From contig LLCB01000264.1 in assembly GCA_001414345.1 (NCBI GenBank), positions 1-64,000 of the forward strand: a stretch of DNA of 64,000 nt, in the 5' to 3' direction. A program made the position numbers and the translations under genes. Below the pieces are notes generated by a model. That model worked only from the letters and a program-made list of their open reading frames with translations, made no database searches and was not told the origin of the DNA. Below, in pieces: positions 1 to 64,000 of this stretch (the stretch's first letter is position 1; each line of letters starts with the position of its first letter). The DNA comes from Hymenoscyphus infarciens (Eukaryota; Ascomycota; Leotiomycetes; Helotiales; Helotiaceae).

Positions 1-328
1 TAGTAGATATATATATCTACTACTAGTAAGAATCTAGTAGATATATATATCTACTAATACTAAAAGTTTAGTAGATATATATATCTACTAATACTAAAAG
101 TTTAGTAGATATATATATCTACTACTACTAAGAATTTAGTAGATATATATATCTACTAATACTAAGAGTTTAGTAGATATATATATCTACTAGTACTAAA
201 AGTTTAGTAGATATATATATCTACTACTAGTAAAAGTTTAGTAGATATATATATCTACTCCTAGTAAAAGTTTAGTAGATATATATATCTACTACTAGTA
301 AAAGTTTAGTAGATATATATATCTACTA
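1..328. repeat. 34-base tandem satellite of a 22-base palindrome
   Basis: Ten copies start at 1, 35, 69, 103, 137, 171, 205, 239, 273 and 307, exactly 34 bases apart. Each copy is a 22-base palindrome whose half-site is TAGTAGATATA, followed by a 12-base spacer that varies slightly (for example ACTAAAAGTT or CTAGTAAAAG cores). Only the copy at 239 has a changed last palindrome base. The array begins at the window edge, so it may extend further left. It ends abruptly at 328 in ordinary-composition sequence. The palindromes could extrude as cruciforms. I know of no named family. Confidence 0.95.
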
Positions 329-2085
329 GAAGGCTACGCTCCTTTCTTTACGAGGGCTGTATCTAAGCGTAAGATGTGGGCCTCGTTAGGGCCTCGTCGC
401 ATGCCTAAGGTGACCTTCTGACGCAAAACCCAAGTCGGAATAACAACATCACAAACAGTTCTTCGATGATCCGTATGTTCAGCCGGCACTGGTGGCTAGC
501 CTAGGTAACCACAAAATACGAACTATTTCGTTTACTTGTACCTATGCCGAGGATGCATTAACCTTACAGCTGTACTTATTTTTAGTAGCCGCATTGCTGC
601 TCCACCAATTTCACGACGTATTTAATGAGGGCTACATTATGACGGGAAATTGATAAAGGACTTGGATCCCAGCTGTGACTCGTTGTCCACTTTCGCAATT
701 TGGCCAGCTCTGAGGTTACGAAAGTCGAATTGTCATGTAACTCATGCTACGTCGGTAATAAAGGGAGTAAAGGTCAGAGAGTTGAAGAGGAAGGTCTCGT
801 CTCTCGCCTCTTTGTCTGTTGAGAAGGCGACCTGCATCTTGTACTCAGGTGCTCTTGCGAAAAAGGGGGCAATTATCCGCGCTTTTTCTTTTGTCTTGTT
901 GTTGTAATTTAACTAATCTAACTGTTTGTTTCTAGCATGGCCCCGCCCCTTTCCCGAGTTCCAGTTCCAGTTCCAGTTCCAGTTCAGCGGCCCGGGAAAT
1001 GCGGTGATCAATGGCTGATGTTGCACAGGAGAAAAGGCCCTGCGAGTGCCTGCGTAGGCCTGCGTTGGCCTGCAGAGATGCCCGCAATGGTAAGCCATGC
1101 ATGCCATAAGCAATAATACAGCAGTAGCGGTGGCATACTGGAAATGATTTGATGGCCAGCTCAGCTTGTTGCCGTGGCATTTTCATATTGCAGGTGTTGC
1201 ATGCATTACTAGGCCGGCCTGCGCTAGCAAGTAGGTAGCCAGACGATAGAGAAGCGGCCACACACTAAAGAACTGTAAGACGACCACATAGGACCACATA
1301 GGGACCGTGGGTAGGTTCGTAAGGTACTGAGTACGAGTAGTGGGCCATACTGTACATATTTGTACGAAGGAACGCCCACCCTCTCCTTCACCATCCCTTC
1401 CGCCACTCCTCAACTCCTCAGAGCGCCCTTCCCTCGCACTCTCGTCTTCTTGTACAAAAGTCGCTCCTTTGAGGTCCCTCCTTCCCTCCTTCCCCCCTTC
1501 CCTCCTCGAAGCAATCGCCATCGCCATCGCCATCGCCAGTCTCGCTCGTCTCCCGGATACCAAAAACAGACGAATCCCGCTCATCCCAGTCACCGCAGCT
1601 ACAGAGATCATCGGTTCCTACATACGCCGGGAACAAGTTGTTGTCCAACCTCACCGCCAGCACCACCCCAGCACAACGACAACAACATCCGGAGTGATCA
1701 ACTTATACTACTCGAGTCCACGACCCTTTTGGTGTTGTGACCGTCGGCAGGCAGTGAATGTGGTGGTGTTGTGAATCACCACCATCGCGGCATTCACCAT
1801 TAAATAAAGAGGGGCCTCATTTCCATTCCCGAGATCGATTCCTGGTCAATACTTGACACCTCACACAACTCCCGACATTCCCTCCCCAGAACTCCTGTCC
1901 AGCACACACGACACCTACAAGACGAATTACGATCCACTCCAACCTGACAACAAGAGGATTGCAGACAACTCCCGGCGACATCGCGAGCACGCATCGTCAT
2001 TTGAACGCCTCGAACTTTCCCCAACCCTCATGAGGCCAGCCCCGATATCGCCTCCTGAATCGAAAACCCTCACTCGACCGTCACC
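329..2085. other. Intergenic region and 5' leader, no gene supported
   Basis: I see no convincing coding region. Several overlapping ORFs on both strands are low-complexity and mutually exclusive. A GTTCCA hexamer run lies at about 958-983 and a GCCATC run at about 1515-1536. From about 1375 the plus strand is rich in C and T and looks like the promoter and leader of the gene starting at 2086. Confidence 0.6.
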
Positions 2086-3216
2086 ATGAAGGCCCGCCCA
2101 GTAGATCAAGTTGTCTTCGAGTACATGTTCCCGAAGCCCAAATCTACCGATCCTCAAAACTTCCAGGTTCTGCTTCAGCGATCACTCGTCCCAGAAGTTC
2201 GCCTTGAGACCCAGGCATTCTACGGGCATCTCTCCTCGCAAGAGGCCAAATACCCTGGACTCGATTACGCCTACCCTCCACATCGCGTCCGCCTTTCTCG
2301 ATTTCAATGGCACAGACGGCTATTCCGAGCATTCGACCATCTAAAACTCACCCCTAGTGAAATCGCAGGTTTGACAAAATGGGAAGGAACTAGATGGGCA
2401 AAGGAACGATTCGAACGCGAACAGGGAATTGTGATTCGGGACACAACGGGAGACGGCATTGAGCCATGGGTAGAGCCAGAAGACCGCGTTCCGACCGTGC
2501 CACAGGCTCATCGGGCAGAGGTTGAGGATATGGAGGATATACAAGAAGATGGCGAGTCTGATAACGAATTGGACGAAGACGAGGGCGAAGATTCCGAGGT
2601 CGAGATGCAAAGTGTAGGAGTCGAGCTCAACGAGCGGCTGCGAGCAGCAGTTGCCCAACGCGAGGCCGGCAATGTTGGAACCGTGATGGACGAAGAATGG
2701 GAACAATGGCTGAAGGAGGCAGCGGAAGCAGGTGGCCTGCCATTCTCAGATCTGACCCTGTCGCCAAATGCCAACATCGAGGGTACTAGACCTGCGGCTC
2801 GAATGGATCCACGAATGATGAACGCGGCAAGATTGGGCCAATGGCAACAAATTCCCGATTTCTTACACAATGTTGTCAGACAAAATATTGAGGCCCACAA
2901 CCGACGTATGGAGGACGCTGCGATCACATCCCCATCTAGTGCAGCATCAACAATATCGAGAAATGCGGCTGCGTTCCGTTCAGCACCAAGTCCGAGTTCC
3001 CGAACGAGAGCAGTTCCTGCAACCCCTTCTTCGCACACCGCCCCTTCGTGGGATTCGTCTCCCTCCTCGCAGAGACTCAACACCCACGTTCCTGATCAAT
3101 TCTCCCGACGAGAAATGTCAGGACTTTTGCCAACCAGTTCAGCATTGCGCCTGGGAACCTCGCCGAGAAGACCCAGCGGCCGAATCGGCACAACCAGAAG
3201 CGCTCCACAAAGTTGA
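2086..3216 (+). CDS. Conserved fungal protein of unknown function, 376 residues
   Basis: A single uninterrupted ORF with a good fungal start context (CACC before ATG). Residues 1-130 are well structured and rich in aromatic and charged residues (MFPKPKSTDP near the start, then YPPHRVRLSRFQWHRRLF, then GTRWAKERFEREQG). This block resembles a protein I associate with many Pezizomycotina genomes, but I know no named domain for it. Residues about 145-174 are very acidic. The C-terminal part is Ser/Pro/Arg-rich and probably disordered. No signal peptide or membrane segment is visible. The acidic and basic low-complexity parts would fit a nuclear protein, but that is inference. Confidence 0.85.
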   Translation: MKARPVDQVVFEYMFPKPKSTDPQNFQVLLQRSLVPEVRLETQAFYGHLSSQEAKYPGLDYAYPPHRVRLSRFQWHRRLFRAFDHLKLTPSEIAGLTKWEGTRWAKERFEREQGIVIRDTTGDGIEPWVEPEDRVPTVPQAHRAEVEDMEDIQEDGESDNELDEDEGEDSEVEMQSVGVELNERLRAAVAQREAGNVGTVMDEEWEQWLKEAAEAGGLPFSDLTLSPNANIEGTRPAARMDPRMMNAARLGQWQQIPDFLHNVVRQNIEAHNRRMEDAAITSPSSAASTISRNAAAFRSAPSPSSRTRAVPATPSSHTAPSWDSSPSSQRLNTHVPDQFSRREMSGLLPTSSALRLGTSPRRPSGRIGTTRSAPQS

Positions 3217-5446
3217 GTAACCCTCATATCGAGTCAAATTTTTCATTATGGGTCGATAGATGATAATGGCGCGAAAGGTCTGCTTTTTTCGTTGGGAAAA
3301 TAACCTTGGCTGGGCCATATACCATTTGCTTTTATACGGCGTTCTTTTCATGAACACGGCGTTTCATTTAGCAAGGAGTTTCATTCGGCTTTTTTTCTCA
3401 TCAGATACACGGGGTTGAATTTGCACCCGCGCGGGGCTTCCTTGAGGTTGTGTTGTTTTCGTCTGCCCTTATATGCACAAAAGTGATTCCTACTTTGCAT
3501 CTTGATCAATTCTGAAGGGGGGGGGGGAGAAGAAAGTGGTCGGGGGACATGTGGATAGGAAATATGGGTTTGTTATTTGACAAGCTAATGGGATGGAGGG
3601 AAAACGTAGCATGGTGGTACATATGGGCATTTTCCAGTATCCTCTTCTATTTCTCAGGAAGGGGCTCTAGAGGGCAATTCCGGGGGACACATGGATAGGA
3701 AGAAAGATACGTCGAGGGGACAGAATACTGTAGTGTTCTTTCTCCTCTTTTAATTTCTTCTCTAAAGGATTTTTTTTTTACAGAATACAGATAGGCAGAC
3801 AAAGGAAGCCAAGGTTAGGGAGAACGAATTTTTTGGGGCTGGATGGATGGGTTGGGTGGGATAACTTTACATGGGATTAATCTGGGCTGCTGCTGCTTCT
3901 CTTTTTCACTTTTTTAGCGGAATGCAAAAGTAAATGATGAATACAATATTTGGTTCTGCCTTCTAGTCTCGTTCTTTTGATGGACGAGTTTTTGCTCAGA
4001 TTTGGGATTTGATTTTGTGAGTTTCTTGTCGTCATTTGGAGAAACTTACCCTCTAGTTTTGCAGTTCTACCGTGGTCCTGTCGTCAGATTTTTGTCAGCA
4101 CATTACCCACAGATTCCGTGTCTTCCGCGATGGTTTCTACGATGTACCGTCGCATTCCCCGATATTTTGTATGCGCTAAGCAGGCAATCATGGCTACGTC
4201 GAGCTTCGGTATTTTGTTCCTCGGGTTGCTTATGTAACCATTGGCTTGGGGATAGTACTGGCGTTTGGTGGATTGAAGGGAGTTCGTTTCTTTCCTGGAG
4301 CGTGTTTGTTCGAAGGAGCGAGAAAGTCTAGGACTGTTAGAAATATTGTTTGAGAAGGCTTAGAAGAATCGGGGTTAATTTGGAGAGTCGATTCTTTGAT
4401 TATCTTGAAGCTTCTCGCACAATAATTGCCTAGGAAGCTAGTACACACAGCAGCAAACAGTCCTCCAGCTTGTTCGGACCATAGTTCTGTGCGATGTTGA
4501 GGCAACTTGGTGTATTGGAGATTTGGCATCCGAGGGTTTGGACTTGGAAGGAATTTGATGAGAGAAGTGCTCTTATATCTATGTTGGTAGGATGAGTATT
4601 GAAGCTACCCTGCTCACGATTTTAAATCGTTCTTTTTCTTGAGGCTGTATCCTCAAAAGTAGCTAGTCCGGAAATCACCACGTATCTTTCACAATCGGAT
4701 TTAGATAAATTAAAGCTTAGCAAACAAAAGAACCTTCTCGGTAAGGAATGGGGCATAAAATCATTTCGACAAGACTTATTTTCTTCTGGAAGGCTCGTAA
4801 AAAAAGGTTGTACGTACAAGAGGCACAGCACAGCACTGTGAGCGTGGAACTAGACAGGGCTCCACTGCTACCCTAACAACCAATGTACCTGCCTTGTCTT
4901 AACGGGGGCGGGGGATCTGGATGACATAATAGGCGAGATGTATACGTTGGGTAGATGAGGGGGGTTTTTTTGGGACAGCAATTTTTGATTAAGCAGCCGG
5001 GAAGCTTTGCTAGTACGGGGAGGAGCACTAGAGTGAGTAGCTGTCAAGATATTGTAGCCAAGGATACGCCTGTTGATGTAATTATTGCTAAGAGGGATAT
5101 AACTATTGTTGGTTTCTTTGGTTGAGTCGCACCAAAAGGGGGTTAAAAAGCGAGGCTGAAGAGTGGCTTAGGAAGCTTAATCTAGAGAATAGAAGCTATG
5201 AATCCTGTTTGTGTCAGAATAAGAAAAGATACTTGAAAAGGCAAGTGCTCTGTGTAACAGGACTGGATCGTACCGTAGTATAAGCCGTCAGAACAAAACA
5301 AAATATAAAGCATGACTAAAGACCCCTTGTTCTTCGTTGATTTATATGTCTGTGTTTCATATCATTTTTTTCATGTTCCTTGAACTTTTTCAGAAAGTAT
5401 ACCTACTTAAAATAGAGAATCTTTACGTTGTCTCTAGTAAAAGAAA
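3217..5446. other. Intergenic region without a supported gene
   Basis: Ordinary-composition non-coding sequence that becomes AT-rich towards 5400. It contains a G9 run near 3517 and two copies of a GGGGGACAYRTGGATAGGAA-like 20-mer, at about 3542 and 3682. Small ORFs at 4002-4331 (plus) and 4230-4529 (minus) overlap each other and show no recognisable domain, so I do not call them. Confidence 0.5.
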
Positions 5447-5491
5447 TAAGTAGAGTAGAGTAGAGTAGTGACTACTACTCTACTCTACTTA
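5447..5491. repeat. Near-perfect hairpin made of GTAGA/TCTAC repeats
   Basis: The arm TAAGTAGAGTAGAGTAGAGT is followed at once by ACTACTACTCTACTCTACTTA, giving a foldback of about 45 bases. A matching CTCTACTCTACTCTACTTA occurs in inverted orientation near 12982-13000, at the far end of the copia-bearing block. The two probably mark the ends of an older inverted-repeat element. Confidence 0.7.
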
Positions 5492-6398
5492 TACTACTCT
5501 AAGTAACTCTAAGTAGTACACTAAGTATTCGAGCTATATCAGGCTAGACGAGGCTAAGGCTCGAGCCGAGGCTTAGATTAGTATCAAAGTAGCGCTCTAG
5601 AGCTACTAGGAGCTTAAGCGAGATCACTTTTCTACTCTATTTATAACGTAACTCCTTTAATAATAGCTTTGATAATTTAGCTCTTAATTATATAATAATA
5701 AATACAAGTACTTACTATATTTAACTAGTATTATTACTAATATTAAGCTTTATTAGCTTTGTAAATACTTAGACTATGATTAGTCTAAAAGGCTAGAGTC
5801 TTTATCTAGAAAAAGAGACTAAAGAAGAATAAAAGAAGAGAGAAGAGAAGAAGAAGTAAGAGGTAGCTATTAAGAGAGCTAAAGAGAATAACTTTAAAGA
5901 CAACTATTTTATACTTTAGTTAGTTTATTATTTATTTTAATAGTAACTAATATAACTACTACTTTTTTAATTATTAAAGATAGAAAAGCTACCTAATTAA
6001 TTTATTTCTAATAGAAATATTACTTTTATACTATTTATTTATTTTATATACTCCTAGTACGTTTTTTAGTATAAGTAAAATAGTAGTATTTCTATTAGAA
6101 ATAAAATAGTAGTATTTATATTAGTTACTATTTACTCTTTTTAGGTGAATCCTCGCCTAAAAATAGTGAATAGTGACTGAGTATATACGGAATTAAAGAC
6201 CTTCTCTAAGTAAAGATAGTTCGAGAAATAATACTAAAACAAGCTTAATAATATTATATACGCCGTTACGATTCTAGAGAGTAAATAGTAGTCGGTCTCG
6301 AGGTCGGCTATCGGTTAGGAGTATTGAAGAGGCAACCTCTAGATATAGCTTACGAAGTAGAAAGTAGGTAGATTTATTTGATTTATTGATTTTTTAGT
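5492..6398. repeat. Left part of an older inverted-repeat element split by the copia insertion
   Basis: AT-rich and stop-filled. Positions about 5965-6045 are the inverted complement of about 12795-12880 on the other side of the retrotransposon; the shared core is TTAATTATTAAAGAYAGAAA followed by CCACCTAATTAATTTATTTCT in less mutated form. Within the left arm a second small inverted repeat (about 6025-6100) carries ATTTCTATTAGAAAT-type palindromes. The mismatches are mostly C/T and G/A, as expected from RIP. Confidence 0.65.
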
Positions 6399-6403
6399 AT
6401 ATT

Positions 6404-6575
6404 TGTCGGTATATATATTCAAGGGGTAAATAGCGATTCGGATTAGTATACGTGAGTATATATGCACTCGCTTAGAGGCTACTTAAGTAGGTATCGTAGC
6501 TAGCTTTACTTGGTATATATAAACGATAATATAACTCTTTTTATATTACTTTTATAACTATAAGTTATACTAACA
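6404..6575 (+). repeat. 5' LTR of the copia element
   Basis: Begins TGTCGGTATATA and ends ACTAACA, the TG...CA form. It is the same length as the 3' LTR. By hand alignment the two differ at about 20 positions, all of them transitions. Confidence 0.92.
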
Positions 6576-9500
6576 CTAATTAGTAGACGTATAGATTAGA
6601 TACTTAGTTACTTTATATATTTCTACTATAAGTATACTTATATAAAAGTAAACTTAATATTACTAGTAGACTCCCCTTCTCTAATTACAACTCCTTCTAA
6701 TATTTAAATTTATAATAAATAGTAAACGCTTCTTAATATAGGAAGTACTAATTACTAATACTAACCTTCTATTATCTTCTAAGATAATTTATACTCTTTA
6801 AGACACTTATTCACTTAAAACCTAATATCTCTTTTACCTACTAAGTAAAGTATAAACAGACTTTCGATAATATCTAAATTTAATTTAAGTAATAATAACA
6901 TCTATAACATCTATAATATCTATAATATAATAGACACGCTAGCACCGATTCCAACGACTTTAGAGGCTTTAACTTCGGTACTAAAAGAAGCTTTAAAGCT
7001 AGTACTAAAGCTAAAGTTAATATAAATAGAAGAGACGATTTTTATAGCTAAATAAGAAGAGGAGTATACTAAAAGAGAGAATAAAGACCTTCTTCTTTAA
7101 AACGAATTTTAAGTAGACTTTAAAGGATAGGATTAAGATAAATTTACTAAAATCTACTAATCTACTACTACTAAGTTATAATAAATACTTTATAAAAGAG
7201 GTATATAAGTTAAGATAGATAGATATAAGATACTTATATCTTAAGTACTATATAACACTACTACTAAGGTTAACCTAACTAAGTAGTTAGATAAAGAGTT
7301 AAAAGATATAGTATTAAGAAGAGCTAATACTAAAGAATTTAGATCCTATTATAAATATATAATAGAATATACTAAAAGACAATAAAAGCTATAGTAATAA
7401 CAACCTTAATAATAATAACCTCTAGCTAAAAATATTACTTAAAACACCTAATCTAAGATAAAGGCTAGAGATAAAGCTTTATAAGCATCTACTATATAAT
7501 AATAATAATAATAACAACTAATATTATTATAATAACCGATATTATTATAATAACTAATATCGTTATAATAACTAATACTTTTAACGACTTCAATCCTACT
7601 AACTAAAAGGAAAGACTTAAGTAATCTAATATAACTTCTAATCTAACTTTTAGGTCTACTAAAAGATAACTAAACCTCTTTCTTTATATTCTATTAATTT
7701 AACGAAGATACTAGTAGTAACGATTTCAATAATACCTCTAGGTATCTAGAACATAATTAGTAATAAGATAATTATAATAGAAGGCTACTAGTATAAATAA
7801 ATATAGTATATTTTAAAGATAAATTACCTTTTTAAAGTTTAAAGAGTTAAGACTACTCTTATATATTAGGTACTCTTATAAAAGTATATAAGAATAATTA
7901 AAAGTATAGTAGAAAAGAAGATAACTTTATAATTAAAGTTATAATATTTAAGAATATATATAAGAGGAGTAGAGTATTACTAGCAATTTACTCTCTTACC
8001 TTCTCTACTATACTAAAAGGCAACGCTTTAAATTACTTTTATATTATACTTTTTAATAAAAACAACAATTAATCTTTTAAAGTTTTATTTATATTTATAT
8101 AATAATACTTTAAAGATAAACTTTATAAAAGAGGCTAATTATCTAAGTAGAATAATATTAATTTATAAGAGATAATTCAAGTATCTAGAATATTAATATT
8201 ATAGTACTTTAAGAATATATTATTAAAACTTAATTTACTAAGATTTTCCCTTTCTACTAACTTTTATACTAATAGTTAGTTTTTAAATAAGCTAATTTTA
8301 GTGTGTAAAAAGGTCTTAGATTATACTATTATAATATTAACCTTACTCTAAGACTCTTCGATTTCTAATACTATTACTCTTTTATAAAGTTTAATCTAAT
8401 CTTATATAAAAGTCTACTTAGAGATAGTTATAAATAAAACTATAATAACTAAGAGGTACTTTTATAAGAGTAGATAATATAGTATAAATAAATTTAATAA
8501 TATAGATTGATATAAGAAGAAGAGGACGTGTTATATATATAGAAAGAATAACTATTTATCTTAGAATTATAGTTAAGAAGAGTAAGACTATTACTTTACT
8601 AAATAGACTAATAAGAATTCTAGATACTTTAAAGGTAAGTAAGATAAGTATACTAGAAAGGTGTATAATACTAATATAGTATATACTTAGAGTATTTAAG
8701 AGGAAGAGATATTAGAGACACTTTAAGCTATTACTCTATTAAAAGAAGATAGTTACTTATTAAATACTAGCTTAGATAATAAAGTTATCTATTATAATAT
8801 TACTTTTATAGGATTTATTAACGATTTAAATACTAAATAACTTACTATAAATTTGATAAGTTTAGTATAAAAACACACTATTAATAGATATATCTTATAA
8901 AACCTAAATAACCTAAATAATACTTCTAATATTATATACGAATTTATAGAGAAGGTATTTATAATAATAGCTAAAAGATATATAAAAGAGAACTTCTTTA
9001 ATATAATAATTAATACTAGAGTAGCTTAAAAGTTAAGTATAAGATATAACTAATATCTTATATATATTAGACTTATTAAAAGCGTCTTAATTAACGAAGA
9101 TATAAAAGGTTAATTCAATATCTAGTTTAATAAGGGATATACTCTATTTTTAAGATCGATAACAGTCGACATACTAATTAGAAGAGTTAAATTCTATATA
9201 GTATAATCTAATACCCCTTTTATCTTTTATATTAATAATATAAATAACCTAAATATTACTTTAAATAATCTTTAAAACGTACTTATCTAAGAGAATAAGA
9301 AAGAGATAGAAGTTAAGAGGTTCTCTATTATATAACGATTTAGATACCCTTTTCTACTCTAGAATAAAGCTATATATAACTTTATATAAGAGTACTTAAC
9401 ATTTCTTATAGATATTAATATTTAATAACTTTATAAGCGATTTAGCTACTTATTAGTATTAAGATTATAACGTGTACTAGAAAGAGCTAGGTATTATATT

Positions 9501-12450
9501 AACTAAGGCATTTTTTAATATCTTACTAAATTTTATAAATACTATTAAAAGTATAGAAGTTTATCTAGCTAATTTAAGTTTACTTTTTATAATAACTTTA
9601 AATTTAATTATAATATTTTAATTAATACTTTCTTTCTTAATAAGTAAGCAGTCTTATACTATATAGACGAAGTAATAAGGTATTAAGTAGGTAACTTTTT
9701 ACTAGATATAAAAGTAATAACTATATAAGAGGTTTTCTAAAGATATTAGATTAATATATATCTTAGACCTTCTAATTATATTATTATAGATATTAAGATA
9801 AACTTTATTAGAAAGGACTTTATATACTCTGCTACTAGAATAAGTACTATAGTAAAAACTATACTAGTTAAGATATATAATTCAATTAGTATAGTAGAAT
9901 ATTACTATAGACCGATTTAATAAGTATACGATATTATATATAAATAAGAGCTATATCTCTTATAAAGTTTAGTACTTTAAATAGCCTTTAAAGTAATTAA
10001 TAATATAGTAGGCCTAAATAGACTAGTCTCTACTCTATTAGTATATAGGACATATACTTAAATAACTATAACTAATACATCTTTATAACTAATTTCTATA
10101 AGATCTAAGACTTATAAAAAGGCTACTTAAGAGATATAAAAGTAGATTGTATCCTATTAAGTTAAAGAAGCTCTTAATATATAAAATAGACTAATTAACT
10201 AAGTTAAGAACTTACTCTTAAATTTAGACGTTTTAGTATAGAGAGAGTATATAAAGTCTTAGATAAGACCTTTTATTTTTTAAGGAATCGAGAATAAAGA
10301 CTATATTATAGTACTATTAAGCAGTTTTATAAAGTTTTAATCTATAGTTATAAAGCTATACTTTATTAAAACTTCTAAAACTTCTAAAATAGTACTAGTA
10401 ACTAAGGAAGTTTCTAATATAGTACTGTCTAAAACGATACTATAACCTTATAAAAAAGAGAGAACTTTTAAGTAATAGAGTAGGTAAGATATTAAATAAT
10501 ATTTACCTTCCTTCTAATACTAACTTTAATAGTTATAAATCCGCTAAAACACTGATATTCTAGAAACTATACTAGAACCTCTCTAGAAGCGTAGACGTAG
10601 ATAGCCCTAAAAGCATCTAAGGCTTTTAAGTAATATTAAAGTATTATTCTAGTAGTTAGACACTCTTATTAATAATATCAACTATATTACTCTTAAGAAT
10701 ATTAAAACCTTTCTTACTAATTTAAGTAAACCTTATAATATTAAAGTCTTTATAGCTAATAATAGTATAATATATATTAAATTATAATAAAAGAAGATTA
10801 ATAGATTAACTAATTATAGTGTTTTTAAGATTATTATCTAGAAGGAATTACCTCTTAATACTAGAATATTTAGATTATGCTTTATAAATAATATTAAATT
10901 TAAAGATATAATACTTACTTTTGTAAAGTTAAGATTAGTTATCTAAGTATATAATAATACTAGGAAATTACTAGTACTTACCTAGGCGCCTACTATTTAG
11001 AGAGTAAGCTAGAGAATAATTCTTATACTTATTATAATACTTCTAAGCTTACGAGTATTTATTTAAGATATTATATAAGTATATATATAATTGTTAACTA
11101 ACTTAAATTAGAAATTCTTTATATACTCTTCTAAAAGTTATTTCTAATAGATAGATATATTCTTTAAGATAATTAAACTACTATATAGTATTCTAGAAGC
11201 TAGTAATTACTGGTTTATAACGTACTATAAATACTATATTATAAGGCTTATAATAGAATAGTTAACTTTTAACCTCTGTCTTTTATATATTAAATTATAC
11301 TAGTATAATAAGTAAGTAAAGTTAAATACCTCTTTTAGTATAGTAGGCTTTTAAACTAATAATACTCTTATACTTACTAATAACGCTTTTATTGATAAAG
11401 AAGAGCTTACTATTAACGAAGCTAGATTTATGTCTAAGGAGAGAGAAGAGCTTACTATTAACTATTTAATTAAATTTAATAGAGGGCTAATTACTAAGTA
11501 TTATAATAGCTCTATATCTCTTACTTAGGATTATATAAAATACTTAGATTTAGTATAAAAGGTTCTATCTAAGATATCTAATATAAAAGAGATATTATGT
11601 ATAGTAGATACTAAAGATTAATATATTATATAATATGCTAGAGAGGTATACTTGGCTATAGTATCCTAGCCTAAGGCTGCTTTTAACTTATTATATACTA
11701 CTTAAACTATTGATTCTTAAGATAACGATATTTTACTTCTTAATAAGCGAATTTAATAGTAAATTAATAATCTCTTAAGAGGACTTAAATTTATTAAATT
11801 AGATAAATCTTTTTTAAAGTTATACGCTTTTACTAATAGATTATTTATTAATAATAAGGACTTATTATTATAAATTAGTTATATTATTACTTTTATAGAT
11901 AAAGATAATAATACTAATATCTTATATTAGTCTTCTACTAAATATAAGAGAGTTACTTACAGTGTTTTAGTATTAGAATTATATATAATAAGCTTTAGAT
12001 TTAACATTATAGCTTTAATAAAATCGACTTTTAAAAGTATTTTAGGATTTAAGGTACTACTTATAGTATATACTAATTTAAAGTCTATTTATAAATATAT
12101 AGCTAAATTAGGTATAACTAAGGAGAAGCGACTAATAATTAACATTATATATCTATAAGAAGCATATAAATTAAGAGAGATTAATAAGATTAAATAGATT
12201 AATAGTAAGAGTAATCTTATAGATACTATAACTAAAAAGGGTTATTATAATACTCTATAAAAGTTAATTAATACTAATAAGCTAGATATTAACCTTATAG
12301 AGTAGGTAGAACGAAATAAGAGATAATAAGGGACTGAAATAGAGCTTTCTTATTAGTCGAGGATAGGGAATAGAGGGCTCTAATTAGTTAGATCAGATAT
12401 GTGATTTTTAATAGTTTTAAGTAACTTCTGTTATTTTAAAGAAGTACTAG

Positions 12451-12622
12451 TGTTGGTATATATATTTAAGAGGTAAATAGCGATTCGGATTAGTATACGT
12501 AGGTATACGTATACTCGCTTAGAGGCTACTTAAGTAGGCATCGTAGCTAGCTTTACTCGGTATATACGAACGATAATATAACTCTTTTTGTATCGCTTTT
12601 ATGACTATAAGTCATATTAATA
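12451..12622 (+). repeat. 3' LTR of the copia element
   Basis: Begins TGTTGGTATATA and ends ATTAATA, in which the terminal CA has become TA. It is followed by the ATATT target duplication. I see no clear polypurine tract before it, probably because of RIP. Confidence 0.92.
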
Positions 12623-12627
12623 ATATT

Positions 12628-13020
12628 AGTATATATAAATATATAAATTGTTAAAATACTTCTACTAATAGAAGTGCTACCTTATACTAATATAAATGCT
12701 ACCTTTATATTCCTAATAGAAAGGCTACCTATTTTAGACATAAATGCTACTATTCTTAATTCCTTATTTTAGTAGTAAAATCACTACTAAATAAATAATT
12801 AGTATAAGAGTAGTATTTCAATTAGAAATAAATTAATTAGGTGGCATTTCTGTCTTTAATAATTAAAAAGGTGGTATTTATGTTAATTACCGTTATTTCT
12901 ATTTATAGTATACTACTTAGAGTACTACTTAAGTAGTTATAAGTAGCTACTCTACGATACTTAAAGAACATGCTACTTAAACTCTACTCTACTCTACTTA
13001 GACTACGGTTATAAGTAAAA
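12628..13020. repeat. Right part of the older inverted-repeat element
   Basis: Counterpart of 5447-6398 in inverted orientation. It is less mutated than the left arm, for example AATTAGGTGGCATTTCTGTC at about 12836 against its decayed complement near 5990. Several short AGAARTGCTACCTTTATA-like subrepeats occur at about 12670-12750. The outer end carries ACTCTACTCTACTCTACTTA near 12982. Confidence 0.6.
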
Positions 13021-13056
13021 AAATTCTTTAGTAATTTAAACATTCCTAATTTATTA

Positions 13057-13296
13057 TAGTGAGTTATAAGTTAAGCTTCTCTTTTAACGATATTTTGTAA
13101 ACGGTGCTTTTTTCTTCCTAAAAAGCTTATAGATTAAGAAAGAGGGCATAGAGCTCCTATTAGCTGTTCTCGAGGATATATTAACATATATTATTATCAA
13201 GTAAAGAGGGAAAAGTATCTAGGAACTAAGAAATTTTATAAAAACGCACGGTTTATAAAATAACGTTAAAAGGGAAGCTTAACTTGTAACTCACTG
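13057..13296. mobile_element. 240-base MITE with ~55-base inverted repeats and TA target site
   Basis: The left arm starts TAGTGAGTTATAAGTTAAGC and the right arm, read inward on the other strand, starts CAGTGAGTTACAAGTTAAGC. Pairing continues through a TTCYCTTTTAACG block and on to about 55 bases, with mostly C/T differences. TA lies directly outside both ends (13055-13056 and 13297-13298). Small size, long inverted repeats and a TA target site fit a non-autonomous Tc1/mariner (Stowaway-like) element. There is no coding capacity. Confidence 0.88.
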
Positions 13297-13298
13297 TA

Positions 13299-14043
13299 AA
13301 TTGAGTAAATTTTTCAAACAGACTTAGAAAGCAAAATTGCTAGACTAGTTACTCAAAAGGTAGTTAACAGTTGGTGAATGAAGTATAAACGTCCCGTTTC
13401 TGCTTCTTGAGGTTTAAGCAAGGCTTCCATTTAGAATTTTTAGAAACGCTATTTCGTTATGATTAGAACGGGAGCTCACCACCCTAAATTCCCACATCTG
13501 GTACTTAAAATGGATTTGTGGTAATTGTAATTGCAAATATTCTTCTAGTATATGCATTTGGTCTTCTCAAACGCAACACCCAGACTTGTGCTAAGTTATT
13601 CCTTATTAACTTCATGACTTCTATATGTTTTGGCCCCCACTCACCGTTGATTAAATTGCCATCCTCTATCTGGTGGTTTTCTTTACAAAAGATGGAACAC
13701 TCCTCTCTAGTTCCTAAATTTTACGGGAGAATTTGATGGATTTACTTAGAAAAACTCACACAGAGAACTAGAGGTAAATACGGTAGGATTCTTCACGATA
13801 CATGTCCAGAACTTACAAGGATGAAATTCCTGAGGCGCAACAGATTTTAAATCAACGCATACTGTATTATCCTAGAAGTAACTACTGTACATAGATACGA
13901 ATACGAGAGTTACAACGAGAAAGAAATCCAACGACTAACTAAAAGGGAGAAAAGCATGAGCTGGTCCAATAAGGGGCCAAAATAGAACAATCTTGAATAG
14001 CGCAAAAAAAGAAGAGCCTTCCCTGTCAACGTTTGAGGAATTC
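13299..14043. other. Spacer and 3' flank, no gene supported
   Basis: Moderate GC, unlike the RIP-affected blocks on either side. A 72-codon plus-strand frame near 13518-13736 starts at GTG and has no recognisable motif, so I leave it uncalled. Confidence 0.5.
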
Positions 14044-14628
14044 TCAGAAATTGGAAGGGTGCAAAAACTGCAATCTTCGCGCCACATTTTGAACTTGTTG
14101 CGTACTTTTTAATGTGGAACGGTACACACAGTGTTGGACTCTTCCCAAGTTTGGCTCCCGCAGCTCGAACGGACTTGTCATGGTTGGTGATATGGTGTAT
14201 TCCCTTTCGAGGTCCTTCAAATATACCATCCATGGCGACATGACATTCTCGTAAACTGCTTCTGAAGGGGCGCTCTCTGTCATGGCATCAAAACGAAATG
14301 CCCGAAACCAGTAGGAGGTTGGTTCTTGCTTGATGAGTTCGCTCATGGAGCTAGCATCTTGGTAATCGGTGGTAGTAGGCTGCTCGAACTTTCCAGACCA
14401 TTCCGTCGCTTGGTCCATCCAACCCCCCCAGGTCATTAAGTCCCTATTTATATTGGACAGGTTATCATTATCAAGAGGAGCGCGTGCCGTCACTTCAGTG
14501 CAAATGAGTAGCGTAATGATAGACCGAAAAAGCTCTTTTTCCCAATTCTCTGATTTTTTGAATTCTTCTAAAGTATTATAGAAGAGTGTAGTGCAAAGAG
14601 GTGGAGGCGCTTCGCTGCTTTCGGACAT
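14044..14628 (-). CDS. Hypothetical protein, 194 residues, isolated in the transposon island
   Basis: An intact minus-strand ORF with normal base composition, lying between the MITE and the mariner-type element. It starts MSESSEAPPPLCTTLFYN and is soluble-looking, with Trp-containing segments (MTWGGWMDQATEW, SYWFRAFRFDAM, MSPWMVYLKDLE). There is no signal peptide, membrane segment or domain I know. A TATAAATA box lies about 210 bases upstream, so a leader or an intron there is possible. The C-terminus may be spliced differently, since an overlapping frame (13910-14233) is also open. It could be a lineage-specific gene or a fragment of a larger one. Confidence 0.6.
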   Translation of the reverse strand: MSESSEAPPPLCTTLFYNTLEEFKKSENWEKELFRSIITLLICTEVTARAPLDNDNLSNINRDLMTWGGWMDQATEWSGKFEQPTTTDYQDASSMSELIKQEPTSYWFRAFRFDAMTESAPSEAVYENVMSPWMVYLKDLEREYTISPTMTSPFELREPNLGRVQHCVYRSTLKSTQQVQNVARRLQFLHPSNF

Positions 14629-14836
14629 GATGGTTTGTCGTAATAAGGCTTCCTTGGAGTTTTGACTGACAAGGTCTTAGAGGTGGTATTGCGCAACGAA
14701 AGAATGTTGCTGGTTGTATTTGGTACCTTGTAGAAGAGCTTGGTGTGATGGCTTTGTGATTTCTGGTTGAAATTTGAGCTTATTGGTAGTGTGTTTTGTT
14801 GTTGAAAGAAGGAGAAAACCTATTGCTTCTTCGAGG

Positions 14837-14844
14837 TATTTATA
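14837..14844 (-). promoter_or_regulatory. Possible TATA box for the 194-residue gene
   Basis: TATAAATA on the minus strand, within GGTATAAATACC, about 210 bases upstream of the ATG at 14628. Only the motif and its direction support this. Confidence 0.35.
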
Positions 14845-15059
14845 CCTTTTTATGGACTGGATCCTGTGAATCAAGAATGCGGTAAAGCTTGGGAATCATA
14901 GTGTAATATTGTGTTATTCAGTATATTTATACAACCAGACGAGTGAATAATCTTGAGGATGCTTACCGTTGTGAATGCTTACTAGTATGTGATTCAGTAC
15001 GAAATGACCAATAACCGTGCCTCTAACCTTTTAACAATAATTTTCAGTATTACAGTGTA

Positions 15060-16376
15060 AGAGTTAAGGCCACAGCTCGTGGCACACCTAAGCGAGATTA
15101 CCTACCCTACCTAATCTCTAACACCCCCTTTTTAAAAATCTACTATAATTTAATTATTTATTTAAAAGTTATTAAATTAAAGATAGTAGACTAAATCCTT
15201 TCCTCCTCTCCTATATATAAATCTAGCTAGAAGTAGTATATACTAAAAAGGGCTAGAGTATAATAAGCACGAAGTAATAGAAAGTTATAAAGGTAAATAT
15301 ATAAAGAATTAGAGGTTCCTAGAACTACGGTAAGGCGGATTTATAAGGATAGAATAAGTTAACGTATATATAAAGAGAAGATTTATTAAAGGAGGAAACT
15401 TAGTAGATAAGATATATACTAGAGTATCTAATTTATATTAACGAATTATACTACTTATTATATAACGTTTAAGTAAGTTCGAAGCCTTCTTAATATCAAT
15501 GTATTAGTATATATAATTTAGTAAGAACTATACTATATAGGCTACTAACGTTATATAGTATGTCTTTATCTTTTTATTAGCTAACTTTAAGTAAAAAGGT
15601 ATCATATAATAATACTAATAGTAGAGGATATCTAATTATATAGCCTTAAATCTAAAAGGAGAGGATTAGTATAAAGTTATATAGTTAGATAAGTATATAT
15701 TTAAGCTTAGAAAAAGTAGAAGGATTTAGGTAATATAGTAAGTAGATAAGAAGAGATATCTAGACTATATTTAGTTAATATATTAGTTAGAGAGTGTAGG
15801 GGTTATAATTTAGAGTACGATTAGTTAGGATTATAAATCCCCTTTTATCTTTTTAGAGAAGGAACTAGGATATAAAGGGGTTAATTCTTATATATATAGG
15901 GACTAAGTTCTTAAGCGAGTTATCTTCCCTCTCTTTAATAAGCTTAGTACTAATTACATCTTTATAGAAGATAGTTCAAAGGATATACTTATTTAGCTAA
16001 GCTCTAATATAGTATCTATAGCTTTAATTAGCTACCTTCTTTACTTAGTTAAACGTAATTAAGAAGGTCTAGTAGTAGATAAAAGAAGAGCTAAAAAAGC
16101 TACTCTTTATACTGACTTTTAAGAGAGAGTTAATTAAAAAGATTTAAAGGCTTTAGAATTAGATAGATCTACGTAATTATTAGGTATATACTAAGAGATT
16201 AACATATAAATTAGAGGATGTTATTAAAGTATATAGATTAGCTACTATTTACTAATATATATCTTTAATTTAAAGGTAAAATAGTTAGGTTTAGATTTAT
16301 AGTCTAAGTTTTAAAAATTGTAGTATCGGTTTTGGTGTTCTCGCTTAGGTGTGCCACGAGCTGTGGCCTCAACTCT
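15060..16376 (+). mobile_element. Tc1/mariner-type DNA transposon, RIP-degraded, 1317 bases
   Basis: The ends carry 38-base inverted repeats with one mismatch, starting AGAGTTRAGGCCACAGCT and continuing CGTGGCACACCTAAGCGAGA. TA lies directly outside on both sides (15058-15059 and 16377-16378). The interior is AT-rich and full of stops, but plus-strand relics fit a Tc1/mariner-superfamily transposase. An N-terminal helix-turn-helix-like stretch reads VPRTTVRRIYKDRI (about 15308). A degraded catalytic stretch reads FIEDSSKDI (about 15960). A relic resembling the SPDLNPIE-W block with LNVIKKV lies at about 16045. The size fits a full-length element. It is dead, as the reading frame is broken many times. 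Confidence 0.85.
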
Positions 16377-16378
16377 TA

Positions 16379-16951
16379 CAAAGACGACCGGAAACTCAAA
16401 GAATATTGATGTGATATTGTAGTAATAGTTAAGAGTTGCTCAAGTATGAAAAGAAAATCTAGCGCAGAGCTGACATAGACTGCAAAATCTTAAAAATGAA
16501 ACTGAAATTTAGGTTTCACCGCCTAGGTGTTGACATTGAAAGCCAAATCTCCGCTCTGCCGGGGAGCTTCAGGATCCACATATACCTTAAAACTAATGGT
16601 TCCCTCGAGGTTAAAAACTCGCAGAATAACGTAAACGTTTGGTGCAGCAGTCTGCGGCTACAAGTGCATTATTTGTATCTAGAGACATTCATTAGTCTAT
16701 GACACCTTAGTAGAGACGTGTACAAAAAGACCAACCCTTTGGTATTGAGATCCACTCATATAGAATTGCTTAGTATAGCCTCTTATGGTTTTCTTAACTT
16801 CAAGAAAATAGTTTAGTCGCTTATTCTGCTTATCTCAGCTCTTATCCCCTAGAATAAGAGGTTGAGGCTTGACCCCCCCACCCCCTGCCACTACTATTAC
16901 CGATTAGGCTTAGACACCTCTCTCAACCCCTGCTATTCTAACTTCTTTATT
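16379..16951. other. Spacer between two transposon blocks
   Basis: Composition is near normal up to about 16850, with a C-rich stretch at about 16874-16886. A 68-codon frame at 16496-16702 has no recognisable feature. I see no supported gene. Confidence 0.5.
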
Positions 16952-19900
16952 CTAGAGTCTAAGGGAATTTAGTAATTTGTTTAGTAAGAATAACAACTAT
17001 AAGGTTAGGCTTTTAACTTTGACTAAATACACTTTAATAACTACTCGTATAGTCGATAGTATTATCGTGATAAAATACTATAGTATTTTAGATTAATATA
17101 TTATTATGATATCCTAGTAGTACGTATCTAAATATGCTATAATACTATTATAATATCGTGATATTATATAGTATATCTTTTAATAACTCGTAAGCGCTAA
17201 AACCCACTTTTTCTTAAAATGAGGCTATTCACACTTTTTTATATACTCTTCTGTTACTTTAAAACTATATAATAATAATAATAGATATTAATAAAATAAT
17301 TAGTAGGAGTTGTTTATTATATACTAAATAGCCTAAACCGAGTATATTAGGCGATTTTATAAGAAGCTAGTAGTTTAATTAAGTACGTAGCTAAAAGTCG
17401 CTTTTTAGTATATAAATTAATAGATATTTGAGATATATATTATATATATACTATACTAAGACCTAGGTCTTAGTATATCTTACTAAATATTTTATATAAA
17501 GATTATAGTATATAATTAATTATAATACTTTAAATTTAATAGGAAGTTTAGTAGTAACTAATTAGTATTTAATTGAATTTTTAGTGTTTAGAGCTTCTTT
17601 TTAGAAGACGTGGTTATTAAGAATAACTAACTTACTAGATATAATGTTTTTAAAATAATTAACCTAGTAATAGTACCTTAATAACTAAGCCTTCTTATAA
17701 CTCTTTATTTAATAATAAATTAATAGTATATTATAAAATTCTTTAGATAAAGGGAAATAACTATCTAAGTACTTAAAATATAAGAATAAATATATACTAC
17801 TAGAAAAAACAACAAAAATAAGTTTAGTTTATAGACCTCTTAAAACTTAAACTAAAACTAGACCTACTATTTATTCTATAAGTAAAAGTACTCCTATCTA
17901 AGCTATTCTAAAGCACGTCTTATACGTTAAACATCTCCTTCTTACTCTAGAATTAGCTAATAAGATTAAAGGATATAATCTTATACTAAGACTTTAAATA
18001 TTTAAGCATCTCTATAATATATACTTTAAGGCGATTACGTTAATCTATAACTACTAATTTAGCTAAAGACTAGAGGCGTTCTACTAAGGTACTTAAATAT
18101 AGGATAGAAAGTACGTCTATCGCTATCTTATAAAGATTAGAATAGGCCTTCTTTTAGATAGGTTAGAGCTACTATTCGATTATACTTTTACCTATATCTT
18201 AAGATAGAAGAGTATAATATTAAGCGTACTTATTACTTATAAGAGAGAGAAGCCTAGGTCAAAGCATATTAGCTAAAGTAAAAAGGGGTAAAGTTAAAAT
18301 AAGAGTTAAAGCTTACCTCTCACTTCTCTTTTAGAATAAAAACTAAGTAAACAAATTAGGTACTTAGGTAGATACTAGGGAGTAATAAAGTAGACTAAAC
18401 AACGTAATCTAAGGGTTAATATTAGTATTATTTATATAGCTAGATATTACCTTAGAGCGATAATCGTTATTCTATAGTTTTTCTACTATAGCCTAAGTAG
18501 AGGCTATCTAGCTAGGTTCCTAGGCCTTTTCTAAGTACTCCTACTTATAAGCTAGGTAGAGTACTACTATAGCGGTATATACTAGCGATCTCCTAGTTAA
18601 ATTATAGTATTTAGAGATCTTTTCCTACTCTAAGGTATTATTAGTAAAGTAAAAGAGAAAGAGAAGATTATTTACCTTTTTAAAGTAAGAATAGTATAGC
18701 TAGATCGTTAATATGCTTCCTTTAAGCCTTCTTAAAAAGAGAGAGAATAAAGTCTATTATTAAGATTGTTTTATTAAGAGTTCTAGATATACTCTTAAGC
18801 GCTAATAAGAAGTGCTTAAGAGAGCTAAAAAAGAGCCTTATCTAATTAAATTAGTAAGAGATTAAGAAGTAAAAGTAGTACTATACTTACTAAACCGAGT
18901 TTAGACTAATTATAAGTAGTAATCGTATTATTAAGGTTAAACTTATATATATCCTAAAAGTGCTTAATCTTAAGCCTTAAAGCAATTACCCTTTAAATAC
19001 TTCTATACTAGGATATCTAGCGTGTTTTATTAGCTTAGAGTATAGTAAGGCCCCTAGTTAACTTCTTAAATTCGTTATATAATATTATACTTATATACAT
19101 CTTTTTTATAAAGTTAAAGAGGTGTTTAAGAGTATTATAAACTTTAAACTCCTATAAAAGGTCTTAAGAGTAGGTGTCTTCTAATTAGTTTATCTTAAGC
19201 TTAAAATCTATATACTTTTTAGAGGCTATATCTCCGGCGATAAGGTAGAGTATATAGTATATATATCGAATTTAGTAGTACTTAGCCTAGCCTCTTATAT
19301 TACTTTTACTTAGTACTAAAGCAACTTAGTAAAGTATAACGTTATTATTAGGTATATTATCTATAGGAAAGTAGCTAATTTTATTAAATATATCTATTAA
19401 AAGTAATAAGTATTTATTTAGGATTTTTAGAAGTGTTTTTATATACTATAATCTTAGAGTATTTTAAGTAAAAAGAGTACTATATTTTTACCTATATAAG
19501 GCCCTTTAATTTATTTTATACTAAGTACTACTTCTACTAGGTTACTAAACTTGTTAACTCTATAGGCTACGTATCCTAGAATAGAAAGACTATTATCTGA
19601 CTTCTACCTATTAGTAGATATATATATTTTAGACTAGAATCTTAATAGATAATGCTTCGTTTTAGTAAAACTGTCTTAGTATTATTACTTAACCTAGTTA
19701 TATAATATAGAGTATACTTTAGATAGAATATCGCCTCTAAGGTTATTAAGATATTAAATAAGAGTATAAAAGGCTTTATATTTAGTAAAGTATATAGGAA
19801 GGTTATAAGAGGTAATAAGGTTTATAAATAAAACCTCTAGAGTATTAGAATCAATAGCTAAGCACTTATTATTAAAGTTAGAATAGATTATACGTATAAT

Positions 19901-22279
19901 CTTACGCCTTTTTTAAAGGTTTTAGTAAGCTATATTTATAGCTTCTTTAATACTAATTTATCTCTTTTTAGTAGCCTTTTAGTATAGGGTTTTAATATCG
20001 ATTCTATAATCTTTAAGAAGGTAAGTAGCTATGATTTTAGTACTACTATTTATAGTATATCTCTTAGTATAGTACTTATAACACTACTCCTAGTAGCTAG
20101 TAGATTTATTACTAAGAAATTAGTAAGCTAATTATATTATTAGATTTAAGGGTTTCTTATATATAAACTATCTTACGATTCTTGTCGATTATATAGAGCT
20201 AAATATAGCTAGTTTAAGGTCTTTTAGTAGGCTTTTTTAAGATTTAGAACACTTCTTATAGATCTAAATAGAGCGTACTTATATTAGTTACTACTAGCTT
20301 AGTTTTAAAGAGGTTCTCTTAAAAGCTTAAAGTACTTAAATAAGACGAAATAGGTAATATTAGTAGTAATTCTAAAGGAATATAAGACTAAGAGCTTAAT
20401 ACCTAAGAAGATATAGTAAATTAGTAAAAAGTAAGATATAGAGGTAATAAATAAAGAATAAAATCGTAGAAGTAATTAGAAGAACCGAAGTTATTAAACT
20501 TTTAAAGTATTAATAGTAGTAGTAGGAGTTATGATTTTTTAGTAACTAGTACTAAAAAGGGGTAGGTAATAATTATAGAACAACTTTAAAATAGATATAA
20601 AAGATAAAGATAGAAGACTTTTTAGAAGGAAAGAGAGAGCCTTTTAAGAACCTTTTTCATATTTAAAGTAATTATAATTAATACTCTTTAATCTATAAAT
20701 AATTAGAATATGTTTTAACTAATTATAGTATAGTGTACTAAAACGCGTGTTAAAGCTAAATTAAATATCTAAAGTCTATTATCTTTAGAGCGCGATTAAA
20801 AAGTATCTATACTATAGAATTAAGTTTTAATTATATTATTAGAAAGCCCTAATTTAAGGCTTTCTTTTAAGCCTATATATATATTAATCGAATAAAAATT
20901 AAGTATATAAGACCTTATTTAAATAAATAAAATCATTTTATAGAAATATATATAAATTTTAGCTAGAGTAGTATAAAATCTAAATTTTTTAAACATCGAT
21001 TTAGTTAATTTTTGTATATAATTAAAGAGTAAAATTTAATAAATTTAATATACTAATCTATTATATTATAACTTTTAATCTAATGTTATTATTATTAAAT
21101 TAGTACTTAGTATTAATAGAAATATGTCTGGAAATCTATCTTATATAAGCTATATTTATTACTTTATATTACTTAGGTTAGTTTAAGAGCTATTTATATA
21201 ATTCTTTTTTTAAAATACTCTATTTAAATAGATCTATAATTCTAGCTATTTAGTACTATATTTTCTATACTATATGTTATACTATATAGTTTTAAAAGAT
21301 AAAGCTAAAAAGAAGTAGAGTTAAAATCTAGGGTAAAAAGCTTAAATATTTAGGCTTAGTAATACTACGATATTATCATAATATCGATTAAAATACTAAT
21401 AATATAAAAGATAATATTATTAGATATCGTAGTATTTAAATAGTATAAATAGTACGTATTAAAGTAGGTTTCTAATAATATATCATAGTAGTATAATATT
21501 ACAAATACTATCGACTATACTAATAACTACCTTTCTAGGTATATTAAGATAAGAATAGAATAAAAATTTATCTATTTTTATATTAGATAATATATACTTT
21601 ATAATAGTACTAAACGTTCTCTAAGGAAAGTACTAAGTAGTAAAACCGAGTCTTAAATTCTAGAATAATAACTATTAAATCGTGAAATTGCTTTTCTATA
21701 AGTCTTTAGTAATAACGTTATCTATTAATACTATATAAGCTATATAAGGTAGAAGTTATATTTCTCTACTAGAATATAAAAAAACTTTTCTATTTAAAAT
21801 TTTATTTAAAAAGTAAATAAGAGAGTAAGAGAATAGGTGTTTTACTTAAGCGAAACCCTCTATTTAAAAATCGGTGTATTAAGCTTGTTTTAAGAGCTAT
21901 TAAGATAAGAGTAGGCTTAAAAGAAAGCCCTAATCTTAATCTATAATAAGCTAAAAACCAGGCTTTATAGAGACTTCCTAAGGTAGTCTGATTAAGAAGT
22001 ATTTAAGTAGATAATAGTAAAAACTCTTATATCTAATATATTTAATCCTTTTCCTTACTTTATACTAACTTTATAAGAGTATATTATAACTAATTTAAAA
22101 GCTATTAAGCTCGTATATAGTTAGCTAGAAAGGTCTTCTTCTATTCTATCTAAAAAGTATATAATAAGCTTAATAAAGTATTATTAGTAGAGAAAGTAGA
22201 GAGAGTAGAAACATAGTCTTAAAATCGGCTATAGTTGTCGGTCTTACTAAAAAAATTACTAAATTCCCTTAGACGCTAG
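16952..22279. mobile_element. AT-rich RIP island bracketed by inverted repeats, class uncertain
   Basis: About 5.3 kb of stop-filled AT-rich DNA. The left arm at 16952-17002 contains GTCTAAGGGAATTTAGTAAT. The right arm at 22229-22279 carries the same sequence in inverted orientation and pairs for about 50 bases with few mismatches. A second inverted pair, built on GTATAGTCGATAGTATT, lies at about 17046-17062 and 21504-21520. The two pairs are not equidistant, so the block may hold two nested elements, or the right side may carry an extra ~660 bases. I cannot read a transposase or reverse transcriptase with confidence. Confidence 0.55.
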
Positions 22280-22629
22280 AGCGGCTTTTTAAGATAGAGG
22301 GATATGATTAGTAGATAGAGTAGAGGGGTAGGGGGTAGTAAGTGGAACTAAAAAGCTAATAAGCCCGGGCGGCTAAGTTTACTAAGATAACTTAGAGCGT
22401 TTTCAACCTAAAAATACGTCACACTTTTCTATAAATAGCCTCGTCAAATCGCCGCCTATGTCGACATATATAATATCAGCTATCTCCTAGCTATTCTAAG
22501 GAGTTAAATCTCAATATTTATCATATACCTAGACTACTTTTCTTATCGTGTTTTACTAACTATCTTTAGTGAGTCCAGAATTACCGTAATTAAGCAAAAT
22601 TTCAAAGATCTATAGTAAGAGATTAGTTC
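22280..22629. other. Spacer next to the RIP island
   Basis: Mixed composition. It contains ATCGCCGCCTATGTC at about 22446, which recurs with one change in the AT-rich patch at about 34190. No gene is visible. Confidence 0.4.
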
Positions 22630-25600
22630 TTAGTCTTTACCTAATTTTATAAAGTCGTTACTTATAAGCAATTCCCTAGCTACGCCCACTTTACGATCCC
22701 GTTCGATAAAACATATAGAGAATATCGACCCAAACGAAGAAGTACCGTAAGGGAAAGAAGCAGTGTTTCTCAGAATGATGATTAAATCCTTTCCTTTTAC
22801 TTGAATTATCATCTTCTCTACACTTTTAATTACAAATTCTAATAAAAAGGCGTAGCTTATATCCAGGTTTTAGAGATTCGTGGGTGGCACAGCACCTTCT
22901 ACAAAGACTTCTTCTAGCAACGGGGTTGGTAGACTACTAAACAGAGGTATTTGGTTATTGATACTTAGAGTCCTCTGTAATGTACCTGTTCCACTATTAG
23001 CCTCCCTAAAAGCATTAAAAAATGTTCTGTGCTACAGAATTTGAGTTTGAACGGCTAACGTAAAGCGTCCGACTTTCTGAAGTTGCTAGAGTCATACTAC
23101 TATGCGTTTAAAACCGAGAGAGTAGAATCGTAAGTTTCAACTTTTTCTTCCAATAGGCTTTCAAATCCACTAATCTCAATTTTACCAGTATCTTTCAGAA
23201 TGTCTTAGGAGATGTCGAAATAGCATTCCTCCCTAGAATTCTTGTCATTAGGAATGTAAAGACGTAGGCTATTATCGACTTCCTCAAGGTGAAAATTCGC
23301 TCGGCTCTTTTCGACGACTGCTGTTTCGCTATACTGCACGACACTTAATATTCCATCGCTGACATATATGGTGGCACTATGAAGTTGTTTATACAAGGTT
23401 TAATCGTCATCCCAGCTTTTCTAACTAAGGTAATAGACAGAGTATCTATAAGGGGGAAAATAAGCATATATACCCTTAGAATCCGACTTCTCAGGCGCTT
23501 ATCTAAAGAGAGCGTAAGCTTTTAATCTAAACCCCTGACTTAACTCTGTGTTAATGGCTCCATTTTGCACTGTTATGGTTTCTTCCACCAACTCAGACAA
23601 GTGCCGCCTTTGCAAGCCCGGAGCAAGTTGAAGTGACCTACAAGCACGCACCTCCTCCACAGTATAATCAAGAAGTGCGATTTTTCCTGCGAATACAGAA
23701 CCATACTCTAAACGGTCGATGATTGCGAATTCGGCAGCTGAAGATTTAAAATTGCTTTTCCCGTTCTTTGGCTTTACTGCAAAAATATTGGAACCTTTGA
23801 GTTCGTCAACATCGCCTGCCGTCGGATCCATTGAGCTTATGAGCATGATCGTGCTTTTTATTTTCACTTCTTTTTCTGCAGGTCGCATGCTTCTTTGGGA
23901 GGTTGGACATGCATTCTAAGATTTGGCTTCTTTACTCCCAAGACCCTGCAGAAAACATCACTGAGGCCTGAGTAGGGAGTTTTAATTGATACCATGTTTG
24001 GAATGTGGATCTGATCCTCAGCCCAGATGCAAGACGAGGGAGGGTTCCAGGTTTTCTGTAAAGGGACAAATACAAGCTCGGCTTCTTCAATCATAGTTCT
24101 ACAAAATCTTGGTCAGTATATTGTAATCCATGAGGTACCACAGTAACTCCATCACGTGATTGTTTTCCTGTTCGAGTCATATTCAAACTCGTTATCTCTA
24201 ACGCTAACCGCACCATCTTGTTTGCTACCACTCTTGTAATGGCGAGAATAGTGTGTTAATCTCAAGTCCTCCGGTTTAAGGTTCTGGTAGGGTTCTTGGA
24301 AACAGATATGTTGAAATGAGTTGCGTTGCGTGGCGCTGTTAAGCTCCATTTGAACGGAAGGCTGGAAAGGGACCATTGTATCATATTCTTTCCGGAGTTT
24401 TAGGTCCTCTATAAAGTGCTTCCAATTGGCATTACCTATTTTCAGGGTGACTTGAAATAGGTGTGTGCAGTTCTTGAACCTCGATATTCCATCTAGTCGA
24501 TTTTTAGACTCGAGCCATTCGGGACCCGTCCTGACACAGGCTTTGCAGTTGATCCATTTAGGATGTCGCTCTACACTAGTGGAAATATGTATAACTTCGT
24601 TTTCCCGGAAGAAGGTGTTGGCAAAGGGTGAGAAACCATCACAAAATTAAGAAGAAAACTCCGAAACGTACCGAACAGCTGCCGCCGATGATGGATCGGA
24701 GCAGTATCTTTCAATGCAGCTATAGATTTTAAACAACGAACCTAGCACTTCTGGGCTACATCCAACTCGGTTTTGACCCCCGATGCCTCTCAGAGCTGCG
24801 ATGTAGAAGTCGACATCTTCCATACCGTAAACACTGAATTTGCTGAGAAAGTTCCACTAAATCTCGTTCATATCAGTAAACCTCTCAGGCAAGAGTAGAA
24901 ACTAAAACTTCTCTAGTTTCAGTCTCTCAGCCAGTGCCTTTAGTTCAGGAGTGGGCAGAAAAGTCTGGTGCAATTGAAGTATCGATTTCCCCTCCACAGG
25001 CACAAAGCACATCATTTCATCCACCACAAAATGGGGCATTTTGGGCTCATAAAGAGGCCAGTAACGCTTTAATAATCCAACAAGTTGTCCTGGCCGATGT
25101 TCTTCGAGCTCATCTGATAGTGTGGTAAGCCGTGGGTGCTTGAGTTGTGGATGGTATTGAACGCCCGCGTATTCTTTCAGCCTTGGCTTCCATGATTTTC
25201 CGTGATCGGGTATTCTCGAAGGGGGTTCCTTTAAATAACGGGAGCGCAGGAAGTGCACTGGAAAACCAGGTTGATTGGGGGGAGCCGACAAGAAAAGTTG
25301 GTGGGGGCCCTATTCGTCCTCCTTTTCTAAGAAATACATGTGCTCTTTGCGTCCCGTTTGGCGAGACACCATTTTCTTGTCCTGGTCCAGTAAACCTATA
25401 GCTGCTTGTATAGCCAGACTATCTCCAGGGTGTTGCAACCAGAGGTAATTGAGATGAGAAACACATTGCATCAAATGGAATTGTACTGTCTCGGCTATAT
25501 CTCTTGTTTATCCGAAATATTACACCACTAGAACGGGGAGGGGAGTCTTGACACCAAGATGAGTGAAAAGGGCTTTCCTAGCAGGATTCAGGATGGCGGC

Positions 25601-27180
25601 AGGTTAGACAAGATGACTACCCAGCTCCGTAGGTATCGGGATTCCTTATGTATCACGAAAGTAGACAGCGTCAAGGCTCTGCATAGAAACCTACCAGTAT
25701 GCAAGGGTACCAAGTTCATGTTTCTCAATGATTCTAACAGATCTCCGCGAAAAGTGGAAAAATTTGAAGCCGCACGTGTGTGCCAGTCTCCATCCTTGCC
25801 CCTCATCTTAGAGCCCAAAAAATAAGCCAAGATCATGGCGAATTTTTGGAATTAGAATTGTATTAGTCACTGATGTACACCCAAGTGCTTTCAGATGCTG
25901 ATTGAAGTCGAGCGATGTATAATTTTTGGAGAGGTAAGCTTCTTGTTCTAAATCTGCAAAGAGAGGTTCCCCGTGTTGATCTTTGTAGTCAGAACCGACC
26001 CAATGCAGCTGCGATGGAATGTGCAGCGAGTCTTCGCTCCAGGATCGCAGACAGGGTCTATCGCTTAGTTGCAAAATAACTTTAGGACCCAAATTCGTCA
26101 GAGATTGATTTGCTCGGTAGATATCGCATCCATTGGTATTGCAGAGTAGGGTGATCACACAAATTCGTTATGGCGTCCCGAAATGCCTCTGCTACACCGC
26201 GGAGCAGCAGATCTTTGTTTCTTAGGGAATGGAAAACATCTTCCCAACTAGCTTGGGTTGTGAAGTCTGACTGGATCAAGAACTATATGTACGTAATTAG
26301 TGTTGTGGATCATCAACGACTTTTTGGGGAGACTCCTTTAGAGGATAAGGAAGATCTGACAGAGAATTGGTTATCAAAATACATAAGACCAGACTATACA
26401 CATACCGTGAAGCCCGCAAGACGGAGAGGTAGGAAAGCAAATACATACTATGGCTCAATAACTGGCTCCTCTTCCACTTCTACAGGGAATGCTAATACGA
26501 CAGTAGCTTGGGTGGTACTCGGGCGAGAGGCGCCGGGTGGTAGGTGTTTGATTACTTTCCTCATCACATAAAATTCCAGAGCCTCTTCGGTCGCCCCTCC
26601 ATCAAGTGTGGTGTTCTTCGTAATAGTTTCAAAATCGTTGTCGACAAACTTATAGATGTAAGTGATCTTGGTTACCTTGGCACTTCCGTCGTCCGGACAT
26701 ACAGTGATTTTAAGCACATCGAGCTTTTCGAGGAAGAGTAGCAGTGGGTCGGGGATATTTTGAGAATCGTGGACCCGGTCTTCAAAGCTTGATGGATCTA
26801 GTAGCGTCAAGGTCATTCTTATGCAGACTTTTTTAGGTAGCTCTCCATAATCCTCATCAAGAGAGGTGATCATTTCGAGTCCTGTATCAGAAGAGTCTAT
26901 GGTTTACCGGAATGAAAATGAAATTGACCCTGATTGAATATGTAGCTTTTTCGCGACTTTGAAGACGGATTTGAATCCAATACCCTTTTCGCTAAAATAC
27001 CCCTGGGATTTCGTCTTTGTACTCTCTCCCGTGCTACAAATTGCTTTCACATGCTCTTCGTGGAAACCGTCTTCGTTTGAATCAATGACAATCCTGTCTG
27101 GATAAATGCTGAAGCATCAGCTCATAAACGAATCGTGTATCCTTGGAATCGAGATTGGTAGCAAGTCTAATTTATGACGG
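22630..27180 (-). pseudogene. Decayed GHKL-ATPase gene, NO VEIN-like family
   Basis: Several minus-strand fragments in the same order belong to the large fungal proteins with a sacsin/NO VEIN-like Hsp90-type ATP-binding domain. The N-terminal end (about 27170) reads DSKDTRFVYEL and jumps straight to FSIYPDRIVIDSNEDGF, so the usual N-box with the conserved Asn-Ala-Asp is missing. The G-box QGYFSEKGIGFKSVFKV follows (about 27000). Later pieces contain YVFAFLPLRLAGF, CLRSWSEDSLHIPSQLHWV and DWHTRAASN. The last clear C-terminal relic is near 23205-23396. In-frame stops (including TAG where CAG is likely) and at least one frame change near 26100 show that it is broken. The piece at 22630-22812 is assigned only by position. 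Confidence 0.7.
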
Positions 27181-29893
27181 TCAGAAGCTTCTTTGGAGGA
27201 AGAAAACTTTTGCAAAGAGAAGTGTGGCGTAATGTAATCTTACGTCGTTGTTGCCGACCCAAGTTTTCGACGAGTGTTTTTTACTGCTCTCAAAACTGCT
27301 GGTGGACAGAGCGCTTCATCTTCGGGAGAAATTCCGCCGTTATCCTGTCTTATGCTCGCCACGTGGCTTCCCGCGAAAGGAGGGCTATTCTGGTGGTTGT
27401 TAGTAAGTTTGATATGGCACTCTCTGCAGTGGAGAGCCGAAGATTCAGGATGGTGAATCATAGAAATGAGGAAAAACAAACTACTGCCGTAAAGTGTGAT
27501 TTTGCCGCAGAATCTTCTGAATACCAACATAAGGGAAGTTGGTGGCGCAAGCGGTAGGCTGTCATTGGATACGACAATATTGAAAACACCTGGAGGTTGG
27601 GAAGGGGGCTCCACACCCACGCCATAAAACCTTGGCAATTCTGTCTAAAATATCTATTTCGTTGCCTACAGTAACAGAGATAGGTTGGTTTTGTGCTAGA
27701 TAACTAAGGTGAAAATGTCAAAATAATCGCGTTCAAAAATTGGATTTCAAGGAAGCGAGATCGTATTATAAATTCAAAGAAAAAAAGAACAGCATCTGTC
27801 AGCACTCAGCGATCTACGGTTAACCCAGGCATTCGACGTAATGTTTTCGACTCCCTTATCCTTCCAGGGATTTTGAAATTTGCTTTCCATATGGCCCATT
27901 TTGGTATTACCCATTTAGCAACAACCATTGTCAAAGTCAGCACAGGAGGTGTAGCAGCCGGGTGAAAGCGAACTGGCAACTTGATTGTAGCGATCCCAAT
28001 ACTTGAATGGGTATGCATTAGCTTCGAACCTGAGACGGGTTGATATTTCCATTCTTTGTTGTAAATAGAACATACTGCAATAAGGGTAAGTGGAATGAAG
28101 AAAAATCCTAGAGCAGTGAGTCTGTTGAAGTCTCGAGTTTGCTTGACAGTTTCGGTATTGAAAACCTTCAGGATTTGGTCAATACGTGATGAGTTGCAGG
28201 GGGTGGAAGTCTCACCAATTCAAGGAGTTTGTTTTGTCGGTCCAAAAGGGGCGTGAAGGATAGGTCGTAGTCGAGTTTTAGCATTAAAGTTCGCAACTGG
28301 CTGGTCAGCTCAGAGTGTGATGCAAGATTTTTCTGCTTCTCCTAGATACATTCCAAAAATGACTTAGGTAAACAAGTATCTAGTCTAATAAGCTCTCTAC
28401 GTTCCAGAGCATCCTTGTACAAATTCTCTTTTCGGTCAATAACACACTAACACACTGTGGGTCATCACTATCGTATATTGCCTATCTCTTTATATTAGTT
28501 TCCACTCGGGCGCTTCAAAGCTATCGGGCATGAACACCTTGGCGCACTCACGCAGCCTCTCGAGCTGACACTCTTGATCTCAATTATAAAGATGTACCAA
28601 CAAGTCTGGATAAATCCGGAATACACAAGACTCGAGTCGGTGCCAGTTGTAGAACCGCTTGATTCGTTGCGGGATGTAGTATCCACTTTTGCAAACTAGA
28701 ACTACGAAGTGAGAGAGAGCTTGATTGGCGTTTCGTTGTTGTCGCCTTGCTACTACTTTCGATTGATACCACATAGCTAGGTGGAAACTTAGTATATGAG
28801 AAGTTCAATAAGAGCTCCCTCTAACATACCGATGGCGGAGTCGCGTGGTCCCTCGGTTTTTTTTTTAGAACGAGAGATGTTGTCATCCACAATTGGATGG
28901 ACAGACATTCGTCCACTTGGCTAATTGTGCTGAAGAAATTCTGCCGAAGAGTGAGTCGGATGTCAAGAACTACTTCCGGAAGATAGCTTGATACTTGCCA
29001 TTTGTATTCTCAATCCGGGGCGAAACGGTTCGTACATAAGCTGCTTCTCTAAACAGGTCAACTAGAAAGCTCGGTATCAACATGCCTAGTTGCTCTCCGA
29101 TCCATTCTTCCCAATCTTCATTGATACTAGTAAAAACAATCAGCAGCTTATAAATAAAAGGAAGGGGGCGTCAGAGATGTACACAAGAGTCGACCCCTCT
29201 GATGCTTCGGAATATTCCGAAGCGAATCCTACGGTTTGGCTAGAACGAAGTGTCTGGGGTTCAAAAGCCGGATAACCATTGCTCCAAGAAGTTCCGACCA
29301 CTACCTCCTTTTGGCGCATCTTACCCTTGAGTAGACTGGCGAAATGTTGGATAGACCACAGCCGCCAAATTGGAAAGAAAGAGTCGGGAAATTGGGAGTA
29401 AGAGCTGATCTGAGTAGAACTCTTTGGAAAGAACAAGTCCAAATGAAGTATCAACTAATATTCATGGAAATCAAGGAACAGCACCTCCCTGGACCCTTGA
29501 GCTGTACTTCGCACAATCTGTTCTGATTTCATTGATGGAAGAAAGCCCCGCAAGCTACAAATGAAACGCGGTTGAAGATTAAACCTCAAACGGATTTTCC
29601 ACTCACTTGAATGAAACCTGCCTAAATGTCCTAAAAAGAGATTTGCTCCAAACTTCGAGAGTGTTCGCAAACTCGAGACTTCTCGATCTAGAGAAAGTCA
29701 ACATGCATAGCATGGGTGAGGGGTTTGAGAAAGTATCATTCAGCTACAAGGCTGGTAGCAACTCTAAATATCTATGTCTTGCATATGGGGGTATCGTTGA
29801 AAAGGAAAAATGCAAATGTCAGCCACAAAAATATCCAGCTCTTCCTCGATGGAGCTTCGCGAGTGAAGTTCCCGTATCATATCATCATTATAA
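27181..29893. other. Gene debris, no intact gene recognised
   Basis: Normal GC but no coherent gene. Minus-strand scraps at about 28230-28450 read ENLYKDALERRELIRLD and SQLRTLMLKLDYDLSFTPLL across a stop. They look like a real helical protein, possibly the N-terminal part of a fungal STAND/NLR-type protein, but I cannot name it. Further scraps lie at 28495-28808 (minus) and 29607-29915 (plus). I take the region to be remnants of one or more pseudogenes next to the decayed ATPase gene. Confidence 0.4.
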
Positions 29894-30863
29894 TCAATCC
29901 ACCCATCGCTGCTGATCTCTATCATAGCCTATGATATCGAGATCAACATTCAAGGTTCGAAGCATCATTGCCATCGTGAACTCCTGTATCAAAATCAGTA
30001 ACCGTAAACTAGTTACCGTATCTGGGAAGGACTTACATCCTCCTCACCCGGCCGCTCCCCTGTATCGCCTACTCCCTTCTCACGTTGTGATTTCTCATTC
30101 TCCGTTTCTATTTCCACATCGTATTGATCATACAGCTCTCTCTTCCTCTTTGCTCTCTCTTTTGATTTTTCGTCATCTTCGTCATCGTCATCGTCGTCAT
30201 CATCGTTGTTATTATTATTCTGATCGGTTTCCCACTGGCCTTGAAATTCCTGCTGTTTTTTCTGCATCGCCTTCCATGCTCTCGGCCCACCCATTCTGCG
30301 GATACAAGGTTAGCATCTGCTAGAAACAAGAGAGGGAGACGCGGGGAAATCAGCAAATACCTATTGACTCTATCCCTCACCCTCCCAAACATCTCCTCGG
30401 CCGCCTCCCTACTCGCCCCTCTCCATTTCTCAATCAAGATCCGTAGTTCCCCATCAACCTCTCCGTCCTTCGTCTCAAGCTCAATCTTTCTCGCCTGCTC
30501 CGCAGTATCCAATTCTTCCTTCAAAGCTCTCAGATCTCTCTCCAAGTCCCTCTGCGTACGAAGTAATGGTGCAATCGCAGGATCAGCATTCAGAACCGCC
30601 GTTGAAACCGGGGACGAGAACTGTTTTTTTCTCGACACGGGACGGGGTGTGCGATTGAGATTCAGAGGTGAATTTGGAAGTTTGGGCGGATTGCTAGAGA
30701 GAATCAGCTTCGCAGATGGCGTGGTATTCTGTACTGGCGTTTTCGTGCCATCTTGAGCTTTCACTGGAGACTTGAAGGGCGTCTTGAAGGGCGAGCGGAA
30801 TGGTTTGCAGAGAGTCTTGGAGGCGTCATCGATGCGTCGACGTTTGGCAGCTGGTGTTGACAT
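29894..30863 (-). CDS. sfr1: Sfr1/Mei5-type recombination factor, 283 residues
   Basis: Partner of Swi5 in the complex that helps Rad51 and Dmc1 filaments in homologous recombination. Three exons: 30361-30863, 30037-30295 and 29894-29983, with GT-AG introns of 65 and 53 bases and matching phases. The N-terminus is basic and Pro/Ser-rich (PAAKRRRIDDASKT and repeated SPFKTPFKSP), typical of the DNA-binding arm of Sfr1. A coiled coil follows (LLRTQRDLERDLRALKEELD), then the family block WRGASREAAEEMF joined by exon 2 to MGGPRAWKAM. An Asn/Asp-rich acidic run interrupts the C-terminal part. Exon 3 supplies the conserved end EFTMAMMLRTLNVDLDIIGY, which supports the splice model strongly. Confidence 0.9.
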
Positions 30864-31353
30864 TTTGGACTCGGTCTTGGACGAGGTGGTTAGTGCTGAG
30901 GTGTCAGTTGGGGAGTAAAGGTTGCGAGCATGCTCTTGAATGATGATAATGTTTTCAACGAGGTTGTAAAGTCCAGGCCAGGCCGGGTTGGCGACAGCGA
31001 CAAAAGGCCAAGACTTGGCGTCCCGAGCCTGAGCCGGAAAGAAGAACTATCCGGCATGCTTTCTTTCAAAATAATTGAATGAAGTCCTAAGCATAAAGGG
31101 AACAAGATTTAATTACTTGGTTACTCTTCTAATAGTCCACCTCGTCTATTCTACTTCGTTCAATTCTACCATCTCACCATCATCGGACCCAGATCTTAAT
31201 TCCTCTTAGCCGGCGTCAGATGAGGAGAAGCAAAATTACGATCCTTCAACACCAGCATCGCACGATTCGCACCGGACCCTCGATCTCAACCCAGAGAACC
31301 ACCTCATATTACAGTCAACTCATGGCTTAGGCCTCGTCGCAATGTTCATCCGC
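30864..31353. other. Promoter region of sfr1 and 3' flank of the phosphatase gene
   Basis: No intact gene. The plus strand at about 31170-31290 carries a short open stretch encoding SDEEKQNYDPSTPASHDS, which could be an exon relic, but nothing around it extends it. Confidence 0.4.
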
Positions 31354-33088
31354 TTAGTTGCCACTTTCAAGGGTTTCCATACCCTCGAATGGGAATGCTG
31401 TTCGAGTGCTGGAATCAGTAGTTGTACCTCCCACTTGGACGCCCGAATCGACAGTCATAGCTCCTACTTGTACACTTGAATCTTTGGTTTTGTGCTTCGG
31501 GGTTTGGGTAGTGAAATGTGCAGTTGTACCTCCCACTTGGACGCCCGAATCGACAGTCATACCTCCTACTTGTACACTTGAATCTTTGGTTGTGTGCTTC
31601 GGGGTTTGGGTAGTGAAATGTGCAGTTGTACCTCCCACTTGGACGCCCGAATCGACAGTCATACCTCCTACTTGTACACTTGAATCTTTGGTTTTGTTCT
31701 TCGGGGTTTGGGTAGTGAAATCGGCAGTTGTAGATCCCACTTGTACACCCGAATCTTTGGTTTCGCTCTTCAGGGTTTGCGTACTGGCATCGATAGTTGG
31801 AGCTTCTGTTTGTACACATGAATATTCAGTTTTCTTCTCCCGGGGGCGCATCCCAGCATTGGCAGTTGTGGCTCCCACTTGTATGCCTGAGTCTGTAGTC
31901 TTAGCTCTCACTTGGGCGCCTGGGTCGCCTTTGATGGCGGTTTCTAAAGCTGCTATTATACTTTTATCGCTGTACCACCCACGTGGTTTAGACAGAGAGG
32001 CTTCAACCGAGGGGATTACCTGGCGGATATTTGCCCAATGTATTATATCATGCTCGGGGTGGAGGCTGAGTCTCTGGGTATATCGTCGATCAACGTAGTC
32101 AAGAAAATCGTCGTCGAAAGCACACCACTTGCGTGTCTTGCTTTCTTTAGTTTCAAATAATGAGTGCGATGTAAACTCGTATGTTCTGTATTGTAAGTTG
32201 TGATAGGTTTCCGTTTCTAGAGTCCACGTCAGTAGTTGAATCCATATGCTATATCTAACTTTCATGGAACGACTTACCCTTTCCAGTGACGTGCTTATGA
32301 ATTTCGTCCATGAAGCTCCCATGTGTGACCACCGCAATCTCGATATCCCTTCCGTTGCTTTCCCTGCTGCCGTATCGTTCCCGAGAGTTTGGATAGAATG
32401 GGAGTCGTTTCAACGATGGATTGCACCTCTTTTCGGTTTCCTGGCGACCTAAATCCCACAAGTTGAAGACTACCTCGCGCGCTTTTCTGGCTTTTTCTGC
32501 TGAGCCGCGTTTTGTGATCTTCTCCCAACCTCTCTCAAGGGCACTCAAGTCTATGTCTCTTCCGTTGATGAACGATTCAAGGTCTAAAGTGGAACTTCCA
32601 TGGCTAGAATTCGAGGTACCCAAAGACCGAAGTGAAGGCCAGACTACAAGTCTCAACCCTTCAGTTTGTAGAGGATGGAACGCTAGATGGGCTTGATCTC
32701 AGGATATCCAGGTCAGTCTCCTTCTTAGAAAGATTCAAGATTTGCCAGACAGGTAAAGAGTCACTCGTTACTCCTGAAAGACCAGAATAGGAAAAATTCC
32801 CTGAGAAGTTGGACTCACCAGTTTGCAGAGCTCTCTTCATTGGCGAAACGATAACATGTGTAATTCTCTGCATCGGCTCAAAATTCTCTCTAAAGTGGTC
32901 GGCTTGGCAGATACCTAACTGGTTCAGTACTGGATCGACTAGGTGGCCTTTATTCTTTTGGTTTTCGCACTTGCATACGTCAGTAAAATTCCTCCAGGGA
33001 AACTCTATGAAAGACCTACTTCTGCATGCCTAATAAAATGTACTATGACGCGAGGTCTTTCTGTGTCTGGTGGACAGCTATCCACCAT
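31354..33088 (-). CDS. Histidine phosphatase (phosphoglycerate-mutase-like) with a repeat tail, 498 residues
   Basis: Four exons: 33020-33088, 32819-32969, 32278-32691 and 31354-32216. Introns are 50, 127 and 61 bases, GT-AG, with consistent phases. The catalytic domain has the expected landmarks: VHFIRHAE (Arg20-His21), HVIVSPMKRALQT (Arg69) and IAVVTHGSF (His197). The N-terminus up to residue 300 resembles fungal PGM-like phosphatases of unknown substrate. From about residue 310 the protein changes to a tail with a QV/QT site every 11-12 residues (DSGIQVGA, DASTQTLK, DFTTQTPK, DSSVQVGG), including three near-identical 34-residue repeats. The tail sites look like binding motifs for the dynein light chain LC8. 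Exon 1 and its start rest on ATG plus the RHA motif. An alternative is a pure PGM-like protein whose tail serves another role. Confidence 0.88.
31421..31726 (-). repeat. Three 102-base coding repeats in the phosphatase tail
   Basis: Near-identical units start at 31421, 31523 and 31625 on the plus strand (GTTGTACCTCCCACTTGGAC). The period is 102 bases, or 34 codons, so the frame is kept. More diverged units continue to about 31910. The high identity suggests recent unequal exchange, so copy number may vary between strains. Confidence 0.93.
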
Positions 33089-34912
33089 TCCACAAACATG
33101 CGATCGATATGGCGATTCCCTTCTCTTTCTCTTCAGATAATTGATCTCTGGGGCCATGGCGCCGGGCTCGGGTGCTTGCGAAATCTCGAATTAACACTTT
33201 TCTTCTTGTGAGAGTCCTCGGACTGTGTTTGCAATTGACGTTCAGCGATTTGAGATCGAACTTTCTGGGTGTGCTCTTTGGTTTGTGAGTGCTGTATTTA
33301 AAGGCGAGTCCGTTCTTCTTATGCGTGGATGCCTAGCTCCCCAACGGGCTGTTCCTAGACTCTTGTTTATGATGGTCGTTTATGGCGCGCGTTTGCTTTG
33401 TGTCACGTAGAAGTGGACCCTCGCTACCTCTCAGGGGTGCTTCGCACCTGTATGAGAGACTCAGCTCCCCCGGATTCAAGATCTTTGAAGTGTTTCCACC
33501 TGCTACGATACATGCGACATCGAAAGAAGTCGCGTGCTGCGCGCAACTGAAAAAAGCTCTCCATGTTTAAACCGTGGTGTTGTCTTGGGGTTTACCCAGC
33601 TGCAGCCTGCCGCCCAAACAAAATTCACCTCGAGATCATGCACGATCATCGGAGTAGTCTGCCACCTACTAAAGACAACTTAAGAAATCAGATAATGTCA
33701 TTTATCGAGATACAACGCTATCATCGCGATATTACCGGTGGCATATCAGGGGGGTCTACGATATTATCGTGTCATATTAAGTGATCCAATCGATACCGGA
33801 TTTCTAAGGATAACCAATAATGTATTAATTATCGACGGAAAATAGTTAATCTAGAGGAGAACAGTTCTTCTAGCTTCTAGCTAAGAGCTAATAGAATACT
33901 TAGTTTTCTAAAAATAAAGATAACGCTATATATTTTAATAGTAAATTATAATTAGTTATAACTCTAAGAAACCACTTGTCTTGTTATAAATCCTTTATAC
34001 TAATTTAAGATTTATATAATAACTTTTTAATATTAATAAAGTAGAGTTCCAAAACGAAATTATAAGTTATATAATCTCTATTTAGTACTATAAGGCACTA
34101 GCACCAAAGCCGGATATTTATTATATTACATAACAATTTATAATATTTATTATATAATATATCGCGATAATCAAATACAATATCATATCGCCGCCTAAGT
34201 CTACTCATTGAGAATTTAGTTCTTTTCTCTAGAAATTTGAAAATTACCATAAGTTTCCTCTATTTACACTGATTAATCTAAAAGTTACTTGTTTTTGTTT
34301 TAATCAAATAAAGTATACTTACTGTCGCCTGTATTATCGACTAGGAGCCCTACTTATATCGTCTCAACAAAATTAATTATAAAACTACCGGCCGGAAACA
34401 CTTAATTTTTATATGCAATTGAAACCCTACTGCCTAGAGCTCTTGGGAACAGAGGCGAGTAAGCAAGAGTCTTAAAACTCAAAAACTTGTTCCTAATTAT
34501 CAATTTGGCACTACTTTGATTCATTATCTTCTCTCCATTCACTTATGAAGCCTCAAGCAATCTATACTCCGCAGTCCCACTAGTTCCCCACGCAACCCCG
34601 CACCCCGTTGCAACATGCGTAGTGAATAACCCTTAAGGTCTTGCAACTTCAAAGTCTCGACATGCTAATTTCCGGTTAAATCGAATTCAACATTCACCAA
34701 ATTCAATATAGGGAGAAAGGGAGAGGAAAGTAGTTGACAGTGATTCTTCATTTCAAGGCTCTTCCTAGCCGCTATTCTGGGCTTCCTAGCCACATATGAT
34801 GCCAGAATGTTACAATTATTACGTCCATCCTGACGCCCCATTATCCACCCAGCCCCTTAAATTCCACCCGGATGATGGTACCGCTACCCAGCGTCATAAA
34901 TAAATTCGTACA
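33089..34912. other. Intergenic region with an AT-rich RIP-like patch
   Basis: Positions 33089-33780 have normal composition and only short, featureless ORFs. Positions about 33790-34240 are AT-rich and stop-filled. They include GATATTATCG and ATATCGCGATAATC tracts near both edges, perhaps a decayed inverted-repeat element. The rest is the 3' flank of the permease gene. Confidence 0.45.
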
Positions 34913-37493
34913 CTATGAAAACTTCTCTGACTTCCCCCCAGTTGCGTCGACGTCAACCGGCTTCGCGATTGCTTGAGTACCGACTTCCGATTTGTATTTG
35001 TATGTCTCGTCGGGGGTGGTGTGAGTAGAAGGCGAAGATGAGTGAGTAGCGACCGGTCCGTCGTCTTCGTGCCAGAAATCCTTTTTGCTACACCACCGGT
35101 TTTAGTATGGGGGGAATTTATATAAACAAACAAAAAAAAAAGACAAAAAGAAGAACAACAATTACCCCTTGCTAGCTCGGACAACCCAAGCAGGAAGAAT
35201 GCCACCCTTGACCCAAAAACTCCATGGCTCCTTGAACTCCTTGTCGGCTGGAACCCAGCGACCACCAGAAGCAATCTCAACGAGCCAAACAGAGGTATTG
35301 ATGATCATGTAGGAGACAATACCAGCGATAAGGCCGTAGGCGATGGAGTAAGTGAACGGCATGACGGCCAAGGTGAGAAATGCTGGCAAGGAATCTCCCC
35401 AGTATCTCCAATTGATGTCCTTAGCAGCTTTCGCCATCATGGCACCGACAATGATGAGAGTGCATCCAGTAGCCCAGGGTGGAATCGAGGCGAAGATTGG
35501 CGCGAAGAAAATCGAAATAAAAAAGCAAGAGCCAGTAACCATTGCGGTGATACCAGTCTTCCCACCTTCGGAAATACCTGCACCGGACTCGATGAATGCT
35601 GTGACGGGTGAAAGTCCAAAGAGAGATCCAATCGAGATACCAAAGGCTGCAAAAGTGTCAGCGGAAATCCATCTGTCATGAAATCACGGCAATGACAATA
35701 GAAAGGGCAGTAAATAGCTCTAAAGAGTAAGTCAAGGTAGCTTTGGGTACTCGAGGTCCTTTCAATTGTTTCAAGTGTTTTTGGGATAATTTATTACCCT
35801 GGAGAGCTGGAACAACGGGAGCAAGGTAGGCACTTGCGAATGTTTGCCCTAGCCTCCACAGACCACTGAAAAAGCGAAGAGACGGGGAAGTACTGACCAT
35901 CAACCAAATATGCGACTGCTGAGCCCTCAAAATCTTGAGTCTCCTCATTGATTGCACCCGAGAAGCGTGCCATGGAGTATAAAGTTCCAGTACAATCCAG
36001 AATATCGACGTAGAGGAAGGTAATCAAGGCGAGACCAAATTGACCAGAGACTCCACTGATGTTCCAATTTTGAGCCACAAGTGTTTCTCCAATGGGGTGG
36101 AATGTGACAACTTTCTTGAAAAAGTTGAAAGCATCATCTCCAATAGGCGTATGCGGGAAGTAGGTGACATCCGTATTTCTTGGCCAAGAAATGATCGAAA
36201 CGAGCATGATACCGAGGATGATCGCTCCCTTGACGCGGTAGGCCAAAAGAATTGCTGTAAGAAAGCCGCCGCAGAATATGCCGACCCACTGGAACCAATC
36301 AGCGTATGTTTTTGGGAAGTAAGTCAAGTCGACAAGTGCTCCTGACCACTAAGGATAGGAGCCTCCCGATGAACAATGTAAAGATTTTCCATTGTCAAGT
36401 ATTGTCCCAGAAAGTTGGAACAATCAACTTTAAAGGTTCCAATACATTTGGGTTAATATTTTGGGTTATTCTAGATAGCTAGAATAACCGAGATTTGGGG
36501 TGGGGGAGGGGTGGCATTTTAGATTCAATGCCGCATATATTGAGAGAGCTTGAAAAGGGGGACACAGTGGGTTGCATACCATGGTAGGGGAACGCATCTT
36601 GACTCCTCCAGGACAGACACCCTCAACCAGTTCTGAAGGCAGACATCCAGCAAGTTCAAGAGGGGTATCTTTTGCTCCAGTGATAACACCAATCCCAGCG
36701 CTGTAGCCCATTCCAATAATCGCTAGTGAATATTAGCTTAAGAATTTTTAATTTCCGAAGTGAAAGATGAGGTTGACTTACTAAGATAGAGACCAATGCC
36801 CACACCAGAAGCAAGCTTGATAGAGGCAGGAATTGCTCTGGCGAGCCATTGTCGCATTCCAAAGATTGATAGACCCACGAAGACGAAGCCTTCAATAAAG
36901 ATGGCGGTCAAAGCAAGGCGATATGGGACAGGGCCAGTTCCGTGAAAGCCAACAACAGTGTATGTGAAATAAGCGTTTAACCCCATACCAGGTGCTAAAG
37001 CAATCGGCATGTTGGCGAAGAGACCCATGCAAAATGAGGTGAGGGCAGCCACGGCGGCAGTTCCAGTAATGAAGTCACGGTGGACGACGCTGAGGCAGAG
37101 GTTGTAATCAACATCCTTGAGGCAGGTAGGGTCGGTAGAATCGTTGCAGACACAAGTTCCACCACTGTCAGTGAGAATAGTAGCATTGACCTGAAGATCG
37201 GATTAGTTTTGGTTCCTGTGTTTTAGGCTGAGATGGCTAGATGAATTGATAGATCATAGATCGATAGATCGATAGATCAATAGATCGGTTGTATGATTAG
37301 ATGGATTAGGTGAGGAACATACTGAGATGATATATGCCATAGCAAAGAAAGTTGCAATACCCGCGCGTAGCTCAGTAAGGAAACGCGAACCCTTGCGTTC
37401 ACGGCGATGACCAGAGCCCTCCAAACGAAAGCGACGACCCACGATGCTACCGGCGATAGCATCGTTGATCTTTGTTGCCCAAGCAATAGCCAT
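34913..37493 (-). CDS. azgA: AzgA-type adenine/guanine/hypoxanthine permease, about 589 residues
   Basis: Plasma-membrane purine:H+ symporter of the AzgA-like (NCS2/AAP) family. Six exons: 37323-37493, 36782-37190, 36580-36722, 35898-36288, 35166-35646 and 34913-35087. Family blocks are clear: RAGIATFFAMAYIIS, IALAPGMGLNAYFTYTVVG, IKLASGVGIGLYL, IIGMGYSAGIGVITG, GAIILGIMLVSIISWPR, then AFGISIGSLFGLSPVTAFIE and SGAGISEGGKTGITAMV. About 12-14 hydrophobic segments are expected. Exon 4 could instead start at 36348, adding 20 in-frame codons; I prefer 36288 because SPTM then joins WVGIFCGG as in homologues. Introns 3 and 4 are unusually long (291 or 231, and 251 bases), and intron 1 (132 bases) has a TAGATCGA repeat. 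The C-terminal tail is hydrophilic. Confidence 0.9.
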
Positions 37494-38248
37494 GTTGGCA
37501 ATGGTGGTTTGTCGGAACCTTTAACTTCCCTGAAAGGTTGGGGTGGTGTTGTTGGTTGAAAGTAGGAAAGGTTGCGAGATTAGGAGGCGGGACTATTAAA
37601 CCAACGCGCCTCACGAACATCGACCTATGATATGGACCTAACAGTGCTTCACTTCTTATCTTTCGCTGTCCAGGTTTGTAGATTCTATTTGTTTTCTCCC
37701 GTCTTTTTCAAATCGCCAAGATCAGTTGCAGCCCACTCAAAGCCCTTGGCACCTCTGACAAGCACGACGCCACCACGCAAAGAATTCAACTCGGGTAAGC
37801 TTCTACGATAGGAAATCATGCCCCGCCAAAGCCGCACTTGGAAAATCCTCAACTCTTCTTTGGATCCAAAGGTGCCGGGGGGTGCCGGACAGGACTAATC
37901 GTTGATCCAGAACTGAGCAATTACGATACGCAGGTAGGCGATTTGCTATCCGTCGTCATTTACTCTAGACTCGGGAATCTTCGTTGTTTGGAAACCCTGA
38001 TTTTCATATTCCCGTTCCCTCCAGTTCAGTGTGACTGGGGTCGGGTGAGCCAATGCGAGAGAGGAAGGTCCTTCGGGAATATGATAGGATAATAAAACGG
38101 GAGAGAGTGAGATATCACCCAAGAGAAATAAAAAAGAAGTGAAAGAGAGCAACCTGCATCCACGGAGAAGATGTACTGGATATCTTTTAATTATGTGGTT
38201 ACTTTTTACATGCTAGAACCTACACTGCAAAGAAACGTCTTCAACGGA
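37494..38248. other. Promoter of the purine permease gene and spacer
   Basis: I see no supported gene. An 84-codon plus-strand ORF at 37838-38092 has no recognisable features. I looked for a UaY-like TCGG-N6-CCGA site near the permease start and did not find a perfect one. Confidence 0.4.
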
Positions 38249-40944
38249 CTAATGCCCAACACCACCTGCAACCCACTGTGCGAATTCCGGATCCCCGGGT
38301 TGCGGGAAAACCCCTCTCTCGTCCTGCTGCTGCTGTTCTTCTGCTGCTCCGTTCGCAGGGGCCCCATCTGGCTGTCCTCGTGCAGCCTCACCCTGTCGGT
38401 GGGCTATTTGATGTTGTTGGCGATAATAGATGAGGAATATCAATGCACCTGCAAGTCCAATAATAATCAGACTCTCCAAAATTCCATCCACGTCGCCGAT
38501 GTTATCGTCATAAAACCCATCGCTGTCTCCCCCAGGCATGGTATCACTCTCAGAGAGAAAGTTCGTGTCGTCGTAGTCTGCATCGCCATAATAAGGGTGG
38601 TCATCTTGGAGGAAGTTGCTGATCCACTCAGACAATGACCACTGCTTTTTAGGAGCTAAACTTTGTTAGAATCCGGTGTTGAAGAACTAGTTTTAACTTG
38701 TCCACTTACCTGGTTCATCTTGTATCGAGTTCACTCTTCCATGAGTGAACGTATTCCAAGCACTCCTGAATCGGAGCTTGAACAAGCTTAATGTGACAGG
38801 CAAATATGCTTCGTCGTTGGTCTCCAAAGCGTGATCGTAGTACCGCTTAGCGAGATGGAAATCTTGATCAAGTCCAACCCCGTTTTCATGCATCCAGCCT
38901 AGGTTAAATAACGCTTGAGCACTTTGGTGGAACTCAGACGCTGCGGTGTAACATGCCGCAGCCTTTTCCATGTCGGCATTTGTGCCAATACCGTGAAGAT
39001 AGTAATCGCCCATCTTGACCATGGAATCGATATTGGTCTGCTTTGCTGAGCGGGTCCAATAGATCAGAGCCAGAGCCGAATTTTGCAAAAATGAGGCTCG
39101 AGGAGCCTTGAGGGTTACCCAGGATGGTAGATCCCATTTCGACTTCTGTTGATCGAGCAGATAAGCCACATTGGCTTGACCTTTTTCGTACCCCTGTTCG
39201 GCAGCAAACATGTAATCGAGCAAAGCCAATTCCACATCTCCTTCTTCATATTCCAGATTTGCTTCAGCAAAAGACGATACAAGAGGTTCGGCCTTTTCGG
39301 CAACACTTTTGTAATAAGCGGTTGCCAGACCACAGCTGCGATCCCTCCCAATCCCCTGGTTGATCATCTCACCCAGGTAGTAAAGAGATTCGAGATGGCC
39401 GTATCGAGCAGCAAGTTCAAAGTAACGGTTTGCAACTTGCAAGTCCTCTGGTGCGCCCTGATCGAGGTGCAATGCGCCGAGAGTAACCATCGCAGGTGCA
39501 TAATCCTGTTTCGCCGAAGCTTTCAGTAACTCGGTGGCCTTGGGTATATTTTTCGGGACCCCCAAGCCATCAAGATACATGAGACCAGAACCATATTGAG
39601 AACCGGCATCACCACTTTTGATGCCACGCTGGAACCAGGTATTGGCCTTCTCGAAATTTTGATCCAAGCCCTCGCCACGTAAGAACATCCGCCCTAGGTA
39701 TCCCGCAGCTTTCGAAGCAATCTTCTCCAATTCCACTTTGTCGGATTCGATCGCTCGCCCATCCTTTTGCCAGTACAGTTTCGCAACCCTCATGAAATAC
39801 CATCTTGCACTCTTCATGTTCCGTGGCAATCCTTTCTGGCCATCATAATGAATACGCCCAAGACTAAAGGTAGCTTTGAAATCGCCCTTCCTCGACATCA
39901 AATCCAGATATTCCAAAACATCATCGAGTGCAGCGTGGGCATCAGAACTAGGTCCCTGTTTATTCGCATTGGAACCGGAACTGGAAAAACTGGCGCCTTC
40001 TCCATAAACCCCGCCATCGTCATCTGCGAGTCGATAAGAATCCGGCACCCATGCCATCCCACCCGGAGGCCCTGATCTGAACCACTCGACGGCTTTGTCC
40101 GCAACTTTCTTGTAGTGCTTGACGGCAGATTCACAATTTCGTACTGTTCCAATTCCACTATGATGTCGATGCGCCACAGTCATTTCTGCCCTCACATTTC
40201 CTCCCGCAGCCGCGAAAGTGTGGTATAAAAGGGCTTTCGCCTGGTCTCGTGGTACAGCGCCGCCAATGCCTGTGGCATACATAAATCCGACCATGTGTTG
40301 TGCAGAGCTGTTTCCGTTCAATGAAGCGAGTTGGTAGTATCGCCTGAATGCCTCGGAATAATCTCTGGGATGTGTAAAGTTGCCGTAAAAGTTCATCTGA
40401 GCCAAAAGAAACATCGCATCCGAGTTGTTGACCTGTGCTGCCTCTTCCAGCAACTGAACTGCTTCGCCTACAGGATATGGCAACTCCTTGTTATGCTTTG
40501 CCTCCCCTGATTCAGCAGAAGACGGCCCTTGGGCCGAGATTTTTGGAAGAATTGCCCAGACATATTGTGTGATTGTTCCTGTAATTCCCAACGGCTTCCG
40601 TGATGGTCGTCGATTCGTTCGTTCGAATTTACGGAGGTGTACGAGGGCCTTCTGTACTTGCTCTGTGCCTTCCAGCTGTTAGCATAACTTGGAAATTATT
40701 ATTTAGCATTCCTACCATCGGATTTCTTTAGTGTCTCGTCCGTCTCTTGGAGTGGTTGTTGGGAGGGTTCGGGTGCAGCTTGAGCCGCAATAGTAGGTTT
40801 CGTATGCCGTTGGGCTATTCGTGAGGATTCTTCTAGAGCCGATTGGACTTGGTCGTTACCGGCATTCTGTAGAGCGTATGCTATGTGGAGTAATTGAAAA
40901 AAAACTATGGCAGCGATTAGTTTTAGCTTGGGGCGTTGGAACAT
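38249..40944 (-). CDS. hrd3: Hrd3/Sel1-like ERAD protein, 864 residues
   Basis: Luminal substrate-recruiting partner of the Hrd1 ubiquitin ligase in ER-associated degradation. Three exons: 40716-40944, 38710-40668 and 38249-38655, with introns of 47 and 54 bases. The N-terminal signal peptide is about residues 1-24 (KLKLIAAIVFFQLLHIAYA). The middle consists of many Sel1/TPR-like repeats (for example SAQHMVGFMYATGIGG, GSQYGSGLMYLDGLG, DSMVKMGDYYLHGIGT, ALFNLGWMHENGVGL). One C-terminal membrane segment lies at about residues 791-808 (LIIIGLAGALIFLIYY), followed by a Gln/Gly-rich cytosolic tail. Length and order match fungal Hrd3. The first intron acceptor was chosen by phase (GAAG before GCACAG). 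Confidence 0.92.
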
Positions 40945-41355
40945 AGCTAGCCAACGTACAAATGGCCAAAAGCGGGAACAACCGCCCCCGTTCTTTCATT
41001 CTGAACATTAGAAATGTTCTTGTGCCGAAAGCAAAGTGCGATGAAGGTTACCGGTGCATTTCAAGAAGTTGGTTGGCAATCCGGTCCTAACTGGTCGTGT
41101 TGTTGGAACTGGGGCAAGTTGGATTGGGTGTTGATAGCTGGCTTCTTCTGATCGGCAACCGCGACAGCTCAGCCGAGTTCCAACACTCCGAGGGAACAAA
41201 GACAGATTACAAACCATCAGCAATTACGTCCGGAATCATCTGATGGGCTATTCACGATTTAAATAGCTCAGTGTATATATGCTATTGTTTCTTGCAAGGT
41301 CTGCACTCTCTTTAATGCTTTTATAATTATTGATCGAACCAGGCACGCGACCGAA
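40945..41355. other. Intergenic spacer, promoter of hrd3
   Basis: About 410 bases between hrd3 and the stop codon of the WD40 gene, both on the minus strand. No other gene is visible. Confidence 0.5.
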
Positions 41356-42744
41356 TCATTCACCCCTCCAAGCCTTCACTTGGCCATCCTCGCCAGCTGT
41401 CAGGACAGTTTTATGCTACAGATTTGTTAGATTATCATTATTATATGATTTGAAAGCAAGATAGATTCAACTCACAGAGTCTAGAAAGCAAAAACACCGA
41501 ACAATCTCAGAATCATGAGCTCGGGATAATGTAACTTTAGATTCAGGTACAAATTTCCAGGTAGGATCCTTTTTTAGCTGAACGAGATCAAAGCTCTGTC
41601 GACTGTGGAATACATCAACTAATCCATCCTACAATTACTCAGGATTAGGGAGACTTACCTGTGTGTTCCTATGCCAATTACAGCTCCTCCATCCGGTCGT
41701 CTCACCACATTCGCAACATACTCGCCGCTAAGCAGCTCTCTCATATCTCCGAAATTGACTGGGGGTGGCTCTTCCATTCCTTCCTCGGGATTTGTTACCA
41801 ATTCATACATCGAGAATTGTTCATCATGCGAGAGCGCAAAAATGTCTGTACCGGTGATGAACCCAGCATGATGTACAGAGTGGCCATGGTTGATGGTTTG
41901 ATGCAAAGCTTCCTCTTCATCGGCGATGGTGGTGTTATAGATGTTGACGAGGCCGTCCGTCGAGCCCGACAATAGAATCTGCGGTCGACTGGGGTGGAAT
42001 TCAAGCTGTGGAGAGTTAGTACGGCCTCTGTTTTCTTTAGGGTGTACAAACTTCTGTAACGTCATCGCTGTGACTCTCGATATATTGAATCGTAGGTTGT
42101 CCGAGATTTCTCGTGTCCCTGGATATGTCAACTACAAGAACCGCAATTCGACCCTTTCTCCGAAAAACTTACCACATCAGTACTGATGCTTGGTGGTTCG
42201 TCAACTCAGTTCCTGCCGCAATTGCAAAAGGAAAGGAGCAAGCCAGAGATAAAATCGGAGCATTCTGGTCTATAAAAAGTCAGTTACAAAGTCCAGTGAA
42301 GAGCTAAGACCTCGCATCTTAAGGTTGAAAATCCAACCAAGAACAAAAGTCCAAAATAAAAAACCCCCCAAAAGAGAGCCCTAAGATAAAGTTCTCATCA
42401 TGTTCCCAAATATAAAAAGCCATAGACCCACCAGTCCTAACCTCCGCAACCTTCGCCCCAGTCCTCAAATCACTCATACAAATCCTCCCATCTCTCCCCG
42501 CAGTAGCAACCACCACAGCACCCGCCTCACCATTCGCATCGACCGCCTTCAAACAAGTAACATCCTTGCTAACATTTTTGATCTCCTTCAAAGGCTTCTC
42601 ATTCAAATTCTGAATATCAAGAACTCTCAAGACATCGTCTGAAGAGATTGTCGCAAGCCCTGCAGCGGTGGGTACGATGTCGTAAATGTATGTATTTTCA
42701 GGCTTGGTGACCTGAAAATGGTCTAGGGCGTCGAGAGTGTACAT
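41356..42744 (-). CDS. WD40-repeat protein, WDR89-like, about 336 residues
   Basis: Six exons: 42432-42744, 42173-42269, 42052-42118, 41659-42005, 41476-41602 and 41356-41415, with introns of 162, 54, 46, 56 and 60 bases and consistent phases. WD blocks are readable: VVATAGRDGRICMSDLR, LTNHQASVLMWDTRN, DDVTELEFHPSRPQILLSGS, DGLVNIYNTT and the final TVLTAGEDGQVKAWRG. The splice joins recover continuous WD repeats, notably DDVTE to LEFHP across an intron with a perfect GTACTAAC branch site. The start at 42744 (MYTLDALDHFQ) suits homologues; an in-frame ATG at 42867 would add 41 low-complexity residues. WDR89-like proteins have no well-defined role. It is probably a beta-propeller scaffold. Confidence 0.87.
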
Positions 42745-44710
42745 TTTTGGGAGTTGCTCCAAGGGGTTGTTGTGGTTCTTCGGTGAGGGTGGGTTTGGTG
42801 GGGAGAAGAAATTTGTTCTAGGTTTTTGGGGATGGGTTTTGGGGGTCGCGTCCGCTTTTTGGGGCACGCTTAAGCTCTCACGATGGGAAAATGAATTTTC
42901 ATTTTTGAGATGGAACGGTTGGTCCCTTGGAATATATAAAGCTTGAGGAAAATTTCAAATTCACTTATTGTGTCATTTTCCTTTCCAGCGGTGGCTCTGG
43001 AGATACCCAAAACCAGAGTGCTCTCCCGGTATCATTCTTGCATTCATTCCATCTTACATAAATGCAATTCGATATACCAGTTGTGGAAGTGGAGTTGACC
43101 AAGGATGTTACGAGTTCAGAGTATTTAGTAGCAAGTCCGGTAGTTTAAACTGACTAATTACTTTGTTCGAGAAGAGTAAGAGTTAGATTGATTGGGTCAT
43201 TTCAAAAACCGTTCAAAAAAAAAGTTATGAGATTTTTGAAAGTGTGTAGTTTTGTCAAGTAAAGTTTCCGTAACATAAATATTTAAGAAATGTTAGAGCA
43301 ATTGAGTAGGATAAACGGAGTTCGGATTTCAATTCTTTGTTTTGTAGCCCCCATCTAGATGGAACAAGCAGCTTCAACCATCGGCGAATAAAGCGTACCC
43401 GCTCACTTCCCCGTAAGCTATATTGACCCATTAGAAGCGAAGGTAAAAATCATCTTTATGGGTAACAACTTGCGAAACTACGAATAAGTCGTTAGCTCGT
43501 AATAAACAACACTCCAGTCAACAATCCTGCCAACAACAGTAGACGCATCGTTGCCTCCAAGTGATGCACCTCAGTTCCTTGAAAGGGTCGCACTCATGAC
43601 CAAATCACAGACAGCGTACCGTACACAGCCCTTCTAAAATCCTGTAAAGCATCTTTTTGCATCCATCCGGGAAAAAACTAGGTTCAGACGAGATTCTTGC
43701 CATCGAAACCTAACCTGCTGTCATTTCACAAGCTACTTTCGAACAATTGTTTATACAGCAAAAGAAAAACTACAACTAACTCCTAGAAAATCCCTACCTA
43801 CATTAGAACTTAGAAGTATCTTGGTGAAAACTGAAAGGTAGCTTAGCACGAAATACCTTAGCGGCCTGGCATTGTTTACTTGCTAATGTTGCGTCTCGGT
43901 GAACCTGGAGCGAATGGAAATCGAAGGACACTGGGGGTCAGTAACAGATGGTAAATTATGGCAGCTACACATTGTCTTGAAAAGCATAAAGCCGAAGACG
44001 GAATTAAGGTCTTATGAAGTGATAGGAGTATATCCACCCCTACAAGACTCCCAAATATCTTCCCCAAAGTTCTCGAACCAACAGCGGAACTCACAAAGTT
44101 GATATCTCATTCTACATCGTCCACTATCACTTCTTTGAAGTCATGAGGGAATCAAATGTGCTGTCGAACATCCTCTAGCTGTCACTTCGCAAGGTCCTGT
44201 CGATTTTCAGAAATTCTTCGACAAAGCAGGAATAGCAAACTCACTTCCATGAGAACACTTGATCCTCTAATTCGAGAGAGGAAATTTTAGGCAGAGAATC
44301 CTGCTATTTCGGCTTTTCTGGGAATCCTCTGAGGATCCTTGTCTCGATACCGGTGAACGGAGGATCAAAGAGGAAGAGTATATAAGCACACAGGACCCCG
44401 GAAATAAATCTGAAATGAGGTTGCTAAAACAAGGAGTCTTCATGTTGACTATAAAAGCGGCTTCCGAACCTACGAGAGACGTAAATGCAGATAGCAAAGT
44501 TGAGAAGAAGGACGAAGTTTTTCGGAAATACCGAGTTGGATACTCTCGTTGACAGGTTCTCGCGTTTCCTTTTGATATTTCCCCTAAACACCACAGTTTT
44601 GTCACACTTTCAGCTCTTCTCAATGTACCGGAGCTTGAAAATAACCCCCGAATCTTGCTTGGATTCGAGATAAAGATTCGATTCGAGACCTCTCAAATCA
44701 TGAAAACCTC
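42745..44710. other. Intergenic, about 2 kb without a supported gene
   Basis: Several small overlapping ORFs (minus 43876-44094 and 44267-44623, plus 43899-44102) have no recognisable domain and no clear splice partners. They may be relics or chance. Confidence 0.45.
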
Positions 44711-45592
44711 TCAGCTGTATTTATCATGCTTGTTCTTAACTTTGATAAGCAAAAGCGCCTCATGATAATCCCCCTCCCTCCTCGCCCTCTTCAACTTCCG
44801 CACCTCATCATCCTCTAGTTTCCGGCCCACCGCCTCCTCCAACTCTTTTCTACTGATTTTCTGGCCCGCTTTCTCCTCTTTGGAAGCTTTCAGTTTGGGT
44901 TTGAATCTCGCTTGCATTCGTATCCGTAACGTAGTATTAAATGTGATAGCATCTCCATCGCCACGTATTTCTGGCAGAGCGCCCGCTTTCGAAGAAGTAG
45001 TTGCTTTGATCGTAAGAAATGTTTCGCGAAGGGTTTGTATTTGGAAAGTGCCCGGGGTGTCGGCGGTGGGTATACAGTGGAAGGTTTCGAGGGGGGAGAC
45101 AGCTTCTGTGCTGGCTGTTAAAATGCCGTATTTGTCGCATCCAAGGTATCTATTCTAATTAGCGTTCATTCTTCAATTCCACTCCCAGAAAACTCACCTC
45201 CCATGATGTCCCTTGAAAGTATAAGTCTCCGTCCCAACAACCTTATTCGCAACCCAAACCTGCCTCACATCATGCGGTTCTGCCGTGGCAGGATCATTCT
45301 CAATGACATTTTCCAAGGCACTGGCGAATACCTTTCCATTCGTGTCGCATGCTATACATGAAGGCGTATCGGAGGGTAGAACGAAAACAATAGGTCCAAC
45401 GACATCTCCGGACGCTTCTGCCGTTACCCAACTATCATCGTCCACTGGTCCTGCTTCTGTTCCATCCTCAATCTTGATTGCGGCCTCTTTTCCTTTCGAA
45501 GACGAGCCTTCCTCTCCGAATTTGTCCGCGACATCGACGCGCTTGCGCTTCTTAGTTTTCTTGTCGCCTTTGAAGGTTAATGCCTTGACCAT
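44711..45592 (-). CDS. frg1: FRG1-like protein, 277 residues
   Basis: Nuclear/nucleolar FRG1-family protein (fascin-like beta-trefoil), linked in other eukaryotes to RNA processing. Two exons: 45198-45592 and 44711-45149, with a 48-base intron. The N-terminus is the family hallmark MVKALTFKGDKKTKKRKR. The middle has the trefoil blocks (DTPSCIACDTNGKVFA, ETYTFKGHHGRYLGCDKYG, ILTASTEAVSPLETF). The Lys-rich C-terminus (QARFKPKLKASKEEKAG) is also typical. The splice join AG|A gives GRYLGCDKYG, as expected. It is transcribed divergently from the dioxygenase gene, 236 bases away. Confidence 0.9.
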
Positions 45593-45828
45593 GGTGAGAG
45601 AGTATTAATGTAGGTGGGGTTGTTGGTGAAATCTGGAGCACTGGAGCTTGTGTTCTTGTTGACTAGCACTGAAGAGGCAGGTCCCAGGATCGGGGGTATT
45701 TCGGGAGTGGTATCATCGGCGGGGTCCGAGGCGAGGTCATTCACAAATATTTGGAAAGAGACTCAATTTATAACTATTTGACAATAACTTGGGAATCAAT
45801 CTTCATTCTCTCATCTCATCAAGCGAAA
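45593..45828. promoter_or_regulatory. Divergent promoter between frg1 and the dioxygenase gene
   Basis: Only 236 bases separate the two start codons, so the core promoters must lie here. I see no canonical TATA box on either side. Confidence 0.6.
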
Positions 45829-47080
45829 ATGTCATCCTCCGCCGTTACAGTAAGTCTTGATGACTTAAAGAATGGTAAGTAGCTCAACCTGCACCCCCAC
45901 TTGATCATCCACTAACTCGTTTGACAGGAAAAGTGCCCTTCTCAACCCTCGAAGAGGCTTTCGGACCAGATTCCCTCGGAATAATCATTGTCAAAGATGT
46001 TCCCCCAGAGTTCATCCAACTCCGTCACCGTCTCCTCTCATACTCCTCTTATCTAGGAAATCTCCCCTCATTTCGACTTGGTAAACCGACCCCTCCATCC
46101 AACCACCGAAGTTTCACTAACCTCCTTTCAATAGAGAAATTGGAAAACCCAGCAGCAAAATATCTAACCGGCTGGTCTCTCGGAAAGGAAACTCTAAAGA
46201 ACGGACAAGTAGATACTCTCAAAGGCTCATACTACGCCAACTGCGCATTTTACGTCGACCCAACCCTCTCCTGCGCAAAACCAACAGAAGAATTCTCAAC
46301 TGCAAACTTTCCTGAGTACCTCTCTCCCAATCTCTGGCCAGGCGAGAACGTCCTTGCAGGATTCAAAGAGACCTTTGAAGAATTATGTAAACTGATTATC
46401 GACACGGGGGTTTTGGTCGCCAAAGCCTGCGATTCATATGCTGAACGAGAGATTGAGGGTTATGCCACCGGATATCTGGAACATGTCGTGAAGACTAGTA
46501 CGACTACCAAGGCTCGGTTGTTACACTATTTTCCGGCGGAGGTAAAAGAAGAGAGGAACGATGATGACTGGTGCGCAACTCATTTGGATCATGGGTGTTT
46601 GACGGGTTTGACTTCGGCTATGTTTGTTGATGAGACGACGCAGGTTCCTGTTATTCCGGTAAGTAGAAAATTGAAGAATCCCATTATGAAGCTAATTGGA
46701 AATAGGTGAGCTACTCATATCAACCAAAATATCTACCCACTCTCGCCGAGCTTCCAGCATCTCCAGATCCAACGGCTGGTCTTTACATACTTTCACGTTC
46801 TGGGGAGACAGTTCAGGTCAGAATTCCACGAGACTGCATTGCTTTCCAAACTGGCGAAGCACTGGAACGAATTACCAAGGGAAAATTCAAGGCAGTACCT
46901 CATTACGTTCGAGGTGTCAGGCCTGGATTCGGGGGTTCGGAGCTTGAGGGTCACAGAATTGCGAGAAACACCATTGCCGTTTTCACGCAACCAAATTTGG
47001 ATGAGATAGTGGATGTTGACCAAGGCATTAGTTTTGGAGAGTTTGCGAGAGGAGTCGTAGATAAGAACACGACAAAGTAA
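45829..47080 (+). CDS. 2-oxoglutarate/Fe(II) dioxygenase-like protein, 383 residues
   Basis: Clavaminate-synthase/isopenicillin-N-synthase-like jelly-roll oxygenase. Three exons: 45829-45874, 45928-46658 and 46706-47080, with introns of 53 and 47 bases. The iron-binding triad is visible: His234-x-Asp236 in WCATHLDHGCLTG and a distal His325 in FKAVPHYVRGVR. The last part of the core is typical (IPRDCIAFQTGEALERITKG). There is no signal peptide. The substrate cannot be told from sequence, and no biosynthetic cluster surrounds it. The first exon is short (15 codons); GTAAGT inside it (about 45850) is a second possible donor, but using it would remove codons 8-15. Confidence 0.88.
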
Positions 47081-47204
47081 ATGTATTTTGATTGCTACTC
47101 TCAGACCTCTTGATCTATTTCCCGTTCTCACATTCTTTCCCGTCATTAAAAAGGAAACACTGCATCGCAAGCTGAGGATCAGAATGATTAGTGATGATGG
47201 ATTC

Positions 47205-49319
47205 TTAATCGATTTGGACGTGCCCTGATCCTACCCTTAATAGAAGTAACACCTCTAACCTGCGGCTGCTTCGACGAAGACCACTCGTTCTCATCCGTGT
47301 TGTCCATGTTGTCCATCTCTCCATCTCATCAACCAGTGTCTTCAAAGTAACCTTGATCACCTTCAAGAACAAATTAGACGTCAATTGTTCTGGTGTCACG
47401 ACCTCCGGAAGGACATATTTCTTAGGCTTCTCCTCCTTCTCGCCCTCTCCTTCCTCATCATCCTTCTCTTCGATTTCCTTCAGAGCAATAGCCTCGGAAC
47501 GAGTGGCCATCACAGGTTCCTCACTTTCCTCGTCACCAGTGCCACCTCTAGCAAATAGCCAAAAGCGCCATAACAAACAACGCCTTCAAATAAGCAAAAC
47601 TAAACCCCTCAGTCATTTGAGCCAAAATGGAACAAAGACTCTCCGGGAAATCAACCATTTCATTATCCCTCAACTCTCCCCCCACCAATACTCACAATAC
47701 ACACTCCTCTCCTCCTCATCCGGGAGCTTAAAGTGATATTTCATATCAAAACGACTAGGTCGCTTCGTGATAGCTGGATCGAGGGTACCGAGATAATAGT
47801 TTGTCGATCCAATCATGAGGATTCCATCGTTGGATTCGAGACCGTCGACTTCGTTGTGGAAGTAGTTGCGTGTTTGGTTTGTGCTTAGAGAGTCGAGGTC
47901 TTCGAAGATGAGGAAGTAGGGAGCCATGGTTCGGGTGGGCAGGAAGTTTTGGCGGATTGAGGTGGTCGAAGTTTTTGACGTAGAGCCATTTATCGCTTTC
48001 CGAAATCTCGTTCGTCCCTCGCCAACGTGATACCTAGAGAGGAACCCCCCCCCCCCTACCAACAATCTCAGCTATCGCAGCGTTACCTACCTCCTAATAA
48101 CCCGTGACGCTCCGCTGGCTCTCCGAGGGCCACTGCCGTGGAGGCTGTCTTCGCTGCACTCTGAAATCTGTGAAACATAAAATAAAAACCGACCACTACG
48201 GAGTAGCCGAGGGAGGGGATGGGGTCTTCGCGGGTGGCGGGGAGGGCTGTGATGGTTTTTAAGGTGATGGTTTTTCCGTTCCCTAGGAGGCCGTGGAGGA
48301 TCAAACCTAGGTAGAGATGTGTGAGATTTATCTTTAACTAATATCGGATTATACCTAGTGACAGGTACAATCCCAATAATTTCCTTGAATTTATTAGCCA
48401 CAAACTAGAGAAGTGGTGTACAGGTTTATTTTGGTTGCCTTAAAGCAAGGTTTATAAATACCTTATATGTTATATGAATAGGAGCAAGTACTACTGTATT
48501 TAGTAGTCTTATTGGTTTATTCTAACAAGATATTAAAAAGGTTATCGCCTACTCCACTATGAGTCAATTTAGGGATGATGGTAATAGCAGCAGGATTGTC
48601 TTCCGGAGTGATGGAAGGGGAAACTATAGAATTGGGGAGCAATAGAGGTTAGATGACTTACCTCGCTTCCAAGGGACGGAAAGTTTCTTGTAAAGCTCCT
48701 TGTTGTCGTAAAACCGGGTGAGATCTCCTACAAGACCGGCTTTAACGTCCGGATTGAGGATGACATCGTCGAAAGAGCTGCCTTGAACACTCTTCCAAAG
48801 ATCACGACTCTTTTACCAATGGTTCTCGTCAAAGACAGAAATGTCACTTTGAAGAGCACTGATCCATTCTCCAACGGCAAGTATGAGTTGATCACCGAGA
48901 GACGATTCATCAAGGTTAATTCTCCTCATCCTCGCGGGATACGAGGATGAAAAAGATAGGCATGACTCTGCCGTTGGTCTCTCCAAATTCATCTTCGTAG
49001 AAGATATACTCATGGCCCTGTCAGACATAGTTCCAGCGACCAAACTCGACCTTGTCCTTGAGTCTACCAGCTCCACGGACAATTCGTGGACCTGGGTCCT
49101 TTCGGTAGCATCGTTGAGCATTGTAGGACTCATCGGGGTCTCTGCTTAATGCTGCGAGGCCATCATTGGCGAAACCTTTAAAGTCCTAACTAGCATACTC
49201 TGCATAGGTGACATGGTGATCGGGGTATATCTCTTGAAGGTGTTCTAAAAGAGTGAGGAGTGACCACTATTGTGTTCGCGGTACGCCTCGTAGGTTATCT
49301 CGTGCTTTTCGGAATTCAT
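47205..49319 (-). pseudogene. BCS1-type AAA ATPase, disabled
   Basis: All parts of a fungal BCS1-like AAA ATPase gene are present in order but out of frame with each other. From the N-terminus: relics ESYNAQRCYRKDPGPR-like and EFGRWNYV followed by a stop; DQLILAVGEWISALQSDISV in another frame; a stop just before KSRDLWKSVQGSSFDDVIL; then FYDNKELYKKLSVPWKR. A 355-base intron (48307-48661) leads to Walker A, LILHGLLGNGKTITLKT. Walker B and later are MAPYFLIFEDLDSL, NEVDGLESNDGILMIGSTN and PSRFDMKYHFKLP. The tail (FSFAYLKALFV, then an acidic region) needs another frame change near 47545. Several stops look like CAG-to-TAG, CAA-to-TAA or TGG-to-TGA changes. A C-rich run of about 12 lies at 48046. 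Confidence 0.85.
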
Positions 49320-51233
49320 GATGAGGGAGAGGAGAAGATGATATGGAATCTGGATTGAGGAATGATCTCTGTTGATGCTAAGAATCTATAAAGAATCAAG
49401 CTTGGAAATTGGGGGGGGAATTTAACGACGGAAGGTATCATTTAGAAGAAAAAACGTGACGAAGAAGGAAGCAGATCACATGACCAGAGCTGAATCTCAC
49501 ATGGAAATAATCCCAAAAATAGGTGGTGTAGTAGTGCACTATAGAAGTAGAAGCCTGCTTTTGGCTGTCGATGAAGCCAATCAAGAAGGCGAGATGAATG
49601 CTTGTAAATAACCCTTCAGCCGGCTGAAGATGCCCTGTGCAAAAGGGTGCATAAAGGAGAGGCGCAGCGACTGATTGATTACATTACCCCCCGCCCCGCC
49701 TTCATGCGCTAGCAGGATCTATCTTTAAAGCATTGCTCTACTCGACTATTCAAGAAAAGCCCAGTGTTTCTTCAGATGAAAAAAAACATGGTACGGACGA
49801 AGAATTAAGTTGGTTGAAGGCAATGAAGACAAAATTGGAACAGAGGTCCTCTTCAAGTCCCGAGAGATTAAATCTCCGTCCCGGTATTGCGAGCGATAGA
49901 TAAGGTCAATGGGTCAAGGGGTCAAGGGGAGAGAGGTCCACTTGCCCGGGCGTTTGAGCCATTGAGGTGGATGACTACGTATGTACGCAAAACTTGTTTT
50001 GATGGTTACTAAGTAGCTTTGAAGAGGCTGAAGCAGAAAGGTGTGGTGTGGTGTTGATGGTGGAGGCATCTCTTTTCAAAAAACAAAAAAAAAACATCCC
50101 ATCTCCCCAGGAAAAAGAATCAATATTTAGAACACGAGCTCACGCCTCAATCCTCGATGCACCACTATACGATCGCCTTTCGGGCGTCTTTAGGTTACCA
50201 TTTCTGGCATCTATGGGCGCCAAAATGAAAATGGCTTTGTTTGTTTAGGGAGACAGCGTGGCGAAGGGGGAACCCTCCACACCTGCGCATCCGGTCCCTG
50301 ATCGACGTCTCATTCGACGTCAAATCTTGCTTCTGCATGTACCCCTGATCTACCCCTGATCTAGACAGCCTTGGTTCTGGCCCATCCCCACGATCTTCAT
50401 AAAGCGGCATTCAATCTTTCGCACAAGAATTACCTTTTAAATGCCGCTCTTACTCTAATTTGCGCCTCTGCGAGTCTGATCCTACCCGCCAGGGCAGAGC
50501 CCCCAGTGGTGTGGATCCACCCGGCGCATTCTCCCTTGTTTCAACGATGCGGTGACTGACAGTGACACTCTCGTCAACTCCCAACCGAGTTGACTGGAAG
50601 AAAAGTTTGATGCTCCTTTGAGCCTTCAAGCCTTCAAGCCTTCAAGCGCCCACTCGAGTACAAGTACATCTGCAGATGCAGCAGACTCTATATCGATATC
50701 CTGGGGTAAAGATAGTCGTACTCGAGTCACCTCGGCAGCCAGACTTCAACTCACCTTCAACTGGCATTTACCCCAATCTGATATGACTTGTTAAAAAGAT
50801 GTGAGGGTGCCTGCCTTGGCATGGACCCCCTTTAGTGGGTCGGAGTGGGCTTTCACACACACATCAACCTCCTTGCATCCCTTAGGTTGAAGCCCCGCCC
50901 CACTATCAACATCAACAGGCGTGCGCTGCGCTTTGCTGTCATGGCCCTTCTGCTCCACTCCTGATCCTCCACCTATTCATCAAGTCCCTCCCTCTCCCTC
51001 TCCCTCTCCCCCAGCCAACCTGCCCTATCAAAAATCAAGTTTGGACTGGCTCCGCTCTTTCGTTTACACCCCAATTTGGGCACCACCAATCTGATAATAC
51101 CCAACCACCGCCCGCCAGTTCTCACCTTCAATCCTTAGGTTCCTCTCTCTCCGTACATATTACGTACTTCACATTCGTTCCGTTTTCTTGACATCTCGAG
51201 ATAATTCCTTAATCAACAACCCACACAGTCACC
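49320..51233. other. Long promoter/intergenic region upstream of the glucanase gene
   Basis: No supported gene. The part before 51233 is pyrimidine-rich (CTCCCTCTCCCTCTCCC at about 50993), a common feature of strong fungal promoters. CCTTCAAG is repeated at about 50623-50646. Confidence 0.55.
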
Positions 51234-52832
51234 ATGCGCTTCAGTACCTTAATCGCTGCCTTTATGGTAGGCGCCGTCACGGCAGCACCATCCTCTCCAG
51301 ACCCATCCTCTCCAAATCTTCAATCAAGATCAAATGCTTTCAATTTTGGAAGAAATAAAGTAAGGGGACTGAATATCGGTGGCTGGCTCGTGCTAGAGCC
51401 TTGGATCAGTAAGAATTCTTCTCTCTTCCTCCTTTTGATGTCTTCACTAACCAACAAGTCAATAGCTCCCTCAATCTTCCAGAATCTTGACCAATCCCTC
51501 GGTGTAGTCGACGAATCTACTCTGACTGGCAAATTGGGCAACGATGCAGCACTCGCCATTCTCAAGCCTCATTGGGATTCCTTCTGTACATTCGCCGATT
51601 TCCAAAAGATCGCCGCTGCTGGTTTCAACATGGTCCGTCTACCAGTTGGTTACTGGGCCTATTCTTTGGAGGCTGGAGAGTCATACACCCAAGGTGCTGC
51701 TCCATATGTCGACGCGGCAATCGATTGGGCGAGAGCAACTGGATTGAAGGTACTGATTGATTTGCACGGTGCACCTAAATCCCAAAATGGCTTCGACAAC
51801 AGTGGTCAAAGAATCGCAAAGCCTGGCTTTCAACAAGGAGATTCCGTCGCACAAACACTTGCTGTCCTCGAAACCATCACCCAGAAATACGCGCAGACCT
51901 CGTACCAGGATGTTGTTATTGGTGTCGAGCTTCTTAACGAGCCATTGGGATCAGCTCTTGATATGGACAACCTCAGGACTTTCTTACGCAATGGTTTCGA
52001 GCAAGTTCGCAAAGTCAGTGATACGCCTGTTGTAATCCACGACGCATTCATCTCACCAAGTAAATGGAATGGATTCCTCTCACCTTCAGACAACAATGCT
52101 CAAAATGGTAAGTAGCTTGCCAGACGCCGGTCGTTGCTCTCGGTCACCCACCATATCAAAATTGTCCGAAATAGTCGAGGACAATTACAACCATTGTTCG
52201 AGAAGGTTTAGAAGATTGAAATACTTGATCTCTTTATTATCCTAACCCTTCTTGGTAAATGGTTACGAGTATTCGAAAACATCTCGTACAATCAGATACT
52301 GGGTACCGAAGAGCAATAACCAAACTTCTTACCGTTTGTTGGGAACCAATACTGATATTTTTTCATAGTTGTCGTCGATCACCATGAGTATCAAGTCTTC
52401 ACCAACGACTTCGTCGCGATGCAACCGTGGCAACACAGACAATTGGTATGCAACAACGCCGCCAGCTACGCTTCCGGAGCCGACAAATGGACCATAGTAG
52501 GCGAGTGGACTGCAGCCATGACTGATTGCGCCCCAGCACTCAACGGATATGGGATTGGAGCACGATACGATGGCACATACCCCGATTCCAAGTTCGTGGG
52601 TACCTGCGCAGGCAAGAACAACATCCTCGAATGGGACGATACCTTCAAGAGCGACATGCGAGGATACATCGAAGCCCAACTTTCCGCATTCGAGTCCCAC
52701 ACCCAAGGATGGGTCTTCTGGAACTTCAAGACCGAAAGCGCTCACGAATGGGATGCTTTTGCCTTACTCGACAACGGTGTTTTCCCACAACCATTGACCG
52801 ATCGAAAATTCAGTTCTATTTGTTCTTTTTAA
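51234..52832 (+). CDS. exg1: Secreted GH5 exo-beta-1,3-glucanase, 426 residues
   Basis: Glucan 1,3-beta-glucosidase of GH5 subfamily 9, which trims cell-wall beta-1,3-glucan. Three exons: 51234-51408, 51466-52107 and 52369-52832. The signal peptide is about residues 1-17 (MRFSTLIAAFMVGAVTA). Landmarks: RGLNIGGWLVLEPWIT, FNMVRLPVGYWAY, VLIDLHGAPKSQNGFDNSG, the acid/base Glu217 in LLNEPLG, DHHEYQVF and the nucleophile Glu318 in IVGEWTAAMTDC. The C-terminus GWVFWNFKTE is typical. The first intron (57 bases) has no stop in frame, but removing it restores the usual EPWITPSIF. The second intron is 261 bases, long for this genome. Confidence 0.95.
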
Positions 52833-55182
52833 GGAAGGGGGATGATAGGGTTCGATGAGTTTTTGATGATAAATAATGATAACTTGGGAAATGGGAAATA
52901 CAAACTGGGAGGAAATTGTGCAAATTACATAACATACTGGAGGAAAGACTGGTAGACCGGGAAATGAAAGGTCATTACATATACCCAAATAGATAGTCTT
53001 TAATTAGAGACGAAATCAAGCAATGAAATTGAAATAAGAATACAAACTCGCTGATGACAGAGTGACGATCCGCATGAACAAACGCCGAAAAGCCAAACTT
53101 GACTTGCAGCCTTATAGAAACACCTCCTCACCAAACCCCCAGAGCATAAGAAGCAAGTATGCCAACGTCAAGGCAGCCCACCAAGCAAGGGTTGTAGGAA
53201 CCCGCGAATGTAGTCCCACCCTCCTACAATCATCCCAACTCCTCTGGAAACAAACAACAAAGGCTTAATTGTTCGAGCCGTGTGGGATAAACGAATTGAT
53301 TTTCCGAGTCTGGATTGAACGAGTTGAGGGAGCAGCATAGAAGTACTTACTTACTCACTCTAAGTACCTTTGACCACCAGCCTGGTGACCATCTCCGAAA
53401 GGGACGACTTGGTTCTCACCCACGCCGTGCCGTGCCGTCTCGGAAACGGGGAGTCATAGGTACCATTCTACCCCGTCCCGTGTATATGGATCCTTAAGAT
53501 TTCATGATTTCAAGATTTCAAGATTTCAAGTCCAACGTCTAGATAACCTTATTCTCCCCTCTCTATTGTACGTAAAACCACTCCTACGCTGTGCAACCGA
53601 GCCCCAACCTAGCTGAGTGTTGGTGCAGAGTGGGTGGAGTGAGTGCCGGCTGAACATCGGGGAAATCTCGAGGCGAAGCTTGGCATTTAAAGTGAACGAC
53701 GTCTCCTCACTCCACTCCACTTCATTCACTCTTGAAAGCGTCACTTACTGCAACCCTTTCTGGAAGTACTCTAAATTGGTGCTTTGGTTATTTTCATGAT
53801 GAGTGCTTTGTGGTAATTGGGTGCTGAGGTCGAGGATGCGTGGGGTTGAGGTGGGGTGTGTGCATGCAAATTTGGGTGGTGTGGAAGGGGAAGGTGGAAG
53901 GTGGAGGTGCTGAGGTTTAGAGGGAGGGAAGATAGGACTTGAGAGGTGTTCTAAAGTGGTGCTTTGATTATTTCATGATGGGTGCATTGTGGGATAATTG
54001 GGTATCAAGTTTGGAGATGCTGTGAGGGCTGGAAGAAGGGGGGTGGAAAGAGGGGATGTAAGAGGGGGGTTTTTTGGATGGGGAAAAAGAGTCAACTTAC
54101 TTCCAACATATCTAGAGGGTCTTCTACATTGTGCTTTGATTCTTCATAATGGATGCATCGGGTATTTATGGGGGAGATTTTGGGGGTTGGGGTTGGATGT
54201 AAGGTGGTTGGGTGATTGGCGAAAATGTAAGTTCTGTGATGGAGGCTTTTTTTTTTTTTCTTTGTTGCTTTTAGTGCTTGTTGTAGCTGAGAAGAGCGCG
54301 CAATTGAGGATTTTCTCTCTTGTTTTGTAGGTTGTGGTTGTTTCTCTTCCTGTACTTGCATGGCTGTCTCAATGCTTTATTCTAAGCGTCAAGATGGCCT
54401 GCATCTTTACTTGAGGCAGTTGTCCAGGGAGTGTGGTGAATTATTTTATTTGCTCTTCACTACTTTGGATGCGCTTGTTTTCACTTGTCCATGAAGTGGT
54501 CAAGCCTTTTAATTTTTACGGGGGGTTACATGGGAAGACAACAGTGTGGTGCAGTGCAAACGTGTGAAGAGAACCACCATTCAATTCACCAAGTTGGACC
54601 CAAGCAATCCCGCATCAATGTATTTTCTGCCAAAAGATGCGCCCTAAATCCTCTGAAGCATAATTTGGCTTAGTGACCAAGAATCTAGAGCTGCCAGCAG
54701 AAGCTCAGATTTCACGCGTTATATCAAATATCAATTGGGCTTGAAGACATTCAACTACTTCAAATGATTAGTGCGGGTTTCAATCTTGTCCCAGAGTAAG
54801 CTTGACAAGACTGTTCATTCAATAGACTTTACATGCACGCAACTTGAGAGATTACTGCAACACTCCTGGATTTTCCTTTTTGCGAAATTCCCCTTCTATG
54901 TTGACAGCAACAGGCACACTAGGAGCTTGAGCCACCTAGCTCACTTCTCCGTGGAGTGTTCTTTTAATTGATTGGCCAGTAGCCTGAATGACTAGGCTGT
55001 CGTGCGCGCGCCGACTATTGTTGCCGTCGGCTGAGGCCGAACATCAAAATATATTCCGCGTCAACTTCTCCTCCTCCCAAACTCCATCCTTCCAACAACC
55101 ACACCTTCTCAAAAGCCTCTTTGGCAGCCCTATATCTTGTTGGCAGAACACTTCTCCAGATCGGTCAATACCCCCTTGCACC
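52833..55182. other. Intergenic, about 2.3 kb, with a diverged triple repeat
   Basis: No gene supported. Short AGATTTCA repeats occur at about 53510-53530. See the separate repeat entry. The last ~150 bases are the leader of the gene at 55183, with TC-rich sequence. Confidence 0.5.
53762..54215 (+). repeat. Three diverged ~175-base tandem repeats
   Basis: Units start near 53762, 53942 and 54115. Each begins with a version of TCTAAAGTGGTGCTTTGATT, then CATGATGGGTGCATTGTGG, then a G-rich stretch. Spacing is about 180 and 173 bases. Divergence is high, so this is an old duplication. It is probably non-coding. Confidence 0.65.
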
Positions 55183-57949
55183 ATGGCAGGATTAGGACAG
55201 GACATGGAGGGTGCTGGTGAACCTCCATTTGAACCTCCTCCCCGACCGGCGTCAACTTCGATCTTGCCAGATGGGCGTGAGCTGGTTGTTCATCCAAGAC
55301 CTACCAAGCGCAGATCCAAACCAGAGTCTCTCACCAAGGTTGCTACCATCAACAGTGCAAGAGACCGGTTGAGCCAACGTCGTGGCGCCGACAACTTGCG
55401 CGAACTTTACGAGTCCCCACCACGACTTCTACGCAGAGAGGATGCTACTGTTGGCCAACCAGCTGTAGATTATAGAGAGCGGGTATGTATCTCACCTTTC
55501 CTTTCCTTCTTACAATTGCTGACACTTTGAAGGCCATGTCTGTTTATGCTCAGTTTCCTGCTGCCAATGGTGAGGGCGACGAGTCTTTGATCAGCTCTAT
55601 TTGCAACTTCTTCCCTGTAAGCTTCACCTTTGCTCACAAACACACCAAAGTGGTACTGACGCGTCACAGGCCGCTCCAACTGGTGTTCCTTCTTCAACGG
55701 GATCTTCTGTCGCGTCTTCCTCGTCTTCCTCGTCCTCTTCAAGCAACAACGACTTGGTTAAACGTTCTTCTGCGGTGAGTCAGGATAGTTATGCAGCTTA
55801 TGCCTATCGCATTCTCACTCGCAGTTTAGAGGCTTGTTCAATGCATTGTTTTTGTTTTTCTTTACAAGCCAAAGCTGACTTGGACCTAGCTGCTCAACAA
55901 GGATCTTCCACCTGAGCCATTTCTTCAAGACCAAATCCCGTTCAAGGACTTGCTCCCCAAGCCACCCAAACACTCGGCCAAATCCTCGCTTGAGACCTCG
56001 ACCACTGACGGCGCACTCTCGTTCGTGGCCGCATACGACGGAGCTTTCGACACACCCCCATCTCCCACAGGACAATTGGCAGATAGCAACATCGCATCAA
56101 CCGCCTCAACCATTGGATTGACTGGCACTCAACTCAGTCCGATTTCAGACCACACCGAGCCCTCGACCGCGCGAGGTTCGCCTGCAAATTTCGAGGTCCC
56201 AAACCAACGTCGTCGTCGTATTGGAGCTACAATTGGTGGCAGTCCACGCAGTCGTCGCACTCTTCGCACCATAGGAAGCGTCATTGGTGGTCGCCCTTCT
56301 CAATACTACTTGACACCTCAACCACCTCGTCGGCATATCGCGCACGAGATGCGTCCACCGCTAGGTATGTATCTCTTCATTCAAATATTCAAAGGACCAT
56401 ACTGACCTATTACTAGTCAATGAGATGTACCGCCAGGCGGTCACATCTCAACCTGAGATGATCGATGGCGCCACCGACACATCTCCAATCTTGCCAACCG
56501 CCGTGAGACGTTTCACGAAGTATCAATGCGGCGCGACCTACCGGGAGGCTTCCGACGCTCACGAAGTCATCATGGGTTACCCACGGGGTGGGGCCCCACC
56601 GGATGAGATGAGGTTAGTGATTATCTCTGAATCCTCAAAGTCATTATCAATCTAACAATCTTCACAGCAATGGAGTCCAATCTTCACTTGGAAGTAAGAC
56701 TATCAAGAAGGGAAGCGCCCGGGTTCGTGAACTCTAGACTCCTCAACTTCAGATATGGCATACTGACCAGATCCAGGGTTCCGCGTACAACAAGAGTGCT
56801 TCCAACGTCGCTGCCAATACTCCTCGATCCTCGCCACTTGAAGCTGGTTCTGTTCTTGACCGCCTAACCCGACCAACCGCTACGAGTGCCCGTCGCGAGA
56901 TCATTGGCAAGGACCGCCGTCGCCAATCCGGCACCTTTCCAGTTGTCGAGAAGACCCCACCTGCTGCTCAACCAAAGAAGGCCGTCAATGTCCCAAAGGT
57001 CAACCCGGTCAAGAAGGCTAGCAAGGGTTTCAAGACAAAGCTGTCATCTTTGATGGCTGGTCGTGGCAAGAGTGCTGGTCGAGTTCCAGTCGTCGCAGCC
57101 AAATATACCGCATCTGATGCAATCGAGGAAGGCGAGGAGGACAATCGACTTTCGCGCAATATGGCAACCTACCGTGGCTCTGGCATGGATCGACGAACTT
57201 CCCAATTGCCACGTCCATATGCCACCACTCCCGACCTGACCGAGCACGCTGCCGCTGCCGAAGACGAAGATGTTTTCTCACCACGTCCATCGACCTCTCA
57301 CGATCAAGTACGATCTGATGAGCGTTACCCATCCCTTCAACCTCGCGCACCCTCTTCGGAGCACACTCTTCGAGTGGATGCTCACGCTTCTCGTGCTGAG
57401 CTTGGCGAGGCTTTCCGCGCTCGGAACGCCGGTCTCATGGATGGTCAAGGTCGCTTCTATAATCATTCCAATGCTTCCGCCGGTCCTTCTTCCGCTGCCA
57501 ACGGTGGTCAAGGTCGCTTCTACAATCACTCCAATGCTTCCGCCGGTCCTTCTTCCGCTGCCAACGGTCCTGTCGCCTTCACTTCCGCTGCTGCTGTCGC
57601 AGGTCCTTCTTCAGTTCCCACACCACCAGCCACCCAGGGAGGAGGTCCCGTAATCGCCAACGATGTCTATGGAAATGTGGTCGACGAGATGCTTCGGGCA
57701 GCCGAGCGATCCTTGCGTAGCTTGATTCAAACAGCCGGTACTATTCAAGACGAAGCCATGAAGGATGAATTGATTGACATCATCGAGGCCTTGGGTCACT
57801 CTATTGCGCACACCAGAACCGTCCGTATTGAGATTATGCGTCAGACCGAGGTGCAAATCCGCTTGTCTTCTAGACTTCAGCTCTTTGCAGCACAGGCCGT
57901 GGCCCAAGTTCAACTTGCACAGGCTGCCCCGGCATCTCGATCTGGATGA
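55183..57949 (+). CDS. Unrecognised conserved-looking protein, about 795 residues, seven exons
   Basis: Exons: 55183-55482, 55533-55616, 55670-55774, 55890-56364, 56417-56612, 56668-56722 and 56777-57949. Introns are 50, 53, 115, 52, 55 and 54 bases with matching phases. The sixth intron has an unusual GTTCGT donor, so that join is less sure. The protein is mostly low-complexity: Pro-rich start, Ser run in exon 3, Arg-rich NQRRRRIGATIGG and a basic stretch KKASKGFKTKL. Residues near the C-terminus form a probable helical domain (VVDEMLRAAERSLRSLIQ then EIMRQTEVQIRLSSRLQLF). A 63-base unit is duplicated at 57443-57568 (GQGRFYNHSNASAGPSS). I know no family for it. It looks intracellular. Confidence 0.75.
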
Positions 57950-58956
57950 GTTTCGACGTCATGGTTGATATGATTGCTGCTATCTTTTGCGGCTCTCATT
58001 TTCTCTCTCTTTTGTCTTTGTTTTATGGAAGAAATGGATGCGATTCAAGTGGCCGTAATTAATATGAAAAGGTCTCTACTAAGGATTACTATGGATATGT
58101 AGCTGCTGCTGGACAAGGAAAAGTGCGATGTAAGACTAGAATTATTGTCCCAGCTGCCAGGTAGTTGAATGAAATGGAATGCGTTTTATGAAAAGTTGAT
58201 GTTTTTTACCTTGTGCTTTTGATAAAGATGTGACTTGAAAATATGATGAGATTCATTGGATTTTACGAATCTCCAATGAATTTTGATGAAAATAACTTGG
58301 AGGTTTCATATTTCAGGCTATATATACGTGACTGAAAAACGAACGTAGCTATCAGCTTTTATTTTTAGCTTCTCTAAACTTCATTAACTCTTCCTAAGTA
58401 TTCTAACTATCGAGTCTAATCTCAAAGCATAAAAGAAGTTACTAGAACAGCTAAATAATAAAATCTAGCTAGTTATATAGCTCTCTCTTAACCTTATCGA
58501 ACTAAATCTTCTTCTTAAGATATTTAAAAGAATAAAGCGTAAAAGAGAGAAAGTCTAGACTCAAATATAGTAAAGACTCTTTAGTTCTAGTCTTAAGTAA
58601 GTTTATCTAACTAACATAACTAATATTATTAGAAAAAGAAGGAGAAAGAAGAAGAGTTACTAGAATATTAGTTTAAAAAGACTTTTATTTACTTTCTTTA
58701 TCGTAGCTGGAGTTAGGTTTTTCTTGGTTTTTCTTATTATAGTTGGGATAGTAGAAGAGGGGAAAGTTGGTTTAGACTAGAGAGTATATGTCTTTGGTGG
58801 ATATTTGTTTAGAAAGAGTTTATATTATTTTTCTTTATTTCTTTATTTCTATTTAAGAGAATACTAGAGATAAAGAGATTAAGTCTTTGAACTAGTAGTT
58901 ATAGCTATAGATAGATAAGTAATATAGAGTAAGTTAAAGAGAAATTCTATCACTTT
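57950..58956. other. 3' flank, then AT-rich RIP-like sequence
   Basis: Up to about 58320 this is an ordinary 3' flank. From about 58330 to 59580 the DNA becomes AT-rich and stop-filled like the transposon blocks, without a readable protein. Confidence 0.5.
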
Positions 58957-59160
58957 AGCTCTCTATATACTCTACGTGTATTAGCGTATAAAAGTAAGAC
59001 ATATAACGAAGATTCTATCCGACGTGTTCTATTAGCACTATTCTAAGAGTACTATTCTAGTATTTGTTCTTATTAGTAAGATATACTAGTCGTAGTATTA
59101 TCTTACTTAGTCTTACACCGGTGTTACTAATACGTATATACGTGAGATATATAGAGAGCT
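58957..59160. mobile_element. Short MITE-like inverted-repeat element in a RIP patch
   Basis: The left end AGCTCTCTATATA is matched by TATATAGAGAGCT at the right end. Further inward ATTAG and GTAAGAC blocks pair as well. Pairing may extend about 10 bases further out on both sides (TATCACTTT against TATCTCTTC). I could not fix a target duplication. Confidence 0.55.
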
Positions 59161-62100
59161 GAAGAGATACTTGAGTTATTTGAAATTTTTAAAAGAATAG
59201 AATGAGAAATATAAGTTTCAGCTAAATAACTTGAAGTATATAGTAAATATTCATCTACTTGACCTACTTAAAATTCTAAGAATACTACAATAAAATAAAG
59301 TTCTTTAAGATAAATAACTTAAGGTATTTAGTAAATCGTTATCTAATCAAAGCTCTTACTATTCTAATCTTTTAAATCTCTAGAAGACTAGAAGTAAAGA
59401 GATAAATTATAGATAAGAAGCTAGAGATATATAAGGAATATTATTTTAATAAATAGATGCTTAAGTTCTAAGAGCTAGAGTGAAGACGCTACCTAGAAGT
59501 AGCATTTACTCTTCGACAGACGAAGATAAAGTAGAAATTACTCGACTTTTTCTTCTTTCTCTACTCTCGCTTTTTCTATAAACTAGGTACTAATGGACTA
59601 TAAAGTCGTCGAGGCTTGAAATAAGAGGAGGTGATAAGACATAATAGATTTATTGTTTGTCCTACCAAAGCCTGGACAACACCTAGGTAGAAAGGCGCAC
59701 GCGCATCGTCGTCGTTTTTGTATCTCCTAGAGGTCAATGGTGGTAAGCCTATCGATGTCATAGGTGTTGAGTTCCGGCTGGCGAGTATTTTGCTGCGCTC
59801 CGATGACAGCAGATGACAGCACGTCTGGTTAACGACATCAATCTGCCATCACTCCTGTTGGCGACCTTTTGGTAATTTTGGGGTCAACCAGACACATCCA
59901 CATGACATGGCTGCTCACTGTACCTCTGAAGTTTCTCTGGCTCCTTATGCTGCTTGAGCATTTATGCCTGGGGCAGAATGGTGACTTGGAAGGCTCTCTC
60001 CAACCGAAACTCCGTAATCATTCTCCATTGTTCCTATTAATCGTTAGCCAATAGAGAAGGACGAACTTTGCAAGGACCACACTTTTGCCGTTAAAATGAG
60101 GCTTGGCTTTTATGCGTGTGGGTTGCTGTTTGAGCTTTTTTTGCGGAGCGTCCTTTGTAGTTTTGTAGGGTGTTGATAAGAAGAAATGGCCCGCTCTTGA
60201 AAACTGAAGTATTATTATTTGGCAATAAGGGCATTCTTTCGAAGCGTATTTCCTCTTTGCGACTTAAAATTTGTGGCATCCACGCTGCAGCAAAAAAGAT
60301 CGCTTTAATCCTTGCTATAGACCTCATTTCTCCTAACTTAGTCGCTTACGAAATGTTACTTGCGTAAAAACCTCTCCAGAGCAAGCTCATCTAAGTCATT
60401 CCGTTCTATTTAAAGGCAGTCCAAGATGCTCCAAAAGCAGGCGCTTCCCTAAGATGTGATATTCCAAATAGATCCCTTGGACATTATGGAAGTGTTAGCC
60501 TTGCGTGGAATATCTACCACCGGGCATGCGGGCTATTACTCGTTCCTAAAGCATAGCTTCCGGTTCCTACGGGGAGAAAGTCCATTTCTGTCCAGCTTCT
60601 TTCGAGTCGGTAGGTAGTTGTGAAAAAGGAAGCTCCTTGTGCCGCATCGTTGGCCTATAGTGATAACGCTACCATAGACGACGTGGTCTCGATTTTTCGG
60701 GTGATGAGCTTGTTGATCTAACTTACCGGCGACCAATGGTGAAGACTGCAATACACTTCGCCCCTAGGCGGGGGGCTGATACCGTCCGCGCTGGGATACG
60801 GGACAGCAGTTCAGGGGTGGTTTGCGGCTCCTACAAATATTTTTACATGATTCGCTTTGATTTTTCGTAAAACTGATCTATGCTTCCTCTTTTACGTCTT
60901 CCAAACCGATGTCTGATTGCGTTACCACAGGGCTAGGGATTTAACCGAGCCACAGCCCGTGGGAGGTTTGAGTCAACTTCGTGGTGGACCTCAAAAGTGG
61001 GAGTGAATAGCGCGTTATTCTAACTTCACTTGCCAAATAAGGTGGTACCTTTGAACTTGATTCTTCCAATACACCTGGATTAATATTATAAATCGTTCTA
61101 AGCATTTAGAACAATGACTTTGCTTCTTTTCTAAAAGGCTGGAATAACGAGAGCAAGGCAGGTGTGAACTGATGTACAGATACATTTACTGCCGCTTTCA
61201 TTGTCTATCGCTGGACAAACAACGTAAGTATAGGGCCCACGTACGGGCTAGGTTCAGATTGGCTAAGGGGGTGTTCTCGGATCATTGTCATGAACTGTAG
61301 TACCATATCATCTGTGATGGCGATGATCTTGGCTCGAAAGTGCGGGATATACCGAAGCTTTCCTGTAAAGTTGGTCAGGCATTAACACCACTGAAACTTT
61401 TATTCATCATAATCCTTAACATTTAGGTGTAGGAACTGAAACTAATTTTAACAGGGTGATCATCAAATTTGCGGAAACTGGTTTTAGCAAACTCTTTTTA
61501 GCTTAAATAGGTAGAGTCATTACTTTCAAATCGGGGATAAAGCCGGCGAGGAAGGAGGGCCAGGGAATCGAGCTGAGAAATGTGAAGATTGTTTGCCCTC
61601 TCGCTTATTTTAACTGCCTTTCTCAAGGATTGTTTGTTATAGAGAAAACAGCGCGCTTCAGTACTACTCGTTCATGAAAGATTTGACCGACCTGCAAAGA
61701 AACGGGCGGACAAATCAGCGACAATATAGGCGGGGTTTGAAAGCTTGGAGTGCCGCTGAAACATGTTCGAAGGACTTCTTCTCGGTGCACTCAAGCTCAT
61801 AATTTATCCTGCACGAGTAAGTTCCTTGCAAGGATCTTAGTGGTGGGGAGTGTACGAACCATGATTAATTCTATGTGACTTTGCCGATGTCGCAGTTCTG
61901 GGTTGCTCGTGAGATAATCTAGAATGATTCAGCCGGTAACGTGCAATGGGATAGGCCTCCGACTTCTTTAGATGTCGTTCAGCTTAACACAAGAATTATC
62001 ATAGTAAAATAAACCCCAAGAGATTCAATAAACCAGCTACACAAGAGAGTAAAGTAGTAGCATAAAAGCTCTAATTCACAATTTCTGTGCTAGCTCATAC

Positions 62101-62312
62101 CGTAATAAATTCGAAATGTACGAACTGAAATACACGGTAATATCGCTAGAAGCACCCAACGCCCCCCTTTCTTCATCGCTAAACTTAAAAAGAGAGAAGT
62201 TTGACGTATATACGAATTGCAACACCATTCAGTCTTTAGTCAGCTATACTTAAAAGGGTTTGAACAATTGAATTGATTGTGTGAAGTCAGTTGTAAAAAC
62301 TGGTCTGGAGAA
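59161..62312. other. Gene-poor region
   Basis: AT-rich until about 59580, then mixed composition with only short ORFs. The sequence at about 61084-61166 repeats motifs found in introns 3 and 4 of the purine permease gene. No intact gene is visible. Confidence 0.45.
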
Positions 62313-62534
62313 TTAATTTCGATAGATTTGGACTCCATCGCCGGATTCTGGCTGTACTTTTGCTATGACGCTGTTGTTCAAGAGCCCGTATGTAGATACA
62401 TAAACTAGTGCGGAATTATTGAATGCATAAAGTCGGACAGAGCAAATAATACTTGTAATTGATGAGGTCTTGACGTCGTCGCGCCTAGGTTGGTTCGTGC
62501 TTTCCCCGAATAACTTCGTCCAAGTGGGCCATCC
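62313..62534 (-). CDS. Possible 3' exon or gene fragment, about 73 codons
   Basis: A minus-strand frame opens after a stop at 62535 and ends at TAA 62313-62315. It contains SALVYVSTYGLLNNSVIAKV and ends GDGVQIYRN. The regular beta-like pattern and normal composition suggest a real protein end, perhaps the last exon of a gene or a pseudogene remnant. I cannot name the family and found no convincing upstream exon. Confidence 0.25.
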   Translation of the reverse strand, partial: GWPTWTKLFGESTNQPRRDDVKTSSITSIICSVRLYAFNNSALVYVSTYGLLNNSVIAKVQPESGDGVQIYRN

Positions 62535-64000
62535 CTATTTAGTCCCTCCCACAATCCCCACACACCTAGAATTTCTTTCATGAGCACAAATAAGACATTT
62601 TGCTATCACATCAACGGTACCTAGGCTGGGGTACCACGGTTCGGCCACCGTAAAAGTGGAAAGCTACCCCTGCGGGGGAAAGTCCGACCAAGTTGATGAT
62701 CAGAAAGGATGCCGACAGAGACGTACCGCGGGCGGGCGGGAACTCTTTTGCCAGTCTGATGTATTTTTTATTGTTTCTTTTGGCTGCATTGGTCATTTTT
62801 GGATGCAAAGAATTTGGATCTCGGAAAATAAGCGAGTGGTTCAAAGGGTATGTCGTCACGAAAAAAACGAGTTGGGTCTGGCTTGGCTCATCTTGGGTCC
62901 CGAACTTGGTGACAGGCATGAAGAAATGGAGGGACAATGTGTCTGATAATGCAGTATCTTTTGGCATAATAGTTCTGCAACCAATTTGATAGCTAGGTAA
63001 TCTGTGCTGAGGTTCGGCACAGGCAAGCCCTCCAGCTGGATTTTCCCCCCTCTTTCACGATATGGGGACGATTGTGTTTCGATTTTCTGGGTGAGCAAAT
63101 GAGAGTCGACCTGTTCGTGTTAATTACTTGGAGCTAAATTCCAAATTTCGTCGGAGTTTAGAAACTTCGTCTTCCCGCTCCTGCCATCGTCATCTAAAAT
63201 ACAGTTGCTCCTTCCCTAACAATGTACCAACACACAAAGCTTCTACCACCACTCAGTCTTGCCGAGCATGCCCGATCAATGAACTCAAATAAGTCACAAC
63301 CCAAACTTTCCATTAACACTCTGATGACAGCAGAGTCGCATTCAGCCCTTTTTTTAAATAAATTTCCGGCGTATTTCCGCTTGATACTTGCGGTTCAAGT
63401 TTCCGAAAATTTTTGCCTGGTATCGCTCGCATGATGATTACTTCCAAGTTCTGAGATGGTTGGCAAGATGTTTTACTCCGTCCCAAACCATTCAATTAGC
63501 CCTTCATCAAATTACCCTGCTCATTAATTCTTCTACATAGAAAATGGAAAGAGCAGCTTTGATCTTCTCGCTCCCAACAACTTGTAAGTTCATTTTTGAA
63601 TAGTCTTCTCCCTGCCAAGTTCTTTTGACAAATACTTGATCCAGCCCGCTCCATTCTTCCCTCTCATACAAGAACGGGGAAACCAAACTTCCAAAGTGAC
63701 TTAGTTTCCTATCCGCTGCACCATTTTGATCCTGGAGTGGTACCAGGAAGGGAGAAGGATTTACTTGGAATTAGATCATGCGTCTGATGTTTCAAAGACC
63801 TTCGCAATAGCTCCTTATCTGGCTACTGATTTGATGCTCCTTGGACGCGTCGAGATTCATGGGGCAAGAAGCTCGAGTATTTGCATGAAACTCAATTGCA
63901 ACAAGTTTCAATCCAGTTTACGTAAATGCAATTTTCTTTGTTAAGACGCAGAATCATTTCCATTATTCGAGATTCGAACTCGTTCGTCGAGTTGATAAAT
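62535..64000. other. No supported gene to the window end
   Basis: Overlapping short ORFs on both strands (62611-62967 minus and 62656-62989 plus) exclude each other and show no domain. Confidence 0.45.

Follow-up and report, generated by a model that had tools for sequence, protein, structure and literature searches.

A predicted LC8 docking ladder on the tail of a histidine-phosphatase-superfamily protein

The dynein light chain LC8 is known to assemble on partners that carry several of its docking motifs. In yeast Nup159, five LC8 (Dyn2) dimers stack into a stiff rod that is visible by negative-stain EM (PMC12017986). Human ASCIZ/ATMIN has 11 verified and 16 predicted LC8 sites, joined by linkers of 1 to at least 30 residues that lead to heterogeneous complexes (PMC10046861). 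In Drosophila ASCIZ, site QT2 begins at residue 274 and site QT3 at residue 285, an 11-residue step that leaves a 3-residue linker (PMC5963919). This pair, in which QT3 is a TMT site, forms stable, cooperative 2:4 LC8 complexes, off-register forms appear at high LC8, and LC8 dimers may make contact sideways; a uniform-binding zone includes linkers of 6 and 9 residues (PMC10046861). The single motif is eight residues long (PMC10046861) and has been published as [D/S]-4 K-3 X-2 [T/V/I]-1 Q0 [T/V]+1 [D/E]+2 (PMC3078936), the LC8 site of nNOS being KDTGIQVDRD (PMC13114162). In the nNOS complex, Asp at -4 hydrogen-bonds Thr67 of LC8, and phage display selected against Asp at this position (PMC3078936). 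Pro is favoured at +2, and small residues at -3 and hydrophobic residues at +2 and at -4 are disfavoured (PMC6607443). Further literature on which this analysis draws is found in PMC5746249, PMC12057147, PMC3995210 and PMC11750543.

In the window, which is the whole 64-kb stretch of DNA that was analysed (C184:1-64000), splicing and translation gave a four-exon minus-strand gene (33157-31354) encoding a histidine-phosphatase-superfamily protein of 521 residues, whose tail carries 14 predicted LC8 sites in tandem. Nup159 has LC8 sites in tandem as well, on a disordered stretch of a nucleoporin; there, FG repeats and a coiled coil flank the five sites, whereas here the 14 predicted sites are attached to a phosphatase-superfamily domain. 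The host homologue of Nup159 (L039, C239:33500-40500) has FG repeats yet, unlike the five-site yeast protein, no LC8-type ladder, with only 2 isolated [TVIAS]Q[TV] matches in its frame of 1311 residues. ASCIZ gathers many LC8 sites in a single tail, as is predicted for the phosphatase-like protein, and differs from it in its linkers, every one of which is 3 or 4 residues here because motifs of eight residues recur at steps of 11 or 12. The step of 11 is common to the QT2-QT3 pair and to the ladder. Since the uniform-binding zone lies at linkers of 6 and 9, a ladder with linkers of 3-4 residues may be tight.

The gene is apparently of fungal type, with introns of 50, 127 and 61 nt, all GT..AG, whose boundaries were picked by eye. 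Exon 1 (33020..33157, minus strand, as are all features of this gene) encodes a basic KRKRR stretch at residues 9-13 and closes on the RHAE catalytic motif. Exon 2 (32819..32969) holds the part of the phosphatase domain with SPMKRALQT, and exon 3 (32278..32691) the part with VVTHGSF, which contains the second His, and with LRS instead of LRE at the presumed catalytic-acid position. Exon 4 (31354..32216) encodes the end of the phosphatase domain, a linker of about 80 residues, the ladder tail and the stop. It opens with YHNLQYRTYEF, and the counterparts past the second His are YANADFRIFDL and YYNADYRAFEF in two further histidine-phosphatase loci (L017 and L018); the predicted join of exons 3 and 4 is thus supported by the reading frame and by a domain motif matching both loci. 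An earlier, sequence-only reading of this DNA had placed exon 4 at the same coordinates on the same strand. The antisense open frame 31358-32098 was set aside, since the spliced minus-strand gene accounts for this stretch. Elsewhere in the window, an adjoining open frame (30108-31046, minus strand) gave a weak Pfam match to the recombination-repair protein Mei5 (E 0.0021, below cut-off). The contig start (window 1-328) is an AT-rich 34-bp tandem repeat of 9.6 copies with 94% matches, past which blocks of about 20-30% G+C lie between 5 and 23 kb. A 63-bp unit is duplicated in frame (GQGRFYNHSNASAGPSSAANG x2) at 57442-57568 (plus strand), within an open frame of 403 residues (56738-57949).

The domain matches PF00300 (His_Phos_1; best stretch residues 40-118, E 3.6e-14), and the catalytic landmarks RHAE, SPMKRALQT and VVTHGSF are all present, so that both profile and motifs are those of a branch 1 histidine phosphatase. 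When the full protein was searched against the PDB, four weak matches were returned, one to a tail fibre and three to phosphatase-like chains, of which the best had E 1.1. The Glu that follows LR is the general acid in the histidine phosphatase superfamily. In the window protein this position is Ser; among the aligned genomic loci it is Glu in 11 of 12 and Gln in the remaining one (L016), the alignment holding 12 loci, some as partial exons; matches lay on 15 contigs in all, and the loci on C731, C115 and C503 were left out. Since Ser replaces the presumed catalytic-acid Glu, the window protein may be a weak enzyme or a pseudo-enzyme. The proposal of the sequence-only reading that the tail would cluster the enzyme is weakened by this loss.

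We then examined the sites of the tail. Gln occurs at residues 336, 347, 370, 381, 393, 404, 416, 427, 438, 450, 461, 472, 484 and 495, and two further in-register positions, residues 358 and 506, are Arg. All 15 steps between these 16 sites are of 11 or 12 residues, and no Gln lies off the ladder from residue 320 onward, all 14 Gln of the last 196 residues being on it. These are the sites listed earlier, where the numbers are 23 lower throughout, as if the count had begun at Met24; the regular step and the two in-register Arg sites, both noted at that time, are borne out by our site table. According to the exon map, the 16 in-register sites cover 31396..31926. The Gln codons, from the first site to the last, are at 31912-31914, 31879-31881, 31810-31812, 31777-31779, 31741-31743, 31708-31710, 31672-31674, 31639-31641, 31606-31608, 31570-31572, 31537-31539, 31504-31506, 31468-31470 and 31435-31437, and the Arg codons are at 31846-31848 and 31402-31404.

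The anchor [TVI]Q[TV] is found in 13 of the 14 Gln sites (TQT in four, VQT in one, IQV or VQV in eight, with AQV in the last), and Asp stands at -4 in 12 of the 16 ladder sites. The sites do not belong to the classical classes to which they had been assigned. No Gln site is of the [K/R]xTQT class, since -3 is occupied by Ala or Phe in all four TQT sites. At +2, three of these four have Pro and site 381 has Leu. The remaining sites had been likened to the GIQV form of nNOS, but the class sequence GIQVD occurs exactly in 0 of 14; they are GIQVG (one), GVQVG (four), SVQVG, CVQTE and GAQVR. nNOS has a single LC8 site, with Asp at +2, and no ladder site has Asp there. The site at residue 393, KDSGVQVG, differs from the nNOS octamer by Ser for Thr at -3, Val for Ile at -1 and Gly for Asp at +2. 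A beta-TrCP degron has the form DSGxxS; this candidate was rejected for the DSGVQVG sites, in which the final Ser is missing.

Repetition in the tail has two layers, a recent 102-bp tandem repeat whose unit holds three sites (31420..31755; 3.3 copies, 95% matches) and an older 69-bp repeat encoding 23 residues with two sites (31650..31799; 2.2 copies, 79% matches). Two site forms had been said to alternate; the alternation is not strict, as the recent repeat has two VQV sites for each TQT site. Controls for chance were run at two levels. When the residues of the 196-residue tail were shuffled, [TVI]Q[TV] motifs numbered 1.31 on average, against 13 observed, and none of 20,000 shuffles reached 13. 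When a single 34-residue unit was permuted, which allows for the repeat, flanks and spacing arose together in 6 of 400,000 cases. Moreover, in 267,644 bases (overlaps included) comprising the 64-kb window and the fetched genomic loci, scanned in six frames for steps of 10-15, no ladder of at least three sites was found besides those of the phosphatase-like gene and of a gene on contig C279. These results indicate that the ladder is real and non-random.

We looked for the same arrangement across the assembly (65.6 Mb, 742 contigs). Searched with the window protein, it contained a second ladder on C279 (E 1.8e-7, 41% identity), and two protein searches with the ladder only found the phosphatase-like gene and the C279 gene and no other. 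A short motif pattern gave 41 matches in the genome (5 for the reversed control), of which 8 are in the tail and 3 in C279; the remaining 30 are without ladder spacing, and the surroundings of 20 of these 30, which were inspected, show no ladder. Additional ladders whose codons have diverged may have escaped these searches. As a separate observation, a near-identical coding word for DSGIQA/V/T (GACTCGGGCATTCAGGC and close variants) is present on ten contigs, C9, C96, C259, C307, C389, C437, C495, C539, C703 and C741; this recurrence suggests a dispersed repeat and not ladders, the surrounding sequence having been inspected for the C9 copy.

The C279 protein has 630 residues in a single frame. 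By our reading its N-terminus is coiled-coil-like, and its Pfam matches are sub-threshold, several of them to coiled-coil families; a hydrophobic stretch lies near residues 544-562 (mean hydropathy 1.41). A first block of eight sites at 264-344 follows steps of 11, 12, 11, 12, 11, 12 and 11, and a second block of four sites at 393-426 follows steps of 11. The unit-permutation control was weaker for this ladder (101 of 400,000). Apart from the ladder, the C279 protein is unrelated to the phosphatase-like protein. In direct comparison, the two tails are 38% identical in protein, and DNA hits of E 1e-4 or better show 71-89% identity in short stretches of 26-98 bp; from this similarity a partly common ancestry of the two ladders is probable. 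Shared DNA becomes less certain in view of a search of the whole genome with 513 bases from the phosphatase tail, which returned the tail itself only and missed C279. Because of the DNA similarity, the C279 ladder is not fully independent evidence.

To compare residue positions, 22 distinct units were pooled, 11 of the 16 of the phosphatase tail and 11 of the 12 of C279; units 450, 461, 472, 484 and 495 and the C279 unit 310 were left out as repeat copies. Information was highest at Q0 (3.26 bits), followed by D-4 (2.49), V/T at +1 (2.15) and V/T/I at -1 (1.68), and -5, -3 and +2 to +4 varied more than Q0 and D-4. The conserved positions thus agree with the published LC8 motif, except at -3 and +2. 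For pN/pS, from which the Arg sites 358 and 506 were also left out and which carries no significance test, the core (-4 to +1) compared with the outside positions (-5, +3 to +5) gave 0.54 vs 1.26 in the phosphatase tail and 0.68 vs 0.97 in C279. By unit class, the four IQVG/VQVG-type units (347, 393, 416 and 427) gave 0.11 in the core and 1.26 outside, and the core values were 1.14 in three TQT-type units and 0.83 and 1.39 in two C279 classes. The strong selection signal therefore comes from one unit class, the other three giving no purifying signal.

These values bear on the possibility of a neutral minisatellite, in which a disordered Ser/Thr-rich tail changes its length by slippage and the likeness to LC8 sites is an accident of Gln, Val and Thr in the founding unit. 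The recent 102-bp repeat with its 95% matches fits this possibility, and so do three of the four unit classes, with core pN/pS from 0.83 to 1.39. So does the phosphatase-like gene on C113 (28% identity over part of the protein), which, as spliced by hand, has no tail. However, the step of 11 or 12 is held across diverged units, Q0 and D-4 stay where -5, -3 and +2 to +4 vary more, and core pN/pS falls to 0.11 in the IQVG/VQVG-type units and is lower than outside in the pooled Gln units too; a ladder of the same type also sits on the unrelated C279 gene. A minisatellite explains the young 102-bp copies but neither the register in diverged units nor the C279 ladder, and as an account of the whole tail we consider it unlikely.

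The tail could also be an amyloid or beta-solenoid that self-polymerises without LC8, either through cores like those of RHIM and PP motifs or as a Gln-ladder solenoid built of the 23-residue unit with its two Gln. A curli-like solenoid, with what we take to be its Gln spacing, is retained solely within this explanation. RHIM and the PP motif of fungi have in common the core G-(I,V)-Q-(I,V)-G, beside which Asn and Gly are conserved too in PP motifs (PMC7885112). The exact core is present in 5 of the 14 Gln sites of the phosphatase tail and in 3 of 12 in C279, and short strands appear in the tail when exon 4 is modelled by AlphaFold2 from its single sequence. Nevertheless, the mean pLDDT of this model is 41 (tail 27-59, recent repeat 46-59), which is too low to trust the strands; the tail, which is 20% Thr, is without a confident fold. 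Asn is absent within five residues of each of the five cores. The other nine sites, including all those with TQT or VQT, which are intermixed with the rest, do not fit the core, and Pro at +2 and Asp at -4 are left unexplained. No Pfam family passed the cut-off in the tail (best E 2.1). An NLR-type domain was absent at E 0.01 from eight other frames of the window (ten open frames of at least 200 residues, minus exon 4 and its antisense frame), a check in which spliced genes could be missed. We therefore judge an amyloid tail to be quite unlikely.

Two further explanations concern what would read the sites. One is that Mec1/Tel1-type kinases phosphorylate the TQ sites, as in an SQ/TQ cluster, and that these are not LC8 sites. 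By the customary definition and count of such clusters, four TQ in 92 residues (381, 404, 438 and 472) are sufficient, and the neighbouring gene has the sub-threshold match to Mei5 mentioned above. Yet the residue before Gln is Val, Ile or Ala in 10 of the 14 sites and cannot be phosphorylated, and to our knowledge kinases of this type would demand neither Asp at -4 nor a register of 11 or 12; this explanation seems very unlikely. The other is that a hub different from LC8 reads strands of the form D-x-x-[V/T]-Q-[V/T]. The departure of -3 and +2 from LC8 preference speaks for it, as do the low matrix scores of the VQV sites described below; against it, we know of no other hub with an anchor of this type, and LC8 is present and conserved in the genome. 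This, too, seems to us very unlikely.

We looked for LC8 itself in the assembly. A profile search gave one match, at C60:4114-4326 on the minus strand (PF01221, E 7.2e-21), whose exons join to a protein of 95 residues, or 98 with another acceptor. The 98-residue form matches PDB dynein light chain 2 chains (E 2.5e-40) and keeps the groove strand NFGSFVTHETKHF. For the dynein intermediate chain, the genome gave one weak match (E 0.61) in unconvincing reading frames. In a large protein set, neither the full protein nor residues 1-330 alone nor exon 4 alone had a homologue at threshold; this null says little on conservation, since the set is perhaps poor in fungi, which is a guess.

The ladder sites were scored with a matrix built from 26 LC8-binding sequences, taken from published tables and abstracts, against 25 anchor-holding non-binders of 43 tabulated. 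It omits the second MUC4 row, four rows marked 'weak', ASCIZ QT3 and the other 18 non-binder rows, the majority of which, though not every one, lack a usable anchor. Its leave-one-out AUC is 0.82, with a median of 14.1 for binders and 9.2 for non-binders. The four TQT sites scored 10.7-14.6, above the non-binder median. The eight IQV/VQV sites scored 5.7-7.4, below it, on a matrix that judges the VQV class poorly because nNOS is its sole member of this class. Site 370 (VQT) scored 7.0 and site 336 -0.4, both also below the non-binder median, and 3 of the 12 C279 sites scored above 9.2. The low scores count against strong binding of the IQV/VQV sites taken singly. Likewise, the published rules go against the small residues at -3 of the ladder and against Leu at +2 of site 381.

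Altogether, the best-supported reading is that the 14-motif tail is a predicted multivalent LC8 docking strip, and we hold this to be somewhat more probable than its opposite. The LC8 ladder proposed from the sequence-only reading is supported in part, by the residues at the preferred positions, the LC8 gene, the 11-residue step and the second ladder; it is weakened by the lack of any site with the full consensus, by the low scores of the IQV/VQV sites, by the small residues at -3 and by the five sites that suit the RHIM/PP core equally. On this docking-strip reading, two chains would each contribute one site to an LC8 dimer, bound as a beta-strand, so that two tails would be held side by side and the phosphatase-like proteins zipped into parallel pairs. 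With linkers of only 3-4 residues, neighbouring LC8 dimers would touch. First and last Gln sites are 159 residues apart; counting about 0.34 nm per residue, a stiff LC8 stack of up to about 54 nm could result; alternatively, the stack might be filled at every second site, 22-24 residues apart. The predicted effect is that the phosphatase-like domains would be paired or clustered, tuned by the amount of free LC8. Because most relatives carry the presumed catalytic-acid Glu at a position that is Ser here, the paired unit may be a binding or regulatory scaffold more than an enzyme.

The occurrence of the ladder on two unrelated genes invites a wider proposal, which we put forward tentatively as a whole and regard as possible but doubtful. 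One repeat would have passed between genes at the DNA level as a transferable LC8-ladder module; it would make both the phosphatase-like protein and the C279 protein, with its coiled-coil-like part and hydrophobic segment, into LC8-zipped parallel rods; and these rods would be denser and more regular than in the clients compared here, with free LC8 setting the degree of polymerisation of the phosphatase-derived domain, whose catalysis is perhaps silenced.

We know of no earlier LC8 ladder on a phosphatase domain. In the literature searched, which covered few subscription journals, no LC8 ladder on a histidine phosphatase or phosphoglycerate mutase was found, the papers that name phosphoglycerate mutase together with LC8 being off topic by title and opening of the abstract, and no tandem-repeat LC8-binding ladder was found for fungi in this same, mostly subscription-free literature. 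Judged by title, multivalent LC8 in the filamentous-fungus literature concerned only the dynein intermediate chain and a Drosophila bristle protein. Should LC8 bind, the regularity of the ladder would exceed that of the multivalent clients compared here (Nup159 and ASCIZ). The number of its sites would be greater than in Nup159 (5) and similar to human ASCIZ (11 verified, 16 predicted), with uniform linkers of 3-4 residues between them. It would then be a natural test of tight regular spacing, a point left open by the work on ASCIZ linker length. LC8 ladders would extend to a phosphatase-superfamily protein, and the C279 gene would suggest that such a ladder can be shared between unrelated genes.
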